A DNA stretch of 64,000 nt, from positions 124,001 to 188,000 of the forward strand of contig NZ_CAJXTC010000003.1 of the NCBI RefSeq assembly GCF_913060805.1, in the 5' to 3' direction. The stretch comes from an uncultured Draconibacterium sp. Its GTDB lineage: Bacteria; Bacteroidota; Bacteroidia; Bacteroidales; Prolixibacteraceae. Each line of letters begins with the position of its first letter. Position 1 is the first letter of the stretch. Made by a program: the position numbers and the translations under genes. Under the pieces are notes generated by a model. It was given only the letters and a program-made list of their open reading frames with translations, had not been told where the DNA came from and ran no database searches. Below are positions 1-64,000 of the stretch, piece after piece.

Positions 1-1398
1 CTTTTTAAAGGGAAAACACATTATTCAGGATTGATCGGTTTTCGCGAAATTTTGCATGTACTAAAAGCAAATGGTGTAGAGATTGACCGTATAAAAGAAC
101 GCGAGTTTTTCCTGGAAGTGTACCGTTTTATGGCTACCAAACATATCCTGAATACCATCGATTGGAGCAACTATAAAAATGATCCGAATTACTACCTGGT
201 ATTTCCACAGCCGGATATGATTAACAAAGCAGATGTACAAAAATACCAGGATGCCGAAAGCGATGACGAACGACGGAAAGTTGTTGAAGCGTACCAGTTA
301 AAAACCAATCCGCACGACGGCAAACAGAAGCTGAATAAACCTTTCTTTTACAATGAAGAGGGGCAAATAGAAATTCTGGAAGGTAGCCAGCATAAATATC
401 CGCCAATTAAACTAATTCTGGATGCCGGAACACAAAACTGCTTTGCTTTTTGCACTTACTGTTTCAGGCATGCGCAGGTTCGTGGCGATGAGGACATGTT
501 TGTGCAGCGCGATATCCGCCAGGTGCACAATTACCTGAAAAAACACAAAGAGGTTACCGACATTTTAATTACCGGGGGAGACGCGGGCTACATTTCTTTT
601 AAGCGTTTAAAAGAATACCTCACTCCAATTTTAGAAGATGAAGAGCTACTGCACATTCGCACGCTGCGGATCGGTTCACGGGCTATCACTTTTCATCCTG
701 AGCATCTGCTCACCGATCAATTCAAAGAAATTTTGGAATTACTGAAAATGACCGTTGAAAATGGTGTTCAGGTAGTTTGGATGTCGCACACATCAACACC
801 GCGTGAATTGTTGAATCCTGGAGCAATTGTTGCCATTCAGCGCCTGAAAAAATATGGCATCAAGGTGAAAAGTCAGAGTCCGATTATGAACACGATTAGT
901 TTGTATAAGGATGAAAATGGGAAAGTGGATGTGGATCGTTCGGCACAAAACTGGATCGATTTGGGAAATATTATGGCCATGGTTGGAGTCGGTTTCCATT
1001 CGATGTATTGCGCAAGGCCAACCGGCGAGCATCATCATTTTACGGCTCCATTGGCCGACATTACTAAAGTATTCAACAAAGTATATCGCAGTCTGGCGTC
1101 GATAAATCGTCCGTCGCGTTACATCACCATGACTTCCTCTGCAGGAAAGACTTCACTGATGGGAACAACTGTGATTGACGGTGAAAAAGTGTTTGTTCTC
1201 AAATTCAACGAAGCCCGGAACATGGAGTGGATGGACCGCGTATATTTTGCAGAGTACGATGAGCAGGAAAATACGATAGAAAAGTTAAAGCCATACAAGG
1301 CCGACAAATATTTCTACGAAGATGAACTGGAAGAGATTGAAGGAAGGCTGGAAGAGGCGTTAAAAAGAGAATCGTTAAAAATGGCAAGACATGATTAA
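1..1398 (+). CDS. KamA-family radical SAM/PLP aminomutase, 5' partial; predicted 2-aminoadipate 2,3-aminomutase
   Basis: The reading frame is open from base 1. The first possible start is a TTG at 31, so the true N-terminus almost certainly lies outside the window. Numbering from that TTG, the radical SAM cluster motif is Cys137-x3-Cys141-x2-Cys144 (CFAFCTYC), followed by a GGD motif near 182. Lys373 in SSAGKTS sits where lysine 2,3-aminomutase has its PLP lysine (GGGGK). The two Asp residues that bind the substrate epsilon-amino group in clostridial KamA (Asp293 and Asp330, aligned from memory) correspond here to Ala328 (next to Arg329) and Thr366, which argues against lysine as substrate. 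The gene overlaps the 3-oxoadipate CoA-transferase gene by 8 bp, in an operon with 2-aminoadipate-producing and 3-oxoadipate-consuming enzymes. I therefore infer conversion of 2-aminoadipate to 3-aminoadipate. The family call is firm; the substrate is inference. A glutamate 2,3-aminomutase is the main alternative. Confidence 0.8.
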   Translation, partial: LFKGKTHYSGLIGFREILHVLKANGVEIDRIKEREFFLEVYRFMATKHILNTIDWSNYKNDPNYYLVFPQPDMINKADVQKYQDAESDDERRKVVEAYQLKTNPHDGKQKLNKPFFYNEEGQIEILEGSQHKYPPIKLILDAGTQNCFAFCTYCFRHAQVRGDEDMFVQRDIRQVHNYLKKHKEVTDILITGGDAGYISFKRLKEYLTPILEDEELLHIRTLRIGSRAITFHPEHLLTDQFKEILELLKMTVENGVQVVWMSHTSTPRELLNPGAIVAIQRLKKYGIKVKSQSPIMNTISLYKDENGKVDVDRSAQNWIDLGNIMAMVGVGFHSMYCARPTGEHHHFTAPLADITKVFNKVYRSLASINRPSRYITMTSSAGKTSLMGTTVIDGEKVFVLKFNEARNMEWMDRVYFAEYDEQENTIEKLKPYKADKYFYEDELEEIEGRLEEALKRESLKMARHD

Positions 1399-2113
1399 CA
1401 AGATCGTGAATTCGGCAAAAGAAGCGGTTGCCGGAATTTTCGATGGAGCAACCGTAATGATCAGTGGTTTTGGTGAAGCCGGCAGCCCGGTGGAATTGAT
1501 TCACGCATTGGTCGATCAGGGAGCAAAAGACCTGACAGTGGTAAGTAACAACGCCGGAAGCGGTCATGTTGGTCTGGCAGCACTCATCGAAAACCGACAG
1601 GTGAAAAAGATTCTCTGCTCTTTTCCACGTACCGCTATTTCTGTTGTTTTTCCCGAGTTGTATCGGGCCGGCGAAATAGAATTGGAGCTGGTGCCGCAAG
1701 GGACGTTAGCTGAACGAATTCGTGCCGGAGGTGCGGGAGTTCCTGCATTTTATTCACCCACAACCGTTAACACGCCTTTGGCAGAAGGCAAAGAAATACG
1801 TGAGTTTAATGGCAGGCAATACGTGATGGAAGAAGCTATTCATGCCGATTTCGCTTTGGTAAAATGTTCAGCTGCCGATAAATACGGCAACCTCATTTAC
1901 AACAAAACAGCCCGCAATTTTGGGCCGGTTATGTGTATGGCAGCCAAAACAACAATCGTGCAGGCCAAACAAGTGGTTGAACTTGGAAGTATCGATCCTG
2001 AACATGTTGTAACACCGGGAATTTTTGTTCATCGTGTAGTAGAAATTTCCAATCCTGCAGACGAATCAAAATTGGTTGCCGAAAATGTAAAATACCATGG
2101 AATCAGACAATAA
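1391..2113 (+). CDS. pcaI: 3-oxoadipate CoA-transferase, subunit A
   Basis: This 240-residue protein is the alpha subunit of a family I CoA-transferase. It has the N-terminal GFGEAGSP glycine-rich loop, LTVVSNNAG, the GTLAERIRAGGAG segment and a late KTARNFGP motif. These resemble PcaI/CatI of the beta-ketoadipate pathway more than the acetoacetate enzyme AtoD. The expected reaction moves CoA from succinyl-CoA to 3-oxoadipate, together with subunit B. Its ATG lies inside the end of the aminomutase gene (8 bp overlap) and its 3' end overlaps subunit B by 17 bp, so the three genes are likely translationally coupled. Length is normal for a free-standing A subunit. Substrate assignment rests on motif resemblance and on the adjacent 3-oxoadipyl-CoA thiolase. 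Confidence 0.85.
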   Translation: MINKIVNSAKEAVAGIFDGATVMISGFGEAGSPVELIHALVDQGAKDLTVVSNNAGSGHVGLAALIENRQVKKILCSFPRTAISVVFPELYRAGEIELELVPQGTLAERIRAGGAGVPAFYSPTTVNTPLAEGKEIREFNGRQYVMEEAIHADFALVKCSAADKYGNLIYNKTARNFGPVMCMAAKTTIVQAKQVVELGSIDPEHVVTPGIFVHRVVEISNPADESKLVAENVKYHGIRQ

Positions 2114-2750
2114 AAATATAGGATGGAGCACCAGCGAAATGGCGCAAAAAGTTGCCATGGACATTTACGATGGTGCGTATGTAAATCTGGGAATCGGCAT
2201 TCCTGAAATGGTTGCCGGTTTTATCCCTGAAGGTCGCGAGGTGATCTATCATACCGAAAATGGATTGCTGGGTATGGGACATGTTGCTGAGATTGGTGGT
2301 GAAGATCCGGAATTAGTGAATGCCGGTAAAAAATATGTAACGGCTATTCCCGGAGCGGCTTATTTTCATCATGCCGACAGCTTTGCAATGATACGCGGCG
2401 GCCACATCGATATTTGTGTGCTCGGTGCTTACCAGGTATCGGAAGAAGGCGATCTGGCCAACTGGTCTACCGGAAATCCAAATGATATTCCTGCAGTGGG
2501 CGGTGCCATGGATTTGGTGGCCGGGGTGAAAACCATTTTCGTGATTACAAAACACACCACTAAAACCGGCGAATCGAAGATTGTAAAACAGTGCACTTAT
2601 CCTTTGACAGGGAAAAATGTGGTGAGTCGCATCTACACGAATTATGCAATAATTGATGTCAGAGATAAACAGCTTTACGTGCGGGAACTGGCTCCCGGAG
2701 TGAGTTTTGAGTTTTTGCAAAAACATACTGAAGCAACATTAAATCAGTAA
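2097..2750 (+). CDS. pcaJ: 3-oxoadipate CoA-transferase, subunit B
   Basis: This 217-residue beta subunit of a family I CoA-transferase carries the catalytic glutamate in the ENGLLGMG motif (Glu54), preceded by the VNLGIGIPE loop near residue 30. Later hallmarks are the SFAMIRGGHID and GAMDLVAG segments. With the upstream A subunit it would form the heterotetrameric enzyme that activates 3-oxoadipate to 3-oxoadipyl-CoA. The start overlaps the A subunit and the next gene begins 6 bp after the stop. No sign of truncation. Acetoacetate or another short 3-oxoacid is possible as a substrate, but the neighbouring thiolase favours 3-oxoadipate. Confidence 0.85.
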   Translation: MESDNKNIGWSTSEMAQKVAMDIYDGAYVNLGIGIPEMVAGFIPEGREVIYHTENGLLGMGHVAEIGGEDPELVNAGKKYVTAIPGAAYFHHADSFAMIRGGHIDICVLGAYQVSEEGDLANWSTGNPNDIPAVGGAMDLVAGVKTIFVITKHTTKTGESKIVKQCTYPLTGKNVVSRIYTNYAIIDVRDKQLYVRELAPGVSFEFLQKHTEATLNQ

Positions 2751-2756
2751 AAAAAG

Positions 2757-4091
2757 ATGGCTAAAAAAGAAAATAGCGAAGAAATCTATAACAAGGCGCG
2801 CCAGGTAATAAGTGGCGGTGTAAGCCGGAATACGGTTTTCCGGATGCCTTATCCGAATTATGCCAACAGTGCGTCGGGCTGTTATATTACCGATATTGAC
2901 GGTACCGTGCGCACCGATTTTGCCAATAACATGGCGGCACTAATTCATGGGCATTCGTTCCCGCCAATTGTCGATGCAGTTATTGAACAGCTAAAAAAAG
3001 GAACAGCATACACGCTTGCTTCCGAAATTGAAGTTGCTTTTGCCACTCACCTGATCGAACGCGTGCAGAGTTTTGAGCGTATTCGTTTCATGAATTCAGG
3101 CACGGAAGCAGTAATGGCCATGATTAAGGCATCGAGGGCGTTTACCGGCCGGCCAAAAATTGCAAAAGCTGAAGGTGCTTATCATGGCACTTACGATTTT
3201 GCCGAGGTCAGTCAAATGGCAGATCCATCGAACTGGGGAAAAGAAGATCGTCCCAGCAGCGTTGCGCTTGCTCACGGAACACCGCCATGTGTAACAAAGG
3301 ACGTGGTCATTTATCCATACAACAACATTGAGCGAACGTTGAATATTTTGGATAAACATGCTGAAGATATTGCCTGTGTTATCGTCGATCCGGTTCCTCA
3401 CCGCGTGGGTTTGGTACCGGGGAACAATGATTTTATTGAAGCACTTTACAGCTGGACACGTAAAAATGAGGCCTTGCTGGTTTTCGATGAGGTGGTAACT
3501 TTTCGTGTGAATTATGGCGGAGCACAGGAAAATTATAGTGTGAAACCGGATCTTACTTCGTTAGGAAAGATTATCGGTGGCGGATTTCCTGTAGGTGCTG
3601 TTGCCGGAAGAGCCGATGTGATGCAGGTGTTCGATCCGCATGAAAAGAATCTTCTGTTGCCTTATTCCGGAACGTTTTCGGCTAATCCGATAACCATGAC
3701 TGCCGGTTATCAGGCAATGAAATATTATGATGCGGAAGCGGTAAAACAGCTAAATCTACTCGCCGATGTGGCGGTTAAGCAGATTCGTGAAGCCATTAAA
3801 CTCGCAGATGTTCCGGTTTCAGTAACAGGCGCCGGTTCGATGTTTCGTATGCATCTTCGTCCCGCTCCGCCCACAACATACCGTGAGGCTTATCTGGACA
3901 AAGAAGGCAAAAAGCTGGTTAATGAATTATTGGATTTCATGTATTACAAAGAAAATACCTTGATGATCAACACCTTTTCGTGCATGCTTTCAACAGTCAT
4001 GACACAAAAGGAAATCGATCAGTTAACAGAAGGGCTACACAGGGCTTTCAAAGCACTAAAACCAAAGATTGAAAAACTAAACAAAGTATAA
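2757..4091 (+). CDS. Class III PLP aminotransferase (glutamate-1-semialdehyde aminomutase-like); predicted 3-aminoadipate aminotransferase
   Basis: This 444-residue fold type I PLP enzyme has NSGTEAVMAMIKASRAFTG (phosphate-binding region, about 113-131), AYHGTYD, the PLP-pyridine Asp244 in FDEVVTFRV and the Schiff-base Lys271 in LGKIIGGGFPVGA. It resembles glutamate-1-semialdehyde 2,1-aminomutase and the related beta-amino-acid aminotransferases. It is not a plausible hemL, because it lies between a 3-oxoadipate CoA-transferase and a 3-oxoadipyl-CoA thiolase, 6 bp and 2 bp from them. I infer that it removes the beta-amino group of 3-aminoadipate to give 3-oxoadipate. The amino acceptor (2-oxoglutarate or pyruvate) cannot be read from sequence. 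Enzyme class is secure; substrate is inference. Confidence 0.8.
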   Translation: MAKKENSEEIYNKARQVISGGVSRNTVFRMPYPNYANSASGCYITDIDGTVRTDFANNMAALIHGHSFPPIVDAVIEQLKKGTAYTLASEIEVAFATHLIERVQSFERIRFMNSGTEAVMAMIKASRAFTGRPKIAKAEGAYHGTYDFAEVSQMADPSNWGKEDRPSSVALAHGTPPCVTKDVVIYPYNNIERTLNILDKHAEDIACVIVDPVPHRVGLVPGNNDFIEALYSWTRKNEALLVFDEVVTFRVNYGGAQENYSVKPDLTSLGKIIGGGFPVGAVAGRADVMQVFDPHEKNLLLPYSGTFSANPITMTAGYQAMKYYDAEAVKQLNLLADVAVKQIREAIKLADVPVSVTGAGSMFRMHLRPAPPTTYREAYLDKEGKKLVNELLDFMYYKENTLMINTFSCMLSTVMTQKEIDQLTEGLHRAFKALKPKIEKLNKV

Positions 4092-4093
4092 CT

Positions 4094-5296
4094 ATGAATG
4101 ACGTTTTTATTTGCGATGCTATACGCACGCCGGTTGGAAAATATGGAGGTTCGCTGTCTGCGATTCGGGCAGATGATATGGCGGCCATTCCCATAAAAAC
4201 TTTGTTGGAGCGTAACAATCAGATCGTCCCGGCAGCGTTTGATGATGTGTTAATAGGATGTGCCAATCAGGCGGGAGAAGACAACCGAAATATTGCACGG
4301 ATGGCTTTGTTGCTGGCCGGAATGCCGGAATCGGTGCCCGGAGTGACGGTGAATCGTTTATGTTCTTCTGGAATGGAAGCTATTGGAATTGCAGCGCGGG
4401 CAATAAAAGCCGGTGAGGCGGAGCTGATAATTGCCGGCGGCGCCGAAAATATGTCGCGATCGCCATTGGTAATGCCAAAAGCTACACAGGCTTTTTCCCG
4501 AAATGCGGAAATCTATGATTCCACAATCGGCTGGCGTTTTGTAAATGATAAGTTTCAGGAGAAATATGGAACAGATCCGCTGATTTGCACGGCCGAAAAT
4601 CTGGCCACAGAGTTTCGGATCAGTCGGGAAGATCAGGATCTTTTTGCACACAACAGTCAGCTAAAAACGGCTGAAGCACAAAAAAACGGAGCACTGGCGA
4701 GTGAAATAATTCCGGTTTCTATACCACAACGAAAGGGAGATCCGATAATCTTTGAAAAGGATGAACACCCGAGGCTGACTTCCCTTGAAAAGCTGGCATC
4801 GTTGAATCCGGTTTACGGTCCGGGAACAACAGTAACTGCTGGTAATGCTTCCGGTATTAACGATGGTGCAGCGGCCGTAATTGTAGCTTCGGAGGCAGCA
4901 GTTAAGAAGTTCAATCTGACGCCGAAAGCCAGAATTCTGGGAACTCAGGCTGCCGGAGTGCCACCACGCACCATGGGAATTGGACCGGTACCGGCTACCA
5001 ATAAGCTTTTGAAACGACTGGCAATGACTTTGGATCAGATGGATATTATTGAATTAAATGAAGCATTTGCAGCTCAATCGCTGGCTTGCATCCGTGAGTT
5101 TGGAATGGCAGACGACGATCCCCGATTGAATCCGCTTGGCGGAGCAATTGCACTCGGTCATCCGCTGGGAATGTCAGGAGCACGTTTAGTTACAACAGCA
5201 ATTTACCAGCTGCAGAATTCAAACTCAAAATACGCGCTTTGTACCATGTGTGTTGGCGTTGGTCAGGGAGTTTCAATAATCCTGGAAAAAGCTTAA
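4094..5296 (+). CDS. pcaF: 3-oxoadipyl-CoA thiolase
   Basis: This 400-residue thiolase has nucleophile Cys90 in VNRLCSSGMEAIG, His356 in GGAIALGHPLGMSGAR and the second active-site Cys386 in CTMCVGVGQG. The stretch with AFSRNAEIYDSTIGWRFVN (about 135-155) closely resembles PcaF/PaaJ 3-oxoadipyl-CoA thiolases and differs from AtoB-type acetoacetyl-CoA thiolases. The reaction would be 3-oxoadipyl-CoA + CoA -> succinyl-CoA + acetyl-CoA. It starts 2 bp after the aminotransferase stop and ends the first tight run of the operon, before a 141-bp spacer that contains a dispersed repeat. Confidence 0.87.
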   Translation: MNDVFICDAIRTPVGKYGGSLSAIRADDMAAIPIKTLLERNNQIVPAAFDDVLIGCANQAGEDNRNIARMALLLAGMPESVPGVTVNRLCSSGMEAIGIAARAIKAGEAELIIAGGAENMSRSPLVMPKATQAFSRNAEIYDSTIGWRFVNDKFQEKYGTDPLICTAENLATEFRISREDQDLFAHNSQLKTAEAQKNGALASEIIPVSIPQRKGDPIIFEKDEHPRLTSLEKLASLNPVYGPGTTVTAGNASGINDGAAAVIVASEAAVKKFNLTPKARILGTQAAGVPPRTMGIGPVPATNKLLKRLAMTLDQMDIIELNEAFAAQSLACIREFGMADDDPRLNPLGGAIALGHPLGMSGARLVTTAIYQLQNSNSKYALCTMCVGVGQGVSIILEKA

Positions 5297-5335
5297 AAAA
5301 CGTGCGAATGAAGCTTATGATATTATAAAACGTAT

Positions 5336-5394
5336 GACCCCTCCGGCCTCCCCAAAGGGGAGGAGAAGTTCCCCCTGGGGGGATTTAGGGGGTC
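5336..5394. repeat. Dispersed GACCCC...GGGGTC intergenic repeat, copy 1
   Basis: A 59-bp element bounded by GACCCC and GGGGTC contains two internal GC hairpins (CTCCCC/GGGGAG and TCCCCC/GGGGGA). A second copy in the same orientation lies at 23056-23116, and a diverged relative at 42287-42327. It sits between the thiolase and aldehyde dehydrogenase genes and may attenuate or stabilise the operon transcript. Similar CCCCTTTGGGG elements are common between genes in Bacteroidota genomes (general knowledge). Confidence 0.75.
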
Positions 5395-5437
5395 AATAAG
5401 AAGAGGAAATATTTACGAAAAACATAAAAATACTACA

Positions 5438-6979
5438 ATGAAAATTGACATCTCAAAAGAATTAAAACAGTTAGGAATTAATGAAGTTAATAATGGTGTT
5501 TGCACCGGAACAGAATGGAAAACAACGTCCGGTGCAGCAGTTGAATCGTTTTCGCCATCGGATGGCGAATTGATTGCAACCGTAAATCAGGCAACAGCAG
5601 CCGATTATCACGAGGTCGTTGAAAAAGCGAAAGACGCTTTTAAAGTCTGGCGAATGGTGCCGGCTCCGAAACGTGGCGAGATTGTGCGCCAGATTGGGTT
5701 AGAACTTCGTAAATATAAGGAGCCACTCGGAAAACTTGTTTCGTACGAAATGGGTAAAATTTATCAGGAAGGTCTTGGCGAGGTGCAGGAAATGATTGAT
5801 ATCTGCGATTTTGCTGTTGGCCAGTCGCGTCAGTTATATGGTTTCACCATGCATTCGGAACGGGAAAAGCACCGCATGTACGACCAGTATCATCCGCTGG
5901 GAATTGTGGGTGTGGTTTCGGCCTTTAACTTCCCGGTTGCTGTTTGGGCGTGGAACGCAATGATTGCTTTGGTGGCTGGCGATGTCGTTATCTGGAAACC
6001 ATCGTCAAAAGTGTTTTTATGTGCCATTGCGGTACACAACATTGTTGCCAAAGTTTTGCAAGAAAACGATGTTCCTGAAGGAGTTTTGAACCTCGTTGCT
6101 GCCGGCTCAAAAGAATTGGGCGACGAGTTTTTCAGCGACAAAAATATACCGTTGGTGTCGTTTACCGGCTCAACAAAAATTGGGAAGAAAGTTGGCAGTC
6201 TTGTCGGTCAGCGTTTGGGAAAAACCATTCTGGAACTTGGTGGAAACAATGCTATAATAATCACTCCTGAAGCCGATCTGGAAATGGCACTTCGTGCGGT
6301 TGTTTTTGGTGCAGTTGGTACTTGCGGTCAGCGTTGCACTTCCACACGCCGCATTATCGTTCACGATTCGGTTTACGAAGATTTCAAAAACCGTTTGATT
6401 GCCATTTACGAGCAATTGCCAATTGGTCATGCTTTGGATGAAAAAACACTGGTGGGTCCGCTGGTTGATCGTTGGGCGGTGGATACTTATTTGGCCGCCA
6501 TTGAAAAGGTAAAAGCTGAAGGTGGAAATCTCCTGATTGGCGGAGAAGTGCTGTCGGGAGAAGGTTACGAGTCGGGTTGTTTTGTAACGCCGAGTATCGC
6601 CGAAGTGGAAAATCATTATGAAATCGTTCAGGATGAAACTTTTGCTCCACTGCTTTATATGCTCAGGTATTCGGAACTCGAGGAAGCCATTCGTTTGCAC
6701 AACGATGTGCCACAGGGATTGTCGTCGGCAATTTTCTCAACGCACATGTTGGAAACCGAGAAATTCCTGTCTCATGAGGGCTCGGATTGTGGAATTGCCA
6801 ACGTAAATATTGGAACGTCGGGTGCCGAAATTGGAGGTGCTTTTGGTGGTGAAAAAGAAACAGGTGGTGGTCGCGAGTCAGGTTCCGATGCCTGGAAAGC
6901 CTACATGCGCCGCCAAACAAATACAATAAATTACAGTACAGAGCTTCCGTTGGCTCAGGGAATTGAGTTTAATGTGTAG
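5438..6979 (+). CDS. ALDH7-type aldehyde dehydrogenase; predicted 2-aminoadipate 6-semialdehyde dehydrogenase
   Basis: This 513-residue NAD(P)-dependent aldehyde dehydrogenase has Asn164 (SAFNFP), the cofactor-binding Lys187 (WKPSS), general base Glu266 (LELGGNN) and catalytic Cys300 (CGQRCTSTRR). The CTSTRR context, SFTGSTKIGKKVG and the overall length match the antiquitin/ALDH7A1 group, which oxidises alpha-aminoadipate semialdehyde in lysine breakdown. It is encoded just upstream of a saccharopine dehydrogenase, the enzyme that makes this aldehyde. The product, 2-aminoadipate, is the predicted substrate of the aminomutase at the start of the operon. A 141-bp spacer with a repeat precedes it. 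Confidence 0.85.
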   Translation: MKIDISKELKQLGINEVNNGVCTGTEWKTTSGAAVESFSPSDGELIATVNQATAADYHEVVEKAKDAFKVWRMVPAPKRGEIVRQIGLELRKYKEPLGKLVSYEMGKIYQEGLGEVQEMIDICDFAVGQSRQLYGFTMHSEREKHRMYDQYHPLGIVGVVSAFNFPVAVWAWNAMIALVAGDVVIWKPSSKVFLCAIAVHNIVAKVLQENDVPEGVLNLVAAGSKELGDEFFSDKNIPLVSFTGSTKIGKKVGSLVGQRLGKTILELGGNNAIIITPEADLEMALRAVVFGAVGTCGQRCTSTRRIIVHDSVYEDFKNRLIAIYEQLPIGHALDEKTLVGPLVDRWAVDTYLAAIEKVKAEGGNLLIGGEVLSGEGYESGCFVTPSIAEVENHYEIVQDETFAPLLYMLRYSELEEAIRLHNDVPQGLSSAIFSTHMLETEKFLSHEGSDCGIANVNIGTSGAEIGGAFGGEKETGGGRESGSDAWKAYMRRQTNTINYSTELPLAQGIEFNV

Positions 6980-6987
6980 TAATATAG

Positions 6988-7024
6988 TTAGTGATACCCT
7001 TACTCAGAGTGAGGGTATCACTAA
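6988..7024 (+). other. Near-perfect inverted repeat between aldehyde dehydrogenase and saccharopine dehydrogenase genes
   Basis: The arms TTAGTGATACCCTTAC and GTGAGGGTATCACTAA pair across a 5-base loop with a single G-U wobble, and end 21 bases before the next ATG. The element is followed by A residues rather than a T tract on the plus strand, so it is more likely an mRNA hairpin, or a terminator for minus-strand transcription, than a plus-strand terminator. Confidence 0.6.
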
Positions 7025-7045
7025 AAAAGGAATTAGCGAAAAACT

Positions 7046-8395
7046 ATGAAAAACATATTAATTTTTGGAGCCGGTAGGTCGAGCGTATTTTTGCTCACCT
7101 ACCTGGCCGAACGTGCGGCAAAATATCACTGGCACATAAAAGTTGTTGACGCCGAAGAAAGTGATCTGGCAAAAGCGTTAAAATTGCCTTTTTCCATTTT
7201 AAATGTGCGCGATGAATTTGCCCGAGACCAGGAAGTTCGTGCTGCCGATCTGGTAATTTCCATGTTGCCGGCGCGCTTTCATAAACTGGTGATGCAATCA
7301 TGTCTGAAATTCTCGAAAAGCTTGTTTACCGCTTCGTACGAAAGAAAAGAAATACAACAGGTTGAAGAGGAAGTGAAAAGTAAAGGCTTATTGTTTTTGA
7401 ATGAATGTGGTTTAGATCCCGGATTGGATCACATGTCGGCTATGCGCGTGATCAACGAAATAAAACAGGAAGGCCATCAGTTGGAGGCTTTTGAATCGTT
7501 TACAGGTGGTTTGGTAGCACCCGAATCGGATGATAATCCGTGGCATTACAAATTTAGTTGGAATCCGCGAAATGTAGTGTTGGCCGGTCAGGGCGGACCT
7601 GCAAAGTTTATTCAGAAAGGAAAGGTGAAATACATTCCTTACAACCGATTATTTCGCAGAACTGAGTTGATTGAGATTGATGAATACGGCTGGTTTGAAG
7701 GTTATGCGAACCGCGATTCGATGAGTTATATCGAAAAATATGGATTGCAGGAAGTTCCCACAGTTTTTAGAGGAACTTTGCGGCGCCCGGGTTTTTGTAA
7801 GGCGTGGAATGTATTTGTGCAATTGGGAGCTACCAGTGACGAGTACTACATTGACAATGTGGAAGACATGACTTACCGCGAGTTTATCAACTCCTTTTTG
7901 TATTACCATCCTGCTACGGTCGATCTGAAATTGTATCATTCAATGCAAATTCCGATGGACTCGGAGATCATTCCAAAGCTGGAGTGGTTAGGTATTTTTG
8001 AGAACCGGAAAATAGGTTTAAAACGCGCCACTCCTGCCCAGGTAATGGAAAAGTTGCTTTCGGAAAAATGGCAGTTGATGCCTGAAGACAAAGATATGGT
8101 TGTGATGTGGCACAAGTTTGAATACCTGGATCGCGACACTAAGGAGAAAGTGGAGAAGAACAGTTCGTTGGTGGTTATTGGCGAATCGGGAGAAAAAACA
8201 GCCATGGCAAAAACAGTTGGTTTGCCGCTTGCCGTTGCAGCAAAATTGTTTCTTACCGACAAATTAAACCACTGCGGAATTTATATACCAACGCATCCCG
8301 ATATCTACGAACCCATTTTAGATGAACTGGAAGATTTTGGAATAAAATTCACCGAAACGGAGAAAGGGTTGGTAGGTCAGGGAAATGTGGTTTAA
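7046..8395 (+). CDS. Saccharopine dehydrogenase (L-glutamate-forming, Lys9 type)
   Basis: This 449-residue protein starts with a Rossmann dinucleotide fold (ILIFGAGRSS, residues 4-13). It then has the Lys9-type substrate domain with NECGLDPGLDHMSA, TGGLVAPESDDNPWHYKFSW, YANRDS and TVFRGTLRRPGF. In the family these segments bind saccharopine and the enzyme yields 2-aminoadipate semialdehyde and glutamate. The C-terminal segment AMAKTVGLPLAVAAK is also typical. No saccharopine-forming lysine-ketoglutarate reductase lies in the window; it may be upstream of base 1 or elsewhere. It ends the plus-strand operon and converges with the next gene. Confidence 0.88.
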   Translation: MKNILIFGAGRSSVFLLTYLAERAAKYHWHIKVVDAEESDLAKALKLPFSILNVRDEFARDQEVRAADLVISMLPARFHKLVMQSCLKFSKSLFTASYERKEIQQVEEEVKSKGLLFLNECGLDPGLDHMSAMRVINEIKQEGHQLEAFESFTGGLVAPESDDNPWHYKFSWNPRNVVLAGQGGPAKFIQKGKVKYIPYNRLFRRTELIEIDEYGWFEGYANRDSMSYIEKYGLQEVPTVFRGTLRRPGFCKAWNVFVQLGATSDEYYIDNVEDMTYREFINSFLYYHPATVDLKLYHSMQIPMDSEIIPKLEWLGIFENRKIGLKRATPAQVMEKLLSEKWQLMPEDKDMVVMWHKFEYLDRDTKEKVEKNSSLVVIGESGEKTAMAKTVGLPLAVAAKLFLTDKLNHCGIYIPTHPDIYEPILDELEDFGIKFTETEKGLVGQGNVV

Positions 8396-8418
8396 AAGGA
8401 GAGACTTCTCCTTATTTT
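8396..8418. terminator. Convergent hairpin terminator
   Basis: AAGGAGA and TCTCCTT form a 7-bp stem around GACT, followed by ATTTT on the plus strand and preceded by AAAA. It separates the end of the saccharopine dehydrogenase operon from the minus-strand gene, whose stop codon overlaps it, so it could serve both directions. Confidence 0.55.
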
Positions 8419-9206
8419 ACCAATTTTAACACGGATAAAACGGCACAGTGGTCGGAAGCGATTTCGTCGCAAATAACTTTAGTTTCTACCACTTGCCACT
8501 TTTCGGCAGGCCTGAAAAATATGTAATCGATTTTGATTTCAGGATCGTCGGATGGATAAGTTAAGGCTCCCTTTTGATCGCTTGCAGTCCAGTATTTATT
8601 TAGGATTGAGATTGGCTCGCTGTTGGGAATCGCATTTAAATCGCCGGCTAAAATCGATGGGTATTTGCATGATGCGAAAACCTCGTTAATTGTATTTACC
8701 TGATCAATTCTGTCGGAGCTGGTTTCCTGGTGCTCCAAATGCGTTCCGATAAAACTGATCGTATCGCCCGATTCCAGTTGCACCAGTACTTGCAGTGCCG
8801 CGCGTGGTTCATTTTCCGGGGAATGAGGAAGTGGAACATTTTGGCTCGAAAGAATGGGCATTTTTGTCAGGATCCCTTCTCCGTATCCGCCACCATCGTA
8901 TGGCATGGCAATACCAAATAACGGTGACATTTTAGTTCTCCATCCTAATTCGGTAACCAAATCGTAGTTTCGGGCACGATTAGTTTTAAAGTCAACCTCC
9001 TGCATGGCTACCAGATCGGGGTTTGTATTCCTAATTACCGATGCGATCTTGTCCAAATCAAAATCGCCTTTGGTTGTTGCTCCGTGCAGAATATTGAAAG
9101 TTAATACTCGAACCGTTATTTCATTCTCTGAAGTGTTTTGTGCAGAAAGTGCATTGAATGTAAAAACAATAGTAAGTATAGAAAGTAGCAGTTTCGTAAT
9201 TTTCAT
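8412..9206 (-). CDS. Secreted endonuclease/exonuclease/phosphatase-family protein
   Basis: This 264-residue protein has an N-terminal signal peptide (hydrophobic residues 3-19, cleavage after NALSAQ likely). The mature part is an EEP fold: VLTFNILHGA (metal-site Asn), MQEVDFKTNRAR (catalytic Glu), a GTHLEHQ strand (His), AGDLNAIPNS (Asp/Asn pair) and a final SDHCAV (catalytic Asp-His). The family includes Mg-dependent nucleases, sphingomyelinases and inositol phosphatases; the substrate cannot be told. It is a single gene, divergent from the beta-propeller lipoprotein. Confidence 0.82.
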   Translation of the reverse strand: MKITKLLLSILTIVFTFNALSAQNTSENEITVRVLTFNILHGATTKGDFDLDKIASVIRNTNPDLVAMQEVDFKTNRARNYDLVTELGWRTKMSPLFGIAMPYDGGGYGEGILTKMPILSSQNVPLPHSPENEPRAALQVLVQLESGDTISFIGTHLEHQETSSDRIDQVNTINEVFASCKYPSILAGDLNAIPNSEPISILNKYWTASDQKGALTYPSDDPEIKIDYIFFRPAEKWQVVETKVICDEIASDHCAVLSVLKLVK

Positions 9207-9245
9207 AGATCATAAATTAGCGGTGTGAAGTTAGAGATTAAATTT

Positions 9246-9273
9246 TTGAAATTCCATTTTTAATATAACTTTG
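9246..9273 (+). promoter_or_regulatory. Bacteroidota-type promoter for the propeller lipoprotein gene
   Basis: A TTG at 9246-9248 and TAACTTTG at 9266-9273 are separated by 17 bp, matching the phylum consensus TTG ... TAnnTTTG. The -7 box lies about 24 bases before the ATG at 9297. Confidence 0.55.
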
Positions 9274-9296
9274 ATTTCAAACAAACTTTACCTGAA

Positions 9297-10583
9297 ATGA
9301 TGACCAAAAAAATCAACTTATCCGCGTTTATTTTCTTCTTTTTTATATTGGTTTCGTGCCAGAGTGAGCAGCAAAACTGGACACATTTTCGTGGTTCGAA
9401 TATGGATGGCCATGCCAATGTAGAAACTGCTCCGCTGCATTGGAGCGATACTGAAAATGTAGTTTGGAAAGTGCCCGTAAAAGGATTGGGCTGGTCGTCG
9501 CCTGTTGTTTTTGATGGGCAGGTTTGGGTGACTTCGGCTGAAGAAGATGGAACCGAATTTTATGTCAGTTGCTTTGATCTGAATTCCGGTGAACTTTTAT
9601 CTGAAAAAACATTGTTCAACTCTGAGGAGCCGCAGCGTATTCATCCCACCAACTCGTATGCAACGCCAACACCGTGTATTGAAAAGGGTAGAGTTTACGT
9701 GCATTACGGAAGTTTTGGAACGGCCAGTATCGATACCAAAAGTTTTGAAGTGATCTGGAAACGCGATGATATGCCTTGCGAACACATGCAGGGACCGGCT
9801 TCATCGCCAATAATTTACAAAGATAAATTGATCGTGCATTTGGAAGGAACTGAAGATCCTTACGTGGTTGCGCTGGATAAAGAAACAGGAGAAATAATCT
9901 GGAAAAGTGTTCGCCCAAAAGAAATATACGATCCGTTGCAACCGGTTTTTAGGAAATCGTACCAAACGCCGATTGTGGTTACTGTTAATGGAAGAGATTT
10001 ACTGATCAGCAACTCGTCTTTTATGTGTTTTGCCCACGATGTAAATACCGGCGAGGTGATTTGGACTTTTCAGTATGGCGATGATTCAACGGTGAGTCAG
10101 CCTTTGTTTTATAATGGTCTCGTTTTTATAAATTCAGGATGGATATTTGAAGATGGAAAACCAAATTTTACGCGTGAGTTTGCTATCAATCCGACAGGAA
10201 AGGGCGATGTAACAGAAACGCATCAGGTTTGGATGTACGAAGACGAGGTGCCACAAATTCCAACGCCGGTAATTGTCGACGATAAAATGTACATGGTTCA
10301 CGATCGTGGAATGGTAACTTGTTTGGATGCAATGACCGGAAAAGTTATCTGGAAAGAAAAATTAAGAGGCAATTTTAATTCGTCGCCGATTTATGCTGGT
10401 GGAAATATTTACTTTATCAATGTAAAAGGATTTTGTACAATCATAAAACCCGGCGATTCATTTGAAAAAGTTGCCGAAAACGATCTCGGTGAAACAGTAA
10501 AAGCAATACCTGTTTTTGTTGGCGACAAAATGCTTTTACGAACACAAAACAACCTTTTTTCAATTAAATCAGTGAGACTATGA
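9297..10583 (+). CDS. PQQ-like beta-propeller lipoprotein
   Basis: This 428-residue protein has a lipoprotein signal peptide with lipobox LVSC, so the mature protein starts at about Cys21 and is membrane anchored. The rest is a string of PQQ-like propeller blades with repeated D-x2-T/S-G-E/K-x2-W motifs (ALDKETGEIIWK, DVNTGEVIWTF, DAMTGKVIWKEK). It begins with the WTHFRGSNMDG signature shared with the other propellers in this window. At about 400 residues it is far shorter than true quinoprotein dehydrogenases, so PQQ binding or catalysis is not implied. Function unknown. Confidence 0.75.
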   Translation: MMTKKINLSAFIFFFFILVSCQSEQQNWTHFRGSNMDGHANVETAPLHWSDTENVVWKVPVKGLGWSSPVVFDGQVWVTSAEEDGTEFYVSCFDLNSGELLSEKTLFNSEEPQRIHPTNSYATPTPCIEKGRVYVHYGSFGTASIDTKSFEVIWKRDDMPCEHMQGPASSPIIYKDKLIVHLEGTEDPYVVALDKETGEIIWKSVRPKEIYDPLQPVFRKSYQTPIVVTVNGRDLLISNSSFMCFAHDVNTGEVIWTFQYGDDSTVSQPLFYNGLVFINSGWIFEDGKPNFTREFAINPTGKGDVTETHQVWMYEDEVPQIPTPVIVDDKMYMVHDRGMVTCLDAMTGKVIWKEKLRGNFNSSPIYAGGNIYFINVKGFCTIIKPGDSFEKVAENDLGETVKAIPVFVGDKMLLRTQNNLFSIKSVRL

Positions 10584-10612
10584 TTTTGTTTGCAAAATCA
10601 TTTAGCTGAACT

Positions 10613-10636
10613 GATCCCGAGCGAAGTCGAGGGATC
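10613..10636. repeat. Dispersed GAGCGAAGTCGAGG repeat
   Basis: GATCCC and GGGATC arms enclose GAGCGAAGTCGA. Related words occur at 38929-38953, at 57272-57296 (inverted) and, diverged, at 34779-34806. This is a widespread intergenic motif in Bacteroidota. Confidence 0.6.
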
Positions 10637-10743
10637 TCATCGATTTTTAATCCCCGCATCCTGATACAAAGAGCATCATTAATAGATTTTTTTATAAAAA
10701 AATCGCGTGATTTCGTTCAAAATCAAGGTTTGCTTCCGCGAAC

Positions 10744-10847
10744 TGTTGAAAAATACAACACCTGTTGAATAATTCAACATGGGTATAACATGCACATTAT
10801 CAGTATTGAAGGTTGTATTCTCAAAATGACTGTTGAAAAATACAACA
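10744..10847 (+). promoter_or_regulatory. Three palindromic activator sites (TGTTG-N7-CAACA)
   Basis: Identical palindromes TGTTGAAAAATACAACA lie at 10744-10760 and 10831-10847. A perfect version, TGTTGAATAATTCAACA, lies at 10763-10779, with its centre 19 bp from the first. Tandem 17-bp dyads about two helical turns apart, upstream of an operon that encodes its own NtrC-family regulator, are what enhancer-type binding sites look like. I infer they bind the activator encoded at 17320-18663. All three lie 67-190 bp upstream of the candidate promoter. Confidence 0.6.
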
Positions 10848-10913
10848 CTTTGTTTTGCTTTTAAAATGGCAAATAAGTGTATAATGTGCAGAAAGTCAAT
10901 GAGTTAAATTGTT

Positions 10914-10928
10914 TGGTATCATAGTTGG
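10914..10928 (+). promoter_or_regulatory. Weak sigma-54-like promoter candidate
   Basis: TGG-N8-TTGG has the spacing of the sigma-54 -24/-12 consensus (TGG-N8-TTGC) but carries G in place of the -12 C. It is 77 bp before the operon start codon and downstream of the three palindromes, where such a promoter would be expected. It is reported because of this position; the match alone is not convincing. Confidence 0.3.
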
Positions 10929-11005
10929 ATTAAGCGTTTTTAGCTGGAAAAGAATCTGTAAAAAGGATTCAAGGCCTGTAAAAAAACGATAAAATTAATT
11001 CAACA

Positions 11006-12691
11006 ATGAGAACCAGGATTTTAACGACCGTAGTGCTGCTCCTGCTAATAGTTAGCGGTGCGAGAAGCCAAAACGCCGAAAACCAGGCGATAAATGATCA
11101 GGTAAAGATTTTTACAACTCTCGAAATGCGTAACCTCACTGAGGTATGGATCGATAAATATCGGCAAACCAACACCGATTTTAACTTTGAACTTACTCCT
11201 GTTAGCCGTGCTGAAATCAACAGCAAGATTGAAGGAGACAATTCGATTGCCATTGTTATGCAGCAAGCTGATGTTTCGTCAAATATTGGTGAAATGTGGC
11301 AGCTGACGCTGGGGCGCGAAGTGGTGGTAACGGTTTTTAATAAAGCTAATCCATTGGCAAAAGAGCTTGCCGAAACAGGAGTTTCTGTTAATAAACTGGC
11401 AACAGTTTTTCAGAACAACAACAAAAACTGGGGCACATTAGCGGGCAATGAAAATCATAAACCTGTTAATTTTTATGTGCTGGATGAGCCGGAAGTAAAA
11501 GTGTCGGTAGCAAAGTTTTTGGAAGTTGATCTAACTGAAATCAACACATTAGAATCGCTGTCGCAAGCCAATTTTCTAAAAGCTGTAAAAAACGATGTAA
11601 ATGCCATTGGATTTTGCAGGTTGTCGGCGATTACTGATTTGGATCAACAGGATTTTGCTGAAAATATCGCGTTACTTCCAATCGACCGAAACAAAAACGG
11701 ACGGCTGGATTATTACGAAAATATTTACGCCAGTTCGGAACAGTTTGAGCGGTCGGTTTGGATCGGGAAATATCCGCATTCGATGATATACAATATATAT
11801 GCAGTTTCTTCTGCTTTCCCCGAAAATGCTGAAATAAACAACTTTTTGAGTTGGATTACTTCTTCGGGCCAAGTATTAGTTGCGCAGAATGGATTTACAG
11901 AATTGGTTCATTCGGAAAAACAATCGAATCTCGAAAAGCTAACTCCTCCGGTTTTAATGGCCGAATACGAAACGGCAAGCACAAGATCCACAGCGTTCTT
12001 CCGAATTGTTGTCGCTTTTTTGGGGGTTCTCGTGGTGTTTTTTGTTGTTCGCCATTTCATCCGCAAACAAAAGGCGAAAGCCCCGCTACTTAATAAAACA
12101 AGGTACGTGAAGCTATTAAACGAAGCCTCTCTCGATTTCCCAAATGGCTTGTATTTCGATAAAACGCATACCTGGGTTTTTATGGAAGAAGGTGGCCGGG
12201 TAAAAATGGGAGTCGATGATTTCATTTCGAATGTTACCGGCGATTATACCCGCCTTATCATGAAAAGTCCGGGCGAAAAAGTAAAACGAATGGAGCCGGT
12301 GGTCACGCTGATCCGAAAAGGAAAACAAATTACGCTGAATTCTCCGGTTTCGGGAACGGTAAAAGAGATCAATGAAAGTTTGGTTGCCGATCCGTTTATC
12401 ATTAATAATGAGCCTTATGGCGAAGGTTGGGTGTATAAAATCGAGCCATCGAACTGGCTTCGGGAAACGCAGTTTTTTAAAATGGGAAATAGCTATCGCG
12501 AGTGGATAATTGGAGAGTTCAGTCGGCTGAAAGATTTCCTGGCATGCTCGCTCAATATCATGAATCTGGAAGAGGGAAAACCGGCCTTTCAGGAAGGTGG
12601 TGAACTCATGTTGCATCCGTTGAAAGACCTTGATCCCAAGGTGTGGGAAGACTTTCAGAACTATTTTATCAATACTGCTGATACGCACTAA
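11006..12691 (+). CDS. Periplasmic solute-binding domain fused to a membrane helix and a GcvH-like domain
   Basis: This 561-residue protein has a signal peptide (1-21, ending GARSQ), a PstS-like type 2 periplasmic binding domain (about 30-320), a transmembrane helix (about 331-350) with a positive RHFIRKQKAK flank, and a glycine-cleavage H-protein-like domain (about 375-500). The H-like part keeps THTWVFMEE, GVDDF, SPGEKV, SPVSGTVKEIN and GEGWVYKIEPS. In a gapless alignment to E. coli GcvH, the lipoyl-lysine position is Gly439, flanked by Lys438 and Lys440. The topology places the H-like domain in the cytoplasm and the binding domain outside. It is the first gene of the Fe-S/NrfD operon, 30 bp from the next. 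The domain calls are good; the role (carrier, assembly factor or signalling) is unknown. Confidence 0.75.
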   Translation: MRTRILTTVVLLLLIVSGARSQNAENQAINDQVKIFTTLEMRNLTEVWIDKYRQTNTDFNFELTPVSRAEINSKIEGDNSIAIVMQQADVSSNIGEMWQLTLGREVVVTVFNKANPLAKELAETGVSVNKLATVFQNNNKNWGTLAGNENHKPVNFYVLDEPEVKVSVAKFLEVDLTEINTLESLSQANFLKAVKNDVNAIGFCRLSAITDLDQQDFAENIALLPIDRNKNGRLDYYENIYASSEQFERSVWIGKYPHSMIYNIYAVSSAFPENAEINNFLSWITSSGQVLVAQNGFTELVHSEKQSNLEKLTPPVLMAEYETASTRSTAFFRIVVAFLGVLVVFFVVRHFIRKQKAKAPLLNKTRYVKLLNEASLDFPNGLYFDKTHTWVFMEEGGRVKMGVDDFISNVTGDYTRLIMKSPGEKVKRMEPVVTLIRKGKQITLNSPVSGTVKEINESLVADPFIINNEPYGEGWVYKIEPSNWLRETQFFKMGNSYREWIIGEFSRLKDFLACSLNIMNLEEGKPAFQEGGELMLHPLKDLDPKVWEDFQNYFINTADTH

Positions 12692-12721
12692 TTACCTAAT
12701 AAACATTTTAAGTAACAAACC

Positions 12722-13585
12722 ATGAGTATAAACAGAAGAAGTTTCTTCAAGGCATTGGGAGTAACGGGAGCTACATTTGTTTTCGGGAAAGAAGCACCGG
12801 CTAGACCCGCCAACGAAGAAGTGACAGAATTCAAAGCCATTTTGTACGATTCTACAAAATGTATTGGTTGCCAAACCTGTGAGTTTTCGTGTGCCGAAGC
12901 GCATAATTTGCCCGAGCCGGAAGATTTTCCGGAAATGGGTGTTGTGCGAAAAACCGATGAAAACCGGCGTACTGTTGTAAATTCTTACGATACTTCGATT
13001 GGCGAAGTGTACGTAAAACGCCAGTGTATGCACTGTAATGACCCAGCCTGCGGAGCAGCTTGTTTAACGCAGGCGATGCACAAAACCAAGGAGGGGCCGG
13101 TAATTTGGCGCGAAGACAAATGTATGGGCTGCCGTTATTGTATGGTTTCCTGTCCGTTTGATGTGCCGAAGTTTGAATATGATAGTCCGAACCCAAAAAT
13201 TACAAAATGTAACATGTGTTTCGAGCGGCAGGAAGAAGGGAAATTGCCGGCCTGTGTGGAAAACTGCCCGGGAGAGGCGCTACTATTTGGCACCCGGCGC
13301 GAATTAATTGCTGAGGCGCGTCGAAGGATCAGCGAAAATCCGGATGTTTATTACGATCATATTTATGGCGAAACCGAAGCCGGAGGAACTTCATTTTTGT
13401 ATTTGTCTCCTGTTCCTTTTGAAGAAATCGGTTTTAATACCGGCATTCAAAAAGCTTCGTATCCATCGTTAACCAAAGGATTTTTGTACAGTGTTCCTGC
13501 AGTATTTGTGCTGTGGCCCATGATGTTGCTGGGAATTCAGGACGCCACAAAAGATAAACAACCTAAAACTGAAGATCATGAATAA
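12722..13585 (+). CDS. Tat-exported 4Fe-4S ferredoxin subunit (HybA/NrfC/DmsB-like)
   Basis: This 287-residue protein has a twin-arginine signal (NRRSFFKALG, residues 4-13). Its four-cluster ferredoxin core has CIGCQTCEFSC, CMHCNDPACGAAC, CMGCRYCMVSCPFD and CNMCFERQEEGKLPACVENCP. A C-terminal hydrophobic segment (about 256-275, FLYSVPAVFVLWPMMLLG) likely anchors it on the periplasmic side, as in HybA. It would pass electrons between a periplasmic partner and the quinone pool through the NrfD-like protein encoded next (8 bp overlap). No molybdopterin or hydrogenase catalytic subunit is encoded nearby, which is unusual for this pair. Confidence 0.85.
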   Translation: MSINRRSFFKALGVTGATFVFGKEAPARPANEEVTEFKAILYDSTKCIGCQTCEFSCAEAHNLPEPEDFPEMGVVRKTDENRRTVVNSYDTSIGEVYVKRQCMHCNDPACGAACLTQAMHKTKEGPVIWREDKCMGCRYCMVSCPFDVPKFEYDSPNPKITKCNMCFERQEEGKLPACVENCPGEALLFGTRRELIAEARRRISENPDVYYDHIYGETEAGGTSFLYLSPVPFEEIGFNTGIQKASYPSLTKGFLYSVPAVFVLWPMMLLGIQDATKDKQPKTEDHE

Positions 13586-14804
13586 TACCATAAGCGTACC
13601 TTTAAGCGAAGAAAAAAAGAGCCGTTGGAAATTTTTCCTTGGAGAGCTAAAACCCAAAGGGAAAATGTTTACCTGGTTCAACGTTATTTCCATACCGATA
13701 ATGCTACTCGGTCTTGGGTTGATCGTTATCCGTTTTTGGAAAGGAATCGGATCGATTACCAACCTCACACAAGAAGTGCCATGGGGATTGTGGATCGGTT
13801 TCGATGTAGTAACCGGAGTTGCTTTTGCCGGCGGTGCATATGTGGTAACCTTCATGGTTTATATCCTGAATATGAAAAGCTATCGTTCCATTGTAAGGGT
13901 AACCGTGTTAAATGGATTTTTGGCCTACGTATTTTATGCAGGTGCTTTGCTGCTCGATCTGGGGCGTCCGTGGAATGTTATCAACCCGATAATCGGTAAC
14001 GGATTCGGAACCAGCTCAGTACTGTTTTTGGTGGCCTGGCATTTTCTGCTGTATATGCTGGCCGAATTAATCGAATTTTCGCCAGCCATTGCCGAGTGGC
14101 TTGGTGCAAAAAGAGCCTGTAAAATCCTTTCAGGAATGACTTTGGCAGCTGTGATCTTTGGCATCACTTTGTCAACACTTCACCAATCTGGACTGGGAGC
14201 TTTGTATCTGATGGCAAAGGAAAAAATTCACACGCTGTGGTACTCCGAGTTTATACCCATCCTGTTTTTTGTATCAAGTATTTTTGCCGGCTTGTCGATG
14301 GTGATTTTCGAAGGATCGATTACGCACAAAGTTTTTAGTGATCAGATCAGCGAAAAGAACCACGAGCAGCATCACAAAATTCTTCGTGGATTATCGAAGG
14401 TTTGCACAGGCGCATTGTTTGCCTACTTTTTCCTGCAGGTACTGGTGTTTGTTCACAGCAAAAACTGGGATTACCTGAGTACGCCGATGGGCTATTGGTA
14501 CCTAACCGAAATGCTCGGTTTTGTGCTACTTCCCATGCTGCTTTTTTATTATAGTTACCGAAACAACAATATTACGCTCATTAAAGTGGCATCGGTAATT
14601 ACCATGCTGGGTGTTATTGTTAACCGTCTGAATGTTACGGTGATCGGTTTCCGCTGGGATGCTGCCGTGCACTACGTTCCGTCGTGGATGGAAATTGTGG
14701 TTACCATGGCCGTTATTTTTACCGAAATATGGATTTTCCGCTGGGTGATCAACCGTTTACCGGTGTTGCGCGAATCGCCGTCGTGGGCAAAAAATATGCA
14801 TTAA
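13578..14804 (+). CDS. NrfD/HybB-like polysulfide-reductase-type integral membrane subunit
   Basis: This 408-residue protein has about ten hydrophobic segments. Features of the NrfD/PsrC/HybB group are WGLWIGFDVVTGVAFAGGAYV, LDLGRPWN, TLSTLHQSGLG and YWYLTEMLGFVLLPMLLFYYSYR; in related proteins this scaffold binds menaquinol. The long form with the WGLWIG and LHQSGLG motifs is closest to HybB-type proteins. Its start overlaps the ferredoxin gene by 8 bp, so the two proteins very likely form a complex. The GcvH-like genes on both sides suggest that those proteins assist or regulate it. Confidence 0.85.
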   Translation: MNNTISVPLSEEKKSRWKFFLGELKPKGKMFTWFNVISIPIMLLGLGLIVIRFWKGIGSITNLTQEVPWGLWIGFDVVTGVAFAGGAYVVTFMVYILNMKSYRSIVRVTVLNGFLAYVFYAGALLLDLGRPWNVINPIIGNGFGTSSVLFLVAWHFLLYMLAELIEFSPAIAEWLGAKRACKILSGMTLAAVIFGITLSTLHQSGLGALYLMAKEKIHTLWYSEFIPILFFVSSIFAGLSMVIFEGSITHKVFSDQISEKNHEQHHKILRGLSKVCTGALFAYFFLQVLVFVHSKNWDYLSTPMGYWYLTEMLGFVLLPMLLFYYSYRNNNITLIKVASVITMLGVIVNRLNVTVIGFRWDAAVHYVPSWMEIVVTMAVIFTEIWIFRWVINRLPVLRESPSWAKNMH

Positions 14805-14822
14805 CATTTAAAAGCGAACAAA

Positions 14823-15536
14823 ATGGAAGGATTTACATATTCAAATCTGTTTGATACAAAAGGAATCGAATACATTGTAGTTATCATATTTCTTTTGTTG
14901 CTGATCCCTTTCTGGGTGATCGTGAACCGAAAAAGCGAAGTCGTTCAGCATATTCAGCAAGGCATTCGCGTTCTTACTACCAACTTTTTGCGTATTCCGA
15001 AAGGTTTGTTTTTCAGCCCGAATCACACCTGGATGTATTTGGAGAAATCGGGGCAGGCAAAAATCGGACTGGATGATTTTCTGCAAAATGTGCTGGGAGA
15101 AATTTCAATACTTCATCTGAAATCGACCGGTGATACGGTAAAAAAAGGCGAAGTGCTTGCGATAATCGAGCAGGGAGGAAAACAACTGCGTGTTCACTCG
15201 CCGTTGTCCGGAGAAATTGTGGCGGCGAATGTGCCCTTGGAAGATGCTGTGTCCGGCACGAATGAACTCGAAGCTGGATGGTTATATTCAATCGTTCCGG
15301 CCAGTTGGCAAAAAGAAACTTCGGGATTTTTATTGGGTGCCGAAGCTGCAAACTGGTTTACCGACGAGATAACACGCCTAAAGGATTTTTTGAATATCAA
15401 TCTGGCGCGGCAGGCAGGCGTTTCCACCGTTTTGGCTTTTCAGGAAGGTGGTGAACTGGAACCTAATCCGCTGGAAAAAATGGACGCCGGTATTTGGGAT
15501 GAATTTCAAAATGAATTTATGGAGGAGCAGCGCTGA
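14823..15536 (+). CDS. Membrane-anchored GcvH-like protein
   Basis: This 237-residue protein has an N-terminal transmembrane helix (about 16-35) and then an H-protein-like domain (about 57-175). It is clearly paralogous to the C-terminal part of the protein at 11006: it shares NHTW, IGLDDF, SPLSGEI, GWLYSIVPASW, RLKDFLN and a C-terminal FQEGGELEPNP motif that the other copy has as FQEGGELMLHP. The canonical lipoyl-lysine position is Gly119, with Lys120 next to it, the same offset as in the paralogue. It lacks the periplasmic binding domain. It lies 18 bp after the NrfD-like gene and 81 bp before the sensor kinase. Function unknown. Confidence 0.72.
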   Translation: MEGFTYSNLFDTKGIEYIVVIIFLLLLIPFWVIVNRKSEVVQHIQQGIRVLTTNFLRIPKGLFFSPNHTWMYLEKSGQAKIGLDDFLQNVLGEISILHLKSTGDTVKKGEVLAIIEQGGKQLRVHSPLSGEIVAANVPLEDAVSGTNELEAGWLYSIVPASWQKETSGFLLGAEAANWFTDEITRLKDFLNINLARQAGVSTVLAFQEGGELEPNPLEKMDAGIWDEFQNEFMEEQR

Positions 15537-15617
15537 TTAGTGAAAGTTTTTGTTAATCATTTGTTCTTTTTCGTACCTTGGAGGTTTCTTATAAAAAAAC
15601 CGATTGACTGACTCGTG

Positions 15618-17318
15618 ATGAATAAAAACGATGATAATAGTACAACTACGTCCGGCCGGAAACAGCGGGATTCCTTTCCAAAATTTATACGGCGTTACCT
15701 GAGTTTTCGTTCGTCGATTTATGCCCGGGTAATTTATATAATTGCTATACTTTCGTTGTTTTTGTTTATCTCTTACAGCCTCATTTTTAGGTCGGTTTAC
15801 GAAGGATATCTACGCACTGTTATTCGCCAGCAGGGAGATAATATAGGGTCGATTGTTGAAGGGTCGCTTTATTATTCAATGTTGAAAAACGATAAAAGTG
15901 CCCTGCAAAGTACGCTCGATATTATCAATTCCATGCCGGGTATCGACGAGGTAAACATGTACGATAATGCCGATAGTTTGGTGTATTCTACTTCGATTGT
16001 TGCCGACTCGCTGATGAGAAACGGCCCCAACTGCATGAGTTGTCACGATAACTTCTCCGACTTGTTTCCCACAAAGCAGAAAGCGTATCGCATCATCGAT
16101 TTTAAAAGTCCTTGCAACATCGAGCAAAACGATAAAGGGCACCGGCAACTGTTGGTGCGAACGCCCATTTTAAACGAACGATCGTGTTATGTGAGTGCTT
16201 GTCACGCACATAGTCAGAATGAAGAAATATTGGGGTCGCTGATCATTAAAGTACCTTTGTCGGAGCTTGATTCGGCCGTTAACAAATCCTCCACGGAATT
16301 CTTTTTACTGGCCATTATTGTAACCATAATTCTGGTTTCGCTGCTTATATTTTTTACCAAGAATAAGATTCAGAAACCGTTGAACGAAATTATTGTTGCC
16401 AGTGAGGAAGTGTCGAAAGGCGACCGTAGCCGCCGCCTTGAAATTAAACCATACCTCTTGGAAGATATGCGTTCTGTATCGCTGGCATTTAATAATATGC
16501 TCGATAACCTGGATGCTGCCAACCGCGAGCTGGAAAACTGGTCGCATCAGTTGGAATACAAAGTGCAGCGAAAATCGGAAGAGTTGGCTGAAATTCAAAA
16601 TGAGTTGATTCATATTGAGCGGATTACATCGCTGGGTAAATTGTCCTCGTCGGTAGCTCACGAAATCAATAATCCGCTTTCCGGAATTTTGACTTACAGC
16701 AAGTTGGTAGCCAAAAAACTGGCGAAACTCGATTTACCCGATGATTCAAAAGACTCGATGCTGAAACATCTGAAAGTGATTGAAAACGAATCAAAACGTT
16801 GTGGTAGTATCGTTCGGGGACTGCTTGATTTCTCACGAAAAGATCAGGAGAATTTTGAACAACATTCCTTGAATCATATTCTTAAAGAATCGTACACCTT
16901 AATGGCGCATCAAATGCACATTGCCGGCATTCATTTTTATACCGATTTTGCGGCAACATCCGATCTGATTCTTTGTAACGATAACCAGATAAAACAGGTG
17001 TGCGTGGCCTTGTTGGTTAACGCGCAGGAAGCGGTTACTACCAATGCCGAGGTGCTGATAAAAACATCGAACCCTGATGCGGAACACATAAAAATGGACA
17101 TTATCGACAACGGAGTTGGAATTGCCAAAGAAGACATTTCGCGCATTTTTCAGCCGTTTTATTCGGCTAAACAACGCGCCAGCGGAATAGGATTAGGATT
17201 AGCTATTGTTCACGGAATTGTGCAAAGCCACAAAGGTAAAATCGAGGTGGTTTCGGAACCCGGAAAAGGAACGACAATGTCGGTTGTATTTAATTTGATA
17301 ACCAAAGAAGATCAGTGA
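15618..17318 (+). CDS. Membrane sensor histidine kinase with periplasmic c-type heme motifs
   Basis: The ATG at 15618 is preferred over the GTG just before it. TM1 is at about 36-57 and TM2 at about 230-248 (numbered from the GTG). The periplasmic loop carries Cys140-x2-Cys143-His144 (NCMSCHDN) and Cys191-x4-Cys196-His197 (CYVSACHAH), which suggests covalent heme and redox or gas sensing. A HAMP-like linker, the H-box (VAHEINNPLSG), the N-box (LLVNAQEAV) and the G-boxes (DNGVGI, GIGLGLAIVHGI) follow. It is 1 bp from the sigma-54 activator gene, clearly its partner, and probably reports on the redox state handled by the upstream Fe-S/NrfD operon. Heme attachment is inferred from motifs only. 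Confidence 0.85.
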   Translation: MNKNDDNSTTTSGRKQRDSFPKFIRRYLSFRSSIYARVIYIIAILSLFLFISYSLIFRSVYEGYLRTVIRQQGDNIGSIVEGSLYYSMLKNDKSALQSTLDIINSMPGIDEVNMYDNADSLVYSTSIVADSLMRNGPNCMSCHDNFSDLFPTKQKAYRIIDFKSPCNIEQNDKGHRQLLVRTPILNERSCYVSACHAHSQNEEILGSLIIKVPLSELDSAVNKSSTEFFLLAIIVTIILVSLLIFFTKNKIQKPLNEIIVASEEVSKGDRSRRLEIKPYLLEDMRSVSLAFNNMLDNLDAANRELENWSHQLEYKVQRKSEELAEIQNELIHIERITSLGKLSSSVAHEINNPLSGILTYSKLVAKKLAKLDLPDDSKDSMLKHLKVIENESKRCGSIVRGLLDFSRKDQENFEQHSLNHILKESYTLMAHQMHIAGIHFYTDFAATSDLILCNDNQIKQVCVALLVNAQEAVTTNAEVLIKTSNPDAEHIKMDIIDNGVGIAKEDISRIFQPFYSAKQRASGIGLGLAIVHGIVQSHKGKIEVVSEPGKGTTMSVVFNLITKEDQ

Positions 17319-17319
17319 T

Positions 17320-18663
17320 ATGAAGACAAGCATTTCCATATTAATAGTTGACGATGAGGAATCGGTTAGGGATTCGCTCTATAACTGGTTTATTGAGGAT
17401 GGATACGAGGTTGACAGCGCCGCCAACGCCAAAGAAGCGCTCTCGAAAATCGAGTCGGGAAATTTTGATATTATACTGGCCGATATTAAAATGCCCGGGA
17501 TGGACGGACTGGAAATGCACCGGCGCATTAAAGAATTCGACAGCGCCGCCATTGTAATTGTAATGACTGCTTTTGCATCGGTTGAAACGGCCGTTCAGGC
17601 ATTAAAGGACGGTGCTTTCGATTATATAACCAAACCTTTCGATCCGGATGATCTGTCTCACCTGATCCGGAATGCAGCACGGCAAATCTCGCTGCGAAGT
17701 GAAAATGAAACACTCAAAAATAAAATTGTAACGCTGGAGAATATCGAAGATATTGTGGGCAACAGCGAAAGTATGATCCGCGTGTTAAAAGAGGTTGAAA
17801 ATGTGGCGGCATCAAGTTCGTCGGTAATTATTACGGGCGAAAGCGGAACAGGGAAGGAGTTGATTGCACATGCCATTCATTCCAATTCGCCGCGTAAGTT
17901 TTTCCCGATGGTTACCGTTCATTGTGGTGCCTTGTCGGAAGATTTGCTGGAGAGCGAGTTATTCGGGCACGAAAAAGGTGCGTTTACCGGGGCGATGTTC
18001 AACCGCAAAGGTCGTTTTGAAATGGCCGACGGAGGTACCATTTTTCTGGATGAAATTGCAACCATTTCGATGAAAATGCAGGTGGAACTTTTGCGCGTGC
18101 TCGAATCGAAAACCTTTACCCGCGTGGGTGGAAACAAAGAGATAAAATCGGATTTCCGGATTATTTGCGCAACCAACAAAGACCTGAAAAAAATGGTTGC
18201 CGACGGTTCGTTTCGCGAGGATCTATATTACCGGTTAAATGTGGTGAATATTGCCATTCCGCCACTCCGTGATAGAAAAGAAGACATCCCGATGTTAGTA
18301 AGCTATTTCATTAAAAAATACTGCACTTCCATGAGCCGCGATTTGATCACCATCGATCAGGCTGCTTTGCAACGGCTCGAAGAATATAATTACCCCGGCA
18401 ATGTTCGTGAGCTGGAAAACATGATCGAACGTGCAATAGTTGTTGGAAACGGGAAGGAGATCCGTTTGAAAGATCTTCCGCTGGAAACCGATAGCGTTAC
18501 CGATTCGAACGACAGTTTGGATGAACTGGAGAAAAAATACATTCAGAAAACGCTGGAAAAATACGATTGGAACATCAGTCGCTCGGCTAAGGTTCTTCAG
18601 ATCGACCGGGTAACTCTGTACAATAAAATTAAAAAGTATCAGCTTAGTTCACCCAAAAATTAG
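17320..18663 (+). CDS. Sigma-54-dependent response regulator (NtrC/AtoC family)
   Basis: This 447-residue protein has a receiver domain with acidic pocket DDEES and phospho-acceptor Asp55 (ILADIKMPG). The AAA+ domain has a Walker A (GESGTGKE), the sigma-54 contact loop GAFTGA, a Walker B-type TIFLDEI and an arginine-finger region. A Fis-type helix-turn-helix closes it (ISRSAKVLQIDRVTLYNKIKKY). It is the partner of the heme-motif kinase encoded 1 bp upstream. Its likely targets are the TGTTG-N7-CAACA palindromes at the start of the same gene run, which would give autoregulation; this is inference. Confidence 0.9.
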   Translation: MKTSISILIVDDEESVRDSLYNWFIEDGYEVDSAANAKEALSKIESGNFDIILADIKMPGMDGLEMHRRIKEFDSAAIVIVMTAFASVETAVQALKDGAFDYITKPFDPDDLSHLIRNAARQISLRSENETLKNKIVTLENIEDIVGNSESMIRVLKEVENVAASSSSVIITGESGTGKELIAHAIHSNSPRKFFPMVTVHCGALSEDLLESELFGHEKGAFTGAMFNRKGRFEMADGGTIFLDEIATISMKMQVELLRVLESKTFTRVGGNKEIKSDFRIICATNKDLKKMVADGSFREDLYYRLNVVNIAIPPLRDRKEDIPMLVSYFIKKYCTSMSRDLITIDQAALQRLEEYNYPGNVRELENMIERAIVVGNGKEIRLKDLPLETDSVTDSNDSLDELEKKYIQKTLEKYDWNISRSAKVLQIDRVTLYNKIKKYQLSSPKN

Positions 18664-18677
18664 TGGGTTGCTGAGCT

Positions 18678-19274
18678 TTGATAAACACGCGTAAACGGCT
18701 GGTTAGCGCAATTAAAACACTTAATTTTTTGAAAGAAAAAGGGATAACGCTGGTTGTTCAGGGCAAGTTCGAAAAGAGGGTTCTCGACCAAATGACCTGG
18801 GACATAGAAGTCGCCTTTGGGTGGCCGGTTTCGGTTGTGCCTTTTACCCACGATATTCTCCCTTATTTCGATGCTGCTCGAAAACAATACGACGCCAATC
18901 GTTTACTGGATTTGGTTCATCGTGAGTATTCAGCCAACTCTGTAAAGACCATCGGGCTTTTCCAGGTCGATATTTTTATTCCCATTTTAACCTACATTTT
19001 TGGGCAGGCTCAACATAACGGAAGCACCGGAATTGCCTCCCTTTATCGCCTACGAAATCAACAATACGGGATGAAAGGAAACGAAAGACTTTTGTACGAT
19101 CGGTTCCGAAAAGTAGTGATCCATGAGTTGGGGCATGCGTTTGGGCTCATTCATTGCCACGTGCCGGTTTGCGTTATGCGCCCCGGAACTTATGTGGAAG
19201 ACATCGACCAAAAAAAGCCGCAGTTTTGCAATAAATGCAGGGAGGAATTGGAGGCTTCACTTGATTCTATCTGA
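18678..19274 (+). CDS. Archaemetzincin-type zinc metalloprotease
   Basis: This 198-residue protein carries the archaemetzincin signature: HELGHAFGLIHC gives the three zinc-binding His and the catalytic Glu, then CVMRPG (the Met-turn), and a distal CNKC pair expected to bind a second zinc. The pattern HExxHxxGxxHCx4CxM...CxxC is complete. No ATG fits; the first usable codon is the TTG at 18678, 14 bp after the response regulator, preceded by an in-frame stop. It may be co-transcribed with the regulator genes. Natural substrates of this family are poorly known in bacteria. Confidence 0.85.
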   Translation: MINTRKRLVSAIKTLNFLKEKGITLVVQGKFEKRVLDQMTWDIEVAFGWPVSVVPFTHDILPYFDAARKQYDANRLLDLVHREYSANSVKTIGLFQVDIFIPILTYIFGQAQHNGSTGIASLYRLRNQQYGMKGNERLLYDRFRKVVIHELGHAFGLIHCHVPVCVMRPGTYVEDIDQKKPQFCNKCREELEASLDSI

Positions 19275-19331
19275 CTTGGTTTGATTCAGTAGTTCTTGAA
19301 CGCAGATTACGCAGATTTTGCAGATTTACCT

Positions 19332-19367
19332 AAGGATGTCATCTTTTTGAAAAGATGACATCCTTTT
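19332..19367. terminator. Bidirectional terminator
   Basis: AAGGATGTCATCTTTT and AAAAGATGACATCCTT form a 16-bp stem with a 2-base loop and T tracts on both strands, between two convergent genes. Just before it (19303-19325) is the dispersed intergenic phrase AACGCAGATTACGCAGATTT. Confidence 0.8.
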
Positions 19368-19390
19368 CTAATTCCCAATGTGAGTTTCAT

Positions 19391-19882
19391 CTACATTCCC
19401 ATTGCATTTCCGGCGATGTCAATTATTTGTTCAAATTGCTGCATATTTTGCAAATCGAGCGTTCCTGTAATGTAAATGATCATGCTGTTACTGATCAGTA
19501 GAAATTCATTCTCATCTTTACCGTCTTTTTTGTAAAACGATATTTTCGAGCGTTGGTCTCTTTGCGTCATCAGTCGCGTATAATCTTTTAGGTTGGCATT
19601 CTCCATAAATATATTGTAGAATTCTTCGCCCAACTGCATGCGGTTTCCACCGCCCGGCTGAATCATTTTTAGTTGATGTAACTGGCTAAGGTATTCTTTA
19701 TACTCAGGACCAATTTCCCTTGATTCCGACATCATTTTAAACATGTCTTTTGTTACCTCGAAATAAGAGGCATCCTCACGATTGTCGATTAGTTTAAAGG
19801 CCTGATCGATATTTTTGTTTCCATCTTGTGCCAGGCTGCAGAAACTAATAAATAGAAAAAATAAGATGAATTTTGTTCTCAT
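19391..19882 (-). CDS. Secreted DUF4252-like protein
   Basis: This 163-residue protein has a signal peptide (1-18, ending FCSLAQ). The body resembles DUF4252 proteins of Bacteroidota: a central mixed region ending with LISNSMIIYITGTLDLQNMQQFEQI. Such proteins are typically the last gene of an ECF sigma/anti-sigma operon, as here: it follows the anti-sigma gene by 2 bp. No enzyme motif is visible. It is probably an envelope protein under control of the sigma factor. Confidence 0.72.
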   Translation of the reverse strand: MRTKFILFFLFISFCSLAQDGNKNIDQAFKLIDNREDASYFEVTKDMFKMMSESREIGPEYKEYLSQLHQLKMIQPGGGNRMQLGEEFYNIFMENANLKDYTRLMTQRDQRSKISFYKKDGKDENEFLLISNSMIIYITGTLDLQNMQQFEQIIDIAGNAMGM

Positions 19883-19884
19883 GA

Positions 19885-20373
19885 TTAATTGATTTTAAGA
19901 TCTTTAATTGGATTATCAAATTGGATATCTAAATTTCTCAACGATTCTACTTCACTGAGTGGAGCGTTGATTCGTTTTGCGTTTTCAAGATTGCCAAGGC
20001 AAGTGTTCATTTCTTTCGAGAACTGATACAAAGCCAGCTTGGTATTTTCCTGTAGCTCGGCTAACTCATTTTCTGTTAATGTGATTTGTTTTTCGTTGCG
20101 GGTATGATTTAAACCAACAACAACCAAACTCACCACCAGTAGAATTGAGGCCGCATAGGCGAACAATCGTTTTGGTTGCAGAAAACGTTGTTTTTTATGT
20201 TGTTCTAATTTTTCGAACGGATTAAAGTCCGGTACTTCTGCATTTATCCGGTCGTTCAATTGTTGGTACGATTGGATAAACTCCTGTTCCAACGAATTTT
20301 CATTTTCGCTTGCGCTGAAATCTTTCAGATCGAAATCTTCATCAAGAAAGTGTTTTGATTTTTTGCTACACAT
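19885..20373 (-). CDS. Membrane protein, probable anti-sigma factor
   Basis: This 162-residue protein has an acidic N-terminal cytoplasmic half (FLDEDFDLKDF..., about 1-70), a single transmembrane helix (about 73-92, FAYAASILLVVSLVVVGL) and a helical periplasmic tail. Its start overlaps the ECF sigma gene by 8 bp, the usual arrangement for a sigma/anti-sigma pair. No zinc-binding His-x3-Cys-x2-Cys motif of the ZAS class is present, so it belongs to a different anti-sigma type. The role is inferred mainly from position and topology. Confidence 0.65.
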   Translation of the reverse strand: MCSKKSKHFLDEDFDLKDFSASENENSLEQEFIQSYQQLNDRINAEVPDFNPFEKLEQHKKQRFLQPKRLFAYAASILLVVSLVVVGLNHTRNEKQITLTENELAELQENTKLALYQFSKEMNTCLGNLENAKRINAPLSEVESLRNLDIQFDNPIKDLKIN

Positions 20374-20860
20374 TTGCTAACTCCTCCTTAAAAATTTCAA
20401 ATAATTTTTTTCTTCCTCTCGAAACATGTACCCGAATTGTATTCGCGCTTTGTTCCATAATATCACCTACTTCTTCGTAGTCCAGTCCCTGAAAATCTTT
20501 TAACTCTATTGCCATTCGTTGCTGATCGGGTAATTGGTGTAATTCCTGTTTCAGCTTTTCTACCAGGTCAATGGCATCAAACCGTGTTTCTTCCTGCGCT
20601 TCGTGAACGTTTGCCAACAGGTAATTTTGGTGGTGTTTTTGTTTTCGCAGCACATCGAAACAATGGTTTTTAACCGTATTCATACAATAGCTTTCCAGGT
20701 TTTTCGCATTGTCGAGCAAACGCCTGTTTTTCCACAACTTCAGCACCACCTCCTGAACGGCATCCTGCGCGTCGTTGCTGTCTTTTAGTATGCTGGCGGC
20801 AAACCTGAACAGTTTGTCTTTGTGTTGTATTATCAGTTTTTCAAAATCGCTGCTTGTCAT
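20366..20860 (-). CDS. ECF-type RNA polymerase sigma factor
   Basis: This 164-residue protein has the sigma-70 region 2 signature (FRFAASILKDSNDAQDAVQEVVLKLWKN, about 18-45). Region 4 is a helix-turn-helix near 125-155 (LDYEEVGDIMEQSANTIRVHVSRGRKKL). It directs transcription of a small, likely envelope-stress regulon and probably its own operon with the anti-sigma and DUF4252 genes. It is the first gene of the minus-strand operon. Length is normal. Confidence 0.9.
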   Translation of the reverse strand: MTSSDFEKLIIQHKDKLFRFAASILKDSNDAQDAVQEVVLKLWKNRRLLDNAKNLESYCMNTVKNHCFDVLRKQKHHQNYLLANVHEAQEETRFDAIDLVEKLKQELHQLPDQQRMAIELKDFQGLDYEEVGDIMEQSANTIRVHVSRGRKKLFEIFKEELANV

Positions 20861-21162
20861 GCTTTTTAGGCTCTTGCTTTTATGAATTACGTTCGAATGC
20901 CGATTTCATAACACGCTAAGGTAAAAAAATGCAATCATTGTGTAGTATTCCTTGCGCGGATAGCTGATTTTTAGTGCTTTGTGTGCCCCGATATTAAATT
21001 TAAATATAAGAAGCACTTTATTCATAGGTATGCTGACATTACACTGCAAAACTTTCTTACATTTGCGCGCCGATTCCGGAATAAGGTTTTGAGGTCATAA
21101 ATAATTGATTGAAAACAAATAATGAGATTCGGTGTTGGTAAATTGGATTAGAAAAAAGTAAA
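20861..21162. other. Divergent spacer between the ECF sigma gene and typA
   Basis: This 302-bp gap contains TACATTTG at 21058-21065, a fair -7 box about 98 bp before typA, without a clear TTG at the right distance. I saw no small ORF, structured RNA or repeat worth naming. Confidence 0.5.
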
Positions 21163-22974
21163 ATGACAGAAATCAGAAACATTGCAATTATTGCACACGT
21201 TGACCACGGTAAAACTACTTTGGTTGACCGAATACTTCACCAGGTAAAATTGTTCCGCGAAAACCAGGAGGTTCAGGAACTTTTACTGGATAACAACGAT
21301 CTGGAACGTGAGCGTGGAATTACCATTCTTTCGAAAAACGTTTCGGTGCGCTACAAAGACACCAAAATTAACATCATCGATACACCTGGGCACAGCGACT
21401 TTGGTGGCGAGGTGGAGCGTGTATTGAACATGGCCGACGGTGTTTTATTGATTGTTGATGCTTTTGAAGGACCAATGCCACAAACCCGTTTTGTGCTGCA
21501 AAAAGCCATCGAACTGGGATTAAAACCAATGGTGGTGGTTAACAAAGTTGATAAAGAAAACTGTACACCCGAAATTGCTCAGGAGAAAGTTTTCGACCTG
21601 ATGTTCAGCCTTGATGCTACTGAAGAGCAGTTGGACTTCCCAACCGTTTACGGATCGGCAAAAGCAGGATGGATGGGACCGGATTGGCAAACTCCAACTG
21701 AAGATGTTGTTTATTTGCTCGATCAGATTTTGGAACATATTCCGGCGTCGCAAGCCAAAGAAGGAACTGTGCAAATGCGCATTACTTCGCTTGATTATTC
21801 ATCGTACACCGGCCGTATTGCTGTAGGAAAAGTTACCCGCGGCGAGTTGGTTCCGGGATCGAGAGTTTCGCTGGTAAAACGCGATGGAAGCATTATAAAA
21901 TCGGTAGCAAAAGAGTGCTACTTGTTTGAAGGACTCGGAAAAGAAAAAACAAAAGATCCGGTTCCGTGTGGCGAAATTTGTGCCGTACTCGGCCTGGAAG
22001 GATTTGATATTGGCGATACTGTTGCCGACGCTGAAGAGCCTGAAGGTTTAACACCGATCCAAGTGGATGAGCCGACAATGAGTATGACATTTGTGTCGAA
22101 TAACTCACCATTTTTTGGACGCGACGGTAAGTTTGTAACTTCCCGCCAAGTGCGCGACCGCCTGTTCAAAGAAACCGAAAAGAACCTGGCATTGCGCGTT
22201 GAAGAAACCGATTCGGCAGATTCATTCCGTGTTTATGGTCGTGGAATTCTTCACTTGTCGATTCTGATTGAAACCATGCGTCGCGAGGGGTACGAAATTC
22301 AGGTAGGTCAGCCACAGGTAATTGTTAAAGAAATTGATGGTGTAAAATGTGAGCCGATCGAGGCCTTAACCGTTCAGGTTCCTGATGAATTTTCGGGAAA
22401 AGTAATTGAATTGGTTACTGCCCGTAAAGGCGATATTGCAAATATTGAAGTTAAAGACGAACGTGCACATTTGGAGTTTTATATTCCATCGCGCGGTTTG
22501 ATCGGCCTACGTAACCAAATGCTTACAGCAACCGAAGGTGAAGCTATTATGGCGCACCGCCTGAAAGGTTACGAACCTTGGAAAGGCGAGCTGGGCGTAA
22601 AACGAAACGGTGCTTTGATTTCGCTGGAAACAGGAACTTCAATTGCTTATTCGATTGATAAAATGCAGGATCGCGGACGTTTCTTTGTTGAGCCGGGAGA
22701 CGAAGTTTATGCCGGTCAGGTAATTGGTGAATATACCCGCCAGGATGATTTGACCATCAATATTATACGTACCAAAAAGATGTCGAACATGCGTTCTTCA
22801 GGTGCTGATGAAAAAACATCGATTGCTCCGGCTATCAAATTTTCGTTGGAAGAGGCAATGGAATACATCCGCAACGACGAGTACATTGAGGTTACACCAA
22901 ATTTTATGCGTATCCGTAAAATTTACCTCGATGAGCATGAACGTAAACGCCGTGCAAAAATGATCAGCGAATAA
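21163..22974 (+). CDS. typA: Ribosome-associated GTPase TypA/BipA
   Basis: This 603-residue translational GTPase has G1 AHVDHGKTT, the switch I segment RERGITI, G3 [13 protein letters not shown]4 NKVDK and G5 GSAKAGW. The C-terminal EF-G-like domains III and V and the BipA-specific domain end with the usual basic tail (ERKRRAKM). Length and motif order are standard. It acts on the ribosome in assembly and stress adaptation. It is a stand-alone gene followed by a strong terminator. Confidence 0.96.
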
Positions 22975-22993
22975 AACAGATCAAAAAATATAG

Positions 22994-23025
22994 AAAGGCA
23001 GGTTGATATCAATCTGCCTTTTTTT
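22994..23025 (+). terminator. Rho-independent terminator of typA
   Basis: AAAGGCAG-G-TTGA...TCAA-T-CTGCCTTT forms a long stem with one internal G/T mismatch, followed by seven T. It begins 20 bases after the typA stop. Confidence 0.85.
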
Positions 23026-23380
23026 GTGTAGTCTGTTCTATATATAGATTTTATTGACCCCACCTAGCCTCCCCAAAGGGGAGGAATTATCCCCCTTTGG
23101 GGGATTATAGGGGGTCTTGGATGTCGGATTTGTAAGAAAACAAAATTGTGTCCAATTGTTACTTATTCCCAAAAACAGCTAATTCAATCAAATCATTCAC
23201 TGCCGTTTTTACAATTCACACATATGTTTTAATCCCATTTTCTGGCGTGCCGAATTGTTAATAATTTCTAAACCAATCCTAAACATATCTTACTATTTAG
23301 ATAGCTGATAAATTACTTGTAAGCATTGCTAATGTGTGCTTTTGGTTCTATTTTTAGGAGCAAAACTTAACTGTAAAGTC
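23026..23380. other. Spacer with dispersed repeat between typA and the propeller cluster
   Basis: This 355-bp gap contains the second full GACCCC...GGGGTC repeat (23056-23116). The remainder is AT-rich with no clear gene. A TTG-starting extension of the next ORF (from 23336) overlaps its end but lacks signal-peptide character. Confidence 0.6.
23056..23116. repeat. Dispersed GACCCC...GGGGTC intergenic repeat, copy 2
   Basis: This 61-bp copy of the element at 5336-5394 is in the same orientation, with matching ends and both internal GC hairpins (CTCCCCAAAGGGGAG is shared exactly). The loop sequences differ between copies while the pairing is kept, which suggests that structure is maintained. 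Confidence 0.75.
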
Positions 23381-24592
23381 ATGATCAGAAAATGTTTATT
23401 TCTTGCTTCGGCACTGCTTTTTTCAACAATAATTTTATTCGCCCAGGAGCCAACTGTTTGGCGCGGCCAAAATAACGGAGTTTACCCGGAAACGGGCTTA
23501 TTAAAAGAGTGGCCGGCTAATGGTCCTGAAATTTTGTGGACTGCTGAAGGATTAGGTGAAGGACACTCGTCGCCGGTTTTTGCCAACGATAAAATTTATT
23601 TGTCGACCATGATCGATGGCGAAGGTTTTATCTTCATTTTCTCGCAAACCGGGGAAGTAATCAAGAAGGTTTCGTACGGAAAAGAATTTACTGAAAGTTA
23701 TCCGGGAGCGCGCTCGTCGGTTGTAGTGGCAGGCGATTTGATGTACATCTACAGCGGATTCGGAATTCTAACTTGCATGGACTCAGAAACCGGAGATGTA
23801 AAATGGCGCAAGAGCGCATTCGAAGATTTTGATGGTGCAAATATTCGTTGGGGTGTAACAGAAACTGTTCTGATTGACGGCGATGTTTTGTATTTAACTC
23901 CCGGCGGAAAGAAAAACAATATGGTGGCGCTGAATCGTACCACTGGCGACCTGATCTGGACTTCAGCTGGTAAAGGCGAATTATCAGCCTATTGCACACC
24001 GCTGCTGGTGGAGCTTCCGGCGCGGAAATTATTAGTTACTCACACTGCCGATCATATTATCGGTGTTGATGCCAAAAACGGACAGTTGTTGTGGGATTAT
24101 CCACACACCAACCGCTGGAGCGTTCATCCGAATACACCGCTTTTCTACAACGGTGATCTGTTTTGTTTTAGCGGTTACGGTAAAGGTGGCGTAAAACTTG
24201 AGCTTAGCGACGATGGCAGCAGCGTTACCCAACAGTGGGATAAAGTGGAGCTCGACAGCCGCATGGGAGGAATGGTTGTGGTTGACGGATATATGTACGG
24301 ATCGGGCGATAACGCGCGCGAATGGCGTTGTGTAGACTGGGAAACTGGCGAAGAAAAATACGTTTCAAAAGATATAGCAAAAGGCGTTACCATTTATGCT
24401 GACGGAATGTTGTATTGCTACAGCGAACGTGGCGAATTAGCACTGGTTAAATCTACACCCGAAGGTTTCAATATCGTTAGCCAAACAAAAGTTGAACTGG
24501 GAACAGCCCAACACTGGGCACACCCGGTAATCAACAATGGCCGCCTGTTTGTGCGCCATGGTGATGTGCTCATTGCCTACAAAATAAAATAG
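23381..24592 (+). CDS. Secreted PQQ-like beta-propeller protein
   Basis: The start is placed at the ATG at 23381 because it yields a good signal peptide (MIRKCLFLASALLFST...LFAQ), giving 403 residues. The mature protein opens with the shared signature VWRGQNNGVYPETGLLKEWP and contains propeller blades marked by DSETGDVKWR, NRTTGDLIWT, DAKNGQLLWDY and DWETGEEKY. It is closely similar in layout to the protein at 26480 (same WPxxGPE entry and a GHxSPVFA-like first blade). Probably periplasmic; no catalytic motif recognised. Followed by a strong terminator. Confidence 0.75.
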   Translation: MIRKCLFLASALLFSTIILFAQEPTVWRGQNNGVYPETGLLKEWPANGPEILWTAEGLGEGHSSPVFANDKIYLSTMIDGEGFIFIFSQTGEVIKKVSYGKEFTESYPGARSSVVVAGDLMYIYSGFGILTCMDSETGDVKWRKSAFEDFDGANIRWGVTETVLIDGDVLYLTPGGKKNNMVALNRTTGDLIWTSAGKGELSAYCTPLLVELPARKLLVTHTADHIIGVDAKNGQLLWDYPHTNRWSVHPNTPLFYNGDLFCFSGYGKGGVKLELSDDGSSVTQQWDKVELDSRMGGMVVVDGYMYGSGDNAREWRCVDWETGEEKYVSKDIAKGVTIYADGMLYCYSERGELALVKSTPEGFNIVSQTKVELGTAQHWAHPVINNGRLFVRHGDVLIAYKIK

Positions 24593-24604
24593 AAACGTGC
24601 ACAG

Positions 24605-24639
24605 AAAAAAGGATGTTTGCAAGGTAAACATCCTTTTTT
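24605..24639. terminator. Rho-independent terminator
   Basis: AAAAAAGGATGTTT and AAACATCCTTTTTT pair across a 7-base loop, directly after the propeller gene. The A/T-flanked stem could work in both directions. Confidence 0.85.
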
Positions 24640-24661
24640 AGCCTGTATTTGTCGCATGTTT

Positions 24662-24692
24662 TTGACGACCAAAAGCTCAAAAACTATATTTG
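24662..24692 (+). promoter_or_regulatory. Bacteroidota-type promoter of the LytS/LytTR operon
   Basis: TTG at 24662-24664 and TATATTTG at 24685-24692 are 20 bp apart, a good match to the phylum consensus. The -7 box ends only 10 bases before the ATG at 24703, which predicts a very short 5' leader. Confidence 0.6.
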
Positions 24693-24702
24693 AGAAAAAA
24701 TC

Positions 24703-25758
24703 ATGAACGATAACCAATTACCAATATTTTTCCGCTACCGCTTTTTATGGCACCTCTTGTTTTGGGTGGTTGTTTTTATTGGCTATTGGCTCACCTACGG
24801 CGGATATCTCGATCATTATTACGCGGAATTTATCATCGGTCTCACGCTGTTACCCGCACGAATCATCGGAACTTACACGATGATTTATTTGATTTTGCCT
24901 TTTGCTTTGGAGAAAAAGAAGTTCGTAACATTTGGCGTCCTTACTTTAATTCATGCGCTGCTGTTTGGCTTCCTGATTTACATGTCGTACTACTTCCCGA
25001 ATTTATTTCCTGAGTTTTTCGATTACTCACAGTTGCCGCTGTTTTACGTACCTAAAATTCTGAGTAAGATTATTTCTAACTACGGAATTCCGGTGTTGGC
25101 AGCCTTTATAATTGTATTTAAAAAGTGGTACATCGACGAGCTAAAGAATAAAAAACTGGCAGAAGAAAAGCTGGAGGCCGAATTGAATTTCCTGAAGTCA
25201 CAGGTTCATCCGCATTTTCTTTTTAATACGCTGAATAACCTTTATGCACTCACATTGATCAAATCGGAAAAGACTCCTGATATTGTTTTGAAACTCTCGG
25301 GTTTGCTCGATTATATGATCTACAAAAGCAACGACGATTTTGTTCCGCTAAAAGAAGAAATTCAGATTATTGAAAGTTATGTGGAATTGGAAAGCATGCG
25401 CTACAATAATCGCCTCGACCTCAAATATAATGTTGACGGAGAAGTTGACCACCATAGGATTGCGCCGCTGATTTTATTGCCATTTATTGAAAATGCATTT
25501 AAACATGGCGCCAGCAAAGACCGTAAAAATCCGAAGGTAGACATCGATATTAAGATTGACGAAAAATGCCTGACTTTGCAGGTGACGAATTCAATCCATC
25601 CCGAGAAGGAAAAGGAAGAAAAACTGAATGAGGGAATAGGATTGAAAAATGTGCGCCGGCGTTTGGAGCTGCTTTATCCAAAATCGCATAAATTGACGAT
25701 TGATAAACAGGATACGAAATTTGAGATTAACCTAAAAGTGTGCTGGACCAATGAGTAA
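24703..25758 (+). CDS. LytS/YehU-type membrane sensor histidine kinase
   Basis: This 351-residue protein has four predicted transmembrane helices in the first 145 residues and a short coiled coil (LKNKKLAEEKLEAELNFLK). The His_kinase domain has the phospho-acceptor motif SQVHPHFLFNTLNNLY, and the ATPase domain has PFIENAFKHG (N-box) and GIGLKNVRRRLELLY. It overlaps the LytTR regulator gene by 8 bp. The pair is embedded between beta-propeller genes, so it is a candidate regulator of that cluster. The signal is unknown; no extracytoplasmic sensor domain is present. Confidence 0.88.
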   Translation: MNDNQLPIFFRYRFLWHLLFWVVVFIGYWLTYGGYLDHYYAEFIIGLTLLPARIIGTYTMIYLILPFALEKKKFVTFGVLTLIHALLFGFLIYMSYYFPNLFPEFFDYSQLPLFYVPKILSKIISNYGIPVLAAFIIVFKKWYIDELKNKKLAEEKLEAELNFLKSQVHPHFLFNTLNNLYALTLIKSEKTPDIVLKLSGLLDYMIYKSNDDFVPLKEEIQIIESYVELESMRYNNRLDLKYNVDGEVDHHRIAPLILLPFIENAFKHGASKDRKNPKVDIDIKIDEKCLTLQVTNSIHPEKEKEEKLNEGIGLKNVRRRLELLYPKSHKLTIDKQDTKFEINLKVCWTNE

Positions 25759-26476
25759 AACAAGGTGCATGATAGTTGATGATGAACCGCTTGCGATTGA
25801 AGTGTTGAAATCGCATATTCAAAAGCTGGATTCGTTGGAAATTGTTGGGTCTTGTGCCGATGCCATTGAAGCTTTCGATTTCCTAAAATCGCACAATGTC
25901 GACCTGGTTTTTCTCGATATCAATATGCCGGAAATGAAAGGAACCGACCTGGTTAAAACCCTGAAAAATCCGCCGGCCATTGTTTTTACTACTGCCTATC
26001 GCGAGTACGCCATTGAAAGTTACGACCTGAATGTGTTGGATTACCTGTTGAAACCCATTTCGTTTGAGCGCTTTTTACAGGCGGTGGAAAAATACAATCA
26101 GCAAAATCTGTTGATAGAAGAAGTTTCATTACATAAAAACAACGGTGATTCAGAATACATTTATCTACGCGAAAAAAACGTGATTCATAAAATACCGGTT
26201 ACCGAAATAGTGTATGTGGAGAGTTTTGGCGATTACCTGAAATTGCACACACCTGACAGGGAAATCAACAGTCGCTGTACCATGTCGGCGCTCGAAAAAG
26301 CACTGCCCGATAAAAGTTTTATCCGGGTGCATCGCTCATTTTTGGTAGCTGTTAGTCGCATTACTAGTTTTAGCCCGGTAATGGTGGCAGTTGGCGACAA
26401 AGAGTTCCCGATAGGAACGCGGTACCGTGAAAAGACCTTTGAAAAACTCGATTACAATTCATTCTTAAACAAATAA
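25751..26476 (+). CDS. LytTR-family response regulator
   Basis: This 241-residue protein has a receiver domain (VDDEPLA, phospho-acceptor Asp in LVFLDINMPEMKG, TAYREYA, LLKPIS) and a LytTR DNA-binding domain (about 135-240, with VYVESFGDYLKLHT and FIRVHRSFLVAV). It pairs with the kinase encoded just upstream. The stop is 3 bp before the next propeller gene, so regulator and propeller are likely co-transcribed. Confidence 0.92.
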   Translation: MSKTRCMIVDDEPLAIEVLKSHIQKLDSLEIVGSCADAIEAFDFLKSHNVDLVFLDINMPEMKGTDLVKTLKNPPAIVFTTAYREYAIESYDLNVLDYLLKPISFERFLQAVEKYNQQNLLIEEVSLHKNNGDSEYIYLREKNVIHKIPVTEIVYVESFGDYLKLHTPDREINSRCTMSALEKALPDKSFIRVHRSFLVAVSRITSFSPVMVAVGDKEFPIGTRYREKTFEKLDYNSFLNK

Positions 26477-26479
26477 ACC

Positions 26480-27718
26480 ATGAAGATTGCACTAACACTT
26501 TTAATTACCGCATTTACTTTTTCGTTAAGCGCACAGGTTACGCAGTGGCGCGGACCAAACCGAGACGGGCATTTCACCGAGACTGGTTTGCTGAAACAGT
26601 GGCCCGAAGATGGACCTGAATTGCTAATGAAAGTTGAAAAAATTGGAAAAGGATATTCGTCGGCAATTGCCGAAGGAGATATGATTTACACCACCGGAAT
26701 GATCGACACGCTCGATTACCTGACCGCGATCAATCCTGACGGTTCGTTTAAATACCAGGTGTCGTACGGATTGTCGTGGAAAAATTCGTATCCCGACACA
26801 CGATGCTCGCCGGTAATTGATGGCGACCGTATTTATGTACAAAGTGGAATGGGGCAAGTTGCCTGTATAAATAAAGAAACCGGTGAAGAAATCTGGGCTA
26901 AGGAAGTTGATAAAGACTATGAAACCGATTATCATGTTTGGGGAAATTCAGAAACTCCTCTTATTCTTGATAATATGGTAATTTGTACACCGGGCGGAGA
27001 CAAAACCAGTGTTGTTGCACTTGATAAAATGACCGGAGAAGCGATCTGGCAAAGCGAGTCGGTTGGTGGAGCACGCGGTTATGCATCGGCAACGGTTTAC
27101 GAGCTTAACGGTAAACGTTATATTTTGGCTGTTACCGCAAAAGAAATTCTGGCATTGGTACCTGAAACCGGCGAAGTTGCCTGGCATTACCGACATTTCG
27201 ATCCGGAAAAGTGGACGTGGCAGGAAAATGGTATGATCTGGACAAATACTCCGCTGGTTAAAGGCGACGAAGTGTTCATATCAATGGGTTACAATTACGA
27301 TGCAGCCATGTTGAAAATTGGTGCCGATGGCAATTCTGTTTCAAAGAAATACACCAACACTGTGCTTGATAATCATCATGGCGGACTTGTATTGGCCGAC
27401 GGTTATGTTTACGGATCGAACTGGGAGAATAACAGCAAAGGAAACTGGGTTTGTATGGACTGGGAAACCGGTGACATAAAATACGAAACCGAATGGGATT
27501 CGAAAGGTTCGGTGGTGATGGCCGACGGATTATTATATTGCTACAACGAGCGCGGAAATGTTGGCTTGGTAAAACCAACTCCTGAAGGTTTTGAAGTGAT
27601 CAGCAAGTTTAAAAATACCGAGGGTGCCGGACCGCATTGGGCGCATCCGTTTATCGCAAATGGCAAGCTGTATATTCGCCATGGCGAGGTGTTAATGATG
27701 TACAATATTAAAGCTTAA
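26480..27718 (+). CDS. Secreted PQQ-like beta-propeller protein
   Basis: This 412-residue protein has a signal peptide (1-18, TFSLSAQ). The mature start VTQWRGPNRDGHFTETGLLKQWP is the shared entry motif, followed by about seven blades with NKETGEEIWAK, DKMTGEAIWQ, PETGEVAWHY and DWETGDIKYE. It starts 3 bp after the LytTR regulator gene. Strong resemblance to the protein at 23381 suggests duplication on either side of the two-component genes. Probably periplasmic; function unknown. Confidence 0.75.
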   Translation: MKIALTLLITAFTFSLSAQVTQWRGPNRDGHFTETGLLKQWPEDGPELLMKVEKIGKGYSSAIAEGDMIYTTGMIDTLDYLTAINPDGSFKYQVSYGLSWKNSYPDTRCSPVIDGDRIYVQSGMGQVACINKETGEEIWAKEVDKDYETDYHVWGNSETPLILDNMVICTPGGDKTSVVALDKMTGEAIWQSESVGGARGYASATVYELNGKRYILAVTAKEILALVPETGEVAWHYRHFDPEKWTWQENGMIWTNTPLVKGDEVFISMGYNYDAAMLKIGADGNSVSKKYTNTVLDNHHGGLVLADGYVYGSNWENNSKGNWVCMDWETGDIKYETEWDSKGSVVMADGLLYCYNERGNVGLVKPTPEGFEVISKFKNTEGAGPHWAHPFIANGKLYIRHGEVLMMYNIKA

Positions 27719-27777
27719 CCCGGCGTTAACTCAAGTTTGCAGCAAAACCGTTATCTTTCTACTTTTTACCTGAATTA

Positions 27778-29205
27778 ATGACTAAAAGAACCATAAATAT
27801 CATTCTGATCTCGATCGGTACCATTGGATTTATTTCTATTTTTTGGTGGTTAAATGCCGATCCTACAAAAGATTTTACCGTTAATCTTGAAGGCGCTGAT
27901 AATAGAGGAAAAGGAGTTCCTCCGCAGGAAGTTACTATTGGCGAGCATTTTGAGGAACTGGCCTCTGATTATCAGGTTCTGGAAGAGACCTGGACTAACT
28001 TTCGTGGTGCCGATTACGACAATATTTCGAAGTCGCCGGTAAAACTGGTGGAAAGTTTTGGTGCAGATGGACCGAAAATTCTTTGGTCGAAAAAATTAGG
28101 TGAAGGACACTCAGGAGCTGCAATCTACAAAGGTTTAGCTTATGTACTCGATTACGATGAGGAAGAGCGCGCCGATATTTTACGTTGTTTTTCGGTAGTT
28201 AGCGGAGAAGAGCAGTGGCGACGTGGTTATGATGTGGCCATTAAACGAAATCACGGAATGTCGCGAACTATTCCGGCAGTTACCGAGAAATACATTGTAA
28301 CGATTGGTCCGAAATGCCACGTTATGTGCCTTGATCGCGAAACCGGAGATTTCCGTTGGGGGCTCGATGTGGTAAAAGAATATCAGAATGAAATTCCGTT
28401 TTGGTACACCGGCCAATGTCCGTTAATCGACAACGGTGTGGCTATTATTGCCACCGGAGGAAGTAAAATGATGGTGGCCGTTGATTGCGAAACCGGTGAG
28501 AAATTATGGGAAACACCAAATCCCGAAGGTTGGAAAATGTCGCACTCATCAGTTATACCCTATACTTTTGGCGGACGAAAAATGTATGTGTACAGCGCCA
28601 TTGGAGGCTTACTTGGAGTGGCTGCCGACGGACCTGATGCCGGACAGATTTTGTGGGAAACATCGCAGTGGAACCACTCGGTTGTTGCACCATCGCCGGT
28701 TTGTATGCCCGACGGAAAGATTTTTATGACCGCAGGTTACGGAGCCGGAAGTATGATGTTACAACTAACGGAAAGCAACGGCGCTTTCACGGTTGAACCT
28801 CTTTATGAATATGCACCAAAAGAAGGACTGGCATGTGAGCAGCAAACGCCGATTTTCTGGAATGGTTACTTGTTTGGTATCGTTCCGAAAGATGGTGGTG
28901 CCAACCGAAATCAAATGATTTGCGTGAATCCTGATGATACAAGAAAAGTGGTGTGGACGAGTGGTAAGGAAACCCGTTTTGGCCTCGGACCCTATTTTAT
29001 TGCCGACAATAAAATGTTCATTCTGAGCGACGACGGAACCCTCACTATTGCACGCCCAAGCACCGAGAAATACATTCAGTTGGAACAGGTTAAAGTAATT
29101 GAAGACGGGCACGATGCCTGGGCGCCTTTTGCCCTCGCCGACGGCTACTTATTGTTGCGCGACGCGGAAACGATGATCTGTATCGACCTGAATGTGAATG
29201 GATAG
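27778..29205 (+). CDS. Membrane-anchored PQQ-like beta-propeller protein
   Basis: This 475-residue protein has one N-terminal transmembrane anchor (about 7-25, IILISIGTIGFISIFWWL) and no clear cleavage site. A propeller with WTNFRGADYDNISKSP, FSVVSGEEQWRRGY, DRETGDFRWG and DCETGEKLWETP follows. It is longer than the soluble relatives, and the extra N-terminal region (about 26-80) lies between anchor and propeller. Topology places the propeller in the periplasm. It lies in the same plus-strand run as the NHL-like and ferredoxin genes. Confidence 0.72.
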   Translation: MTKRTINIILISIGTIGFISIFWWLNADPTKDFTVNLEGADNRGKGVPPQEVTIGEHFEELASDYQVLEETWTNFRGADYDNISKSPVKLVESFGADGPKILWSKKLGEGHSGAAIYKGLAYVLDYDEEERADILRCFSVVSGEEQWRRGYDVAIKRNHGMSRTIPAVTEKYIVTIGPKCHVMCLDRETGDFRWGLDVVKEYQNEIPFWYTGQCPLIDNGVAIIATGGSKMMVAVDCETGEKLWETPNPEGWKMSHSSVIPYTFGGRKMYVYSAIGGLLGVAADGPDAGQILWETSQWNHSVVAPSPVCMPDGKIFMTAGYGAGSMMLQLTESNGAFTVEPLYEYAPKEGLACEQQTPIFWNGYLFGIVPKDGGANRNQMICVNPDDTRKVVWTSGKETRFGLGPYFIADNKMFILSDDGTLTIARPSTEKYIQLEQVKVIEDGHDAWAPFALADGYLLLRDAETMICIDLNVNG

Positions 29206-29227
29206 ATAAGAAAAAATAATTTGCCCA

Positions 29228-29569
29228 ATGGGAAATAATACAAAAGGAGAATATCAAACCCGATGTATTCGAAGATTGATAAATCAAGGATTAAATAGGG
29301 AGCAAGTGGTCAAACTGCTAGCTGATGAATTTAATTCATCAGAAATATGGGCAATCGGTAGAATGAATACTTATGAAGGTAAAACTAAGGGCTATGGACC
29401 GATGGGAGAAAACGATCCTTGTTTTATCATTCAAAGATTTATTGAAAAAGGTTTTAGTCGAGAGCAGATTATTAACATTCTAATGGATAAATATGCTTAT
29501 TCAAAAAGAAGGGCAATATTGAGGATGAATCGATATGAAGATGACTATGGATTTAATCTTATTAAATAG
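29228..29569 (+). CDS. Small protein of two tandem helical repeats, function unknown
   Basis: This 113-residue protein consists mostly of two copies of an approximately 38-residue unit (about 15-52 and 68-105). Both follow the pattern I-x-R/Q-x-I-x2-G-hydrophobic-x-R-E-Q-hydrophobic3-L-x-D/E...R-M-N-x-Y-E. Compare GLNREQVVKLLADEF with GFSREQIINILMDKY, and IGRMNTYE with ILRMNRYE. No signal peptide. Each unit is predicted helical and recalls a helix-turn-helix or a small protein-binding repeat. It lies 22 bp after a propeller gene and 41 bp before the NHL-like gene. I do not recognise the family. Confidence 0.6.
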   Translation: MGNNTKGEYQTRCIRRLINQGLNREQVVKLLADEFNSSEIWAIGRMNTYEGKTKGYGPMGENDPCFIIQRFIEKGFSREQIINILMDKYAYSKRRAILRMNRYEDDYGFNLIK

Positions 29570-29610
29570 ATTCTGCGTATCAGTGTTTAAATGAAAAGAA
29601 TTATACGAAT

Positions 29611-30585
29611 ATGAAGAACAAAGGAATCGTAATATTTCTGATTGTACTGGCGGTGGTAATCGTTGGCATAATGGTGGTTGACTGGTACTCGAAGCGTCCG
29701 GATAACATGGATGCTAATAAATTTGAGTTCAGTGTGGATGAGTTTCGGAATGTTCCGGAAGAGCTGGTGAAGTACAAAGAAACCCGGAATTTTAACCTGG
29801 GCTTTGTTTTGGCAGAAGCACTTGAAGTTGCCAACGACAAAATATATGCAGTTGGCGATCAGGAACTGAAGATCGTTGATTTTTCGGGAACCCTGCTGGG
29901 CGAGGTTGGTTTCCTTGACGAACCTCACGGATTGGATGTGGTTGGCGATACCATTTATGTGGTGTTCGAGAAATTTGTGTGGATCGTTGATGAAACCGGC
30001 ACAACCATTCATAAATGGGAAGTTGAAGGTGAAGACACCTACCTAACTTCGGTTGCGGTTGATGGCGAAGATATTATGGTTGCCGATGCCGGTAACCGAC
30101 GCGTTCTGCGTTTTAATCACCAGGGAGAAATTGTAAATGAGTTTGAAGGAAAAACGGATGACGATTTAGCACACGGTTTTATTATACCAAGTCCATATTT
30201 CGATATTGATATAAATGCATATGGCGATTTGTGGGTGGCCAATCCGGGAATGCACACTTTGGAGAATTACACCAAGGAAGGACGCTTACGCGAGTTCTGG
30301 AAAGCTTCCGGAAATCAAACCGAGAATTTTAGCGGATGTTGCAATCCTGCCCATTTTTGCTTTTTGCCCGATGGCAGTTTTGTTACCAGTGAAAAAGGTT
30401 TGGTTCGCGTGAAGATCTACAAAGCTTCAGGCGAATTTTCAGGAGTTGTTGCACCGCCAACCAAATTCGATGAAAAAATTGAAGGACAGGCACCCGATGT
30501 TGCTGTCGATGAGAATGGAAATATTTATGCGCTTGATTTCGACAGAAATGTATTACGTGTGTTTGAGCCAAAAATATCAGAATAG
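29611..30585 (+). CDS. Membrane-anchored NHL-like beta-propeller protein
   Basis: This 324-residue protein has an N-terminal transmembrane anchor (about 5-24, GIVIFLIVLAVVIVGIMVVDW). The propeller built from NHL-type blades shows AEALEVANDKIYAVGDQELKI, GLDVVGDTIYVV, VADAGNRRVLRFNHQGEIVNEF and VAVDENGNIYALDFDRNVLRVF. A CCNPAHFC cysteine cluster (about 248-255) is notable and could bind metal or a cofactor. The gene is 14 bp upstream of the small Tat-type peptide gene, in the ferredoxin cluster. It differs in blade type from the neighbouring PQQ-like propellers. Confidence 0.72.
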   Translation: MKNKGIVIFLIVLAVVIVGIMVVDWYSKRPDNMDANKFEFSVDEFRNVPEELVKYKETRNFNLGFVLAEALEVANDKIYAVGDQELKIVDFSGTLLGEVGFLDEPHGLDVVGDTIYVVFEKFVWIVDETGTTIHKWEVEGEDTYLTSVAVDGEDIMVADAGNRRVLRFNHQGEIVNEFEGKTDDDLAHGFIIPSPYFDIDINAYGDLWVANPGMHTLENYTKEGRLREFWKASGNQTENFSGCCNPAHFCFLPDGSFVTSEKGLVRVKIYKASGEFSGVVAPPTKFDEKIEGQAPDVAVDENGNIYALDFDRNVLRVFEPKISE

Positions 30586-30599
30586 ACAATTTTAAGGAG

Positions 30600-30803
30600 A
30601 TGAAACGAAAAGAATTTATAAGAACAACAGGCCGGCTTTTACTTCTCGGAGGAATTACCGCTTCTGCAGGTTATTTATTCGTGAATAAAAAAGTGTCTGC
30701 CGCATGTTCGGTTTCCCCAACTTGTAAAAACTGTGGCAAGGTTACGGCATGTATTAATCCGGAAGTTAAACAGGAGCGGGGAGAAGTGGAGATAACTCCA
30801 TAA
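30600..30803 (+). CDS. Small Tat-type cysteine-rich protein
   Basis: This 67-residue protein has a Tat-like signal (KRKEFIRTTGRLLLLGG, hydrophobic to about residue 27; KR in place of RR). A short mature part of about 35 residues holds four cysteines in C-x5-C-x2-C-x5-C (CSVSPTCKNCGKVTAC). It could bind one iron-sulfur cluster or zinc. It sits between the NHL-like protein and a Tat-type ferredoxin, so a role in a periplasmic electron-transfer assembly is plausible. I do not recognise the family. Confidence 0.65.
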   Translation: MKRKEFIRTTGRLLLLGGITASAGYLFVNKKVSAACSVSPTCKNCGKVTACINPEVKQERGEVEITP

Positions 30804-30816
30804 AGGTTCTGTTTTT

Positions 30817-30861
30817 ATAGCCCCGGTTTTTAACCCGGGGGAACGAGTGAAACGAGTAGGA
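30817..30861. repeat. Intergenic CCCCGG...CCGGGG hairpin repeat
   Basis: CCCCGGTTTTTAACCCGGGG (30821-30840) followed by GAACGAGTGAAACGAG resembles a palindromic phrase seen between genes in many Bacteroidota (general knowledge). It lies between the small Cys-rich gene and the ferredoxin gene. Confidence 0.5.
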
Positions 30862-30936
30862 AGGCGCTTTTGGTAAGTTGATTGAAAAACAAAATTATTA
30901 AGCGCCGAAAAAGCAAACGTTGATTAGAAAGAACAA

Positions 30937-31515
30937 ATGGAAAATAACAGCAAATCACAAAGTCGCCGAAAATTTATACGGAATGGGGTACGTGCCTCAT
31001 TGTTGTTGTCGTTGGGAGCGGTAAGTGTTTCGGCGCTTCGTAAGGTAAGTGGCGATGATTATGTGTGGCAGATCGATCCGTTTAAATGTACGCAATGCGG
31101 ACGCTGTGCAACGGAGTGTGTGTTGAATCCTTCGGCGGTAAAATGTCTTCATGCATTTGATTTATGTGGTTACTGCGATTTGTGTGGCGGCTACCTGAAA
31201 CCAGATGCCAACGCACAAAGTACAGCTGCCGAAAACCAGTTGTGCCCAACGGCAGCTATTGAGCGTCGTTTTATCGAGGAACCCTATTTCGAATATCATA
31301 TCGATGAGGATTTGTGCATTGGTTGTGCAAAATGTGTTGCCGGATGTACTTCGTTCGGGAATGGTTCGATGCATCTGCAGATCATGCACCATATTTGCGT
31401 GAATTGTAACGAATGTTCCATCGCCAGGGTTTGCCCGTCGGACGCCATAAGCCGGGTAAAAGCCAGTGAAGCCTACAACGTAAAAGGCGACTTTACAAAC
31501 AATCCTGAAGCCTGA
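30937..31515 (+). CDS. Tat-exported polyferredoxin
   Basis: This 192-residue protein has a twin-arginine signal (SRRKFIRNG, residues 9-17, then a hydrophobic stretch to about 35). It has three or four cluster motifs: CTQCGRCATEC, CGYCDLCGG, CIGCAKCVAGC and CVNCNECSIARVCP. It is a likely periplasmic 4Fe-4S electron carrier. It lies 8 bp upstream of the NosR/NapH-like polyferredoxin, so an electron relay between the two is the natural reading. There is no catalytic partner of known type. Confidence 0.83.
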   Translation: MENNSKSQSRRKFIRNGVRASLLLSLGAVSVSALRKVSGDDYVWQIDPFKCTQCGRCATECVLNPSAVKCLHAFDLCGYCDLCGGYLKPDANAQSTAAENQLCPTAAIERRFIEEPYFEYHIDEDLCIGCAKCVAGCTSFGNGSMHLQIMHHICVNCNECSIARVCPSDAISRVKASEAYNVKGDFTNNPEA

Positions 31516-31523
31516 TATTTAAA

Positions 31524-32876
31524 ATGAGAAATCAACTTAACCAAAATAGCCACGAGCCACGAGTTACTAGCCAAAAGCAAAAGAGATTCTTCGGATTTAG
31601 GTCAAAATCTGTGTTTTTCACTTTTGCCTTTTTACTTTTCACTTTTGCCTTTAATCTTTTGTCTCTTGACTTGTCGGCTCAGAAACAACGTTTCCCAAAA
31701 CCTGAATTCGATACGGGTTACACGCAGCCAACGCCGGTAACACCTGAACCGCGGGCACTGGCAATGGAATATTTCGATGTGCTGATACTCATCCTTGTTT
31801 TGGCGGCAGCAACTTATTTTGCCGTAAAAAGCCGTTCGCGACAAGGTATTTTGTGGCTGTCGATATTTACGCTCGTTTATTTCGGGTTCTACCGGAACGG
31901 TTGTATTTGCAGCATCGGAGCTATACAAAATGTTACGCTCACCTTTTTCGATTCGGCCTATGCCATTTCGCTAACGGCCTTATTGTTTTTTGTCATTCCG
32001 CTGGTTGTTACGCTCTTTTTTGGGCGAACGTTCTGTGCCGGTGCCTGTCCGTTGGGCGCCATTCAGGATTTGGTGGTGGTAAAACCCATAAGTTTGCCAA
32101 AATGGTTAAACAAAACACTCGGACTGATTCCCTATTTATACCTGTCGCTGGCCATTCTTTTTGCTGCAACAGGAACCGATTTTATCATTTGCCGATACGA
32201 TCCGTTCGTGGGAATTTTCCGCATGGATGCCAAATTTCTGATGATCGTTTTGGGTGTGGCATTCTTATTGATGGGAATGTTTGTTGCCCGTCCGTATTGT
32301 CGCTTTTTGTGTCCTTACGGAGTGCTGTTGAGCTGGATGTCGCGTTTCTCAAGCCGGCATCTTACTATCACGCCATCAAAATGTATTCAGTGTAAATTAT
32401 GTGCCAACTCGTGTCCTTTTGATGCTATTGATTTCCCGACTAACGAGAAAGAAGTAGTGAAATCAGGATTGGGGCCAAAACGTTTTATAACCTACGCTTT
32501 GATAATTCCGTTGTGGATTGCACTGGGTGTATTTGTGGGGGCCAAATCGCATACTTTCTTATCGAAAGCAAATCAGGATGTATACCTGGCAGAATTGCTG
32601 ATTGAACATCCTGAATTGAAAAATGATCCGGATAATATTGATGTACAAACTTTCCTTGCCTCAGGAAAACCGATGGAGCAGCTGGTAAGTGAAGCCACAG
32701 TAATTCGTGAGAAATTCTACATCGGAAGTATGATAGCCGGAGGATTTATGGGATTGGTAATTGGAATGACTTTGTTGAATACTGTGGTGTTCCGTAAACG
32801 TCAGGATTATGAGCCGCACAAAGGAAATTGCTACAGTTGCGCAAGGTGTGTTGATTATTGCCCCGTGGAAAAATAA
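31524..32876 (+). CDS. NosR/NapH-like membrane polyferredoxin
   Basis: This 450-residue protein has about six transmembrane helices and the paired motifs of the NosR C-terminal/NapH family: TFCAGACPLG and CRFLCPYG. A ferredoxin motif CIQCKLCANSCPFD (about 290-303) and a C-terminal CYSCARCVDYCP complete it. The FMN-binding domain of NosR is missing. The conserved-looking RFPKPEF segment follows a signal-like region near residue 53. Residues about 9-45 are encoded by a low-complexity phrase (TTTTGCCTTTTTACTTTTCA) otherwise found between genes here, so the annotated N-terminus is odd. Expected role: passing electrons across the membrane between the cytosolic NuoEF/GltD-like module and periplasmic ferredoxin. 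Confidence 0.8.
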   Translation: MRNQLNQNSHEPRVTSQKQKRFFGFRSKSVFFTFAFLLFTFAFNLLSLDLSAQKQRFPKPEFDTGYTQPTPVTPEPRALAMEYFDVLILILVLAAATYFAVKSRSRQGILWLSIFTLVYFGFYRNGCICSIGAIQNVTLTFFDSAYAISLTALLFFVIPLVVTLFFGRTFCAGACPLGAIQDLVVVKPISLPKWLNKTLGLIPYLYLSLAILFAATGTDFIICRYDPFVGIFRMDAKFLMIVLGVAFLLMGMFVARPYCRFLCPYGVLLSWMSRFSSRHLTITPSKCIQCKLCANSCPFDAIDFPTNEKEVVKSGLGPKRFITYALIIPLWIALGVFVGAKSHTFLSKANQDVYLAELLIEHPELKNDPDNIDVQTFLASGKPMEQLVSEATVIREKFYIGSMIAGGFMGLVIGMTLLNTVVFRKRQDYEPHKGNCYSCARCVDYCPVEK

Positions 32877-32907
32877 TATTGAATAAAAAAAGAAGAACCA
32901 AGATAAG

Positions 32908-34770
32908 ATGAACAACCAGGATAAACTAAAACTCTCGCAGAACATCGCTGTAATCGCAGGTATTTTTTGCGCTGCTGTTGCGCTGCTGCTTTTATTAAAT
33001 TTTTGGCAGATCACGAAAACCGACCCTATTGAAAGTAAAGCTTTGGAAGCGTTGGTTGAGCGGCTAAAAGACGATGCCAATAACGAGGAGTTAAAAGAAG
33101 AGATTCGCAACTTCGATTTGCTGGCCCGCAAGGCCTATTTTAATAGTCAATGGCAAGTGGAAACCGGTGCTTACATGCTGCTTTTCGGTGCCATTGTATT
33201 GGCTTTTGCATTGCGGGTTTATTACTCTGCAAAAAGTAAAATTGAAGAGCCTGAGAAAGTATTGGAAAATGAAGTTGCCAGCCGGATAATTGCCCAAAAG
33301 GGAATTATAATTGTGGGGGCGGCTGTTATGGTTTTGGCGCTGCTGGCCTCCTTCTTGTCAGTGAACCAGCTAAAATCATACGATGCGTCGGCTTTGGTAG
33401 CCGAAAACGAAACATCAGCAGAAGATCCTGTTGAAGTTATAAATGTTGCACCGGCACAAACTACTACCAATCAAGTTCCGGAAGAAGTTGCCGACCAAGA
33501 AACAGCTGATTCCGAGAATGTAGTAGAAGAAACTGAAACCGAAGCTCAACCTGAAGAGACTGTTGCGGAAGCACCGACAGAAGCTCCGAAATCTGCAGCT
33601 GCATCATCGGGAGTGACGCTTGATCAAATTCAGAAAAACCATAATGCGCTCCGTGGTCCTTTATCGCAGGGAGTGATCATGCATAAAAATATTCCGACAG
33701 AGTGGGACGGCGCTGCCGGAACAAATGTGCTTTGGAAAGTTGAAGTGCCCAAACATGGATTTAACTCTCCAATTATATGGGGCGATAAATTGTTTGTTGC
33801 AGGTGCAGATAACACCACACGAGAAGTGTATTGTTACAATCGTAACGATGGAAAATTGCTGTGGACCGGAGTTGCGGATAACATTTCAGGATCGCCGGCT
33901 ACACCACCGCGTGTAACCGATGATACCGGTCTTGCTGCACCAACTTTAACCACCGACGGGAAAGCTGTTTTTGCCATTTTCGCTACCGGCGACGTAATTG
34001 CTTTCGATATGAATGGCAAACGAGTTTGGGCAAGAAACCTGGGTGTTCCGGATAACCACTACGGACATTCATCGTCGCTGGTAACCTGGAACGGAAAACT
34101 CATTGTTCAATATGATACTAACCGTGGTGGAAAAGTGATGGCCCTGGACAACAAATCAGGCGAAACGGTTTGGGAAACACAACGTAGTGCAAAAATTTCA
34201 TGGGCAAGTCCGGTATTGGCCGAGGTGGATGGTAAATATCAGGTGGTATTAATTGCTGATCCAACCATTGCCGGATATGATGTGGAAACTGGTGAAGAAC
34301 TTTGGTCGGTTGAATGTATGATGGGCGAGGTTGGTGCATCAGTTGGTTATGCCGATGGAATTGTAGTGGGAGCAAACGAATATGCACGAATGGTAGCCAT
34401 TGACATCCGCACACATGAAGTGCTTTGGGAAGATGATTTTTACCTGCCCGAAGCTGCCAGTCTTTTGGCACACGACGGATTGCTTTTTGCTGCAACCAGT
34501 TATGGCGTTTTTGTGTGTTACGACCTAAAAGAGGGAGAATTGCTTTGGGAAGATGATTTTGGCTCGCCGGTGTATTCATCGCCGGTTTATGCCGATGGTA
34601 AAGTATTCCTGATGGACAACGACGGTGTTATGCGCATTTATGAGTTTTCAAGAGAACTGAAAAAAGTTGGCGAAAACCCACTGGGCGAAATGTCGGGTCC
34701 TACGCCGGCGTTTGCCGATGGACGGATTTACATTAGAGGAGAGAAAGACTTGTATTGCATAGGGAAGTAA
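32908..34770 (+). CDS. Membrane PQQ-like beta-propeller protein with acidic linker
   Basis: This 620-residue protein has three predicted transmembrane helices (about 10-33, 80-100 and 130-155). A flexible Glu/Thr/Ala/Pro-rich linker (about 168-232) and a PQQ-like propeller (about 240-620) follow. Blades show DNKSGETVWETQ, DVETGEELWSVE, DIRTHEVLWEDD and LKEGELLWEDDF. It is the longest propeller of the cluster. Topology suggests the propeller is held away from the membrane in the periplasm. It lies 31 bp after the polyferredoxin and 97 bp before the NuoEF fusion gene. Confidence 0.75.
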   Translation: MNNQDKLKLSQNIAVIAGIFCAAVALLLLLNFWQITKTDPIESKALEALVERLKDDANNEELKEEIRNFDLLARKAYFNSQWQVETGAYMLLFGAIVLAFALRVYYSAKSKIEEPEKVLENEVASRIIAQKGIIIVGAAVMVLALLASFLSVNQLKSYDASALVAENETSAEDPVEVINVAPAQTTTNQVPEEVADQETADSENVVEETETEAQPEETVAEAPTEAPKSAAASSGVTLDQIQKNHNALRGPLSQGVIMHKNIPTEWDGAAGTNVLWKVEVPKHGFNSPIIWGDKLFVAGADNTTREVYCYNRNDGKLLWTGVADNISGSPATPPRVTDDTGLAAPTLTTDGKAVFAIFATGDVIAFDMNGKRVWARNLGVPDNHYGHSSSLVTWNGKLIVQYDTNRGGKVMALDNKSGETVWETQRSAKISWASPVLAEVDGKYQVVLIADPTIAGYDVETGEELWSVECMMGEVGASVGYADGIVVGANEYARMVAIDIRTHEVLWEDDFYLPEAASLLAHDGLLFAATSYGVFVCYDLKEGELLWEDDFGSPVYSSPVYADGKVFLMDNDGVMRIYEFSRELKKVGENPLGEMSGPTPAFADGRIYIRGEKDLYCIGK

Positions 34771-34778
34771 TTTGAAAT

Positions 34779-34806
34779 TGTCATTCCGAACGAAGAGAGG
34801 AATCTG
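34779..34806. repeat. Dispersed TGTCATTCCGAACGAAG repeat
   Basis: The phrase TGTCATTCCGAACGAAGAG plus GAATCT just after the propeller stop is related to the GAGCGAAGTCGAAGG family elsewhere in the window. It lies in the 97-bp gap before the NuoEF fusion gene. Confidence 0.5.
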
Positions 34807-34867
34807 TTACAAAAGTTAAAGATGCTCATTCGCTTTGTTTTCGAAATGATGAAGGGAAGCAACATTT

Positions 34868-37210
34868 ATGACAGAAGAAAATAAATATATCGATCAGCTC
34901 ATCGGTGAAAAAGGCGTAACAAAAAAGAGCCTGATTCCTATTCTTCAGGCCATTCAGAAAGAATACAATTATCTGCCTGAGGAAATTTTGAGAATGGTGG
35001 CTGAAAAGACTGAGATCAGTCTGGCTGAGATTATTGGAGTGGCCAGTTTTTACTCGCAGTTTCGTTTGCACCCGGTTGGCGAGCACATGATAAAAGTGTG
35101 TGTGGGAACGGCGTGCCACGTAAAGGGTGCCGGTCAGGTTTACGATGCTTTTCGTCGTGAATTGAAGCTGACAGATGGTCAGGATACAGAGGATTCAGGA
35201 AAATATACATTGGAGCAAGTCGCTTGTTTAGGCTGTTGTACATTGGCACCTGTAGTTCAAATCGATGAAACTACTTATGGACACGTGGCATCCGATCAGG
35301 TTGGACAGCTTATTGCCGATTTTGAAAGTCTAAAGGGAACTAAAAACTCGAAAAAGGCCCGAAAAGCTGATGGTTCAGAAATTCAGGGAGAGATACGAAT
35401 TGGACTTGGATCGTGCTGTGTAGCCAGTGGAAGTAAGGAAATTCAGGAGGAAGTGGAGCACGTGGTGAACGATAGTGGTTTGCGCGTGAACCTGAAACAT
35501 GTGGGCTGCGTGGGAATGTGCCACCAGGTGCCTTTGGTTGAGGTGGTTCCGAATGAAGGTGAACCTACGCTCTATGCCAAAGTTAAACCCGAGGATGTAA
35601 AAAATATTGTAGAAAGTCATTTTCAGGCACCGGGCTTATTTGCCCGTTTGAAAAATAAATTAATACACACGGTTGAAGATATTCAGACCGACCGTAACTG
35701 GGACGGAATTGAGCGCTACGAGATCAGCATGCGCGAGAAACCTGTTGCTTCATTTTTAGGGAAACAGGTGCCAATTGCCACTGAATATCGAGGAATTATC
35801 AATCCGCTTGATATCAATGAATACCTGAGTCGCGGAGGTTTTTCGGCCGTGGAAAAGGTGCTGAACAAAATGGAGCCCGATGAGGTGATCCGCGAGGTAA
35901 AAGACAGCGGAGTCAGAGGTCGTGGTGGAGCAGGATTTCCAACAGGACTAAAATGGGAGTTGGTAAAAAAGCAGGAAGAACCTGAAAAATATATCATTTG
36001 TAACGGCGATGAAGGTGATCCCGGAGCTTTTATGGATCGTATGTTGCTCGAGTCGTATCCGTACCGGGTGATTGAGGGAATGATCATTGCCGCTTACGCC
36101 GTGGGCATCCACCAAGGATATTTTTATATCCGTGCCGAGTATCCGTTGGCGGTAAAACGTATTCGCGAGGCCTTGAAAATATGCAAGGCTAAAAATTACC
36201 TCGGAGAAAATATTTTAGGTAGTGGTTTTAATCTCGAACTGCAGATCTACGAAGGTGCCGGTGCTTTTGTTTGTGGTGAAGAAAGTGCACTTATCGCTTC
36301 CATCGAAGGAAATCGTGGTTTCCCAAGAATGCGCCCGCCATTTCCGGCGGAGAGCGGTTTGTGGGGAAAACCAACACTGGTAAACAACACCGAAACGTTA
36401 GCTCAGATTTCTTATATTTTACGTGAGGGATCCGAGGGATTTTCAAAAATCGGATCAGGAAAAAGTACCGGAACAAAGGTTTTTGCACTGGCGGGTAAAG
36501 TGGCCCGTGGCGGACTGATTGAGGTACCGATGGGAATTTCCATTAAACAGGTTATTGAAGAAATTGGAGGAGGAATTGCCAATGGGCGCCAGTTTAAGGC
36601 GGTTCAGATCGGTGGTCCGTCGGGTGGTTGTATTCCGGCCGAACATTCCAATACGCCAATCGATTTTGAATCCCTGGGAGAAATGGGAGCAATGATGGGA
36701 TCAGGTGGTCTTGTTGTGCTCGACGACACCGATTGTATGGTTGATATTGCCCGTTATTTCCTTTCATTTACACAAGAAGAATCATGCGGGAAATGTACGT
36801 TCTGCCGCGTTGGAACAAAGAGAATGCTCGACATTCTTGATGGTATTGTTAGTGGAAAAGGCAAAAAAGGTGACATTGAAGAGTTGGAGCACCTGGCAGA
36901 GTGGACAAAAAAAGGAAGTCTTTGCGGACTGGGAAAAACAGCGCCAAATCCGGTGTTAAGTACCTTGAAACATTTCCGTGATGAATACGAAGCTCACATC
37001 AACGGCACATGCCCGACCGGAAAATGTGCCGAACTGATCACTTATTCGGTGAACGACGAGTGTATTGGTTGTACAAAATGTGTTCAAAAATGTCCGGTTG
37101 ATGCGATTCCGTTCACGCCGCACGAGAAACATAGTATTGATACGGAATTGTGTATAAAATGTGATGCGTGCAGAGCAGCTTGTCCGGTTGATGCAATTGA
37201 CGTGAAATAA
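34868..37210 (+). CDS. NuoE-NuoF fusion, NAD(P)H-oxidising diaphorase subunit (HydC-HydB/StnC-StnB-like)
   Basis: The 780-residue domain order is: NuoE-type thioredoxin-like [2Fe-2S] domain (about 1-160, CVGTACHVKGA ... CLGCC); second thioredoxin-like [2Fe-2S] domain (about 172-265, GSCCVASG ... VGCVGMC); NuoF flavoprotein (about 300-700) with FMN loop GRGGAGFPTGLKW, NADH loop NGDEGDPGAFMDR and N3 cluster ESCGKCTFCRVG ... CGLG; and two C-terminal 4Fe-4S motifs (CIGCTKCVQKCPVD, CIKCDACRAACPVD). This is HydC plus HydB of bifurcating hydrogenases in one chain. With the next gene it likely forms a cytosolic NAD(P)H/ferredoxin oxidoreductase. Bifurcation is inference. Confidence 0.85.
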   Translation: MTEENKYIDQLIGEKGVTKKSLIPILQAIQKEYNYLPEEILRMVAEKTEISLAEIIGVASFYSQFRLHPVGEHMIKVCVGTACHVKGAGQVYDAFRRELKLTDGQDTEDSGKYTLEQVACLGCCTLAPVVQIDETTYGHVASDQVGQLIADFESLKGTKNSKKARKADGSEIQGEIRIGLGSCCVASGSKEIQEEVEHVVNDSGLRVNLKHVGCVGMCHQVPLVEVVPNEGEPTLYAKVKPEDVKNIVESHFQAPGLFARLKNKLIHTVEDIQTDRNWDGIERYEISMREKPVASFLGKQVPIATEYRGIINPLDINEYLSRGGFSAVEKVLNKMEPDEVIREVKDSGVRGRGGAGFPTGLKWELVKKQEEPEKYIICNGDEGDPGAFMDRMLLESYPYRVIEGMIIAAYAVGIHQGYFYIRAEYPLAVKRIREALKICKAKNYLGENILGSGFNLELQIYEGAGAFVCGEESALIASIEGNRGFPRMRPPFPAESGLWGKPTLVNNTETLAQISYILREGSEGFSKIGSGKSTGTKVFALAGKVARGGLIEVPMGISIKQVIEEIGGGIANGRQFKAVQIGGPSGGCIPAEHSNTPIDFESLGEMGAMMGSGGLVVLDDTDCMVDIARYFLSFTQEESCGKCTFCRVGTKRMLDILDGIVSGKGKKGDIEELEHLAEWTKKGSLCGLGKTAPNPVLSTLKHFRDEYEAHINGTCPTGKCAELITYSVNDECIGCTKCVQKCPVDAIPFTPHEKHSIDTELCIKCDACRAACPVDAIDVK

Positions 37211-37226
37211 TCCAGTATCCAGAAAA

Positions 37227-38780
37227 ATGATTAAACTAAAAATAAATAACAAAGTAGTTGAGGTTGAACAAGGAACTTCGGTGATGAAAGCCGCACAACA
37301 ACAGGGAATTGAGATTCCGAATATGTGTTGGCACGACGAGCTGGAGCACTTTACTTCCTGCATGCTTTGTATGGTAAAAGACCAGAAAAACGGTAGACTT
37401 TATCCGTCCTGTTCGGTAAAAGCAGTGGAAGGAATGGAGGTGATTACGGATGATCAGGAGATTGCTGATTCACGAAAAACTGCACTGGAGTTGCTTTTAA
37501 GCGAACATGTTGGCGATTGTGAAGGTCCGTGTCAGGTGGCTTGCCCGGCGCACATGGATATTCCGCGCATGAACCGGTTGATTGCTGCAGAAAAATTTGA
37601 TGAAGCGCTGGCCGTTGTAAAAAAAGACATTGCTCTGCCTGCAGTTTTAGGACGCATTTGTCCGGCTCCTTGCGAAGGTGCCTGCCATAGAAAAACCGTT
37701 GACGAGCCTGTATCAATTTGTTTATTAAAACGAATTGTGGGAGACAACGGAGTGGAACCAACAGCTCCTGAAGTTGAAAAAACAGGGAAAAAAGTGGCTG
37801 TAATTGGTGCCGGTCCGGCCGGATTGGCAGCCGCCTATTACATGCAACTGAAGGGAATTGACATAACTTTGTTTGATAAAAATGAAAAAGCCGGCGGTCT
37901 GCTTCGAACTGAATTGAGCGAAGAAGTTTTGCCAGTGGATGTGCTTGATAAGGAAATTGAAGCGATAATAAAAACCGGTGTTGAGTTTCGTGGAGGGCAG
38001 TCGATTGGAGCCGAAGACTTTGATCAGCTAAAAAAGGATTTTGATGCGGTGGTGTTGGCTTCAGGTACAATTACTGATGATTCGGAAAAGTATGGTCTGA
38101 AAGCCGGGCCCAAAGGAGTTATTGCAGACAAAACAACTTATCAAACTTCCGACGAAAAAGTTTTTGCCATCGGGAATGTTTTGCGTTCATCGCGTTTAGC
38201 AGTTCGCTCGGTTGGTCAGGGAAAAGAAGTGGCTTTTTCTGTTCTGCAATTTTTGGCCGGACAGGAGATAAAAGGTGAACCGCGTTTATTTAATTCGCGC
38301 TTTGGAAAGATGGTAGCCGACGAGTTTGCCGAGTATCTGAAAGAGTCGGTGGAAGGTAAACAGAAGATTCCGGAACATGGAAAGAATGCCGGTTTTACCC
38401 GAGAAGAAGCCATTGCCGAAGCAAAACGATGTTTGCATTGCGATTGCCGCGCCATTGATAATTGTAAACTGCGTGAGTATTCCGACCAATATCAGGTGGA
38501 TCAGAAACGCTTTAAAACCAGCGAACGCCGGAAAATTACAAAACAGGTCAATCACGATTTGGTGGTTTACGAATCACAAAAATGTATCAAGTGCGGAATT
38601 TGTGTACGCCTGACCGGAAAATACCAGGAGAAGTTTGGTTTTACTTTTATTGGCAGAGGTTTTGATGTGGAGATTGGCGTTCCGTTTAACGAAGACCTGA
38701 AATTAGGATTGACTGAAACAGCACGAAAAGTTGCTGAAGGTTGCCCAACCGGAGCAATCTCGTTAAAGAATGATGAATGA
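37227..38780 (+). CDS. NuoG-N/GltD-like Fe-S flavoprotein (StnA/NfnB-like)
   Basis: This 517-residue protein has a plant-type [2Fe-2S] domain as in NuoG/HydA (about 1-80, MCWHDE...SCMLCMV...SCSV), then a GltD N-terminal Fe-S helical domain (CEGPCQVACPAH, CPAPCEGACHRK). An FAD/NAD(P) two-dinucleotide-binding module (VAVIGAGPAGLAAAYYM) and a C-terminal CIKCGICVRLTG ... CPTGAIS ferredoxin-like region follow. The H-cluster domain of FeFe hydrogenase is absent. It lies 16 bp after the NuoEF fusion. Together they resemble the Stn-type transhydrogenase described in Sporomusa, so electron transfer among NADH, NADPH and ferredoxin is a reasonable prediction. Confidence 0.82.
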   Translation: MIKLKINNKVVEVEQGTSVMKAAQQQGIEIPNMCWHDELEHFTSCMLCMVKDQKNGRLYPSCSVKAVEGMEVITDDQEIADSRKTALELLLSEHVGDCEGPCQVACPAHMDIPRMNRLIAAEKFDEALAVVKKDIALPAVLGRICPAPCEGACHRKTVDEPVSICLLKRIVGDNGVEPTAPEVEKTGKKVAVIGAGPAGLAAAYYMQLKGIDITLFDKNEKAGGLLRTELSEEVLPVDVLDKEIEAIIKTGVEFRGGQSIGAEDFDQLKKDFDAVVLASGTITDDSEKYGLKAGPKGVIADKTTYQTSDEKVFAIGNVLRSSRLAVRSVGQGKEVAFSVLQFLAGQEIKGEPRLFNSRFGKMVADEFAEYLKESVEGKQKIPEHGKNAGFTREEAIAEAKRCLHCDCRAIDNCKLREYSDQYQVDQKRFKTSERRKITKQVNHDLVVYESQKCIKCGICVRLTGKYQEKFGFTFIGRGFDVEIGVPFNEDLKLGLTETARKVAEGCPTGAISLKNDE

Positions 38781-39136
38781 AGAATGTCGATTAACGATTT
38801 TTGATTGAGTCGGCAGTTGGCAAATTGCAATAGGCAAACTAATGTTTCCTATGTGCCTATTGTGGTTCAAAAAACAAGGCAAAAGTTTAAAGTAGAAAGG
38901 CAAAAATAGAAAGACGAAAGATGATGTGTCATCCTGAGCGAAGTCGAAGGGTGTTTGTTGAATAAAGATTTAAGAATGAGTCGACAATTGACAAATAGAA
39001 ATAGGCAATCTCCTATTGTTTTTCTATGTGTCTATTGTGGTTCAAAAAAAATAAAAATGCTGAGTGTTGATTAACGATTTAAGGTGAGAATCTGCAATCA
39101 AAATTCGTTAATCAGTATTCGCAAATCAAAGAGTTT
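38781..39136. other. Repeat-filled spacer
   Basis: This 356-bp gap contains no gene. It holds two diverged copies of an approximately 70-bp unit (38807-38875 and 38978-39050), the phrase AAGGCAAAAGTTTAAAGTAG (38877-38896), and a CCTGAGCGAAGTCGAAGG repeat (38929-38953) between the two units. Confidence 0.7.
38807..39050. repeat. Diverged direct duplication of a ~70-bp intergenic unit
   Basis: The unit GAGTCGGCAGTTGGCAAATT...CTATTGTGGTTCAAAAAA (38807-38875) recurs as GAGTCGACAATTGACAAATA...CTATTGTGGTTCAAAAAA (38978-39050). The 3' end, TCTATTGTGGTTCAAAAAA-like, is best conserved. Both contain the near-repeated word AATAGGCAA. Confidence 0.7.
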
Positions 39137-40243
39137 ATGAAGTATTGGATAGTTACTTTTTTAATAATAATGAGTTTTGGGGCTGTTGCTCAGCCTTCCG
39201 ATTCGTGGCCTATTTTTCGCGGTGAGCAACATCTGTCAGGTGTTTCAAAGACAACACTGCCGGATTCTCCGAATCTTTTATGGGTTTTCGAAACCGGCGA
39301 TAATATCAAAGCGGCACCGGTAGTTGCCAATAATAAAGTAGTGATCGGTTCAACCGATGGCTTCGTTTATTGCGTTGATACTTCTGGAGAGCTTTTGTGG
39401 AAATTCAATACTGAAAATTCAATTGAAGCACCAGCACTTATTTTGGATAATACGGTTTATGTTGGAAATCTGGATGGGATGCTGTTTGCGCTAAATCTTG
39501 ATAACGGCGAAAAACTTTGGGATTACGAGTGTGAAAACCAGATAATCGGCTCGGCAAATTGGTGGACAGAAGATGGAACAACCTATATTTTTATGGGCAG
39601 TTACGATTACTATCTTCATTGTGTTGACGCTAAAACCGGTGAGCTGAAATGGAAATACGAGTCGGATAATTTTATCAACGGAGCAGCTGCCTGTGCCAAT
39701 GGGAAAGCCATATTTGGGGGCTGCGACGGCTATCTTCACGTGGTTGATGTAACGACAGGCAAGCTGGTAGAAAAAATTGATGTGGCTACCTATGTGGCCG
39801 GGTCGATAACTATTGAAAATGATAAAGCTTATGTTGGTGATTACGATGGCCGATTTTTTCAGGTTGATATTGAAAGTGACAAAACTACCTGGGTATGGTC
39901 CGACGAAAAAACCAACTTGCAGTTCATCGCTTCTCCGGCTTTGTTGGGCGAAAAAGTATTAACAGCCAACCACAACAAATTTCTGTATTGTTTCAACAAA
40001 AATACAGGCGAGAAACTTTGGGAATACAACACCGGACGGCAGGTGGAGGCCTCTCCGGTAATTGTTAAAAATAAGGTAGTTGTGGCGAATATGCGTGGCG
40101 ATTTGGCCATCGTGAACCTTTCGGATGGAAAGCCTGTTTGGACTTATGAAATAGGAAGCCAGATCATCAGTAATCCTGCGGTGGCCAACGGTCAGCTTTT
40201 TGTGGGAGCATACGATGGAAACATTTATTGTTTTGGCGAATAA
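39137..40243 (+). CDS. Secreted PQQ-like beta-propeller protein
   Basis: This 368-residue protein has a signal peptide (1-18, GAVAQ), then WPIFRGEQHLSGVSK and seven or eight regular blades (TSGELLWKFN, DNGEKLWDYE, KTGELKWKYE, NTGEKLWEYN, SDGKPVWTYE). It is the most regular propeller of the set, recalling BamB-like scaffolds. No lipobox. It lies downstream of the NuoEF/GltD-like genes after a repeat-filled spacer and 38 bp before a glycosyltransferase gene. Probably a periplasmic binding or scaffold protein. Confidence 0.75.
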   Translation: MKYWIVTFLIIMSFGAVAQPSDSWPIFRGEQHLSGVSKTTLPDSPNLLWVFETGDNIKAAPVVANNKVVIGSTDGFVYCVDTSGELLWKFNTENSIEAPALILDNTVYVGNLDGMLFALNLDNGEKLWDYECENQIIGSANWWTEDGTTYIFMGSYDYYLHCVDAKTGELKWKYESDNFINGAAACANGKAIFGGCDGYLHVVDVTTGKLVEKIDVATYVAGSITIENDKAYVGDYDGRFFQVDIESDKTTWVWSDEKTNLQFIASPALLGEKVLTANHNKFLYCFNKNTGEKLWEYNTGRQVEASPVIVKNKVVVANMRGDLAIVNLSDGKPVWTYEIGSQIISNPAVANGQLFVGAYDGNIYCFGE

Positions 40244-40281
40244 TTGCCCTTTTATTCTTCCGGCTTCTAAATATTTAGCGC

Positions 40282-41568
40282 ATGAATATAATTCAAATCA
40301 TACCCGGATCAGGTGGCAGCTTTTATTGTGGTAATTGCCTGCGCGATAGCAAATATGTGGATGCCTTGCGAAAATTGGATCACCAGGTGGTAAAAATTCC
40401 AATGTATTTGCCGCTTTTTTCAGATGAACACGACATTTCCGACATCCCGATTTTTTATGGGGCCATCAGTACTTATCTCAAGCAGGTTTATCCCATTTTT
40501 AGGAGAGCACCGGCTTGGTTCGATAAGCTGTTGAATTCAAAACCCATGATGAAAATGGCAGCCTCAATGGCAGGATCTACACGTGCAAAAGGATTGGAAG
40601 ACATGACCATTTCGATGTTGCTGGGCGAACAGGGCGAGCAAAAAGAAGAATTGGAAAAAATGGTTGATTGGATTGCTGAACATTGCAAGCCCGATGTAAT
40701 TCATATCTCCAATGCATTATTGCTTGGCCTTGCAAAACGTTTGAAAGAAAAGGTTGGAGTTCCGGTGGTTTGCTCGCTACAGGATGAGGATGTGTGGGTT
40801 GATGCCATGCAACCTCAGTTTCAGCAACCAATTTGGGATTTAATGCATGAACGTGCCGAAGATGTGGATGCCTTGGTTGCCGTCAGCAATTATTTTGCCG
40901 ATGAAATGAAAAAGCGCATGCGTCTGGAGGATAAGAAGGTGCACACATTTTACCTGGGCGTTGATGTGGAGGATTATCCATACATCCCCATTAAAGAGAA
41001 ACCGAAAAATGTTGGTTATATTTCGAGAATGTGCCACAAAGATGGTTTCGATATTGTGGTGGATGCTTTTATCGAATTAAAAAAGAAAGCCGGTTTTGAG
41101 GAGGTGAAACTGATTGCTACAGGAGGTTTGACCGGCGATGATAAAAAGTTTTTTAAGGAACAAAAACATAAGCTGAAAGAGGCTGGTTTATTGCATCAAT
41201 TTGAGGTAGTGGAAGAGTTTGAAGGAGCTGCCCGCCATGAATTTTTTAAGCAAGTTGCCATGATTTCGGTTCCGGTTCGTATCGGCGAAGCATTCGGGAT
41301 GTATTTGTTGGAAGCAATGGCGTCAGGAGTTCCGGTGATACAACCTGCTTTGGGAGCTTTTCCTGAAATTGTGGATGTTTCAGGTGGAGGTGTAATCTAT
41401 TCGCCAAATACACCTGGAAAATTAAGTGAAAGTTGGGCCGAACTATTGAATGATCCTGGAAAATTAGAAAAGCTGAGCAAAGCTGGTTATGAAGGAACAA
41501 GCAAGAAATTTAATATACATAATCATGCAGCAGAAATTGTTGAGCTGTATGAAAGTTTGAAGAAATAA
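40282..41568 (+). CDS. Family 4-like glycosyltransferase
   Basis: This 428-residue GT-B protein has a glycine-rich N-terminal loop (IIPGSGGSFYCGN), SLQDEDVWVDAM, and a C-terminal donor-binding domain with VGYISRMCHKDGFDIVVDAF and the E-x7-E type motif GEAFGMYLLEAMASGVPVIQP. No signal or membrane helix, so cytoplasmic. The nucleotide-sugar donor and acceptor cannot be read. It is followed by an ABC transporter of the LolD/FtsX type, so involvement in an envelope glycoconjugate is possible but unproven. Confidence 0.8.
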   Translation: MNIIQIIPGSGGSFYCGNCLRDSKYVDALRKLDHQVVKIPMYLPLFSDEHDISDIPIFYGAISTYLKQVYPIFRRAPAWFDKLLNSKPMMKMAASMAGSTRAKGLEDMTISMLLGEQGEQKEELEKMVDWIAEHCKPDVIHISNALLLGLAKRLKEKVGVPVVCSLQDEDVWVDAMQPQFQQPIWDLMHERAEDVDALVAVSNYFADEMKKRMRLEDKKVHTFYLGVDVEDYPYIPIKEKPKNVGYISRMCHKDGFDIVVDAFIELKKKAGFEEVKLIATGGLTGDDKKFFKEQKHKLKEAGLLHQFEVVEEFEGAARHEFFKQVAMISVPVRIGEAFGMYLLEAMASGVPVIQPALGAFPEIVDVSGGGVIYSPNTPGKLSESWAELLNDPGKLEKLSKAGYEGTSKKFNIHNHAAEIVELYESLKK

Positions 41569-41606
41569 ACTTAGCGTCTTTGCGCCATAGCGGTAAAACG
41601 AAACAT
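41569..41606. repeat. Dispersed CTTAGCGTCTTTGCGCC phrase
   Basis: The spacer ACTTAGCGTCTTTGCGCC plus ATAGCGGTAAAACG between the glycosyltransferase and ABC genes is a phrase often seen between genes in Bacteroidota. It is the whole spacer, so it may act only as a linker. Confidence 0.4.
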
Positions 41607-41607
41607 A

Positions 41608-42285
41608 ATGCTATTACAACTTAAACAAATTTCAAAAGGTTACGGAGAAGCCGGAACACACAGCTTTCGTCCGGTACTAAAAGAGCTGAATCTTGAACTG
41701 GAGAAAGGTCAAAAAGTGGCCATCATAGGACCAAGTGGCTCGGGAAAAACAACTTTGCTGAATTTGGTGGGGGCACTGGATACACCCGATTCCGGGGAGG
41801 TAATGTTTAATGGCACCAATATCACTGGTTACAACTCAACTCAATTGGCCGCTTTTCGTAATCAGAACCTTGGTTTTGTTTTTCAAATGCATCATTTAAT
41901 GCCGCAGTTGAGTATGTGGGAGAATGTGTTGCTGCCGCTTTTACCACAAGGCAAGGTTACGAAAGAACAAAAAGACTGGGCAGAATACCTGATCAATAAA
42001 GTTGGTATTTCAGAGCAACGTAACCAGAAACCATCAGAAATGTCGGGAGGTGAGTGCCAGCGCACTGCTGTGGTTCGTGCGCTAATCAATAAACCTGAAT
42101 TGATTCTTGCTGATGAGCCAACCGGGGCGCTTGACGAGGCCAATGCCAATGCTCTTTCTGAGCTGCTTATTCAACTCAGCGAAGAGGAAGGTGTGACCTT
42201 GGTGACGGTAACTCACTCGGCAGAGTTAGCCCAAAAAATGGATACGAAATTTTTACTGAAAAACGGACAATTGGAACAAGAATAA
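41608..42285 (+). CDS. LolD/MacB-type ABC transporter ATPase
   Basis: This 225-residue ATPase has Walker A GPSGSGKTT, a Q-loop (FVFQMHHLMPQLS), the signature motif as MSGGECQR, Walker B LILADEPTGALD and the switch His in VTVTHS. The length and the short insert after the Q-loop match the LolD/FtsE group that works with FtsX-like permeases. It is 45 bp upstream of its permease partner. Confidence 0.92.
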   Translation: MLLQLKQISKGYGEAGTHSFRPVLKELNLELEKGQKVAIIGPSGSGKTTLLNLVGALDTPDSGEVMFNGTNITGYNSTQLAAFRNQNLGFVFQMHHLMPQLSMWENVLLPLLPQGKVTKEQKDWAEYLINKVGISEQRNQKPSEMSGGECQRTAVVRALINKPELILADEPTGALDEANANALSELLIQLSEEEGVTLVTVTHSAELAQKMDTKFLLKNGQLEQE

Positions 42286-42286
42286 T

Positions 42287-42327
42287 CTCCCCTCTTTGAG
42301 GGGAGTACGGCAAAGCCGGGAGGGGTG
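42287..42327. repeat. Diverged CCCC...GGGG repeat that supplies the ribosome-binding region
   Basis: CTCCCCTCTTTGAGGGGAG forms a hairpin, followed by TACGGCAAAGCCGGGAGGGGTG. The element resembles the repeats at 5336 and 23056. Its GGGAGGGG end lies just before the ATG at 42331 and would act as a strong Shine-Dalgarno, unusual in a phylum that rarely uses one. Confidence 0.6.
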
Positions 42328-42330
42328 ATT

Positions 42331-45300
42331 ATGACCAAATTTCAATACATAATAAAATCTTTTCTTCATTATTTTAAGGCCAACTTGTTGGTTGCAATTG
42401 GTGTGGCTATCAGTACTATGGTTTTAACTGGCTCACTTGTTATTGGCGATTCGGTGAGGCACAGTTTAACCCAGGCAACCTTTTATCGTTTGGGTGAAAC
42501 AACGCATCTGGTAGCTGTAAAAGAGCGCTATTTTCGTCAGGAAATGGCTTCGGAGATGGAAGCTGCAAATTCGGATCTAAAAGCTACTTCTGTGCTTTTG
42601 TTGGAGGGAATGGCTGTTGCCGATGGAGGTCAGGAACGTGCAAATAAAGTTCAGGTGGTTGGCGTTGATACTGATTTTGAGGAAATCGCTAACACGCCGT
42701 TTTTTGCAGAACTCCAAAATAACGAGATTGCCATAAGCGAAAATTTGGCGGAGCGCTTGCAAAAAGGAGCCGGTGATAATATCCTGGTTCGAATAAAAAA
42801 GGCCAGCTTAATTCCGATGAATGCGCCGTTTGTGTCGGCAGAAGAAACAAGTGTTGCCATGCGTGCAACCATAAAAAAAGTGGTTAGCAAGGAAGAGCTG
42901 GGACGCTTTAGTTTGAAAAACTCGCAGACGGCACCGTACAATATTTTTATGTCGATTGAACGTCTCAATCGTTTAATGGAATTTGAAGGAAAGGCGAATC
43001 AAATTCTGGTTTCTACTGAGTTGGAAACAAACGTCGTTTCAGAAGTAGTAAATAGCTGTTTAACGCCCGCTGATGCCGGTTTGATATTAAAGATATTTGA
43101 TGATAAACGTGAAGTGGAAATTTCTACTGAGCGGGTTTTTATGGAGCCAAAAATTTCTGATCTGCTCAGAAGTTTGCCTGGAGCAGATATGATATTGACT
43201 TACTTTGTAAATGCTATCGGCCATAATCAATCTTCGGTTCCCTATTCATTTGTGTCGTCGGTAAATGACCCAAAACTGGCTCAAAATGAAATAATATTAA
43301 ACCGTTGGGCAGCCGATGATTTTAATGCGAATTTAGGAGACACCATCCGTTTAGAATATTTTGAGATTGGTCCTTTACGCCAGTTGGTAAATAAAGAGGC
43401 GGAGTTTATTTTAAAGGAGATTGTTCCGATGGATTCGCCATTGGCAGATCCAACGCGAGTACCTCATTTGCCGGGATTATCCGATGCCGGTCATTGCCGC
43501 GAGTGGGAAGCCGGTGTGCCGATAAATTTGGATGCCATCCGCGATAAAGACGAAAAATACTGGGACGACTATAAAGGCACACCGAAAGCATTTATTTCAA
43601 CGGAGAGTGCTTTGCAACTTTGGTCCAACCGTTTTGGTGACTACACTGCTGTGCGCTATCCGGTTGGAACATTTAGTGAGGATGAATATAAAACGGAATT
43701 TGCTGCCGCTATTTCACCTGCTGATTTGGGAATGATCGTTGAACCAATTCGTGAACAGGGAGTACATGCAGCTCAAAACGGTACCGATTTTAGTGGACTG
43801 TTTATCGGATTAAGCTTTTTCATTCTTGTCGCTTCAATCATTCTAACGGCTTTGCTTTTCCGTTTAAATCTTGAAAGTCGTTCAACACAAATCGGACTGC
43901 TGGTAGCTCTGGGATTTCAGCAGAAAGATATCCGTAGTTTCTACCTGTCTGAAGGTTTTGTGGTTTCGTTGTTTGGTGGAATTGTTGGACTGGTGATTTC
44001 AAATTTTTACACCACGTTGGTTTTCCGCATATTAAATTCGTTGTGGTTCGACATTGTTCGTACCAATGTGCTCGAAATACAATTGTTGCCATCAACCTTG
44101 GTAATCGGATTGGTTATCAGTTTGATCGTTTCATTGGGTGCCATTGCAATTTCATTGCGGCGCTTTCAAAAACAAAAAGCTGTTGAATTACAAAAGCAGA
44201 TCGCCGTTAAAGAAAGCCGCCTGAAAACACGACTTCTGAATGGTGTGTTGTGGGGAGCTTTAGCTTTGTCGGTTGTGGTTTTTGTTATGCAAATGTTTGC
44301 CAAGCAGGCCGATGCTTCAATGTTTTTTATGTCGGGCGGATTAATGTTGCTTGGTTTGTTGTTGTTGTTCAGAAAGATGTTGACGAAACGTGAGGCTAAA
44401 AAATCTCGCGAATTTGAGTTTAGTCAGTTGTCAGCGATAAACCTTACCCGTAATATCAGCCGGTCGACTACCATTGTTACGCTTTTTGCCTTGGGAACAT
44501 TTATCGTTATTTCAACCGGTTCGTATAAAATGGATTTGATTGCCGGAGCCAACAAAAAAACAAGTGGCACAGGAGGCTTTTTATATTTTGCCGAAACCAC
44601 CATGCCCGTTCTTTTCGATATTAATAACGAGGACAAGAAGGCGGAGGAAGGAATCTACGAAGATTTTAACGTGGTGCAGTTCCGCAAAGTGGATGGAGAT
44701 GATGCCAGTTGCCTGAATCTGAATCGTATTGCGCAGCCCGCAATTTTGGGTGTTGATGCAGCCAATCTGATCGGGCGTTTTGATTTCGCTGCAAAGATGA
44801 AAGGTTTGGATGCTGATCCGTGGCAAAGTTTGGAAACTGATTTTGATGACGGAACTATTCCTGCTATTGCCGACCAAACTGTTATTCAGTGGGGGCTCGG
44901 CATGAAAGTGGGTGATGTGATACTGTACCAAAACGAATTGGGTGATACGTTAAAATTGAAACTGATCGCCGGAACAAAACCATCTGTTTTTCAGGGTTAT
45001 GTAATTATCTCGAATAAACATTTTTTGAAAAATTACCCAAGTAGTTCGGGATCGAATATCTTTCTGGTGGGTGGCGATGCAGAAAATGAAACCGCAATTG
45101 GCGACGAGTTGCAATCGGTATTCCGCGACTATGGTTGGGAGATGGAAAGTGCGGCAAAACGACTAGTCGAGTTTTATTCAGTAACAAACACTTATCTTTC
45201 GATATTCCTTGCTCTTGGCGCGTTGGGATTAATTTTGGGGACCATAGGATTGGCAGTGATTCTGGCTCGTACCATCTTAGAGCGTCGAAGGGAAATTGCC

Positions 45301-45573
45301 CTTATGCAAGCCATTGGATTCACCAAAAGCTCCGTCTTTAAGTTGCTCAGAAACGAGTACTTGTTGCTGCTGATATCGGGTGTATTGCTTGGTTTTGTTA
45401 CAGCGGTTGTGGCAACTTTGCCGGCATTTTTGTCTACCAATACCGATGCATCAATTTCAACTGTTGCAATTGTTGTGGCGCTGATTCTTGTAAATGGAGT
45501 GGTTTGGATTACCGGATTAAGCTGGTTCTCGCTGCAAAAAAGATCATTGATCAATTATCTGAAAACAGAATAG
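42331..45573 (+). CDS. FtsX-like ABC transporter permease (large)
   Basis: The ATG at 42331 is preferred to the GTG at 42325, giving 1080 residues. There is a TM helix near the N-terminus (NLLVAIGVAISTMVLTG), and a large extracytoplasmic MacB-PCD-like region. A first FtsX core of three helices (about 490-620) and an isolated helix pair near 640-690 follow. Then come a second extracytoplasmic region and a final FtsX core (about 950-1080, with the FtsX-type RRREIALMQAIGFT segment). The duplicated layout matches macrolide-export or lipoprotein-release-type permeases. Its partner is the ATPase just upstream. The substrate is unknown. Confidence 0.85.
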   Translation: MTKFQYIIKSFLHYFKANLLVAIGVAISTMVLTGSLVIGDSVRHSLTQATFYRLGETTHLVAVKERYFRQEMASEMEAANSDLKATSVLLLEGMAVADGGQERANKVQVVGVDTDFEEIANTPFFAELQNNEIAISENLAERLQKGAGDNILVRIKKASLIPMNAPFVSAEETSVAMRATIKKVVSKEELGRFSLKNSQTAPYNIFMSIERLNRLMEFEGKANQILVSTELETNVVSEVVNSCLTPADAGLILKIFDDKREVEISTERVFMEPKISDLLRSLPGADMILTYFVNAIGHNQSSVPYSFVSSVNDPKLAQNEIILNRWAADDFNANLGDTIRLEYFEIGPLRQLVNKEAEFILKEIVPMDSPLADPTRVPHLPGLSDAGHCREWEAGVPINLDAIRDKDEKYWDDYKGTPKAFISTESALQLWSNRFGDYTAVRYPVGTFSEDEYKTEFAAAISPADLGMIVEPIREQGVHAAQNGTDFSGLFIGLSFFILVASIILTALLFRLNLESRSTQIGLLVALGFQQKDIRSFYLSEGFVVSLFGGIVGLVISNFYTTLVFRILNSLWFDIVRTNVLEIQLLPSTLVIGLVISLIVSLGAIAISLRRFQKQKAVELQKQIAVKESRLKTRLLNGVLWGALALSVVVFVMQMFAKQADASMFFMSGGLMLLGLLLLFRKMLTKREAKKSREFEFSQLSAINLTRNISRSTTIVTLFALGTFIVISTGSYKMDLIAGANKKTSGTGGFLYFAETTMPVLFDINNEDKKAEEGIYEDFNVVQFRKVDGDDASCLNLNRIAQPAILGVDAANLIGRFDFAAKMKGLDADPWQSLETDFDDGTIPAIADQTVIQWGLGMKVGDVILYQNELGDTLKLKLIAGTKPSVFQGYVIISNKHFLKNYPSSSGSNIFLVGGDAENETAIGDELQSVFRDYGWEMESAAKRLVEFYSVTNTYLSIFLALGALGLILGTIGLAVILARTILERRREIALMQAIGFTKSSVFKLLRNEYLLLLISGVLLGFVTAVVATLPAFLSTNTDASISTVAIVVALILVNGVVWITGLSWFSLQKRSLINYLKTE

Positions 45574-45705
45574 TTGTGGCGGAAAGTTACGATTTCGATC
45601 ATGAAAATGGTTAGTTCTTCGTTAAATGTAAACAAATTGTTGTATTGCACTTTTCTTTAAAACCTTTCAGAATGAGCATTTGTTGCACAAGTAAAAGTTA
45701 CACAA

Positions 45706-47007
45706 ATGCCAGTAAATATACCCGAAACAGCTCAAAAGAGAGTCGTAATTATAGGAGCCGGTTTTGCCGGTTTGCGCCTAGCCCGGAAGTTATATAAACA
45801 CAATTTTCAGGTCGTACTGATCGACCGGAATAATTATCATCAGTTTCAGCCATTGTTTTACCAGGTGGCAACATCGGGGCTGGAGCCCAGTTCCATTTCA
45901 TTTCCGCTGCGAAAAGTATTTCAGAAATCAGAAAATGTATTTATCCGGATTGCCGAAGTAAATAAAATCATGTCGGAAAAGAAGTTGATCGACACAACAT
46001 TGGGCACGGTTTGGTACGATTACCTGGTTATTGCTACCGGAGCAACTACTAATTTCTTTGGTATGGAAAGTTTCGAAACCAACAGTATTCCAATGAAGTC
46101 GGTTTCTGAGGCTTTGTTTTTACGCAATACTTTGCTCGAGAATTTTGAAAAAGCAGTGACCATTCGCGATGAGGAAGAAACTAAGCGGCTGCTAAATATT
46201 GTGGTGGTTGGTGGAGGACCAACAGGCGTGGAAGTCTGTGGTGCACTGGCTGAAATGAAAAAGTTTGTTTTGCCCAAAGATTACCCCGAGCTTGACTTTA
46301 ATCTGATGAATATTACCCTGGTTGAAGCGAATGCGCATTTATTGGCCGGGATGACTGAGGAAGCAGGCAAAAAGGCACTAAATTATCTTAGCAATCTTGG
46401 AGTTGAGGTGAAACTGAAACATAAGGTTGTGAAATACGATGGAAATACCGTGGAGCTGGAAGATCGGGAGGATCTCGAAACCCGGTCGCTTATTTGGGCT
46501 GCAGGCGTAAAAGGGCAAATGCCCGACGGGATTAAAAAAGAAAATGTGGTTCGCGGAAATCGTATAAAAGTGGATGCTTATAACCGTATCGAGGGCTGCG
46601 AAAATATTTTTGCCATTGGCGATATTGCCTACATGGAAACAACGAATTATCCGCAAGGGCATCCTCAGGTGGCGCAAGTGGCTTTGCAACAGGCAAGTTG
46701 TCTGGCAGAAAACCTAAGGAAGATGCAGAAGAAAAGTACGCTGCGTGCATTTAAATATCGCGATAAAGGCTCGATGGCAACCGTTGGACGAAACAGGGCA
46801 GTGGTTGATTTGCCCGGATTGCGTTTTGCCGGATTCCCTGCCTGGCTAGTTTGGATGTTTGTTCATTTAATGTCGATTGTTGGCGTAAAAAACCGCCTGG
46901 TAATTTTTATCAATTGGCTTTGGAATTATATGACTTACGACCAGTCGCTTCGGTTAATCATCCGGCCTTCAGTAAAAAGTGTTGAGTGGCAAAATCGTCA
47001 GAAATAA
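45706..47007 (+). CDS. ndh: Type II NADH:quinone oxidoreductase
   Basis: This 433-residue flavoprotein has an FAD loop (VVIIGAGFAGLRLARKL), DRNNYHQFQPLFYQVATSGLEPS, an NADH-binding loop (VVVGGGPTGVEVCGALAEM), FAIGDIAYM and the C-terminal amphipathic membrane-binding helices (AWLVWMFVHLMSIVGVKNRLVIFINWLWNYM region). It is a single-subunit, non-proton-pumping NADH dehydrogenase that reduces menaquinone. It sits alone with 130-160 bp on both sides. Sulfide:quinone reductase is less likely, as the sulfide-active cysteines are not evident. Confidence 0.92.
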   Translation: MPVNIPETAQKRVVIIGAGFAGLRLARKLYKHNFQVVLIDRNNYHQFQPLFYQVATSGLEPSSISFPLRKVFQKSENVFIRIAEVNKIMSEKKLIDTTLGTVWYDYLVIATGATTNFFGMESFETNSIPMKSVSEALFLRNTLLENFEKAVTIRDEEETKRLLNIVVVGGGPTGVEVCGALAEMKKFVLPKDYPELDFNLMNITLVEANAHLLAGMTEEAGKKALNYLSNLGVEVKLKHKVVKYDGNTVELEDREDLETRSLIWAAGVKGQMPDGIKKENVVRGNRIKVDAYNRIEGCENIFAIGDIAYMETTNYPQGHPQVAQVALQQASCLAENLRKMQKKSTLRAFKYRDKGSMATVGRNRAVVDLPGLRFAGFPAWLVWMFVHLMSIVGVKNRLVIFINWLWNYMTYDQSLRLIIRPSVKSVEWQNRQK

Positions 47008-47169
47008 ACTGGTTTTTTATGTTCGATTCTTCATTCGTGTCGTTCTGCAAGTTTTTAGGGGCTGAACTTCAATGTTCATTTTATTTATCGGAAGGATCTG
47101 GTGTCGTAAATATTTCATTTTAACAATAACTGTCTTAATTTTACAAGTTCGAGTTAATATTTAGTAGCA

Positions 47170-47646
47170 ATGGAAGAGCAGAATGAGAAATTTATGCGGG
47201 CCGCTATCGAGCTTGCTAAAAAGGGGATGGATGGTAATCACGGTGGCCCGTTTGGTGCCGTGGTGGTTAAAGACAATAAAATTATCGCAAAAGGATACAA
47301 TCAGGTAACTTCATCGAACGACCCGACTGCACATGCTGAAGTTGTCGCGATACGGGAAGCGTGTAAGGCTTTGAATACTTTTCAACTGGAAGGATGTACG
47401 GTTTATACTTCTTGCGAGCCGTGCCCGATGTGTTTGGGTGCCATTTACTGGGCTCGCCCCGATAAGGTGGTTTTTGGTGCCACCAAACAAGATGCGGCAA
47501 GTGCACAGTTTGATGATCAGTTTATTTACGATGAACTGGAGAAAGAACTCGACCGCCGACACATACAATTTGAAAATATGATGCGTAAAGAAGCCCGCGA
47601 GGTTTTTGAAGCGTGGAATAAAAAGGAGGATAAAAAGGAGTATTAA
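47170..47646 (+). CDS. guaD: Guanine deaminase (cytidine deaminase-like fold)
   Basis: This 158-residue zinc hydrolase has the CDA motif TAHAEV (zinc His and catalytic Glu) and SCEPCPMCLGAIYWARP (two zinc Cys). GGPFGAVVVKD, SSNDPTAHAEV and a C-terminal FEAWNKK...KKEY closely match Bacillus subtilis guanine deaminase rather than TadA (which would have longer tRNA-binding features). Reaction: guanine + water -> xanthine + ammonia. It is a single gene with no purine-pathway neighbours. Confidence 0.88.
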   Translation: MEEQNEKFMRAAIELAKKGMDGNHGGPFGAVVVKDNKIIAKGYNQVTSSNDPTAHAEVVAIREACKALNTFQLEGCTVYTSCEPCPMCLGAIYWARPDKVVFGATKQDAASAQFDDQFIYDELEKELDRRHIQFENMMRKEAREVFEAWNKKEDKKEY

Positions 47647-47711
47647 CCGTGTCCGCATTCCGAAGTGTTTTGTAGAATGCCACTCAGCGATATTTTTCTT
47701 ATTTTTATTGC

Positions 47712-48701
47712 ATGGTCGGCGAAAAAAATCAGGATCAAAACAAACGAAGCGAAGAACTGGAGCTAGAGCTTTCAAAGCTAAAACTAGAATTGGAGAATTC
47801 CAGGTTTCAGGAAGAGCAGGAGCGCGAGAAACGTTTGTTTTACCAAATGATTGCCGAGTTTGCTTTTGCCTGGGAGTTGTGGTTTGAACCCAATGGAAAT
47901 ATAAAATACTGTTCGCCCTCGTGTTCCGATCTTACAGGATATACGGCCAACCAAATTATTGCATCGCCGGGAATTGCTGCTTTGCTGGTTTACGATGCCG
48001 ACAAAGAGAAATACAACAACTTTTTAACCGGAGCATTGAATCAAACACTGGTTAATCAAACCCTCGAATTTCGTGTGCTGACGCGTACCAAACAACTTCG
48101 ATGGTTTATGATGAATGTACGCGGTGTGTACGATAAAATTGGCAAATACCTTGGAATTCGTGCATCGGTGCTGGATATTAGTCGCCTGAAACACGCCATG
48201 GGGCACATATCAGAATTGGAGCGTACAAAAGAATTCGACAGCCGAAACAAACAGCGCCTGCAAACCGAGCTGGAGATGAAAGACCGTGAGCTGGTTTCGT
48301 TTTTATTGCAATTGTCGCAGAAAAATGAGTTGTTGAATAAAGCGGTTCACCTGCTTCAGTCGGATGATGCGACGAAATCGAAAAAAGCTACTTCGCTGGT
48401 TCTTCAGTTAAAAGAGTTGTTGGAAGCCAATGCCGTTCAGCCGGTTGATTGGTCGATGGTAGAAAATCAGGTAGATAAAATTCATCCCGGCTTTCTCGAT
48501 CGATTGCAAAAACGACATCCGGTGGTTTCGGTCAACGATAAAAAGTTGTGTTCCTACATTCGTTTAGGTTTGTCGAGCAAGGAAATTGCCGGTCTTCTGA
48601 ATATTACTTCAAAAAGCGTGGAAATCTCCCGCGTACGATTGCGTAAAAAACTGGGCATTAACGCAAAAATCCGCCTGGTAAATTATTTGGAGCAATTGTA
48701 A
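47712..48701 (+). CDS. PAS domain-LuxR-type transcriptional regulator
   Basis: This 329-residue protein has an N-terminal coiled coil (about 5-40), a PAS domain (about 45-155, with PNGNIKYCSPSCSDLTGY and a PAC-like tail), and a second helical linker (about 160-260). A C-terminal LuxR/GerE helix-turn-helix (CSYIRLGLSSKEIAGLLNITSKSVEISRVRLRKKLG) closes it. No membrane segment or receiver domain, so it should sense a cytosolic ligand. The layout is common for Bacteroidota regulators. It precedes the DUF4954 gene by 186 bp. Confidence 0.83.
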   Translation: MVGEKNQDQNKRSEELELELSKLKLELENSRFQEEQEREKRLFYQMIAEFAFAWELWFEPNGNIKYCSPSCSDLTGYTANQIIASPGIAALLVYDADKEKYNNFLTGALNQTLVNQTLEFRVLTRTKQLRWFMMNVRGVYDKIGKYLGIRASVLDISRLKHAMGHISELERTKEFDSRNKQRLQTELEMKDRELVSFLLQLSQKNELLNKAVHLLQSDDATKSKKATSLVLQLKELLEANAVQPVDWSMVENQVDKIHPGFLDRLQKRHPVVSVNDKKLCSYIRLGLSSKEIAGLLNITSKSVEISRVRLRKKLGINAKIRLVNYLEQL

Positions 48702-48859
48702 TATTAGGTATTTTGTTGGTCTTCTGTTTTTATTTGTTATGTTGTGTCTATTGTTAAAATGCAGTAATACAATATTTGGAATATTTATTGTTAGGTTGTT
48801 TGTTGTTTTTGATGTGTTGTTGTTAGGTTGTGGAAAGTGATGAAATACTATTTTTGCCA

Positions 48860-48867
48860 TAACTTTG
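48860..48867 (+). promoter_or_regulatory. -7 promoter box upstream of the DUF4954 gene
   Basis: TAACTTTG lies 20 bases before the ATG at 48887. No TTG is found at the usual 17-20 bp spacing, so only the -7 part is supported. The region before it (48760-48835) is rich in TTGTT repeats. Confidence 0.35.
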
Positions 48868-48886
48868 GTTTTCAAAATAGTCCGCA

Positions 48887-50920
48887 ATGACACAAAACAC
48901 AGAAAGTAACTACCGAAATCTATATGATGAGGAAATAGGGCAGCTCGTTCATCAGGGGTGTTCTTCTTCCGATTGGAGTTTAATAAAAGTTTCGCACGAT
49001 TTTATTCCCGATTGTATTGAGAACTGCAAGTTTTCAGGCTCTATCCGCCTAAACAGTTTTGCCGGATCTGTGAAGCTGATTGGGGGAATTACCTTTAGGA
49101 CAGGTATTTACAATGCCTGGCTGCACAATTGCGAGGTTGGGAAAAATGCCCTGATTCACAATGTGAGAAGTTACATCGCAAATTATAGAATTGAAGAAAA
49201 TGTGGTTATTCATAATATCACGACGTTGGCTGTTGATGGCGAAACATCGTTTGGTAACGGAGTGGTTGTTGAAGCAATAAACGAAGGTGGAGGCCGTGAA
49301 ATTCCTATTTACGATTACCTCTCTACGCATGTTGCCTACATGATGGCCTTGTACAGACACCGGCCTGAAGTGGTGCGTTCGCTAAAAAATATGGTTGCCG
49401 ATTACACCAAATATGTAAGCAGCGAAATGGGAGTGATTGGAGCCGATTCGAAAATACTAAATTGCAATACCATATTGAACGTTAAAACCGGACCGGCTAC
49501 CATAATTGATGGTGCGAAGAAATTGCACAACGGAAGTATAAACAGTAATTACGAGGCTCCTGTAAAAATTGGTGAGGGAGTGATTATGGATGACATTATT
49601 GTTAGTTCAGGATCGAAAATCACCGACGCCACGCTGGTTTCGAAATGTTTTATTGGCCAGGGTTGTGTGCTCGATAAACATTATTCGGCAGAAAACTCCT
49701 TGTTCTTTGCTAATTTCCAGGGATTTCACGGTGAGGCCTGTTCCATTTTTGCCGGGCCTTACACGGTTACCCATCATAAATCAACTTTGCTGATTGCCGG
49801 TATGTTTTCGTTTTTAAATGCCGGAAGCGGATCGAACCAAAGTAACCATCTATACAAATTGGGGCCAATTCATCAGGGAATTATGGAGCGTGGCGCAAAA
49901 ACCACCAGCGATTCTTATGTGTTGTGGCCATCTCGTATTGGTGCTTTTTCGCTTGTTATGGGGCGCCACTATAAACATTGCGATACTACCGATTTCCCGT
50001 TTTCGTACCTGATCGAGAGTAAAGACGAAAGTATTCTTGTGCCGGGTATCAACCTGAAAAGTATTGGAACCATTCGTGATACGCAGAAGTGGCCAAAACG
50101 TGATAAACGAACTGATTCGAACCTGCTCGATTTGATTAATTTCAATCTGTTGAGTCCTTACACCATTGATAAAATGGTAAAAGGCCGGGAGAAATTGGTA
50201 GATATTCAAAAATCTTCGGATGATAAAATCGAAGCTTACACTTACGATCGCATGAAGATCGAGAAGCATGCACTCGACAGGGGAATTCAGTTGTACGAAA
50301 TGGCGATCTGGAAGTTTTTGGGTAACTCGTTGATCACACGCCTGAATGGAAATGAATATAAAACCGCAGCAGATATTCAAAATGCCCTGCGACCCGATAT
50401 GAAATTTGGGAAAGGATACTGGGTCGATCTGGCAGGGATGATCTGTCCTTTTGAGGCGCTCGATCAGTTGTTGCAGTCGGTAGAAAATGGTTCGGTGCAG
50501 TCGCTTGAGGAAGTTAACTCCGCATTGGCAACCATGCACAAGAATTACTACAACTTCGAATGGACCTGGGCTGTAGATGTACTGGAAAGTTTTTATGGAA
50601 AAAGTATTTCAGAGTTCGAGGCGTCGGATGTGATTACCATTGTAAAGAAATGGAAAGAAAGTGTGCTGGGAATTGATCGCTTTTTGTATGAGGATGCGCG
50701 GAAAGAATTTTCGATGAGTAAGATGACAGGTTTTGGTGTTGACGGGCAAGACGGCGCGCGTGAGCTTGATTTTACCGAAGTGCGTGGCGAGTTTGAAGAT
50801 AATGATACCGTGAAAGAAATTAAGGAGCACATGGAGAAAAAGGAACGACTCGGGAGCCGGGTTATTGAACAGATGATGCAGGTGCGAGAATTCAAGCAAA
50901 CAGTTGAAAATAATAGTTAA
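48887..50920 (+). CDS. DUF4954-like left-handed beta-helix protein
   Basis: This 677-residue cytosolic-looking protein has an N-terminal half rich in hexapeptide-type repeats (about 40-330, e.g. NCEVGKNALIHNVRSYIANY, RIEENVVIHNI, GEGVIMDDIIV). These recall the beta-helix of sugar-nucleotide transferases. An all-alpha C-terminal half follows. Length and pattern match DUF4954, a family found mainly in Bacteroidota. It may be a nucleotidyl- or acyltransferase-like enzyme, but no catalytic residues can be named. It lies 15 bp upstream of glmS, which hints at amino-sugar metabolism. Confidence 0.7.
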   Translation: MTQNTESNYRNLYDEEIGQLVHQGCSSSDWSLIKVSHDFIPDCIENCKFSGSIRLNSFAGSVKLIGGITFRTGIYNAWLHNCEVGKNALIHNVRSYIANYRIEENVVIHNITTLAVDGETSFGNGVVVEAINEGGGREIPIYDYLSTHVAYMMALYRHRPEVVRSLKNMVADYTKYVSSEMGVIGADSKILNCNTILNVKTGPATIIDGAKKLHNGSINSNYEAPVKIGEGVIMDDIIVSSGSKITDATLVSKCFIGQGCVLDKHYSAENSLFFANFQGFHGEACSIFAGPYTVTHHKSTLLIAGMFSFLNAGSGSNQSNHLYKLGPIHQGIMERGAKTTSDSYVLWPSRIGAFSLVMGRHYKHCDTTDFPFSYLIESKDESILVPGINLKSIGTIRDTQKWPKRDKRTDSNLLDLINFNLLSPYTIDKMVKGREKLVDIQKSSDDKIEAYTYDRMKIEKHALDRGIQLYEMAIWKFLGNSLITRLNGNEYKTAADIQNALRPDMKFGKGYWVDLAGMICPFEALDQLLQSVENGSVQSLEEVNSALATMHKNYYNFEWTWAVDVLESFYGKSISEFEASDVITIVKKWKESVLGIDRFLYEDARKEFSMSKMTGFGVDGQDGARELDFTEVRGEFEDNDTVKEIKEHMEKKERLGSRVIEQMMQVREFKQTVENNS

Positions 50921-50935
50921 CCCAAATAATTGAAT

Positions 50936-52774
50936 ATGTGTGGAATTGTAGGATATATAGGCGATAAAAAAGCATTCCCGATCCTGATCGGAGGGCTGAA
51001 AAGATTGGAGTACCGTGGATATGATTCGGCGGGAGTAGCTTTGTTAAATGGTTCACTCGAAAACTATAAAAAGAAAGGCAAAGTTTCGGATCTTGAAGAT
51101 TTTGTAGCTGGCAAAACTGATGACGGAACCGTTGGGATTGGGCATACGCGTTGGGCAACACATGGCGAGCCAAGCGATAAAAATGCGCATCCTCATGTGT
51201 CCATGAACGGTCACTTTTCAATTGTCCATAATGGTATTATCGAAAATTTTGCGCAGCTGAAACGTGATCTGGAAGCACACGGATATGCTTTTGAAAGTGA
51301 TACCGATACGGAAGTACTTGCCAATCTTATCGAGTATTTTTATTTGCAGGATGATGAATTGTCGTCAGAAGCGGCGGTGCAGTTGGCTCTGTCGAAAGTG
51401 GTGGGGGCATACGGAATTGCAGTACTTTGTAAAAAGGAAAGCGAGAAAATTGTGGTCGCCCGAAAAGGCAGCCCGCTTGTTGTTGGATTGGGAAGCGGTG
51501 AATATTTTATTGCAAGCGATGCTTCGCCAATCGCGGAATACACTAATCAAGTGATCTATCTGAATGATGAAGATATTGCCATTCTGCAAAAGGACGGCTT
51601 CACGCTAAGTAATGTCCAAAATAATCCGGTTTCGTTGAAGATCAGTAATATTGATATGGAAATCGGGGCGATGGACAAAGGCGATTACGATTATTTTATG
51701 CTCAAAGAAATTCACGAACAGCCAAAAACCATTGAAGAAACTTTTCGCGGACGTTTGCAAAACGATTATTCCGAGATTGTGTTGGGAGGCTTACTAAATG
51801 TTTTTCCAAAAATCGAGGCTGCCAGGCGGATTGTAATTATTGGTTGTGGAACATCGTGGCATGCCGGGCTGATTGCCGAATACCTGTTTGAAGAATATGC
51901 GCAGGTTTCAGTTGAAGTGGAATATGCTTCAGAGTTTCGTTATCGAAAGCCGGTGTTGTCGTCGGAGGATGTGGTAATTCTGATCAGCCAAAGTGGTGAA
52001 ACTGCCGATACACTGGCTGCTCTGGAACTGGCCAAATCAAAAGGAGCAACAGTCCTCGGAATTTGCAATGTGGTGGGATCAACCCTGTCGCGCGAAACCG
52101 AGGCAGGCGTTTATACACATGCTGGTGTTGAGATTGGTGTAGCCTCAACAAAAGCATTTACAGCGCAGGTTACAGTGCTCACGATGATCGCTCTGAAATT
52201 GGCCAAACGCAAAGGAACTATCAGCGATGAGGAATACAAAACTTTGGTAAAAGAGCTGGCTGAAATTCCTGAAAAGGGTCGGGCAATTCTGGAAGATGGA
52301 GAGAAAATCAAAAATATCGCAGAGAAATATCAGGAGGCAGTAAATGCGCTGTATCTGGGACGTGGTTATTTGTTTCCTGTAGCACTTGAGGGCGCTTTAA
52401 AGTTAAAAGAGATCTCCTACATTCACGCTGAAGGTTATGCTGCAGGCGAGATGAAACATGGCCCGATTGCATTGGTGGATAATAATTTGCCGGTTGTAGT
52501 TGTGGCGCCTCAGGATGATTATTACGAAAAAGTGGTGAGCAACATTCAGGAGGTAAAAGCCCGGAAAGGAAATGTAATTGCTGTTGTAACCGAGGGCGAC
52601 AAAGGGTTAAAGGAGATGGTAAACGATGTAATTGAAATTCCAAAGTCGCATCCGGCAGTGGCGCCTTTACTGGCAGTAATTCCATTGCAGTTGCTGGCCT
52701 ATCATATTGCTTTACTTAAAGGTTGTAATGTTGACCAGCCTCGTAATCTGGCCAAATCGGTTACAGTGGAGTAG
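50936..52774 (+). CDS. glmS: Glutamine-fructose-6-phosphate aminotransferase (isomerizing)
   Basis: The start is set at the ATG at 50936 rather than the TTG at 50930, so that removal of Met exposes the catalytic Cys1 (MCGIVGYIG). The 612-residue protein has a class II glutamine amidotransferase domain (about 1-240, with TRWATHGEPS and HNGIIENF). Two SIS domains follow (GCGTSWHAG, ISQSGETADT, GRGYLFPVALEGALKLKEISYIHAE), with the C-terminal DQPRNLAKSVTVE. It makes glucosamine-6-phosphate for peptidoglycan and lipopolysaccharide. Confidence 0.96.
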   Translation: MCGIVGYIGDKKAFPILIGGLKRLEYRGYDSAGVALLNGSLENYKKKGKVSDLEDFVAGKTDDGTVGIGHTRWATHGEPSDKNAHPHVSMNGHFSIVHNGIIENFAQLKRDLEAHGYAFESDTDTEVLANLIEYFYLQDDELSSEAAVQLALSKVVGAYGIAVLCKKESEKIVVARKGSPLVVGLGSGEYFIASDASPIAEYTNQVIYLNDEDIAILQKDGFTLSNVQNNPVSLKISNIDMEIGAMDKGDYDYFMLKEIHEQPKTIEETFRGRLQNDYSEIVLGGLLNVFPKIEAARRIVIIGCGTSWHAGLIAEYLFEEYAQVSVEVEYASEFRYRKPVLSSEDVVILISQSGETADTLAALELAKSKGATVLGICNVVGSTLSRETEAGVYTHAGVEIGVASTKAFTAQVTVLTMIALKLAKRKGTISDEEYKTLVKELAEIPEKGRAILEDGEKIKNIAEKYQEAVNALYLGRGYLFPVALEGALKLKEISYIHAEGYAAGEMKHGPIALVDNNLPVVVVAPQDDYYEKVVSNIQEVKARKGNVIAVVTEGDKGLKEMVNDVIEIPKSHPAVAPLLAVIPLQLLAYHIALLKGCNVDQPRNLAKSVTVE

Positions 52775-52776
52775 TC

Positions 52777-55299
52777 TTAATGTTTTATGAATTTCTGACG
52801 ATGAACAATAGTGTTTTCCTTCATCAAATTTATTATATATAAGCCACTTGTGAGATTATTTAAATTGTTTTCCGTTGTTGGATTTTGTAGTGTTTGTTCC
52901 AAAACTTTGTTCCCTAAACCGTCTGTCAGAACCATCTGTAATGGTGTTGAATTATTAATTTCAACAATGACTTTGTCTGTAACTGGATTAGGATAGATTT
53001 TGATATCATCCGAATCAAAAAGGTTCTGAACTCCAACTTCAACCTCGTTTGTTATCTCAATAGTAAAGGATTTAGAAAACATACCACCTTTCCCATCTTC
53101 CGATTGAATTCTAATTGAATATGAGTTTTGTGATTCATAATCAAACATCACATTTGAGAGAAGTTTGTTATCCTTTATAGTAAAGTATTGATTACCAGAA
53201 TCGCCACTCCCTGATGCTAAATAAAATGTGTGTGAATCCATTGTATCAGAATCAACCGTTGTGAGTATTCCAATCTCTGTTTCCTCATCCGAATTTTCTG
53301 AGATTGAAGTATTGGATAGATTTATATTAGTTGGTGGTTCATTCTCATATATTACCTCAAATGGGGAAAAAACAAAATCCAAGTTCATATCCATAATGGG
53401 TTCAAAAAATGGATTCTTATCAAATATCATTTCAGAATTACCATCAGAATCGATATCTAAAAAATGTATATCGGAAGGAAATCCATTTAAAGATATATCA
53501 AAAGTTGAAAAATATCTTGGTTCAAAATATGTCCCATTGTTTTTAAGATAAGATATTGATATTGGTTCAGTTTCTTTAAACCATGTTTCTCGATTAAAAC
53601 ATAAATCAGTGAATCCATCACCATCCATATCTACAAAAATAGGTGTATTCGGAGGACTTAATTTATTTACATTTAAATTATCGGGAAATACCTTCTCTGT
53701 TACCTCAACTAACTCTCCATCGACAACTTCAAATCCTCGAAATAAGGTTTTAAACTCCCCACTGGTATCATAATAACAGTTATATTCGGAATTAATTAAA
53801 TACAATAAGAATAAATCAGTTTCTTCATTGAATTTAAGGATTGACAATGGATTACCTTCGGTACCAACTTTAATATTATCTTCAAACTCATATAAAATTT
53901 TTCCTACCTCTTCGTTTAAATCTACACCTTCTTCACTTCCCTCGTAAACGAGAAGTGTAAAAGTTCTTGTAGTATCATTGGAGTTGGTACCTAACATTAT
54001 TACATCTTGAAAACCATCCTTATTTAAGTCATAATTTTCAAAATCTACAATTTCTTCATAATTAGTGCTATACTCTCCCTGAAATACAACTTTTTCACCA
54101 TAATCCCATGAATATATTGTTGTAATCTCTTTCCCATTTTCACCCCAATTTTTTAATTTTCCAATGAACTCGTATTCATCGTCATTATCAAGTTGAATAA
54201 CTGAACCGTCTGTACATATCGGAATTAATGAATCAACAGAGAAAGTTCCATCCCCATTATTGATATAAACCATTGTCGGACGATGTCTATTTTCTCCGTA
54301 ATAATCTGGTCTATTCTCGTCTAATCCATGATAAACTTCTGGACCAGAAAGTAAATCAGAAAATCCATCATTATCAATATCAACTTTGGTGAAATGACAT
54401 CCTTCTGATTTTTGGTTATATATAAAGCCCACTTCATAGACCAAGGAGTCAGTATCAGAATTAGTACCGAGAAATACCCCCCATCTAGAAATTATTTTTT
54501 CTTTTTCTTTATCACTCAAAATTGTAGAAACATCACCAACACTATATTGATAAATCTGTGATACAATATCATTAATTCCATCTCCATTCATATCTTCAAT
54601 TATTGGATTTCTAAGACCCATATTTTGTGAGAATACAGTTTCACCATTAGAATCCTTTTCTAGTAGTAAATCTTCGGTATTCTCCTTTATCAGAACATCA
54701 AGATTATTTTTAATGTAATTAGAAATAATAAATTCTTTTTTCTTGTCTTTTTTTAGATTATCAAATGGATAAAGGTCAACCCAACAATCATTTGTTGTAA
54801 TTGAATTCGAATTGGTATTATTTGGACACACTTTATTTCTGTCCAAAATCCAATCATAGAACTCAAAGTAAAATCTAATTCCCGTCAAAAACTCATTATC
54901 CTCTAATCCTATAATTTCACATAAGGGTTGATGTGAATTATATACAAAAACATTTTCATTATCTGTTTGAGATAATTCTATGAAGATTTTATCTGTAGAA
55001 TCCTGAATCCTCTCCTTTATGTCAAATTCTTCTTCATTTAGGTAGTTAGATGAATCTGGTAGTAACCTTTTAATTCTTACACTCAGGATTTCCATTTTCA
55101 GTTTCTTATCAGAAGTAAAAATCTCATCCAAAGAATATTCATTCAGTAATGAATCAACTGTGTAGGTAACCATGAAAGTATCATTCACTGAGAAATTACT
55201 TCTTGGATAAACATCAACCGTTTGTGAAAACAGATTGAATTGAGATATAACAATAATAAATGAGATAAGAATTAGAATTTTGGTATAATAGTATTTCAT
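52777..55299 (-). CDS. Type IX-secreted FG-GAP/VCBS-repeat protein
   Basis: The start is placed at the ATG at 55299 (10 codons inside the longest frame) because it gives a clean signal peptide ending in LFSQ; 840 residues. The body has FG-GAP/VCBS-type calcium loops (DMNGDGINDIVSQ, DIDNDGFSDLLSG, DLNKDGFQDVIML, DMDGDGFTDLCF, DIDSDGNSEMIF). A cadherin-like segment (about 700-770, PPTNINLSNTSISE) follows, and the C-terminal sorting domain has KIYPNPVTDKVIVEIN and GLYIINLMKENTIVHRQKFIKH. Base composition is much more AT-rich than its neighbours, suggesting recent transfer or relaxed selection. Surface-exposed or released; binding target unknown. Confidence 0.85.
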   Translation of the reverse strand: MKYYYTKILILISFIIVISQFNLFSQTVDVYPRSNFSVNDTFMVTYTVDSLLNEYSLDEIFTSDKKLKMEILSVRIKRLLPDSSNYLNEEEFDIKERIQDSTDKIFIELSQTDNENVFVYNSHQPLCEIIGLEDNEFLTGIRFYFEFYDWILDRNKVCPNNTNSNSITTNDCWVDLYPFDNLKKDKKKEFIISNYIKNNLDVLIKENTEDLLLEKDSNGETVFSQNMGLRNPIIEDMNGDGINDIVSQIYQYSVGDVSTILSDKEKEKIISRWGVFLGTNSDTDSLVYEVGFIYNQKSEGCHFTKVDIDNDGFSDLLSGPEVYHGLDENRPDYYGENRHRPTMVYINNGDGTFSVDSLIPICTDGSVIQLDNDDEYEFIGKLKNWGENGKEITTIYSWDYGEKVVFQGEYSTNYEEIVDFENYDLNKDGFQDVIMLGTNSNDTTRTFTLLVYEGSEEGVDLNEEVGKILYEFEDNIKVGTEGNPLSILKFNEETDLFLLYLINSEYNCYYDTSGEFKTLFRGFEVVDGELVEVTEKVFPDNLNVNKLSPPNTPIFVDMDGDGFTDLCFNRETWFKETEPISISYLKNNGTYFEPRYFSTFDISLNGFPSDIHFLDIDSDGNSEMIFDKNPFFEPIMDMNLDFVFSPFEVIYENEPPTNINLSNTSISENSDEETEIGILTTVDSDTMDSHTFYLASGSGDSGNQYFTIKDNKLLSNVMFDYESQNSYSIRIQSEDGKGGMFSKSFTIEITNEVEVGVQNLFDSDDIKIYPNPVTDKVIVEINNSTPLQMVLTDGLGNKVLEQTLQNPTTENNLNNLTSGLYIINLMKENTIVHRQKFIKH

Positions 55300-55326
55300 C
55301 AATAGTTTGATTAAAGGTTTGTTTAC

Positions 55327-55334
55327 CAAAACTA
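55327..55334 (-). promoter_or_regulatory. Possible -7 box of the FG-GAP gene
   Basis: The plus-strand sequence CAAAACTA reads TAGTTTTG on the minus strand, fitting TAnnTTTG about 28 bases before the start codon. No matching -33 TTG was found at the usual distance. Confidence 0.35.
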
Positions 55335-55613
55335 ACTAATTATGTTGAGATTCGGTTCTTTGTTTAAACAAAGCATAACTTGTGTGTTTTAGTATGAGAA
55401 TCTAGTAGGGTTATTCCTTGATTTCTTACAACGAGATTTTGTGTGGTTCGCATGTAGTTCTTCCTCGGTATATTTAGCGAATGAAATACTTATCGCATAA
55501 AATAGCTCGCTTAACGAACTATTTAAGTCGGTGGTCGATAAAATTATTCGCATCAAATCATTTGCGTAACTTTACTATCAGATTAGTTATTGACTTATAA
55601 TCCTGTTTTACAG
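55335..55613. other. Divergent spacer with a perfect palindrome
   Basis: This AT-rich gap between the FG-GAP and DedA-like genes contains the perfect 16-bp palindrome CTTTGTTTAAACAAAG (55358-55373) and a TAACTTTA box (55567-55574) that may belong to the plus-strand gene. No small ORF was supported. Confidence 0.55.
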
Positions 55614-56141
55614 ATGAACGGCAAAATAGCAATACCCAAAAAGTTCTATTTTATCTTGTTTGCTTCGGTTATTGCTATTTGCTTGTTCTCGTTCACCATC
55701 GGCCGCGAACTCTATGCCGATAAAACAGAAAGTATTTTCTCGTTTGGTCTTATTCATTTTGCCGGTTATCTTTTCTTTTTGCTCATGCCTGTTGAGGTGG
55801 CATTTATCTATTATTTACCTTATTATTCCGGATTTGACCTCATTGCCACGGCTATGGGGACCGCTATTGTTGCGCAGTGTATCGATTATGTAATTGGTCG
55901 CTTGCTTCGTCCGAATAAAATTATTGAACTGATGGGGCAGAAGCGGATTGAAAAAGCCGAGCTAAAAATCAAGAAATTTGGTATGCTTACGATTTTTATA
56001 TTCAACCTGTTTCCCCTGTCGTCACCGGTAATTGCTTTGGCGGCCGGAATGTTGCGTTACGATTTTCGAAGGTTTCTGGTGGTAAGTATTTTGGGGCTTC
56101 TGCTGAAATATGTGGTTATATACCTACTGTTTAAAGGTTAA
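55614..56141 (+). CDS. DedA/VTT-domain-like membrane protein
   Basis: The ATG at 55614 is preferred over the TTG at 55590, giving 175 residues. It has about five hydrophobic segments, an F/YxxG-type motif (YYSGFDLIATAMGTAIVAQCIDYVIGRLL) and the central NLFPLSSPVIALAAGMLRYDFRRFLVVS, which corresponds to the VTT/SNARE-associated core of DedA proteins. These are lipid scramblase or transporter-like proteins of the inner membrane. It is a short variant and stands alone. Confidence 0.7.
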   Translation: MNGKIAIPKKFYFILFASVIAICLFSFTIGRELYADKTESIFSFGLIHFAGYLFFLLMPVEVAFIYYLPYYSGFDLIATAMGTAIVAQCIDYVIGRLLRPNKIIELMGQKRIEKAELKIKKFGMLTIFIFNLFPLSSPVIALAAGMLRYDFRRFLVVSILGLLLKYVVIYLLFKG

Positions 56142-56329
56142 AATTCAGTAGCAAGGCAAAAGTAAAAAGTGTAAAGGCAAAAGTCTTGCAAGTTACAAGC
56201 TTCGAGTATCTAGCATCTAGCATCCGGTATCCAGCATCCAGTTTTCCTAATTCTCGACCCGAATAACCCGATGTTCGATTTCGCTTCTACTATTTTGTCA
56301 AATTATTGGCATTGGTGCATAAAAGGATT
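56142..56329. repeat. Wordy low-complexity intergenic sequence
   Basis: This gap contains AAGGCAAAAGTAAAAAGTGT plus AAAGGCAAAAG, then AAGTTACAAGCTTCGAG plus TATCTAGCATCTAGCATCCG. Its reverse complement shares words with the region that encodes the N-terminus of the polyferredoxin at 31.5 kb and with 38877-38902. Confidence 0.6.
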
Positions 56330-56357
56330 TTGTCCTTATAAAATAAGTGTAACTTTG
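56330..56357 (+). promoter_or_regulatory. Bacteroidota-type promoter of fabD
   Basis: TTG at 56330-56332 and TAACTTTG at 56350-56357 are 17 bp apart, a close consensus match, 28 bases before the ATG at 56385. Confidence 0.62.
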
Positions 56358-56384
56358 CCGCCAGATTTTTAAAAACAAAAAATT

Positions 56385-57272
56385 ATGAAGGCATTTGTAT
56401 TCCCTGGTCAGGGAGCTCAATTCCCGGGAATGGGAAAGGATTTATATGAAAATTCTGCTGAAGCAAAAGCATTATTCGAAAAAGCAAATGATATTTTAGG
56501 TTTCAATATTACCGATATTATGTTCGAAGGTGAAGTTGAAGATCTGAAACAAACAAAAGTGACCCAACCAGCCATTTTCTTACACTCGGTATTGTTGGCA
56601 AAAACCTTAAAGGATTTTGCTCCTGATATGGTTGCAGGTCATTCATTGGGCGAGTTTTCGGCACTGGTTGCTAACGGAACACTGAACTTTGAAGACGGTT
56701 TGAAACTTGTTGCGCAACGTGCAATGGCAATGCAAAAAGCATGCGAAATTGAACCTTCAACAATGGCAGCTATTGTTGGTTTGGAAGATGCAGTTGTTGA
56801 GGAAGTTTGCGCTGAAATCGACGACGTGGTAGTTCCTGCAAACTACAACTGTCCCGGGCAGTTGGTAATTTCAGGTTCTGAAGCCGGAATTGATAAAGCT
56901 TGTGCGTTGTTAACTGAAAAAGGTGCAAAACGTGCGTTGAAACTGGTTGTTGGTGGCGCTTTCCACTCGCCATTTATGGAGCCTGCCCGCGAAGAGTTGG
57001 CTGCTGCTATCGAGGCAACAACTTTTAATCAGCCAACTTGTCCGGTGTATCAGAATGTTGATGCAAAACCGGTTTCTGATCCTGCTGTGATCAAAGAAAA
57101 CCTGATCGCTCAGCTTACTGCTCCTGTAAAATGGACACAGATCGTTGAAAATATGATCGCCGACGGCGCTACTTCGTTTACCGAAGTTGGTCCGGGTAAA
57201 GTTTTACAAGGTTTGGTAAAAAAAGTGGATCGCAAAATGGAAACTGTTGGTGTAAACAGTTACGAAGGATAG
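56385..57272 (+). CDS. fabD: Malonyl-CoA:ACP transacylase
   Basis: This 295-residue acyltransferase has FPGQGAQFPGMG at the N-terminus, the nucleophilic serine in GHSLGEFSAL (about Ser87), QRAMAMQKAC with the carboxylate-binding Arg, and the catalytic His in GGAFHSPFM. The length is standard. It loads malonyl groups onto acyl carrier protein for fatty acid synthesis. It is a single gene with its own promoter and terminator, not in a fab cluster here. The stop codon abuts a dispersed GTCTTCGACTTCGCTCAG repeat. Confidence 0.95.
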   Translation: MKAFVFPGQGAQFPGMGKDLYENSAEAKALFEKANDILGFNITDIMFEGEVEDLKQTKVTQPAIFLHSVLLAKTLKDFAPDMVAGHSLGEFSALVANGTLNFEDGLKLVAQRAMAMQKACEIEPSTMAAIVGLEDAVVEEVCAEIDDVVVPANYNCPGQLVISGSEAGIDKACALLTEKGAKRALKLVVGGAFHSPFMEPAREELAAAIEATTFNQPTCPVYQNVDAKPVSDPAVIKENLIAQLTAPVKWTQIVENMIADGATSFTEVGPGKVLQGLVKKVDRKMETVGVNSYEG

Positions 57273-57296
57273 GTCTTCGACTTCGCTCAGACTGAC
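57272..57296. repeat. Dispersed CTGAGCGAAGTCGAAG repeat, inverted copy
   Basis: GTCTTCGACTTCGCTCAGAC is the reverse complement of the family word at 38929-38953. It begins at the last base of the fabD stop codon. Confidence 0.6.
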
Positions 57297-57341
57297 ATTT
57301 GGATTAGCGAAAAAAAAGCTACATAAAATTGATAAATAAAA

Positions 57342-57372
57342 AATCCCGGACCTTTCGAGTCCGGGATTTTTT
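57342..57372. terminator. Bidirectional terminator between fabD and the response regulator
   Basis: ATCCCGGAC and GTCCGGGAT pair across a 7-base loop, with A and T tracts outside, between two convergent genes. Confidence 0.85.
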
Positions 57373-57391
57373 TATGCTATTAAAAGTCTGA

Positions 57392-58750
57392 TTAATCCAT
57401 GTGTTTTTGAAGCATCCGGTAAATGGTGGATTTTCCGATTCCTAATTTCGATGCTACCAGGCGTACATTCTGATTGTATTTATTCAAAAAGAATTTTACG
57501 ATTTCGTTGTTATATTCCTCCAGCGTTTTTTCCTGGGCAAGCAGGTTCTGCACACTTTCATCAACGTTCATATTCAGGTGGCTGGCTTTTATCACATCGC
57601 GGCTACACATTACGCATGCCAGCTCCATAATTGCTTTCAGCTCCCTGATATTACCGGGGTAGTGGTAGTTTGATAACATTTGTTTTGCTTCCGATGAAAG
57701 TGTTTTGGGCTCCATGTCATTTTCGCGGCAAAACTCATCAACAAAAAACTTGGCCAGTAAAATTTTATCGTTTCCACGTTGGCGCAACGGTGGAATTTCA
57801 ATCGGCAAACCAAGCAAACGATAATAAAGGTCTTGTCGGAACTGGTCGTCGCCCGACAAAGTAGCCAGATTTTTATGCGTTGCCGAAATAATGCGTACAT
57901 CAAGTGGTATTACATCGTGTCCTCCCAGGCGTACTAACTCGCGTTCCTGTAAAACGCGTAACAGCTTTGCCTGAAGATTTAAGTTCAGGTCAGCAATTTC
58001 GTCGAGGAAAAGTGTACCTCCGTTCGCGGCTTCAAATTTTCCGATCTTTTGGAAATCGGCGCCTGTAAAAGCGCCTTTTTCGTGCCCGAACAATTCGCTC
58101 TCAATCAGTCCGTCGGGGATGGCCGACACGTTTACAGCTATAAACGGTTTGGCACTTCGTTTCGAGTTGTAGTGAATTCCTTTGGCAACCAGTTCTTTAC
58201 CGGTTCCTGTTTCCCCGGAAATGGATACCGAAATATTCGTTTGAGTTGCTTTGTTCATTAACTCAAAAACGTGCTCAATTTCGCGGCTGTTACCTTTAAT
58301 AAGGTTTTTGAAATTGTATTTTTCAGCAACAGCTTCTTTTAGGTTCGTATTTTCCGTTTGAAGCTGATCTGTTCTGTAAATATTTCGGATAATGTTGCTT
58401 AGCTTTTCCCGGGTGTCGGGAGCTTTCATAATGTAATCGTAGGCTCCGTTTTTCATCAGCTCGATAGCTGTCGAAATATCGTCTTGTGCTGAAATTACGA
58501 TTACATGGGTATTCGGAATCTTCTCCTGAATTTTGGCCAGCACTTCTTTCCCTGTCATATCGGGAAGTGTGTAGTCAAGCGTTACCACATCAGGCTTTTC
58601 GCTCATTGCGTTAATGAAGTCTGTCCCGTTGTGAAACACTTTTACCTGTAATTGATCATCTAAAAGCTGCTTTTTAAGCACCCTGGCATAAAGCACATTG
58701 TCTTCCACAATGTACACTTTGTAGTTGTTTTTGAGTTTTTGGTTGGCCAT
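57392..58750 (-). CDS. Sigma-54-dependent response regulator
   Basis: This 452-residue NtrC-family protein has receiver Asp59 (VVTLDYTLPD), AAA+ Walker A GETGTGKE, sigma-54 loop GAFTGA and the Walker B-type TLFLDEI. A Fis-type C-terminal HTH follows (NVRLVASKLGIGKSTIYRMLQKH). It has no adjacent histidine kinase, so it is an orphan regulator here. It differs from the regulator at 17320 in HTH sequence and is unlikely to share its binding site. Confidence 0.9.
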   Translation of the reverse strand: MANQKLKNNYKVYIVEDNVLYARVLKKQLLDDQLQVKVFHNGTDFINAMSEKPDVVTLDYTLPDMTGKEVLAKIQEKIPNTHVIVISAQDDISTAIELMKNGAYDYIMKAPDTREKLSNIIRNIYRTDQLQTENTNLKEAVAEKYNFKNLIKGNSREIEHVFELMNKATQTNISVSISGETGTGKELVAKGIHYNSKRSAKPFIAVNVSAIPDGLIESELFGHEKGAFTGADFQKIGKFEAANGGTLFLDEIADLNLNLQAKLLRVLQERELVRLGGHDVIPLDVRIISATHKNLATLSGDDQFRQDLYYRLLGLPIEIPPLRQRGNDKILLAKFFVDEFCRENDMEPKTLSSEAKQMLSNYHYPGNIRELKAIMELACVMCSRDVIKASHLNMNVDESVQNLLAQEKTLEEYNNEIVKFFLNKYNQNVRLVASKLGIGKSTIYRMLQKHMD

Positions 58751-59155
58751 TTTCTTTTATTTAGAGTTCTTAAAAATAATGAAATGTGATGATCTATCAA
58801 ATAAAATGTCCAAATATTGGAAAATAATCACGAGAGATTCCCATTTTTAAATTATTTGTCCCGATTTTCCTTGATTTTACAGGGATTTGTAAGTTTTACC
58901 ACTTATGTTTTTGCGTGCCAAAATTTCACTGCCTATCGAATTCTTTATTCATTTCTGCAGTATTTTATTAAAAATGGCCTTCCTGTTTTGTAGCCCGCTT
59001 TCATTTTGGCATCGTTATTTCGAAAAATCTAAATTCATTTTTTGTGATCGTTACAGATGGCATGTATAAAATGTTGGAATTTTAAAAGAGGAATGGCAGG
59101 TGTAATTGAAAATGTATTGTTAAATTTAAACAAACGAATTTCAAAAAAAGAAAGA
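58751..59155. other. Divergent spacer between response regulator and flavin reductase genes
   Basis: This AT-rich 405-bp gap has no convincing promoter pair, repeat or RNA. An in-frame extension of the next gene back to 59057 was considered and rejected. Nothing further seen. Confidence 0.5.
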
Positions 59156-59902
59156 ATGAATTATTCCGCATTTCACAAACTAAGTTATGGCTTGTATTTA
59201 ATTGCTACCGAATTGAACGGCGAAAAGGCCGGGTACATCGGAAACACAGCTTTTCAGATTACTGCCGAGCCATCGAAAATTGCCATAAGTTGTAATAAAA
59301 ATAACTACTCCGCCCAAAAGATTATTGACAGTAAAAAATTCTCGATCTCTGTGCTGAAGAAGGAAGTTGACACTTCGCTGATCGGAAAGTTCGGGTTTAT
59401 GTCGGGAGCCGATATTGATAAATTCCAGGGAGTTGAAACCATTACTGCAAAAACCGGTGCTCCAATTGTTGTTGATTCATCGGTAGCGTGGTTCGATTGC
59501 AAGGTGATTGATTACGCCGATGTAGGCTCGCACTATTTAATTACTGCTGAAGTGGTTGACGGCGATAAACTATCGGATGAAGAGCCGCTGACTTACGCGT
59601 ATTATCATGCCAAGTATAAAATGCGTTCACCGAAAAATGCGCCTACTTATATTGATAAAGATAAGTTGGAGGATGAGCCCGAACCGGTCGTTTATGATGA
59701 GGTGGTTGAAGAGACAGAGGAAGCTAAAAAAACGGAAAGTGAAGATGGAGTGTATTCGTGTAATATTTGTGGTTTTCAGTACGATCCTGAAGAAGGAGAT
59801 CCTGCACTTGGAATACCTCCGGGAACGCCTTTTGAAGACTTGCCTGACGATTGGAAATGTCCGATCTGCAATGCTTCAAAAGACGATTTTACGAAGGTTT
59901 AA
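59156..59902 (+). CDS. Flavin reductase-like domain fused to rubredoxin
   Basis: The start is set at the ATG at 59156, where the flavin reductase fold begins ([16 protein letters not shown]) after an AAAGAAAG stretch; 248 residues. The FMN-binding flavin reductase-like domain (about 1-160, with [22 protein letters not shown]) is followed by an acidic linker (about 170-195). A C-terminal rubredoxin has [15 protein letters not shown] and [11 protein letters not shown]. This is the high-molecular-weight rubredoxin layout, linked in other bacteria to NAD(P)H-dependent oxygen or nitric oxide reduction. No flavodiiron protein lies nearby. Confidence 0.87.
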
Positions 59903-59916
59903 TAAGCTGTTAAACG

Positions 59917-60153
59917 CTATAACGTTCGGTGAGTGCCATCGCAAAATGGTTTATTTTTGGAGTGTTTGCATTGACAAAGCCAAACTTCCTTTTTCTCATC
60001 GATATCGAATGGCAGTGGAGTAAATTCCGTTCCCTGGTGCGATCCGTCGCAAAAGGGTTGGTTTTTACTTCGTCCACAGGCGCACCAATAATAGGTGCCC
60101 GGTTCAAGCGTTAGTGCTTTTGGTGCTTTTTCAGCTATTACAGGTTTCTTCAT
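59917..60153 (-). CDS. CDGSH iron-sulfur domain protein (two CDGSH motifs)
   Basis: This 78-residue protein has two CDGSH-type motifs: [16 protein letters not shown] and [16 protein letters not shown]. Each provides the C-x-C-x2-S/T-x3-P-x-C-D-G-S/T-H set that binds a [2Fe-2S] cluster through three Cys and one His. No membrane segment, so soluble. It converges with the rubredoxin fusion gene (14 bp between stops), which may reflect a shared redox-stress theme but not co-transcription. Confidence 0.9.
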
Positions 60154-60270
60154 ACATTAAAATTTTTGTTATCATTGGCACCGGATTGAATTTATTCCAA
60201 AAAGAAACTTCTTTGAACGAATTCAATTTTGTGCTCAGTTTTTTGTTTTACGTTCAATAAATATACAAAT

Positions 60271-61383
60271 ATGTTGCGTAATATTTTGTTTAGTTGCCTC
60301 TTTATTTTTCTATGTGTAACCGCGGTATCGGCGCAGGAAAAACAGCTGTTTTATGTAGGAACTTTTACTTCGGAAGGCTCGGAAGGAATTAACTACTGCA
60401 GTTTAGATACCGAAACCGGAGACATTGATTTGCTCACCACTTTTAAGGGAATTGATAATCCATCGTTTTTGCGTTTAGGCCCCGATAAGGAGTTTTTGTA
60501 TGCCGTTTCGCGCACCACGCCTGAGGTTGAACCGTCGGGAGGATATGTGGTGGCGTACAAGTTGGATGAATTTGGAGGACTGCACTTTCTGAATAAACAA
60601 ATTGCAAACGGGAGCGGACCTTGTCATGTTGATGTTTCACCCGACAGAAAATATGTGGCAATTGCAACGTATGGAGGAGGAACCACTTCGATTTATCCGG
60701 TGAATGAAGATGGCAGTCTTGAAAAAGCACTCACAGTTGTGCGAAACTCCGGAAAAAGTGTGCATCCGAATCAAACGCAACCACACGCGCACTCGATAAA
60801 ATTTTCGGCAAAAGAACCGAGCATTTTTAGTGCCGATCTTGGAACTGACCAGTTAAACATTTTCCATTTCGAGGATGGCAGTTTAGGACGTTACGAACAG
60901 GAATTTGTAAAACTGCCGGCCGGCTCGGGACCGAGGCATTTTGTTTTTCATCCAAGCGAAAATGTAATTTATGTGATAAACGAACTAAACTCCACCATTT
61001 CGGCAGTGCGTAAAACGGGAGAAAAGTGGTCGGTGTTTCAAAATATATCAACCTTGCCAAAAGATTTTGATGGCGAGAGTTATTGCGCCGATATTCATTT
61101 CTCGAAAGACGGAAAGTACTTGTATGGCTCAAACCGTGGGCACAACTCTATAGCTGTTTTTAAAGTAAAAGCCGATCAGGAATTGACATTTTTAGGAACA
61201 GTACCGGTTGAAGGTGACTGGCCAAGAAACTTTGGAATTACACCCGATGGAAACTGGATGTTGGTTGCCAATCAACGCAGTCATAATATCACCGTTTTTA
61301 AACTCGATGTTGAATCCGGAATGCCAGAATACAGCGGGAAACAAATAAGTTTGCCGGCTCCGGTTTGTATCGAATTCCGGTAG
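60271..61383 (+). CDS. Secreted lactonase-family beta-propeller (6-phosphogluconolactonase-like)
   Basis: The ATG at 60271 gives a good signal peptide (LFSCLFIFLCVTAVSAQ); 370 residues. The seven-bladed lactonase propeller has YVGTFTSEGSEGI, SPDRKYVAIATYGGG, HPNQTQPHAHSIKF (with the conserved His/Asn cluster), GSGPRHFVFHP and GDWPRNFGITPDG. Relatives are bacterial Pgl (YbhE) and muconate-lactonizing-type enzymes. Export makes the cytosolic pentose-phosphate role unlikely; it is more likely an extracytoplasmic lactonase of unknown substrate. Confidence 0.83.
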   Translation: MLRNILFSCLFIFLCVTAVSAQEKQLFYVGTFTSEGSEGINYCSLDTETGDIDLLTTFKGIDNPSFLRLGPDKEFLYAVSRTTPEVEPSGGYVVAYKLDEFGGLHFLNKQIANGSGPCHVDVSPDRKYVAIATYGGGTTSIYPVNEDGSLEKALTVVRNSGKSVHPNQTQPHAHSIKFSAKEPSIFSADLGTDQLNIFHFEDGSLGRYEQEFVKLPAGSGPRHFVFHPSENVIYVINELNSTISAVRKTGEKWSVFQNISTLPKDFDGESYCADIHFSKDGKYLYGSNRGHNSIAVFKVKADQELTFLGTVPVEGDWPRNFGITPDGNWMLVANQRSHNITVFKLDVESGMPEYSGKQISLPAPVCIEFR

Positions 61384-61386
61384 TTT

Positions 61387-62010
61387 TTAGCTCAGCTTAG
61401 TACTGATCAGTTTTATAAATTCTTCGCGCGTAGCTACTTTTTCAAAAGCACCTGTAAAATCCGAAGTGGTTGTAATTGAATGTTGTTTTTGTACACCACG
61501 CATTTGCATGCAAAGGTGTTGTGCTTCAATAACAACGGCAACTCCCAGTGGTTTCAGCGTGTCCTGAATACAATCTTTAATTTGCGTTGTTAGTCGTTCC
61601 TGCACTTGCAAGCGACGAGCAAAAACATCAACAACACGTGCAATTTTACTTAACCCGGTAATGGTTCCGTTGGGAATGTAGGCAACATGCGCTTTTCCGA
61701 TAAACGGAAGCATGTGGTGTTCGCACATCGAATAAATCTCAATATCTTTTACGATAACCATTTGGCGGTAGTCCTCTTTAAACATGGCCGAGGTTAAGAT
61801 TTCAACAGGATCCATTTGGTAACCCTGCAACAGAAACTGCATGGCTTTTGCCACTCTTTCCGGCGTTTTGTCGAGCCCCTCGCGCGATGGATCTTCGCCA
61901 ACTATCTGCAAAATCTCCTTGTAATGCCCTGAAAGTTGTTCGGTTGCTTCTTCGTTGTATAAATCAGTTCGCTGGTATCCGTTTGAGTTATTATTCTTTA
62001 ATGAACACAT
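61387..62010 (-). CDS. folE: GTP cyclohydrolase I
   Basis: This 207-residue enzyme has the zinc site CEHHMLPF (about 112-119) and a second Cys later in QHLCMQMRG (about 183). [19 protein letters not shown] and [23 protein letters not shown] are also FolE signatures. It converts GTP to dihydroneopterin triphosphate for folate (and possibly queuosine) synthesis. It stands alone and converges with the lactonase-like gene, 3 bp apart. Confidence 0.95.
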
Positions 62011-62196
62011 TGTTGTTAGAATTTTAATCCATACAAAGATTAACTTTTTTTTATAAAATCAGTATGAATGAATAGATGGATTTGATAAGGAGTGAGACGA
62101 TGACTTGTGATAAAAGCAAGGATGAAATACAGATGTAGTGTGATAACAGACATTGATTTGAAACGTATCGGAGACGGAAAATACAAAATCTAATTT

Positions 62197-62883
62197 ATGG
62201 AAATTTTGATTGTAGCAGCCACTACAATGGAAATAAAACTGATTGTTGATGAGCTGGAAAAAGTAGAGGAAGAAAGTCACTTTGTAAAAACTTACCGATT
62301 TGGAGACTTCAATATTGATATTTTGGTATCAGGAATTGGAAGTTCGTTTGCCACTTTTCATTTAACAAACGCACTTCGCGAGAAAAAATACGATGCCGTA
62401 ATTAATATTGGTTTGGCCGGAAGCCTTACACAGGAGCTTAAAATTGGTGAGGTTGTGAACGTAGTTAGCGAAGAATTTGCTGATTTGGGTATTGAGAAAC
62501 AGCATGAATTTCTTACGTTATTCGAATCGGGATATATTGGAATAAACGATTTCCCGTTTGAAAACGGTTTGTTGAAAGCAAGTAATTCAAACGGTTGGAT
62601 AAAGTTGAAAAAAGTAAAAGGAGTTACCACTAATAAAAGTTACGGACGCGATACCAGTATTGCCGAAATGCGCGAAAAATTTACCGCACATGTAGAGTCG
62701 ATGGAAGGTGCAGCAGTATTTTATGTTTGCAATTGGATGGGGGTAAAATGCTACGAAATACGATCGATATCGAATTATGTAGAACCCCGCGACTCGGCAG
62801 AATGGAATATTCCTTTGGCACTTGAACGCCTGAAAGAAGCTTTGTCAGTCATCTTAAAACAAGTACCTGCACCTGTGGGTTAA
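62197..62883 (+). CDS. mqnB: Futalosine hydrolase
   Basis: This 228-residue member of the nucleoside phosphorylase/hydrolase fold has an N-terminal ILIVAATTMEIKLI. GIGSSFATFHLTNAL, INIGLAGSLTQELKIGEVV, VESMEGAAVFYVC and ISNYVEPRD are all seen, as in MqnB and MTA/SAH nucleosidases. The SNYVEPRDSAEWNI ending and the short length match MqnB. It removes hypoxanthine from futalosine in the alternative menaquinone pathway, consistent with the menaquinone-linked enzymes elsewhere in the window. Confidence 0.88.
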   Translation: MEILIVAATTMEIKLIVDELEKVEEESHFVKTYRFGDFNIDILVSGIGSSFATFHLTNALREKKYDAVINIGLAGSLTQELKIGEVVNVVSEEFADLGIEKQHEFLTLFESGYIGINDFPFENGLLKASNSNGWIKLKKVKGVTTNKSYGRDTSIAEMREKFTAHVESMEGAAVFYVCNWMGVKCYEIRSISNYVEPRDSAEWNIPLALERLKEALSVILKQVPAPVG

Positions 62884-63141
62884 GTTCGTTCTACACCCTT
62901 AATTTTTAAGTATAGCTGACATAAATCTCGGTCTATTCTCCCAAAGTGTTAAATTATAGTAGGAAAAGCAACCATTTTTACTCCGGATGCATCTGTTTAT
63001 GTACAATTTTTTGGCAATTCAAAAAAGTTAAATTTATTTTGCGTTGCGTACAATAAAAACCAAAGTGGCTGGTTCTTTATTACAAAAGCCACATTTTTCA
63101 GAAAACAGAGTTTTTGCTGTACCAAACGAAACCGCTTTAAA

Positions 63142-64000
63142 ATGATAGTTGTAACAGGAGCAGCCGGGTTTATCGGAAGTTATTTAGTAGGAAAACTCAA
63201 TCAGGCAGGATACAAAGACCTTATTTTGGTTGACAAGTTCGATGACCCCTGGAAAGATTTAAATCTTCTGAAAAAAGATTACCGCGAGTACATTGATCGG
63301 GATGAGTTTTTTAAATGGTTAATTAAAAATGCACAGGACGTGGATTTTATTTTTCATTTAGGGGCGCGTACCGATACAGTGGGGCAGGAGCCGGAGCTCT
63401 ATCAGCAACTCAACTTAATATATTCACAACGTCTTTGGAATATTTGTTCCGAAATTCAGGTACCACTTCTTTACGCATCGTCGGCCGCTACTTATGGTAA
63501 CGGCGAAGATGGTTTTTCTGATGAGCATCAAAAAATTCGGGATTTGCGACCGCTTAATTTATACGGTTGGTCGAAACACGATTTTGATGTGTGGGCGCTG
63601 AAACAGTTTCGCACACCTCCGTTTTGGGCGGGTATGAAATTTTTTAATGTTTACGGACCAAACGAATACCACAAAGGCCGAATGGCTTCGGTGGTGTTAC
63701 ACGCTTATAAAACCATAAAAGAAACAGGGCACATGCAGTTGTTCCGCTCGCATCATAAAGCGTATAAAGACGGTGAACAAAGCCGCGACTTTATTTATGT
63801 GGAAGACATTGCCGATGTGATGATGTATTTTATGGAGAACCAGGATAATTCGGGAATTTATAATGTAGGTACCGGAAAAGCCCGTTCTTTTCTCGACCTT
63901 ACCAAAGCTGTGTTTAGCAGTATGAATATAAATCCGGATATCTCGTTTATAGATACACCCGTTGATTTGCGCGGAAGGTACCAGTATTTTACCGAGGCGG
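63142..64000 (+). CDS. rfaD: ADP-L-glycero-D-manno-heptose-6-epimerase-like protein, 3' partial
   Basis: The frame is open from the ATG at 63142 to the window end (286 codons). It is an extended SDR: NAD loop VTGAAGFIGSYL, FHLGARTDT, the catalytic serine region LLYASSAATYGNGEDGF, Tyr-x3-Lys in LYGWSKHDFD, FFNVYGPNEYHKGRMASVV and EQSRDFIYVEDIADV. The NEYHKGRMASV segment matches RfaD/HldD, which makes the heptose precursor of lipopolysaccharide. The C-terminus (about 40 residues) lies beyond the window. Confidence 0.88.
   Translation, partial: MIVVTGAAGFIGSYLVGKLNQAGYKDLILVDKFDDPWKDLNLLKKDYREYIDRDEFFKWLIKNAQDVDFIFHLGARTDTVGQEPELYQQLNLIYSQRLWNICSEIQVPLLYASSAATYGNGEDGFSDEHQKIRDLRPLNLYGWSKHDFDVWALKQFRTPPFWAGMKFFNVYGPNEYHKGRMASVVLHAYKTIKETGHMQLFRSHHKAYKDGEQSRDFIYVEDIADVMMYFMENQDNSGIYNVGTGKARSFLDLTKAVFSSMNINPDISFIDTPVDLRGRYQYFTEA

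Follow-up and report, generated by a model that had tools for sequence, protein, structure and literature searches.

The seven open reading frames described here span positions 1-8395 of the window, as we call the 64,000-nucleotide stretch of Draconibacterium DNA that was analysed, and all are on the plus strand at the coordinates first noted (Table 1). Their family matches (radical SAM/KamA-like, CoA_trans twice, Aminotran_3, Thiolase_N/C, Aldedh and Sacchrp_dh_C) bear out the gene set named in a preliminary description of this DNA, as well as its remark that the first five genes are tightly packed. Within that group, the aminomutase and PcaI genes overlap by 8 nt and the PcaI and PcaJ genes by 17 nt, and gaps of 6 nt and 2 nt precede the aminotransferase and PcaF genes, respectively. 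Gaps of 141 nt and 66 nt then precede the ALDH and Lys9-type genes. The aminomutase ORF is cut by the window edge; the full ORF encodes 522 amino acids from a start 170 nt upstream (L005:10830-12398), and a second Lys9-type gene (443 amino acids) lies upstream of it in divergent orientation.

Table 1. Genes of the predicted lysine degradation locus, in window coordinates
Gene product	Position	Strand	Remarks
Divergent KamA-family radical SAM/PLP aminomutase, predicted L-2-aminoadipate 2,3-aminomutase	1..1398	+	465 of 522 codons inside window
PcaI-like 3-oxoacid CoA-transferase subunit A	1391..2113	+	TIGR02429 (pcaI_scoA_fam) 365.5 bits, cut-off 128.5
PcaJ-like 3-oxoacid CoA-transferase subunit B	2097..2750	+	TIGR02428 (pcaJ_scoB_fam) 299 bits, cut-off 243.55
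Class III aminotransferase, predicted 3-aminoadipate aminotransferase	2757..4091	+	Beta-amino-acid transaminase / glutamate-1-semialdehyde aminomutase branch
PcaF, 3-oxoadipyl-CoA thiolase	4094..5296	+	TIGR02430 650.7 bits, equivalog cut-off 597
ALDH7-type L-piperideine-6-carboxylate / 2-aminoadipate semialdehyde dehydrogenase	5438..6979	+	NF050084 803.1 bits, equivalog cut-off 730
Lys9-type saccharopine dehydrogenase (L-glutamate-forming)	7046..8395	+	Sacchrp_dh_C E 8.1e-79

The two CoA-transferase subunits pass TIGR02429 and TIGR02428, which are subfamily models rather than models specific to 3-oxoadipate, and NCBIfam models do not separate PcaIJ from ScoAB. The thiolase passes an equivalog model, as do all 10 of its orthologues that were sampled (642.6 to 683.6 bits). 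The top NCBIfam model for the aminotransferase is hemL (TIGR00713), whose equivalog cut-off of 527.3 bits is well above the observed score of 333.3 bits, and the protein does not qualify as HemL. Its closest solved chain is 6k8h (E 8e-108), and the beta-transaminases 2yku and 4ao9 were also matched. Each of 65 orthologues carries the arginine of a GGxSR motif (R24), which falls opposite the GGNTR arginine of 6k8h in an alignment. In a published study, a beta-transaminase motif is described in which the substrate carboxylate is bound by a conserved Arg, R41 (R40 in VboTA) (PMC9850050). Through the 6k8h alignment, R24 can be matched to this carboxylate-binding Arg of beta-amino-acid aminotransferases.

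Of 323 pattern matches, at least 304 are relatives of the aminomutase; the best 80 were examined. All 80 have the CX3CX2C cluster motif of the KamA superfamily (C204, C208 and C211), and alignment with the lysine 2,3-aminomutase (LAM) of the window's own genome reveals that all 80 also keep K440 and R213 at the LAM positions that bind PLP and carboxylate, respectively. Foldseek matches agree with a LAM fold, in a list that excludes no other family. Over its 465 in-window residues, the protein scores 82.3 bits against TIGR00238 (cut-off 199.2), and by this sequence measure it is a relative that lies outside the curated subfamily. Scores against the models for lysine 2,3-aminomutase (TIGR03820, 62.7 bits against a cut-off of 525.4) and glutamate 2,3-aminomutase (TIGR04368, 59.2 bits against 650) are also far too low, and the protein does not reach the cut-off of any NCBIfam aminomutase model that it matches.

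Both of the LAM Asp residues that bind the epsilon-amino group of the substrate are replaced in this family, the first by Arg in 80 of 80 aminomutases and the second by Thr or Ser. These pocket substitutions are direct observations, as are the genes, their families, their conserved order and their neighbours. MAFFT places Arg396 opposite the first Asp, whereas hhalign puts Ala395 there, one residue off; we prefer the MAFFT mapping because a short KamA-like family bridges both sequences without gaps. Judged from this alignment, the Asp-to-Arg and Asp-to-Thr/Ser replacements support 2-aminoadipate as the probable substrate. The short KamA-like family, a sister group at 32-37% identity, also has Arg at the first-Asp position, and therefore this residue alone cannot name the substrate. 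The sister gene was called in 16 of 17 loci, among which only two other families recur (in 5 and 3 loci), and its neighbourhood gives no functional clue.

Sixty of the 80 loci extend at least 4.2 kb 3' of the aminomutase gene and are long enough to be scored for the downstream genes; the other 20 are shorter. In 59 of these 60, genes for the aminomutase, PcaI, PcaJ, the aminotransferase and PcaF occur in the same order on one strand, and this arrangement exceeds what chance would produce. Loci with the five-gene core carry the labels of many phyla. The preliminary description held that its proposal should be abandoned if the genes rarely occurred together in other genomes; this is not what is seen for the aminomutase, CoA-transferase, aminotransferase and PcaF genes, which are united in the same 59 loci. 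Just 14 of the 80 loci have a saccharopine dehydrogenase (SDH)-type gene linked to the core, and just 14 have a linked ALDH7 gene.

Genes for the conversion of lysine to 2-aminoadipate are the commonest non-core neighbours. They flank the core in three lineages, with LKR-SDH located upstream in Cloacimonadota, and LKR, SDH, ALDH7 and LysDH-like genes adjoin it in separate lineages. Amino-acid uptake genes (SBP_bac_3) are found near the core in loci L109 and L118. We consider it probable that the five core genes form a transferable module, to which different lineages have attached different front ends for lysine oxidation. In other bacteria, the core could be fed via LKR and SDH, via a lysine 6-dehydrogenase-like enzyme, or perhaps via lysine aminotransferase.

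For the Lys9-type protein of the window, the best solved chain is saccharopine reductase 1e5l (E 1.6e-64), and no NCBIfam model matches it at E 0.001. An LKR gene is present in the same genome (G000:C33:20126-21331; best solved matches to AASS chains 8dda, 8e8u and 8e8t), which therefore holds both LKR and SDH of the saccharopine pathway. The LKR gene is on another contig, so the window does not encode the whole pathway. At the genome level, ALDH7 occurs in 3 of 12 module genomes and in 36 of 137 others, which is no enrichment, and we have rejected its co-occurrence as a pathway marker. A search at E 1e-150 gave no ALDH7 match in 18 of 50 named module genomes; where the gene is missing, another oxidoreductase must act, or else the scheme differs. 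LKR is absent from 14 of the 50, and neither gene is found in 4. LKR is common overall (83 of 149 genomes), and its association with the module is uncorrected for kinship. The window's genome also encodes an HGLS-like 2-oxoadipate dioxygenase/decarboxylase, which possibly represents a rival fate for 2-aminoadipate.

Overall, we judge it very likely that the cluster supplies the final part of a pathway that leads from lysine through 2-aminoadipate, 3-aminoadipate and 3-oxoadipate to acetyl-CoA and succinyl-CoA. We infer the substrates of all the cluster's enzymes and the direction of flux as follows. LKR would join lysine and 2-oxoglutarate to form saccharopine, which the Lys9-type enzyme would split into glutamate and 2-aminoadipate semialdehyde (or the cyclic form of the latter, piperideine-6-carboxylate). 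The ALDH7-type enzyme would oxidise this semialdehyde, giving L-2-aminoadipate. Next, the divergent aminomutase is predicted to shift the amino group of L-2-aminoadipate from C2 onto C3, yielding 3-aminoadipate, from which the class III aminotransferase would take off the amino group as glutamate to leave 3-oxoadipate. PcaIJ would then spend succinyl-CoA to form 3-oxoadipyl-CoA, which PcaF would cleave with CoA to acetyl-CoA and succinyl-CoA. The proposal of the preliminary description that the aminomutase acts on 2-aminoadipate gains support from the pocket replacements, the flanking lysine genes and the rarity of two aromatic routes to 3-oxoadipate in module genomes.

Other functions could be envisaged for the same genes. 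If the first enzyme were a glutamate 2,3-aminomutase, transamination of beta-glutamate would give 3-oxoglutarate, whose activation and cleavage would yield acetyl-CoA and malonyl-CoA. The Arg at the first Asp place would suit any omega-carboxylate, and the characterised glutamate 2,3-aminomutase has Lys and Asn at the two amino-binding places. However, the TIGR04368 score is far under its cut-off, the thiolases of the window and of all 10 orthologues pass the 3-oxoadipyl-CoA model, and the commonest non-core neighbours are genes that lead from lysine to 2-aminoadipate, such that this function is improbable. The enzyme could alternatively be a lysine 2,3-aminomutase, with the remaining genes breaking beta-lysine, or an acetylated form of it, down to acetyl-CoA plus a 4-aminobutyryl compound, as occurs in a Pseudomonas that degrades beta-lysine. 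Superfamily membership and the LAM fold fit this idea, and the order of aminomutase, aminotransferase, CoA-transferase and thiolase would serve it equally well. It is nevertheless highly improbable given that neither of the aligned amino-binding Asp residues is kept, that the TIGR03820 score is so low, that the thiolase passes the PcaF model, and that the genome carries a separate true LAM gene, followed by an apparent acetyltransferase gene. Lysine and glutamate were both rejected as aminomutase substrates on the basis of family scores and pocket residues.

The cluster might instead run in the direction of synthesis, from acetyl-CoA and succinyl-CoA to 3-aminoadipate and then 2-aminoadipate, and so provide the cell with 2-aminoadipate, pipecolate or lysine. 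In principle, the reactions of the aminomutase, aminotransferase and CoA-transferase can be reversed, but thiolase condensation is unfavourable and the uptake genes beside the core in L109 and L118 fit catabolism, and so we regard synthesis as quite improbable. Least probable of all is that the locus is a remnant of aromatic degradation, in which pcaIJ and pcaF end a beta-ketoadipate pathway, as their products classically do, while the adjacent aminomutase and aminotransferase serve some other purpose. The five genes stay together in nearly all testable loci, and searches of the window's genome for intradiol dioxygenase and for PaaA/PaaC of phenylacetate degradation gave 0 matches each; among module genomes, these exceed the cut-offs in only 2 of 51 and 1 of 51, respectively. 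Intradiol cleavage and phenylacetate were rejected on these grounds as origins of 3-oxoadipate.

The proposed lysine route resembles several known systems in part. Compared with lysine 2,3-aminomutase (KamA, AblA; PDB 2a5h), the window enzyme has only ~19% identity to the LAM of its own genome, Arg and Thr/Ser in place of both Asp residues, a length of 522 amino acids with a longer N-terminus, and a different operon context. Glutamate 2,3-aminomutase probably shares with it an omega-carboxylate amino acid as substrate and the same kind of change in pocket charge, but the window enzyme is well below the TIGR04368 cut-off. Of the saccharopine pathway (LKR, SDH, AASADH), the genome has LKR, two SDH-type genes and an ALDH7-type dehydrogenase; here, the predicted product of 2-aminoadipate is 3-aminoadipate, in place of 2-oxoadipate and glutaryl-CoA. 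The predicted last two steps are those of the lower beta-ketoadipate pathway (PcaIJ, PcaF), with PcaF at equivalog level, although 3-oxoadipate would derive from an amino acid in a genome with no intradiol dioxygenase match. Oxidative beta-lysine degradation in Pseudomonas goes through the same succession of steps, from beta-amino acid to beta-keto acid to CoA ester and on to thiolysis, using acetylated beta-lysine, whereas a dicarboxylic beta-amino acid is predicted here.

The preliminary description called for a literature check on novelty, and no account of a lysine route through 2-aminoadipate and 3-aminoadipate was found in text searches of openly licensed papers, which test its absence from print only weakly. 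If the proposed route is correct, it would allow the aminomutase family to be annotated, and its enzymes could be used to produce 3-aminoadipate or 3-oxoadipate from lysine. The route would also mean that the carbon of lysine is completely retained, as succinate and acetyl-CoA, which would bear on protein degradation under anoxic conditions.

Positions 1 to 8395 had been assigned to a run of lysine-breakdown genes, and Pfam and NCBIfam searches bear out all seven ORFs and their families, which fill the region on a single strand. The first gene, for a divergent KamA-type radical SAM protein (hereafter the aminomutase), starts 170 nt ahead of the window and encodes 522 amino acids in full. Divergently oriented upstream is a second gene of the Lys9 (saccharopine dehydrogenase, SDH) type, 36% identical to the window copy. 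The window corresponds to G000:C3:124001-188000, and its genome (5.48 Mb assembled) has its nearest named relatives among Draconibacterium species, with 92-93% aminomutase identity at three loci (L054, L055 and L089). Its gene for lysine-2-oxoglutarate reductase (LKR), whose best solved matches are mitochondrial alpha-aminoadipic semialdehyde synthase chains, lies on a different contig.

Features of the window, its genome and related loci
Feature	Location	Strand	Evidence or remark
KamA-like radical SAM protein	window, 1-8395 run	+	Pfam, NCBIfam
Two 3-oxoacid CoA-transferase subunits	window, 1-8395 run	+	Pfam, NCBIfam
Class III aminotransferase	window, 1-8395 run	+	Pfam, NCBIfam
3-Oxoadipyl-CoA thiolase (PcaF)	window, 1-8395 run	+	TIGR02430, 650.7 bits (cut-off 597)
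L-Piperideine-6-carboxylate dehydrogenase (ALDH7 type)	window, 1-8395 run	+	NF050084, 803.1 bits (cut-off 730)
Saccharopine dehydrogenase C-terminal-domain protein (Lys9 type)	window, 1-8395 run	+	Pfam
G+C-rich stretch, PcaF-ALDH7 gap	window, 5335-5398
Near-perfect 18-bp palindrome, between ALDH7 and Lys9-type genes	window, 6988-7024		fold -25.3 kcal/mol, z -7.2; no T run after
Shorter KamA-like gene	G000:C28:53017-54195 (= L041:8999-10294)	-	relatives L012-L039
HGLS-type 2-oxoadipate dioxygenase/decarboxylase homologue	L041:6261-7184 (G000:C28)		PF07063, 113 bits
Lysine 2,3-aminomutase (LAM) proper and overlapping downstream ORF	L149:6776-8921 (G000:C40)		ORF resembles beta-lysine acetyltransferase
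Large amino-acid-permease/SLC12-family transporter	L114:15544-17757		after PcaF
ORF resembling the L114 transporter	L117:10718-12946		by appearance
374-aa Sacchrp_dh-family protein	L117:12990-14114		besides SDH

In the proposed route, LKR would join lysine and 2-oxoglutarate into saccharopine, which the Lys9-type enzyme would split into glutamate and 2-aminoadipate semialdehyde for oxidation to 2-aminoadipate by ALDH7. The aminomutase would, like LAM, use PLP and a radical generated from SAM to convert 2-aminoadipate to 3-aminoadipate; the aminotransferase would yield 3-oxoadipate and glutamate, PcaIJ would form 3-oxoadipyl-CoA, and PcaF would release acetyl-CoA and succinyl-CoA. From 2-aminoadipate onward, we infer the substrate of every step.

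The aminomutase, PcaI, PcaJ, aminotransferase and PcaF genes form a conserved core. A scan of genome contigs based on 11 aligned orthologues yielded 323 pattern matches, 304 of which encode relatives, and the best 80 of these were retained. The expectation that these genes recur together in other genomes is upheld by 59 of the 60 loci whose sequence extends 4.2 kb or more beyond the aminomutase, where all five share order and strand; the sole exception (L131) lacks PcaF despite having room for it. The remaining 20 loci, with less than 4.2 kb downstream, carry the core genes as far as space allows, and an Elusimicrobia contig stops inside PcaI. Record titles, mostly of metagenome bins, include Bacteroidales, Ignavibacteria, Chlorobiaceae, Balneolales, Acidobacteria, Desulfuromonadales and other Deltaproteobacteria, Cloacimonadota, Edwardsbacteria and Elusimicrobia. 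Within the sampled order, 12 of 149 genomes hold the long aminomutase (E 1e-100), one as a fragment.

SDH was also expected to accompany the core. It is indeed one of the two commonest non-core neighbour families, although at just 14 of 80 loci, a frequency equalled by ALDH7 (next cluster, nine); these 14 linkages are not independent because ten of the ALDH7 cases are Prolixibacteraceae-like. By our count, the core is linked three separate times to genes leading from lysine to 2-aminoadipate. Prolixibacteraceae-like loci place ALDH7 and Lys9-type genes after PcaF. A Cloacimonadota locus (L114) encodes SDH, LKR and the five core proteins consecutively on one strand, and in another (L117) SDH and LKR precede the core, with a single intervening ORF; their transporter-like genes could serve in lysine import. 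The third linkage, ALDH7 near the core, occurs at four loci labelled Deltaproteobacteria, Desulfuromusa or Desulfuromonadales (L109, L118, L119 and L132). Two of these (L109 and L118) also carry SBP_bac_3 amino-acid binding protein genes close by, and downstream in L109 is a class III aminotransferase of ornithine/acetylornithine type; it matches 62 models, and for all 25 of those listed its score is under the cut-off. A Sacchrp_dh-family protein in L118, with a relative (63%) in L132, has as its best solved match 3abi, which we take to be a lysine dehydrogenase and which the structure table calls an uncharacterised protein. According to a review (PMC7253579), alpha-aminoadipate is the product of the saccharopine pathway, and certain bacteria oxidize lysine directly to its semialdehyde. 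Overall, the core neighbours point to 2-aminoadipate.

At the genome level, 11 of the 12 module genomes of the order sample have LKR, compared with 72 of the remaining 137 (p 0.007 in a one-sided Fisher test, uncorrected for kinship). ALDH7 has no such association (3/12 versus 36/137), a distribution that speaks against the simple pathway scheme; module genomes free of ALDH7 would need a different oxidoreductase for the semialdehyde, unless their scheme is another one. LKR and ALDH7 do co-occur in this sample, 36 of 39 ALDH7 genomes having LKR. Among named module genomes (50 of 80 taken; completeness not given), 36 have LKR, 32 have ALDH7 and 46 have one or both, with ALDH7 in ten of the 14 lacking LKR. 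Around 14 LKR genes from module genomes, an SDH-type gene lies within a few ORFs in 11, ALDH7 adjoins in one, neither is present in one, and gene calling missed LKR itself in one. Two LKR types occur in the order sample. One measures about 400 aa and mostly shares 42-58% identity with the LKR of the window's genome; the other, about 440 aa long (~33-39%), is the type in nine of the 11 LKR-bearing module genomes.

An aromatic origin of 3-oxoadipate was weighed through two routes. Intradiol dioxygenase (PF00775) exceeds its cut-off in two of 51 module genomes (three at E 0.001) and PaaA/PaaC (PF05138) in one; searches of the window's genome for both found neither. Given this rarity, the 3-oxoadipate enzymes seem to require another substrate source, which the aminomutase and aminotransferase would supply. 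PcaF function is indicated by the equivalog cut-off, passed by the window copy and all ten chosen orthologues; NCBIfam models do not separate PcaIJ from ScoAB.

Among solved structures, the aminotransferase most resembles 6k8h (E 8e-108), presumably a Sphaerobacter thermophilus enzyme, followed by ForI and glutamate-1-semialdehyde aminomutases, with beta-transaminases 2yku and 4ao9 also among its structure matches. Its best NCBIfam model is hemL, yet the score (333 bits) is under the cut-off (527), so we do not name it HemL. R24, invariant in 65 orthologues, aligns with the arginine of the 6k8h GGNTR motif and, on our own reading, may correspond to R41 of the published beta-transaminase motif, the carboxylate-binding arginine described in PMC9850050 and numbered R40 in VboTA. 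Arg29 (55/65; serine at the equivalent 6k8h position) is a candidate binder of the second carboxylate.

A shorter KamA-like family, 32-37% identical to the long aminomutase, was found in 28 of 295 other sampled Bacteroidota genomes (E 1e-60) as well as in the window's genome. At that threshold 29 of 296 genomes match, 27 with the shorter family alone and only two, the window's genome and G070, with both. In the thirteen shorter proteins examined, arginine aligns with the first of the two amino-binding Asp residues of LAM, as it does in the long aminomutase, and serine (once valine) aligns with the second; the loci compared revealed no strongly conserved neighbours. About 2 kb from the copy in the window's genome is the HGLS-type homologue, possibly a second fate of 2-aminoadipate. 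A further match (L010; G000:C21:31279-31695) lies in a 737-aa open frame containing a KamA-like radical SAM stretch. LAM proper and its putative acetyltransferase suggest N-epsilon-acetyl-beta-lysine as an osmolyte of this bacterium.

Two intergenic elements of the window were also noted. The palindrome is possibly an mRNA-processing or attenuation element. The G+C-rich stretch differs from its surroundings, contains no inverted repeats of at least 12, and includes a 27-base piece occurring once in the window.

The enzyme families and both pathway halves are already known, and what appear to be new are the link joining these halves and the predicted aminomutase substrate; no description of the pathway was among the matches listed in a search of CC-licensed PMC text. 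By our bookkeeping, the proposed route would keep all six carbons, would be oxygen-independent throughout, and would make 2-oxoadipate dehydrogenase and glutaryl-CoA dehydrogenase dispensable.
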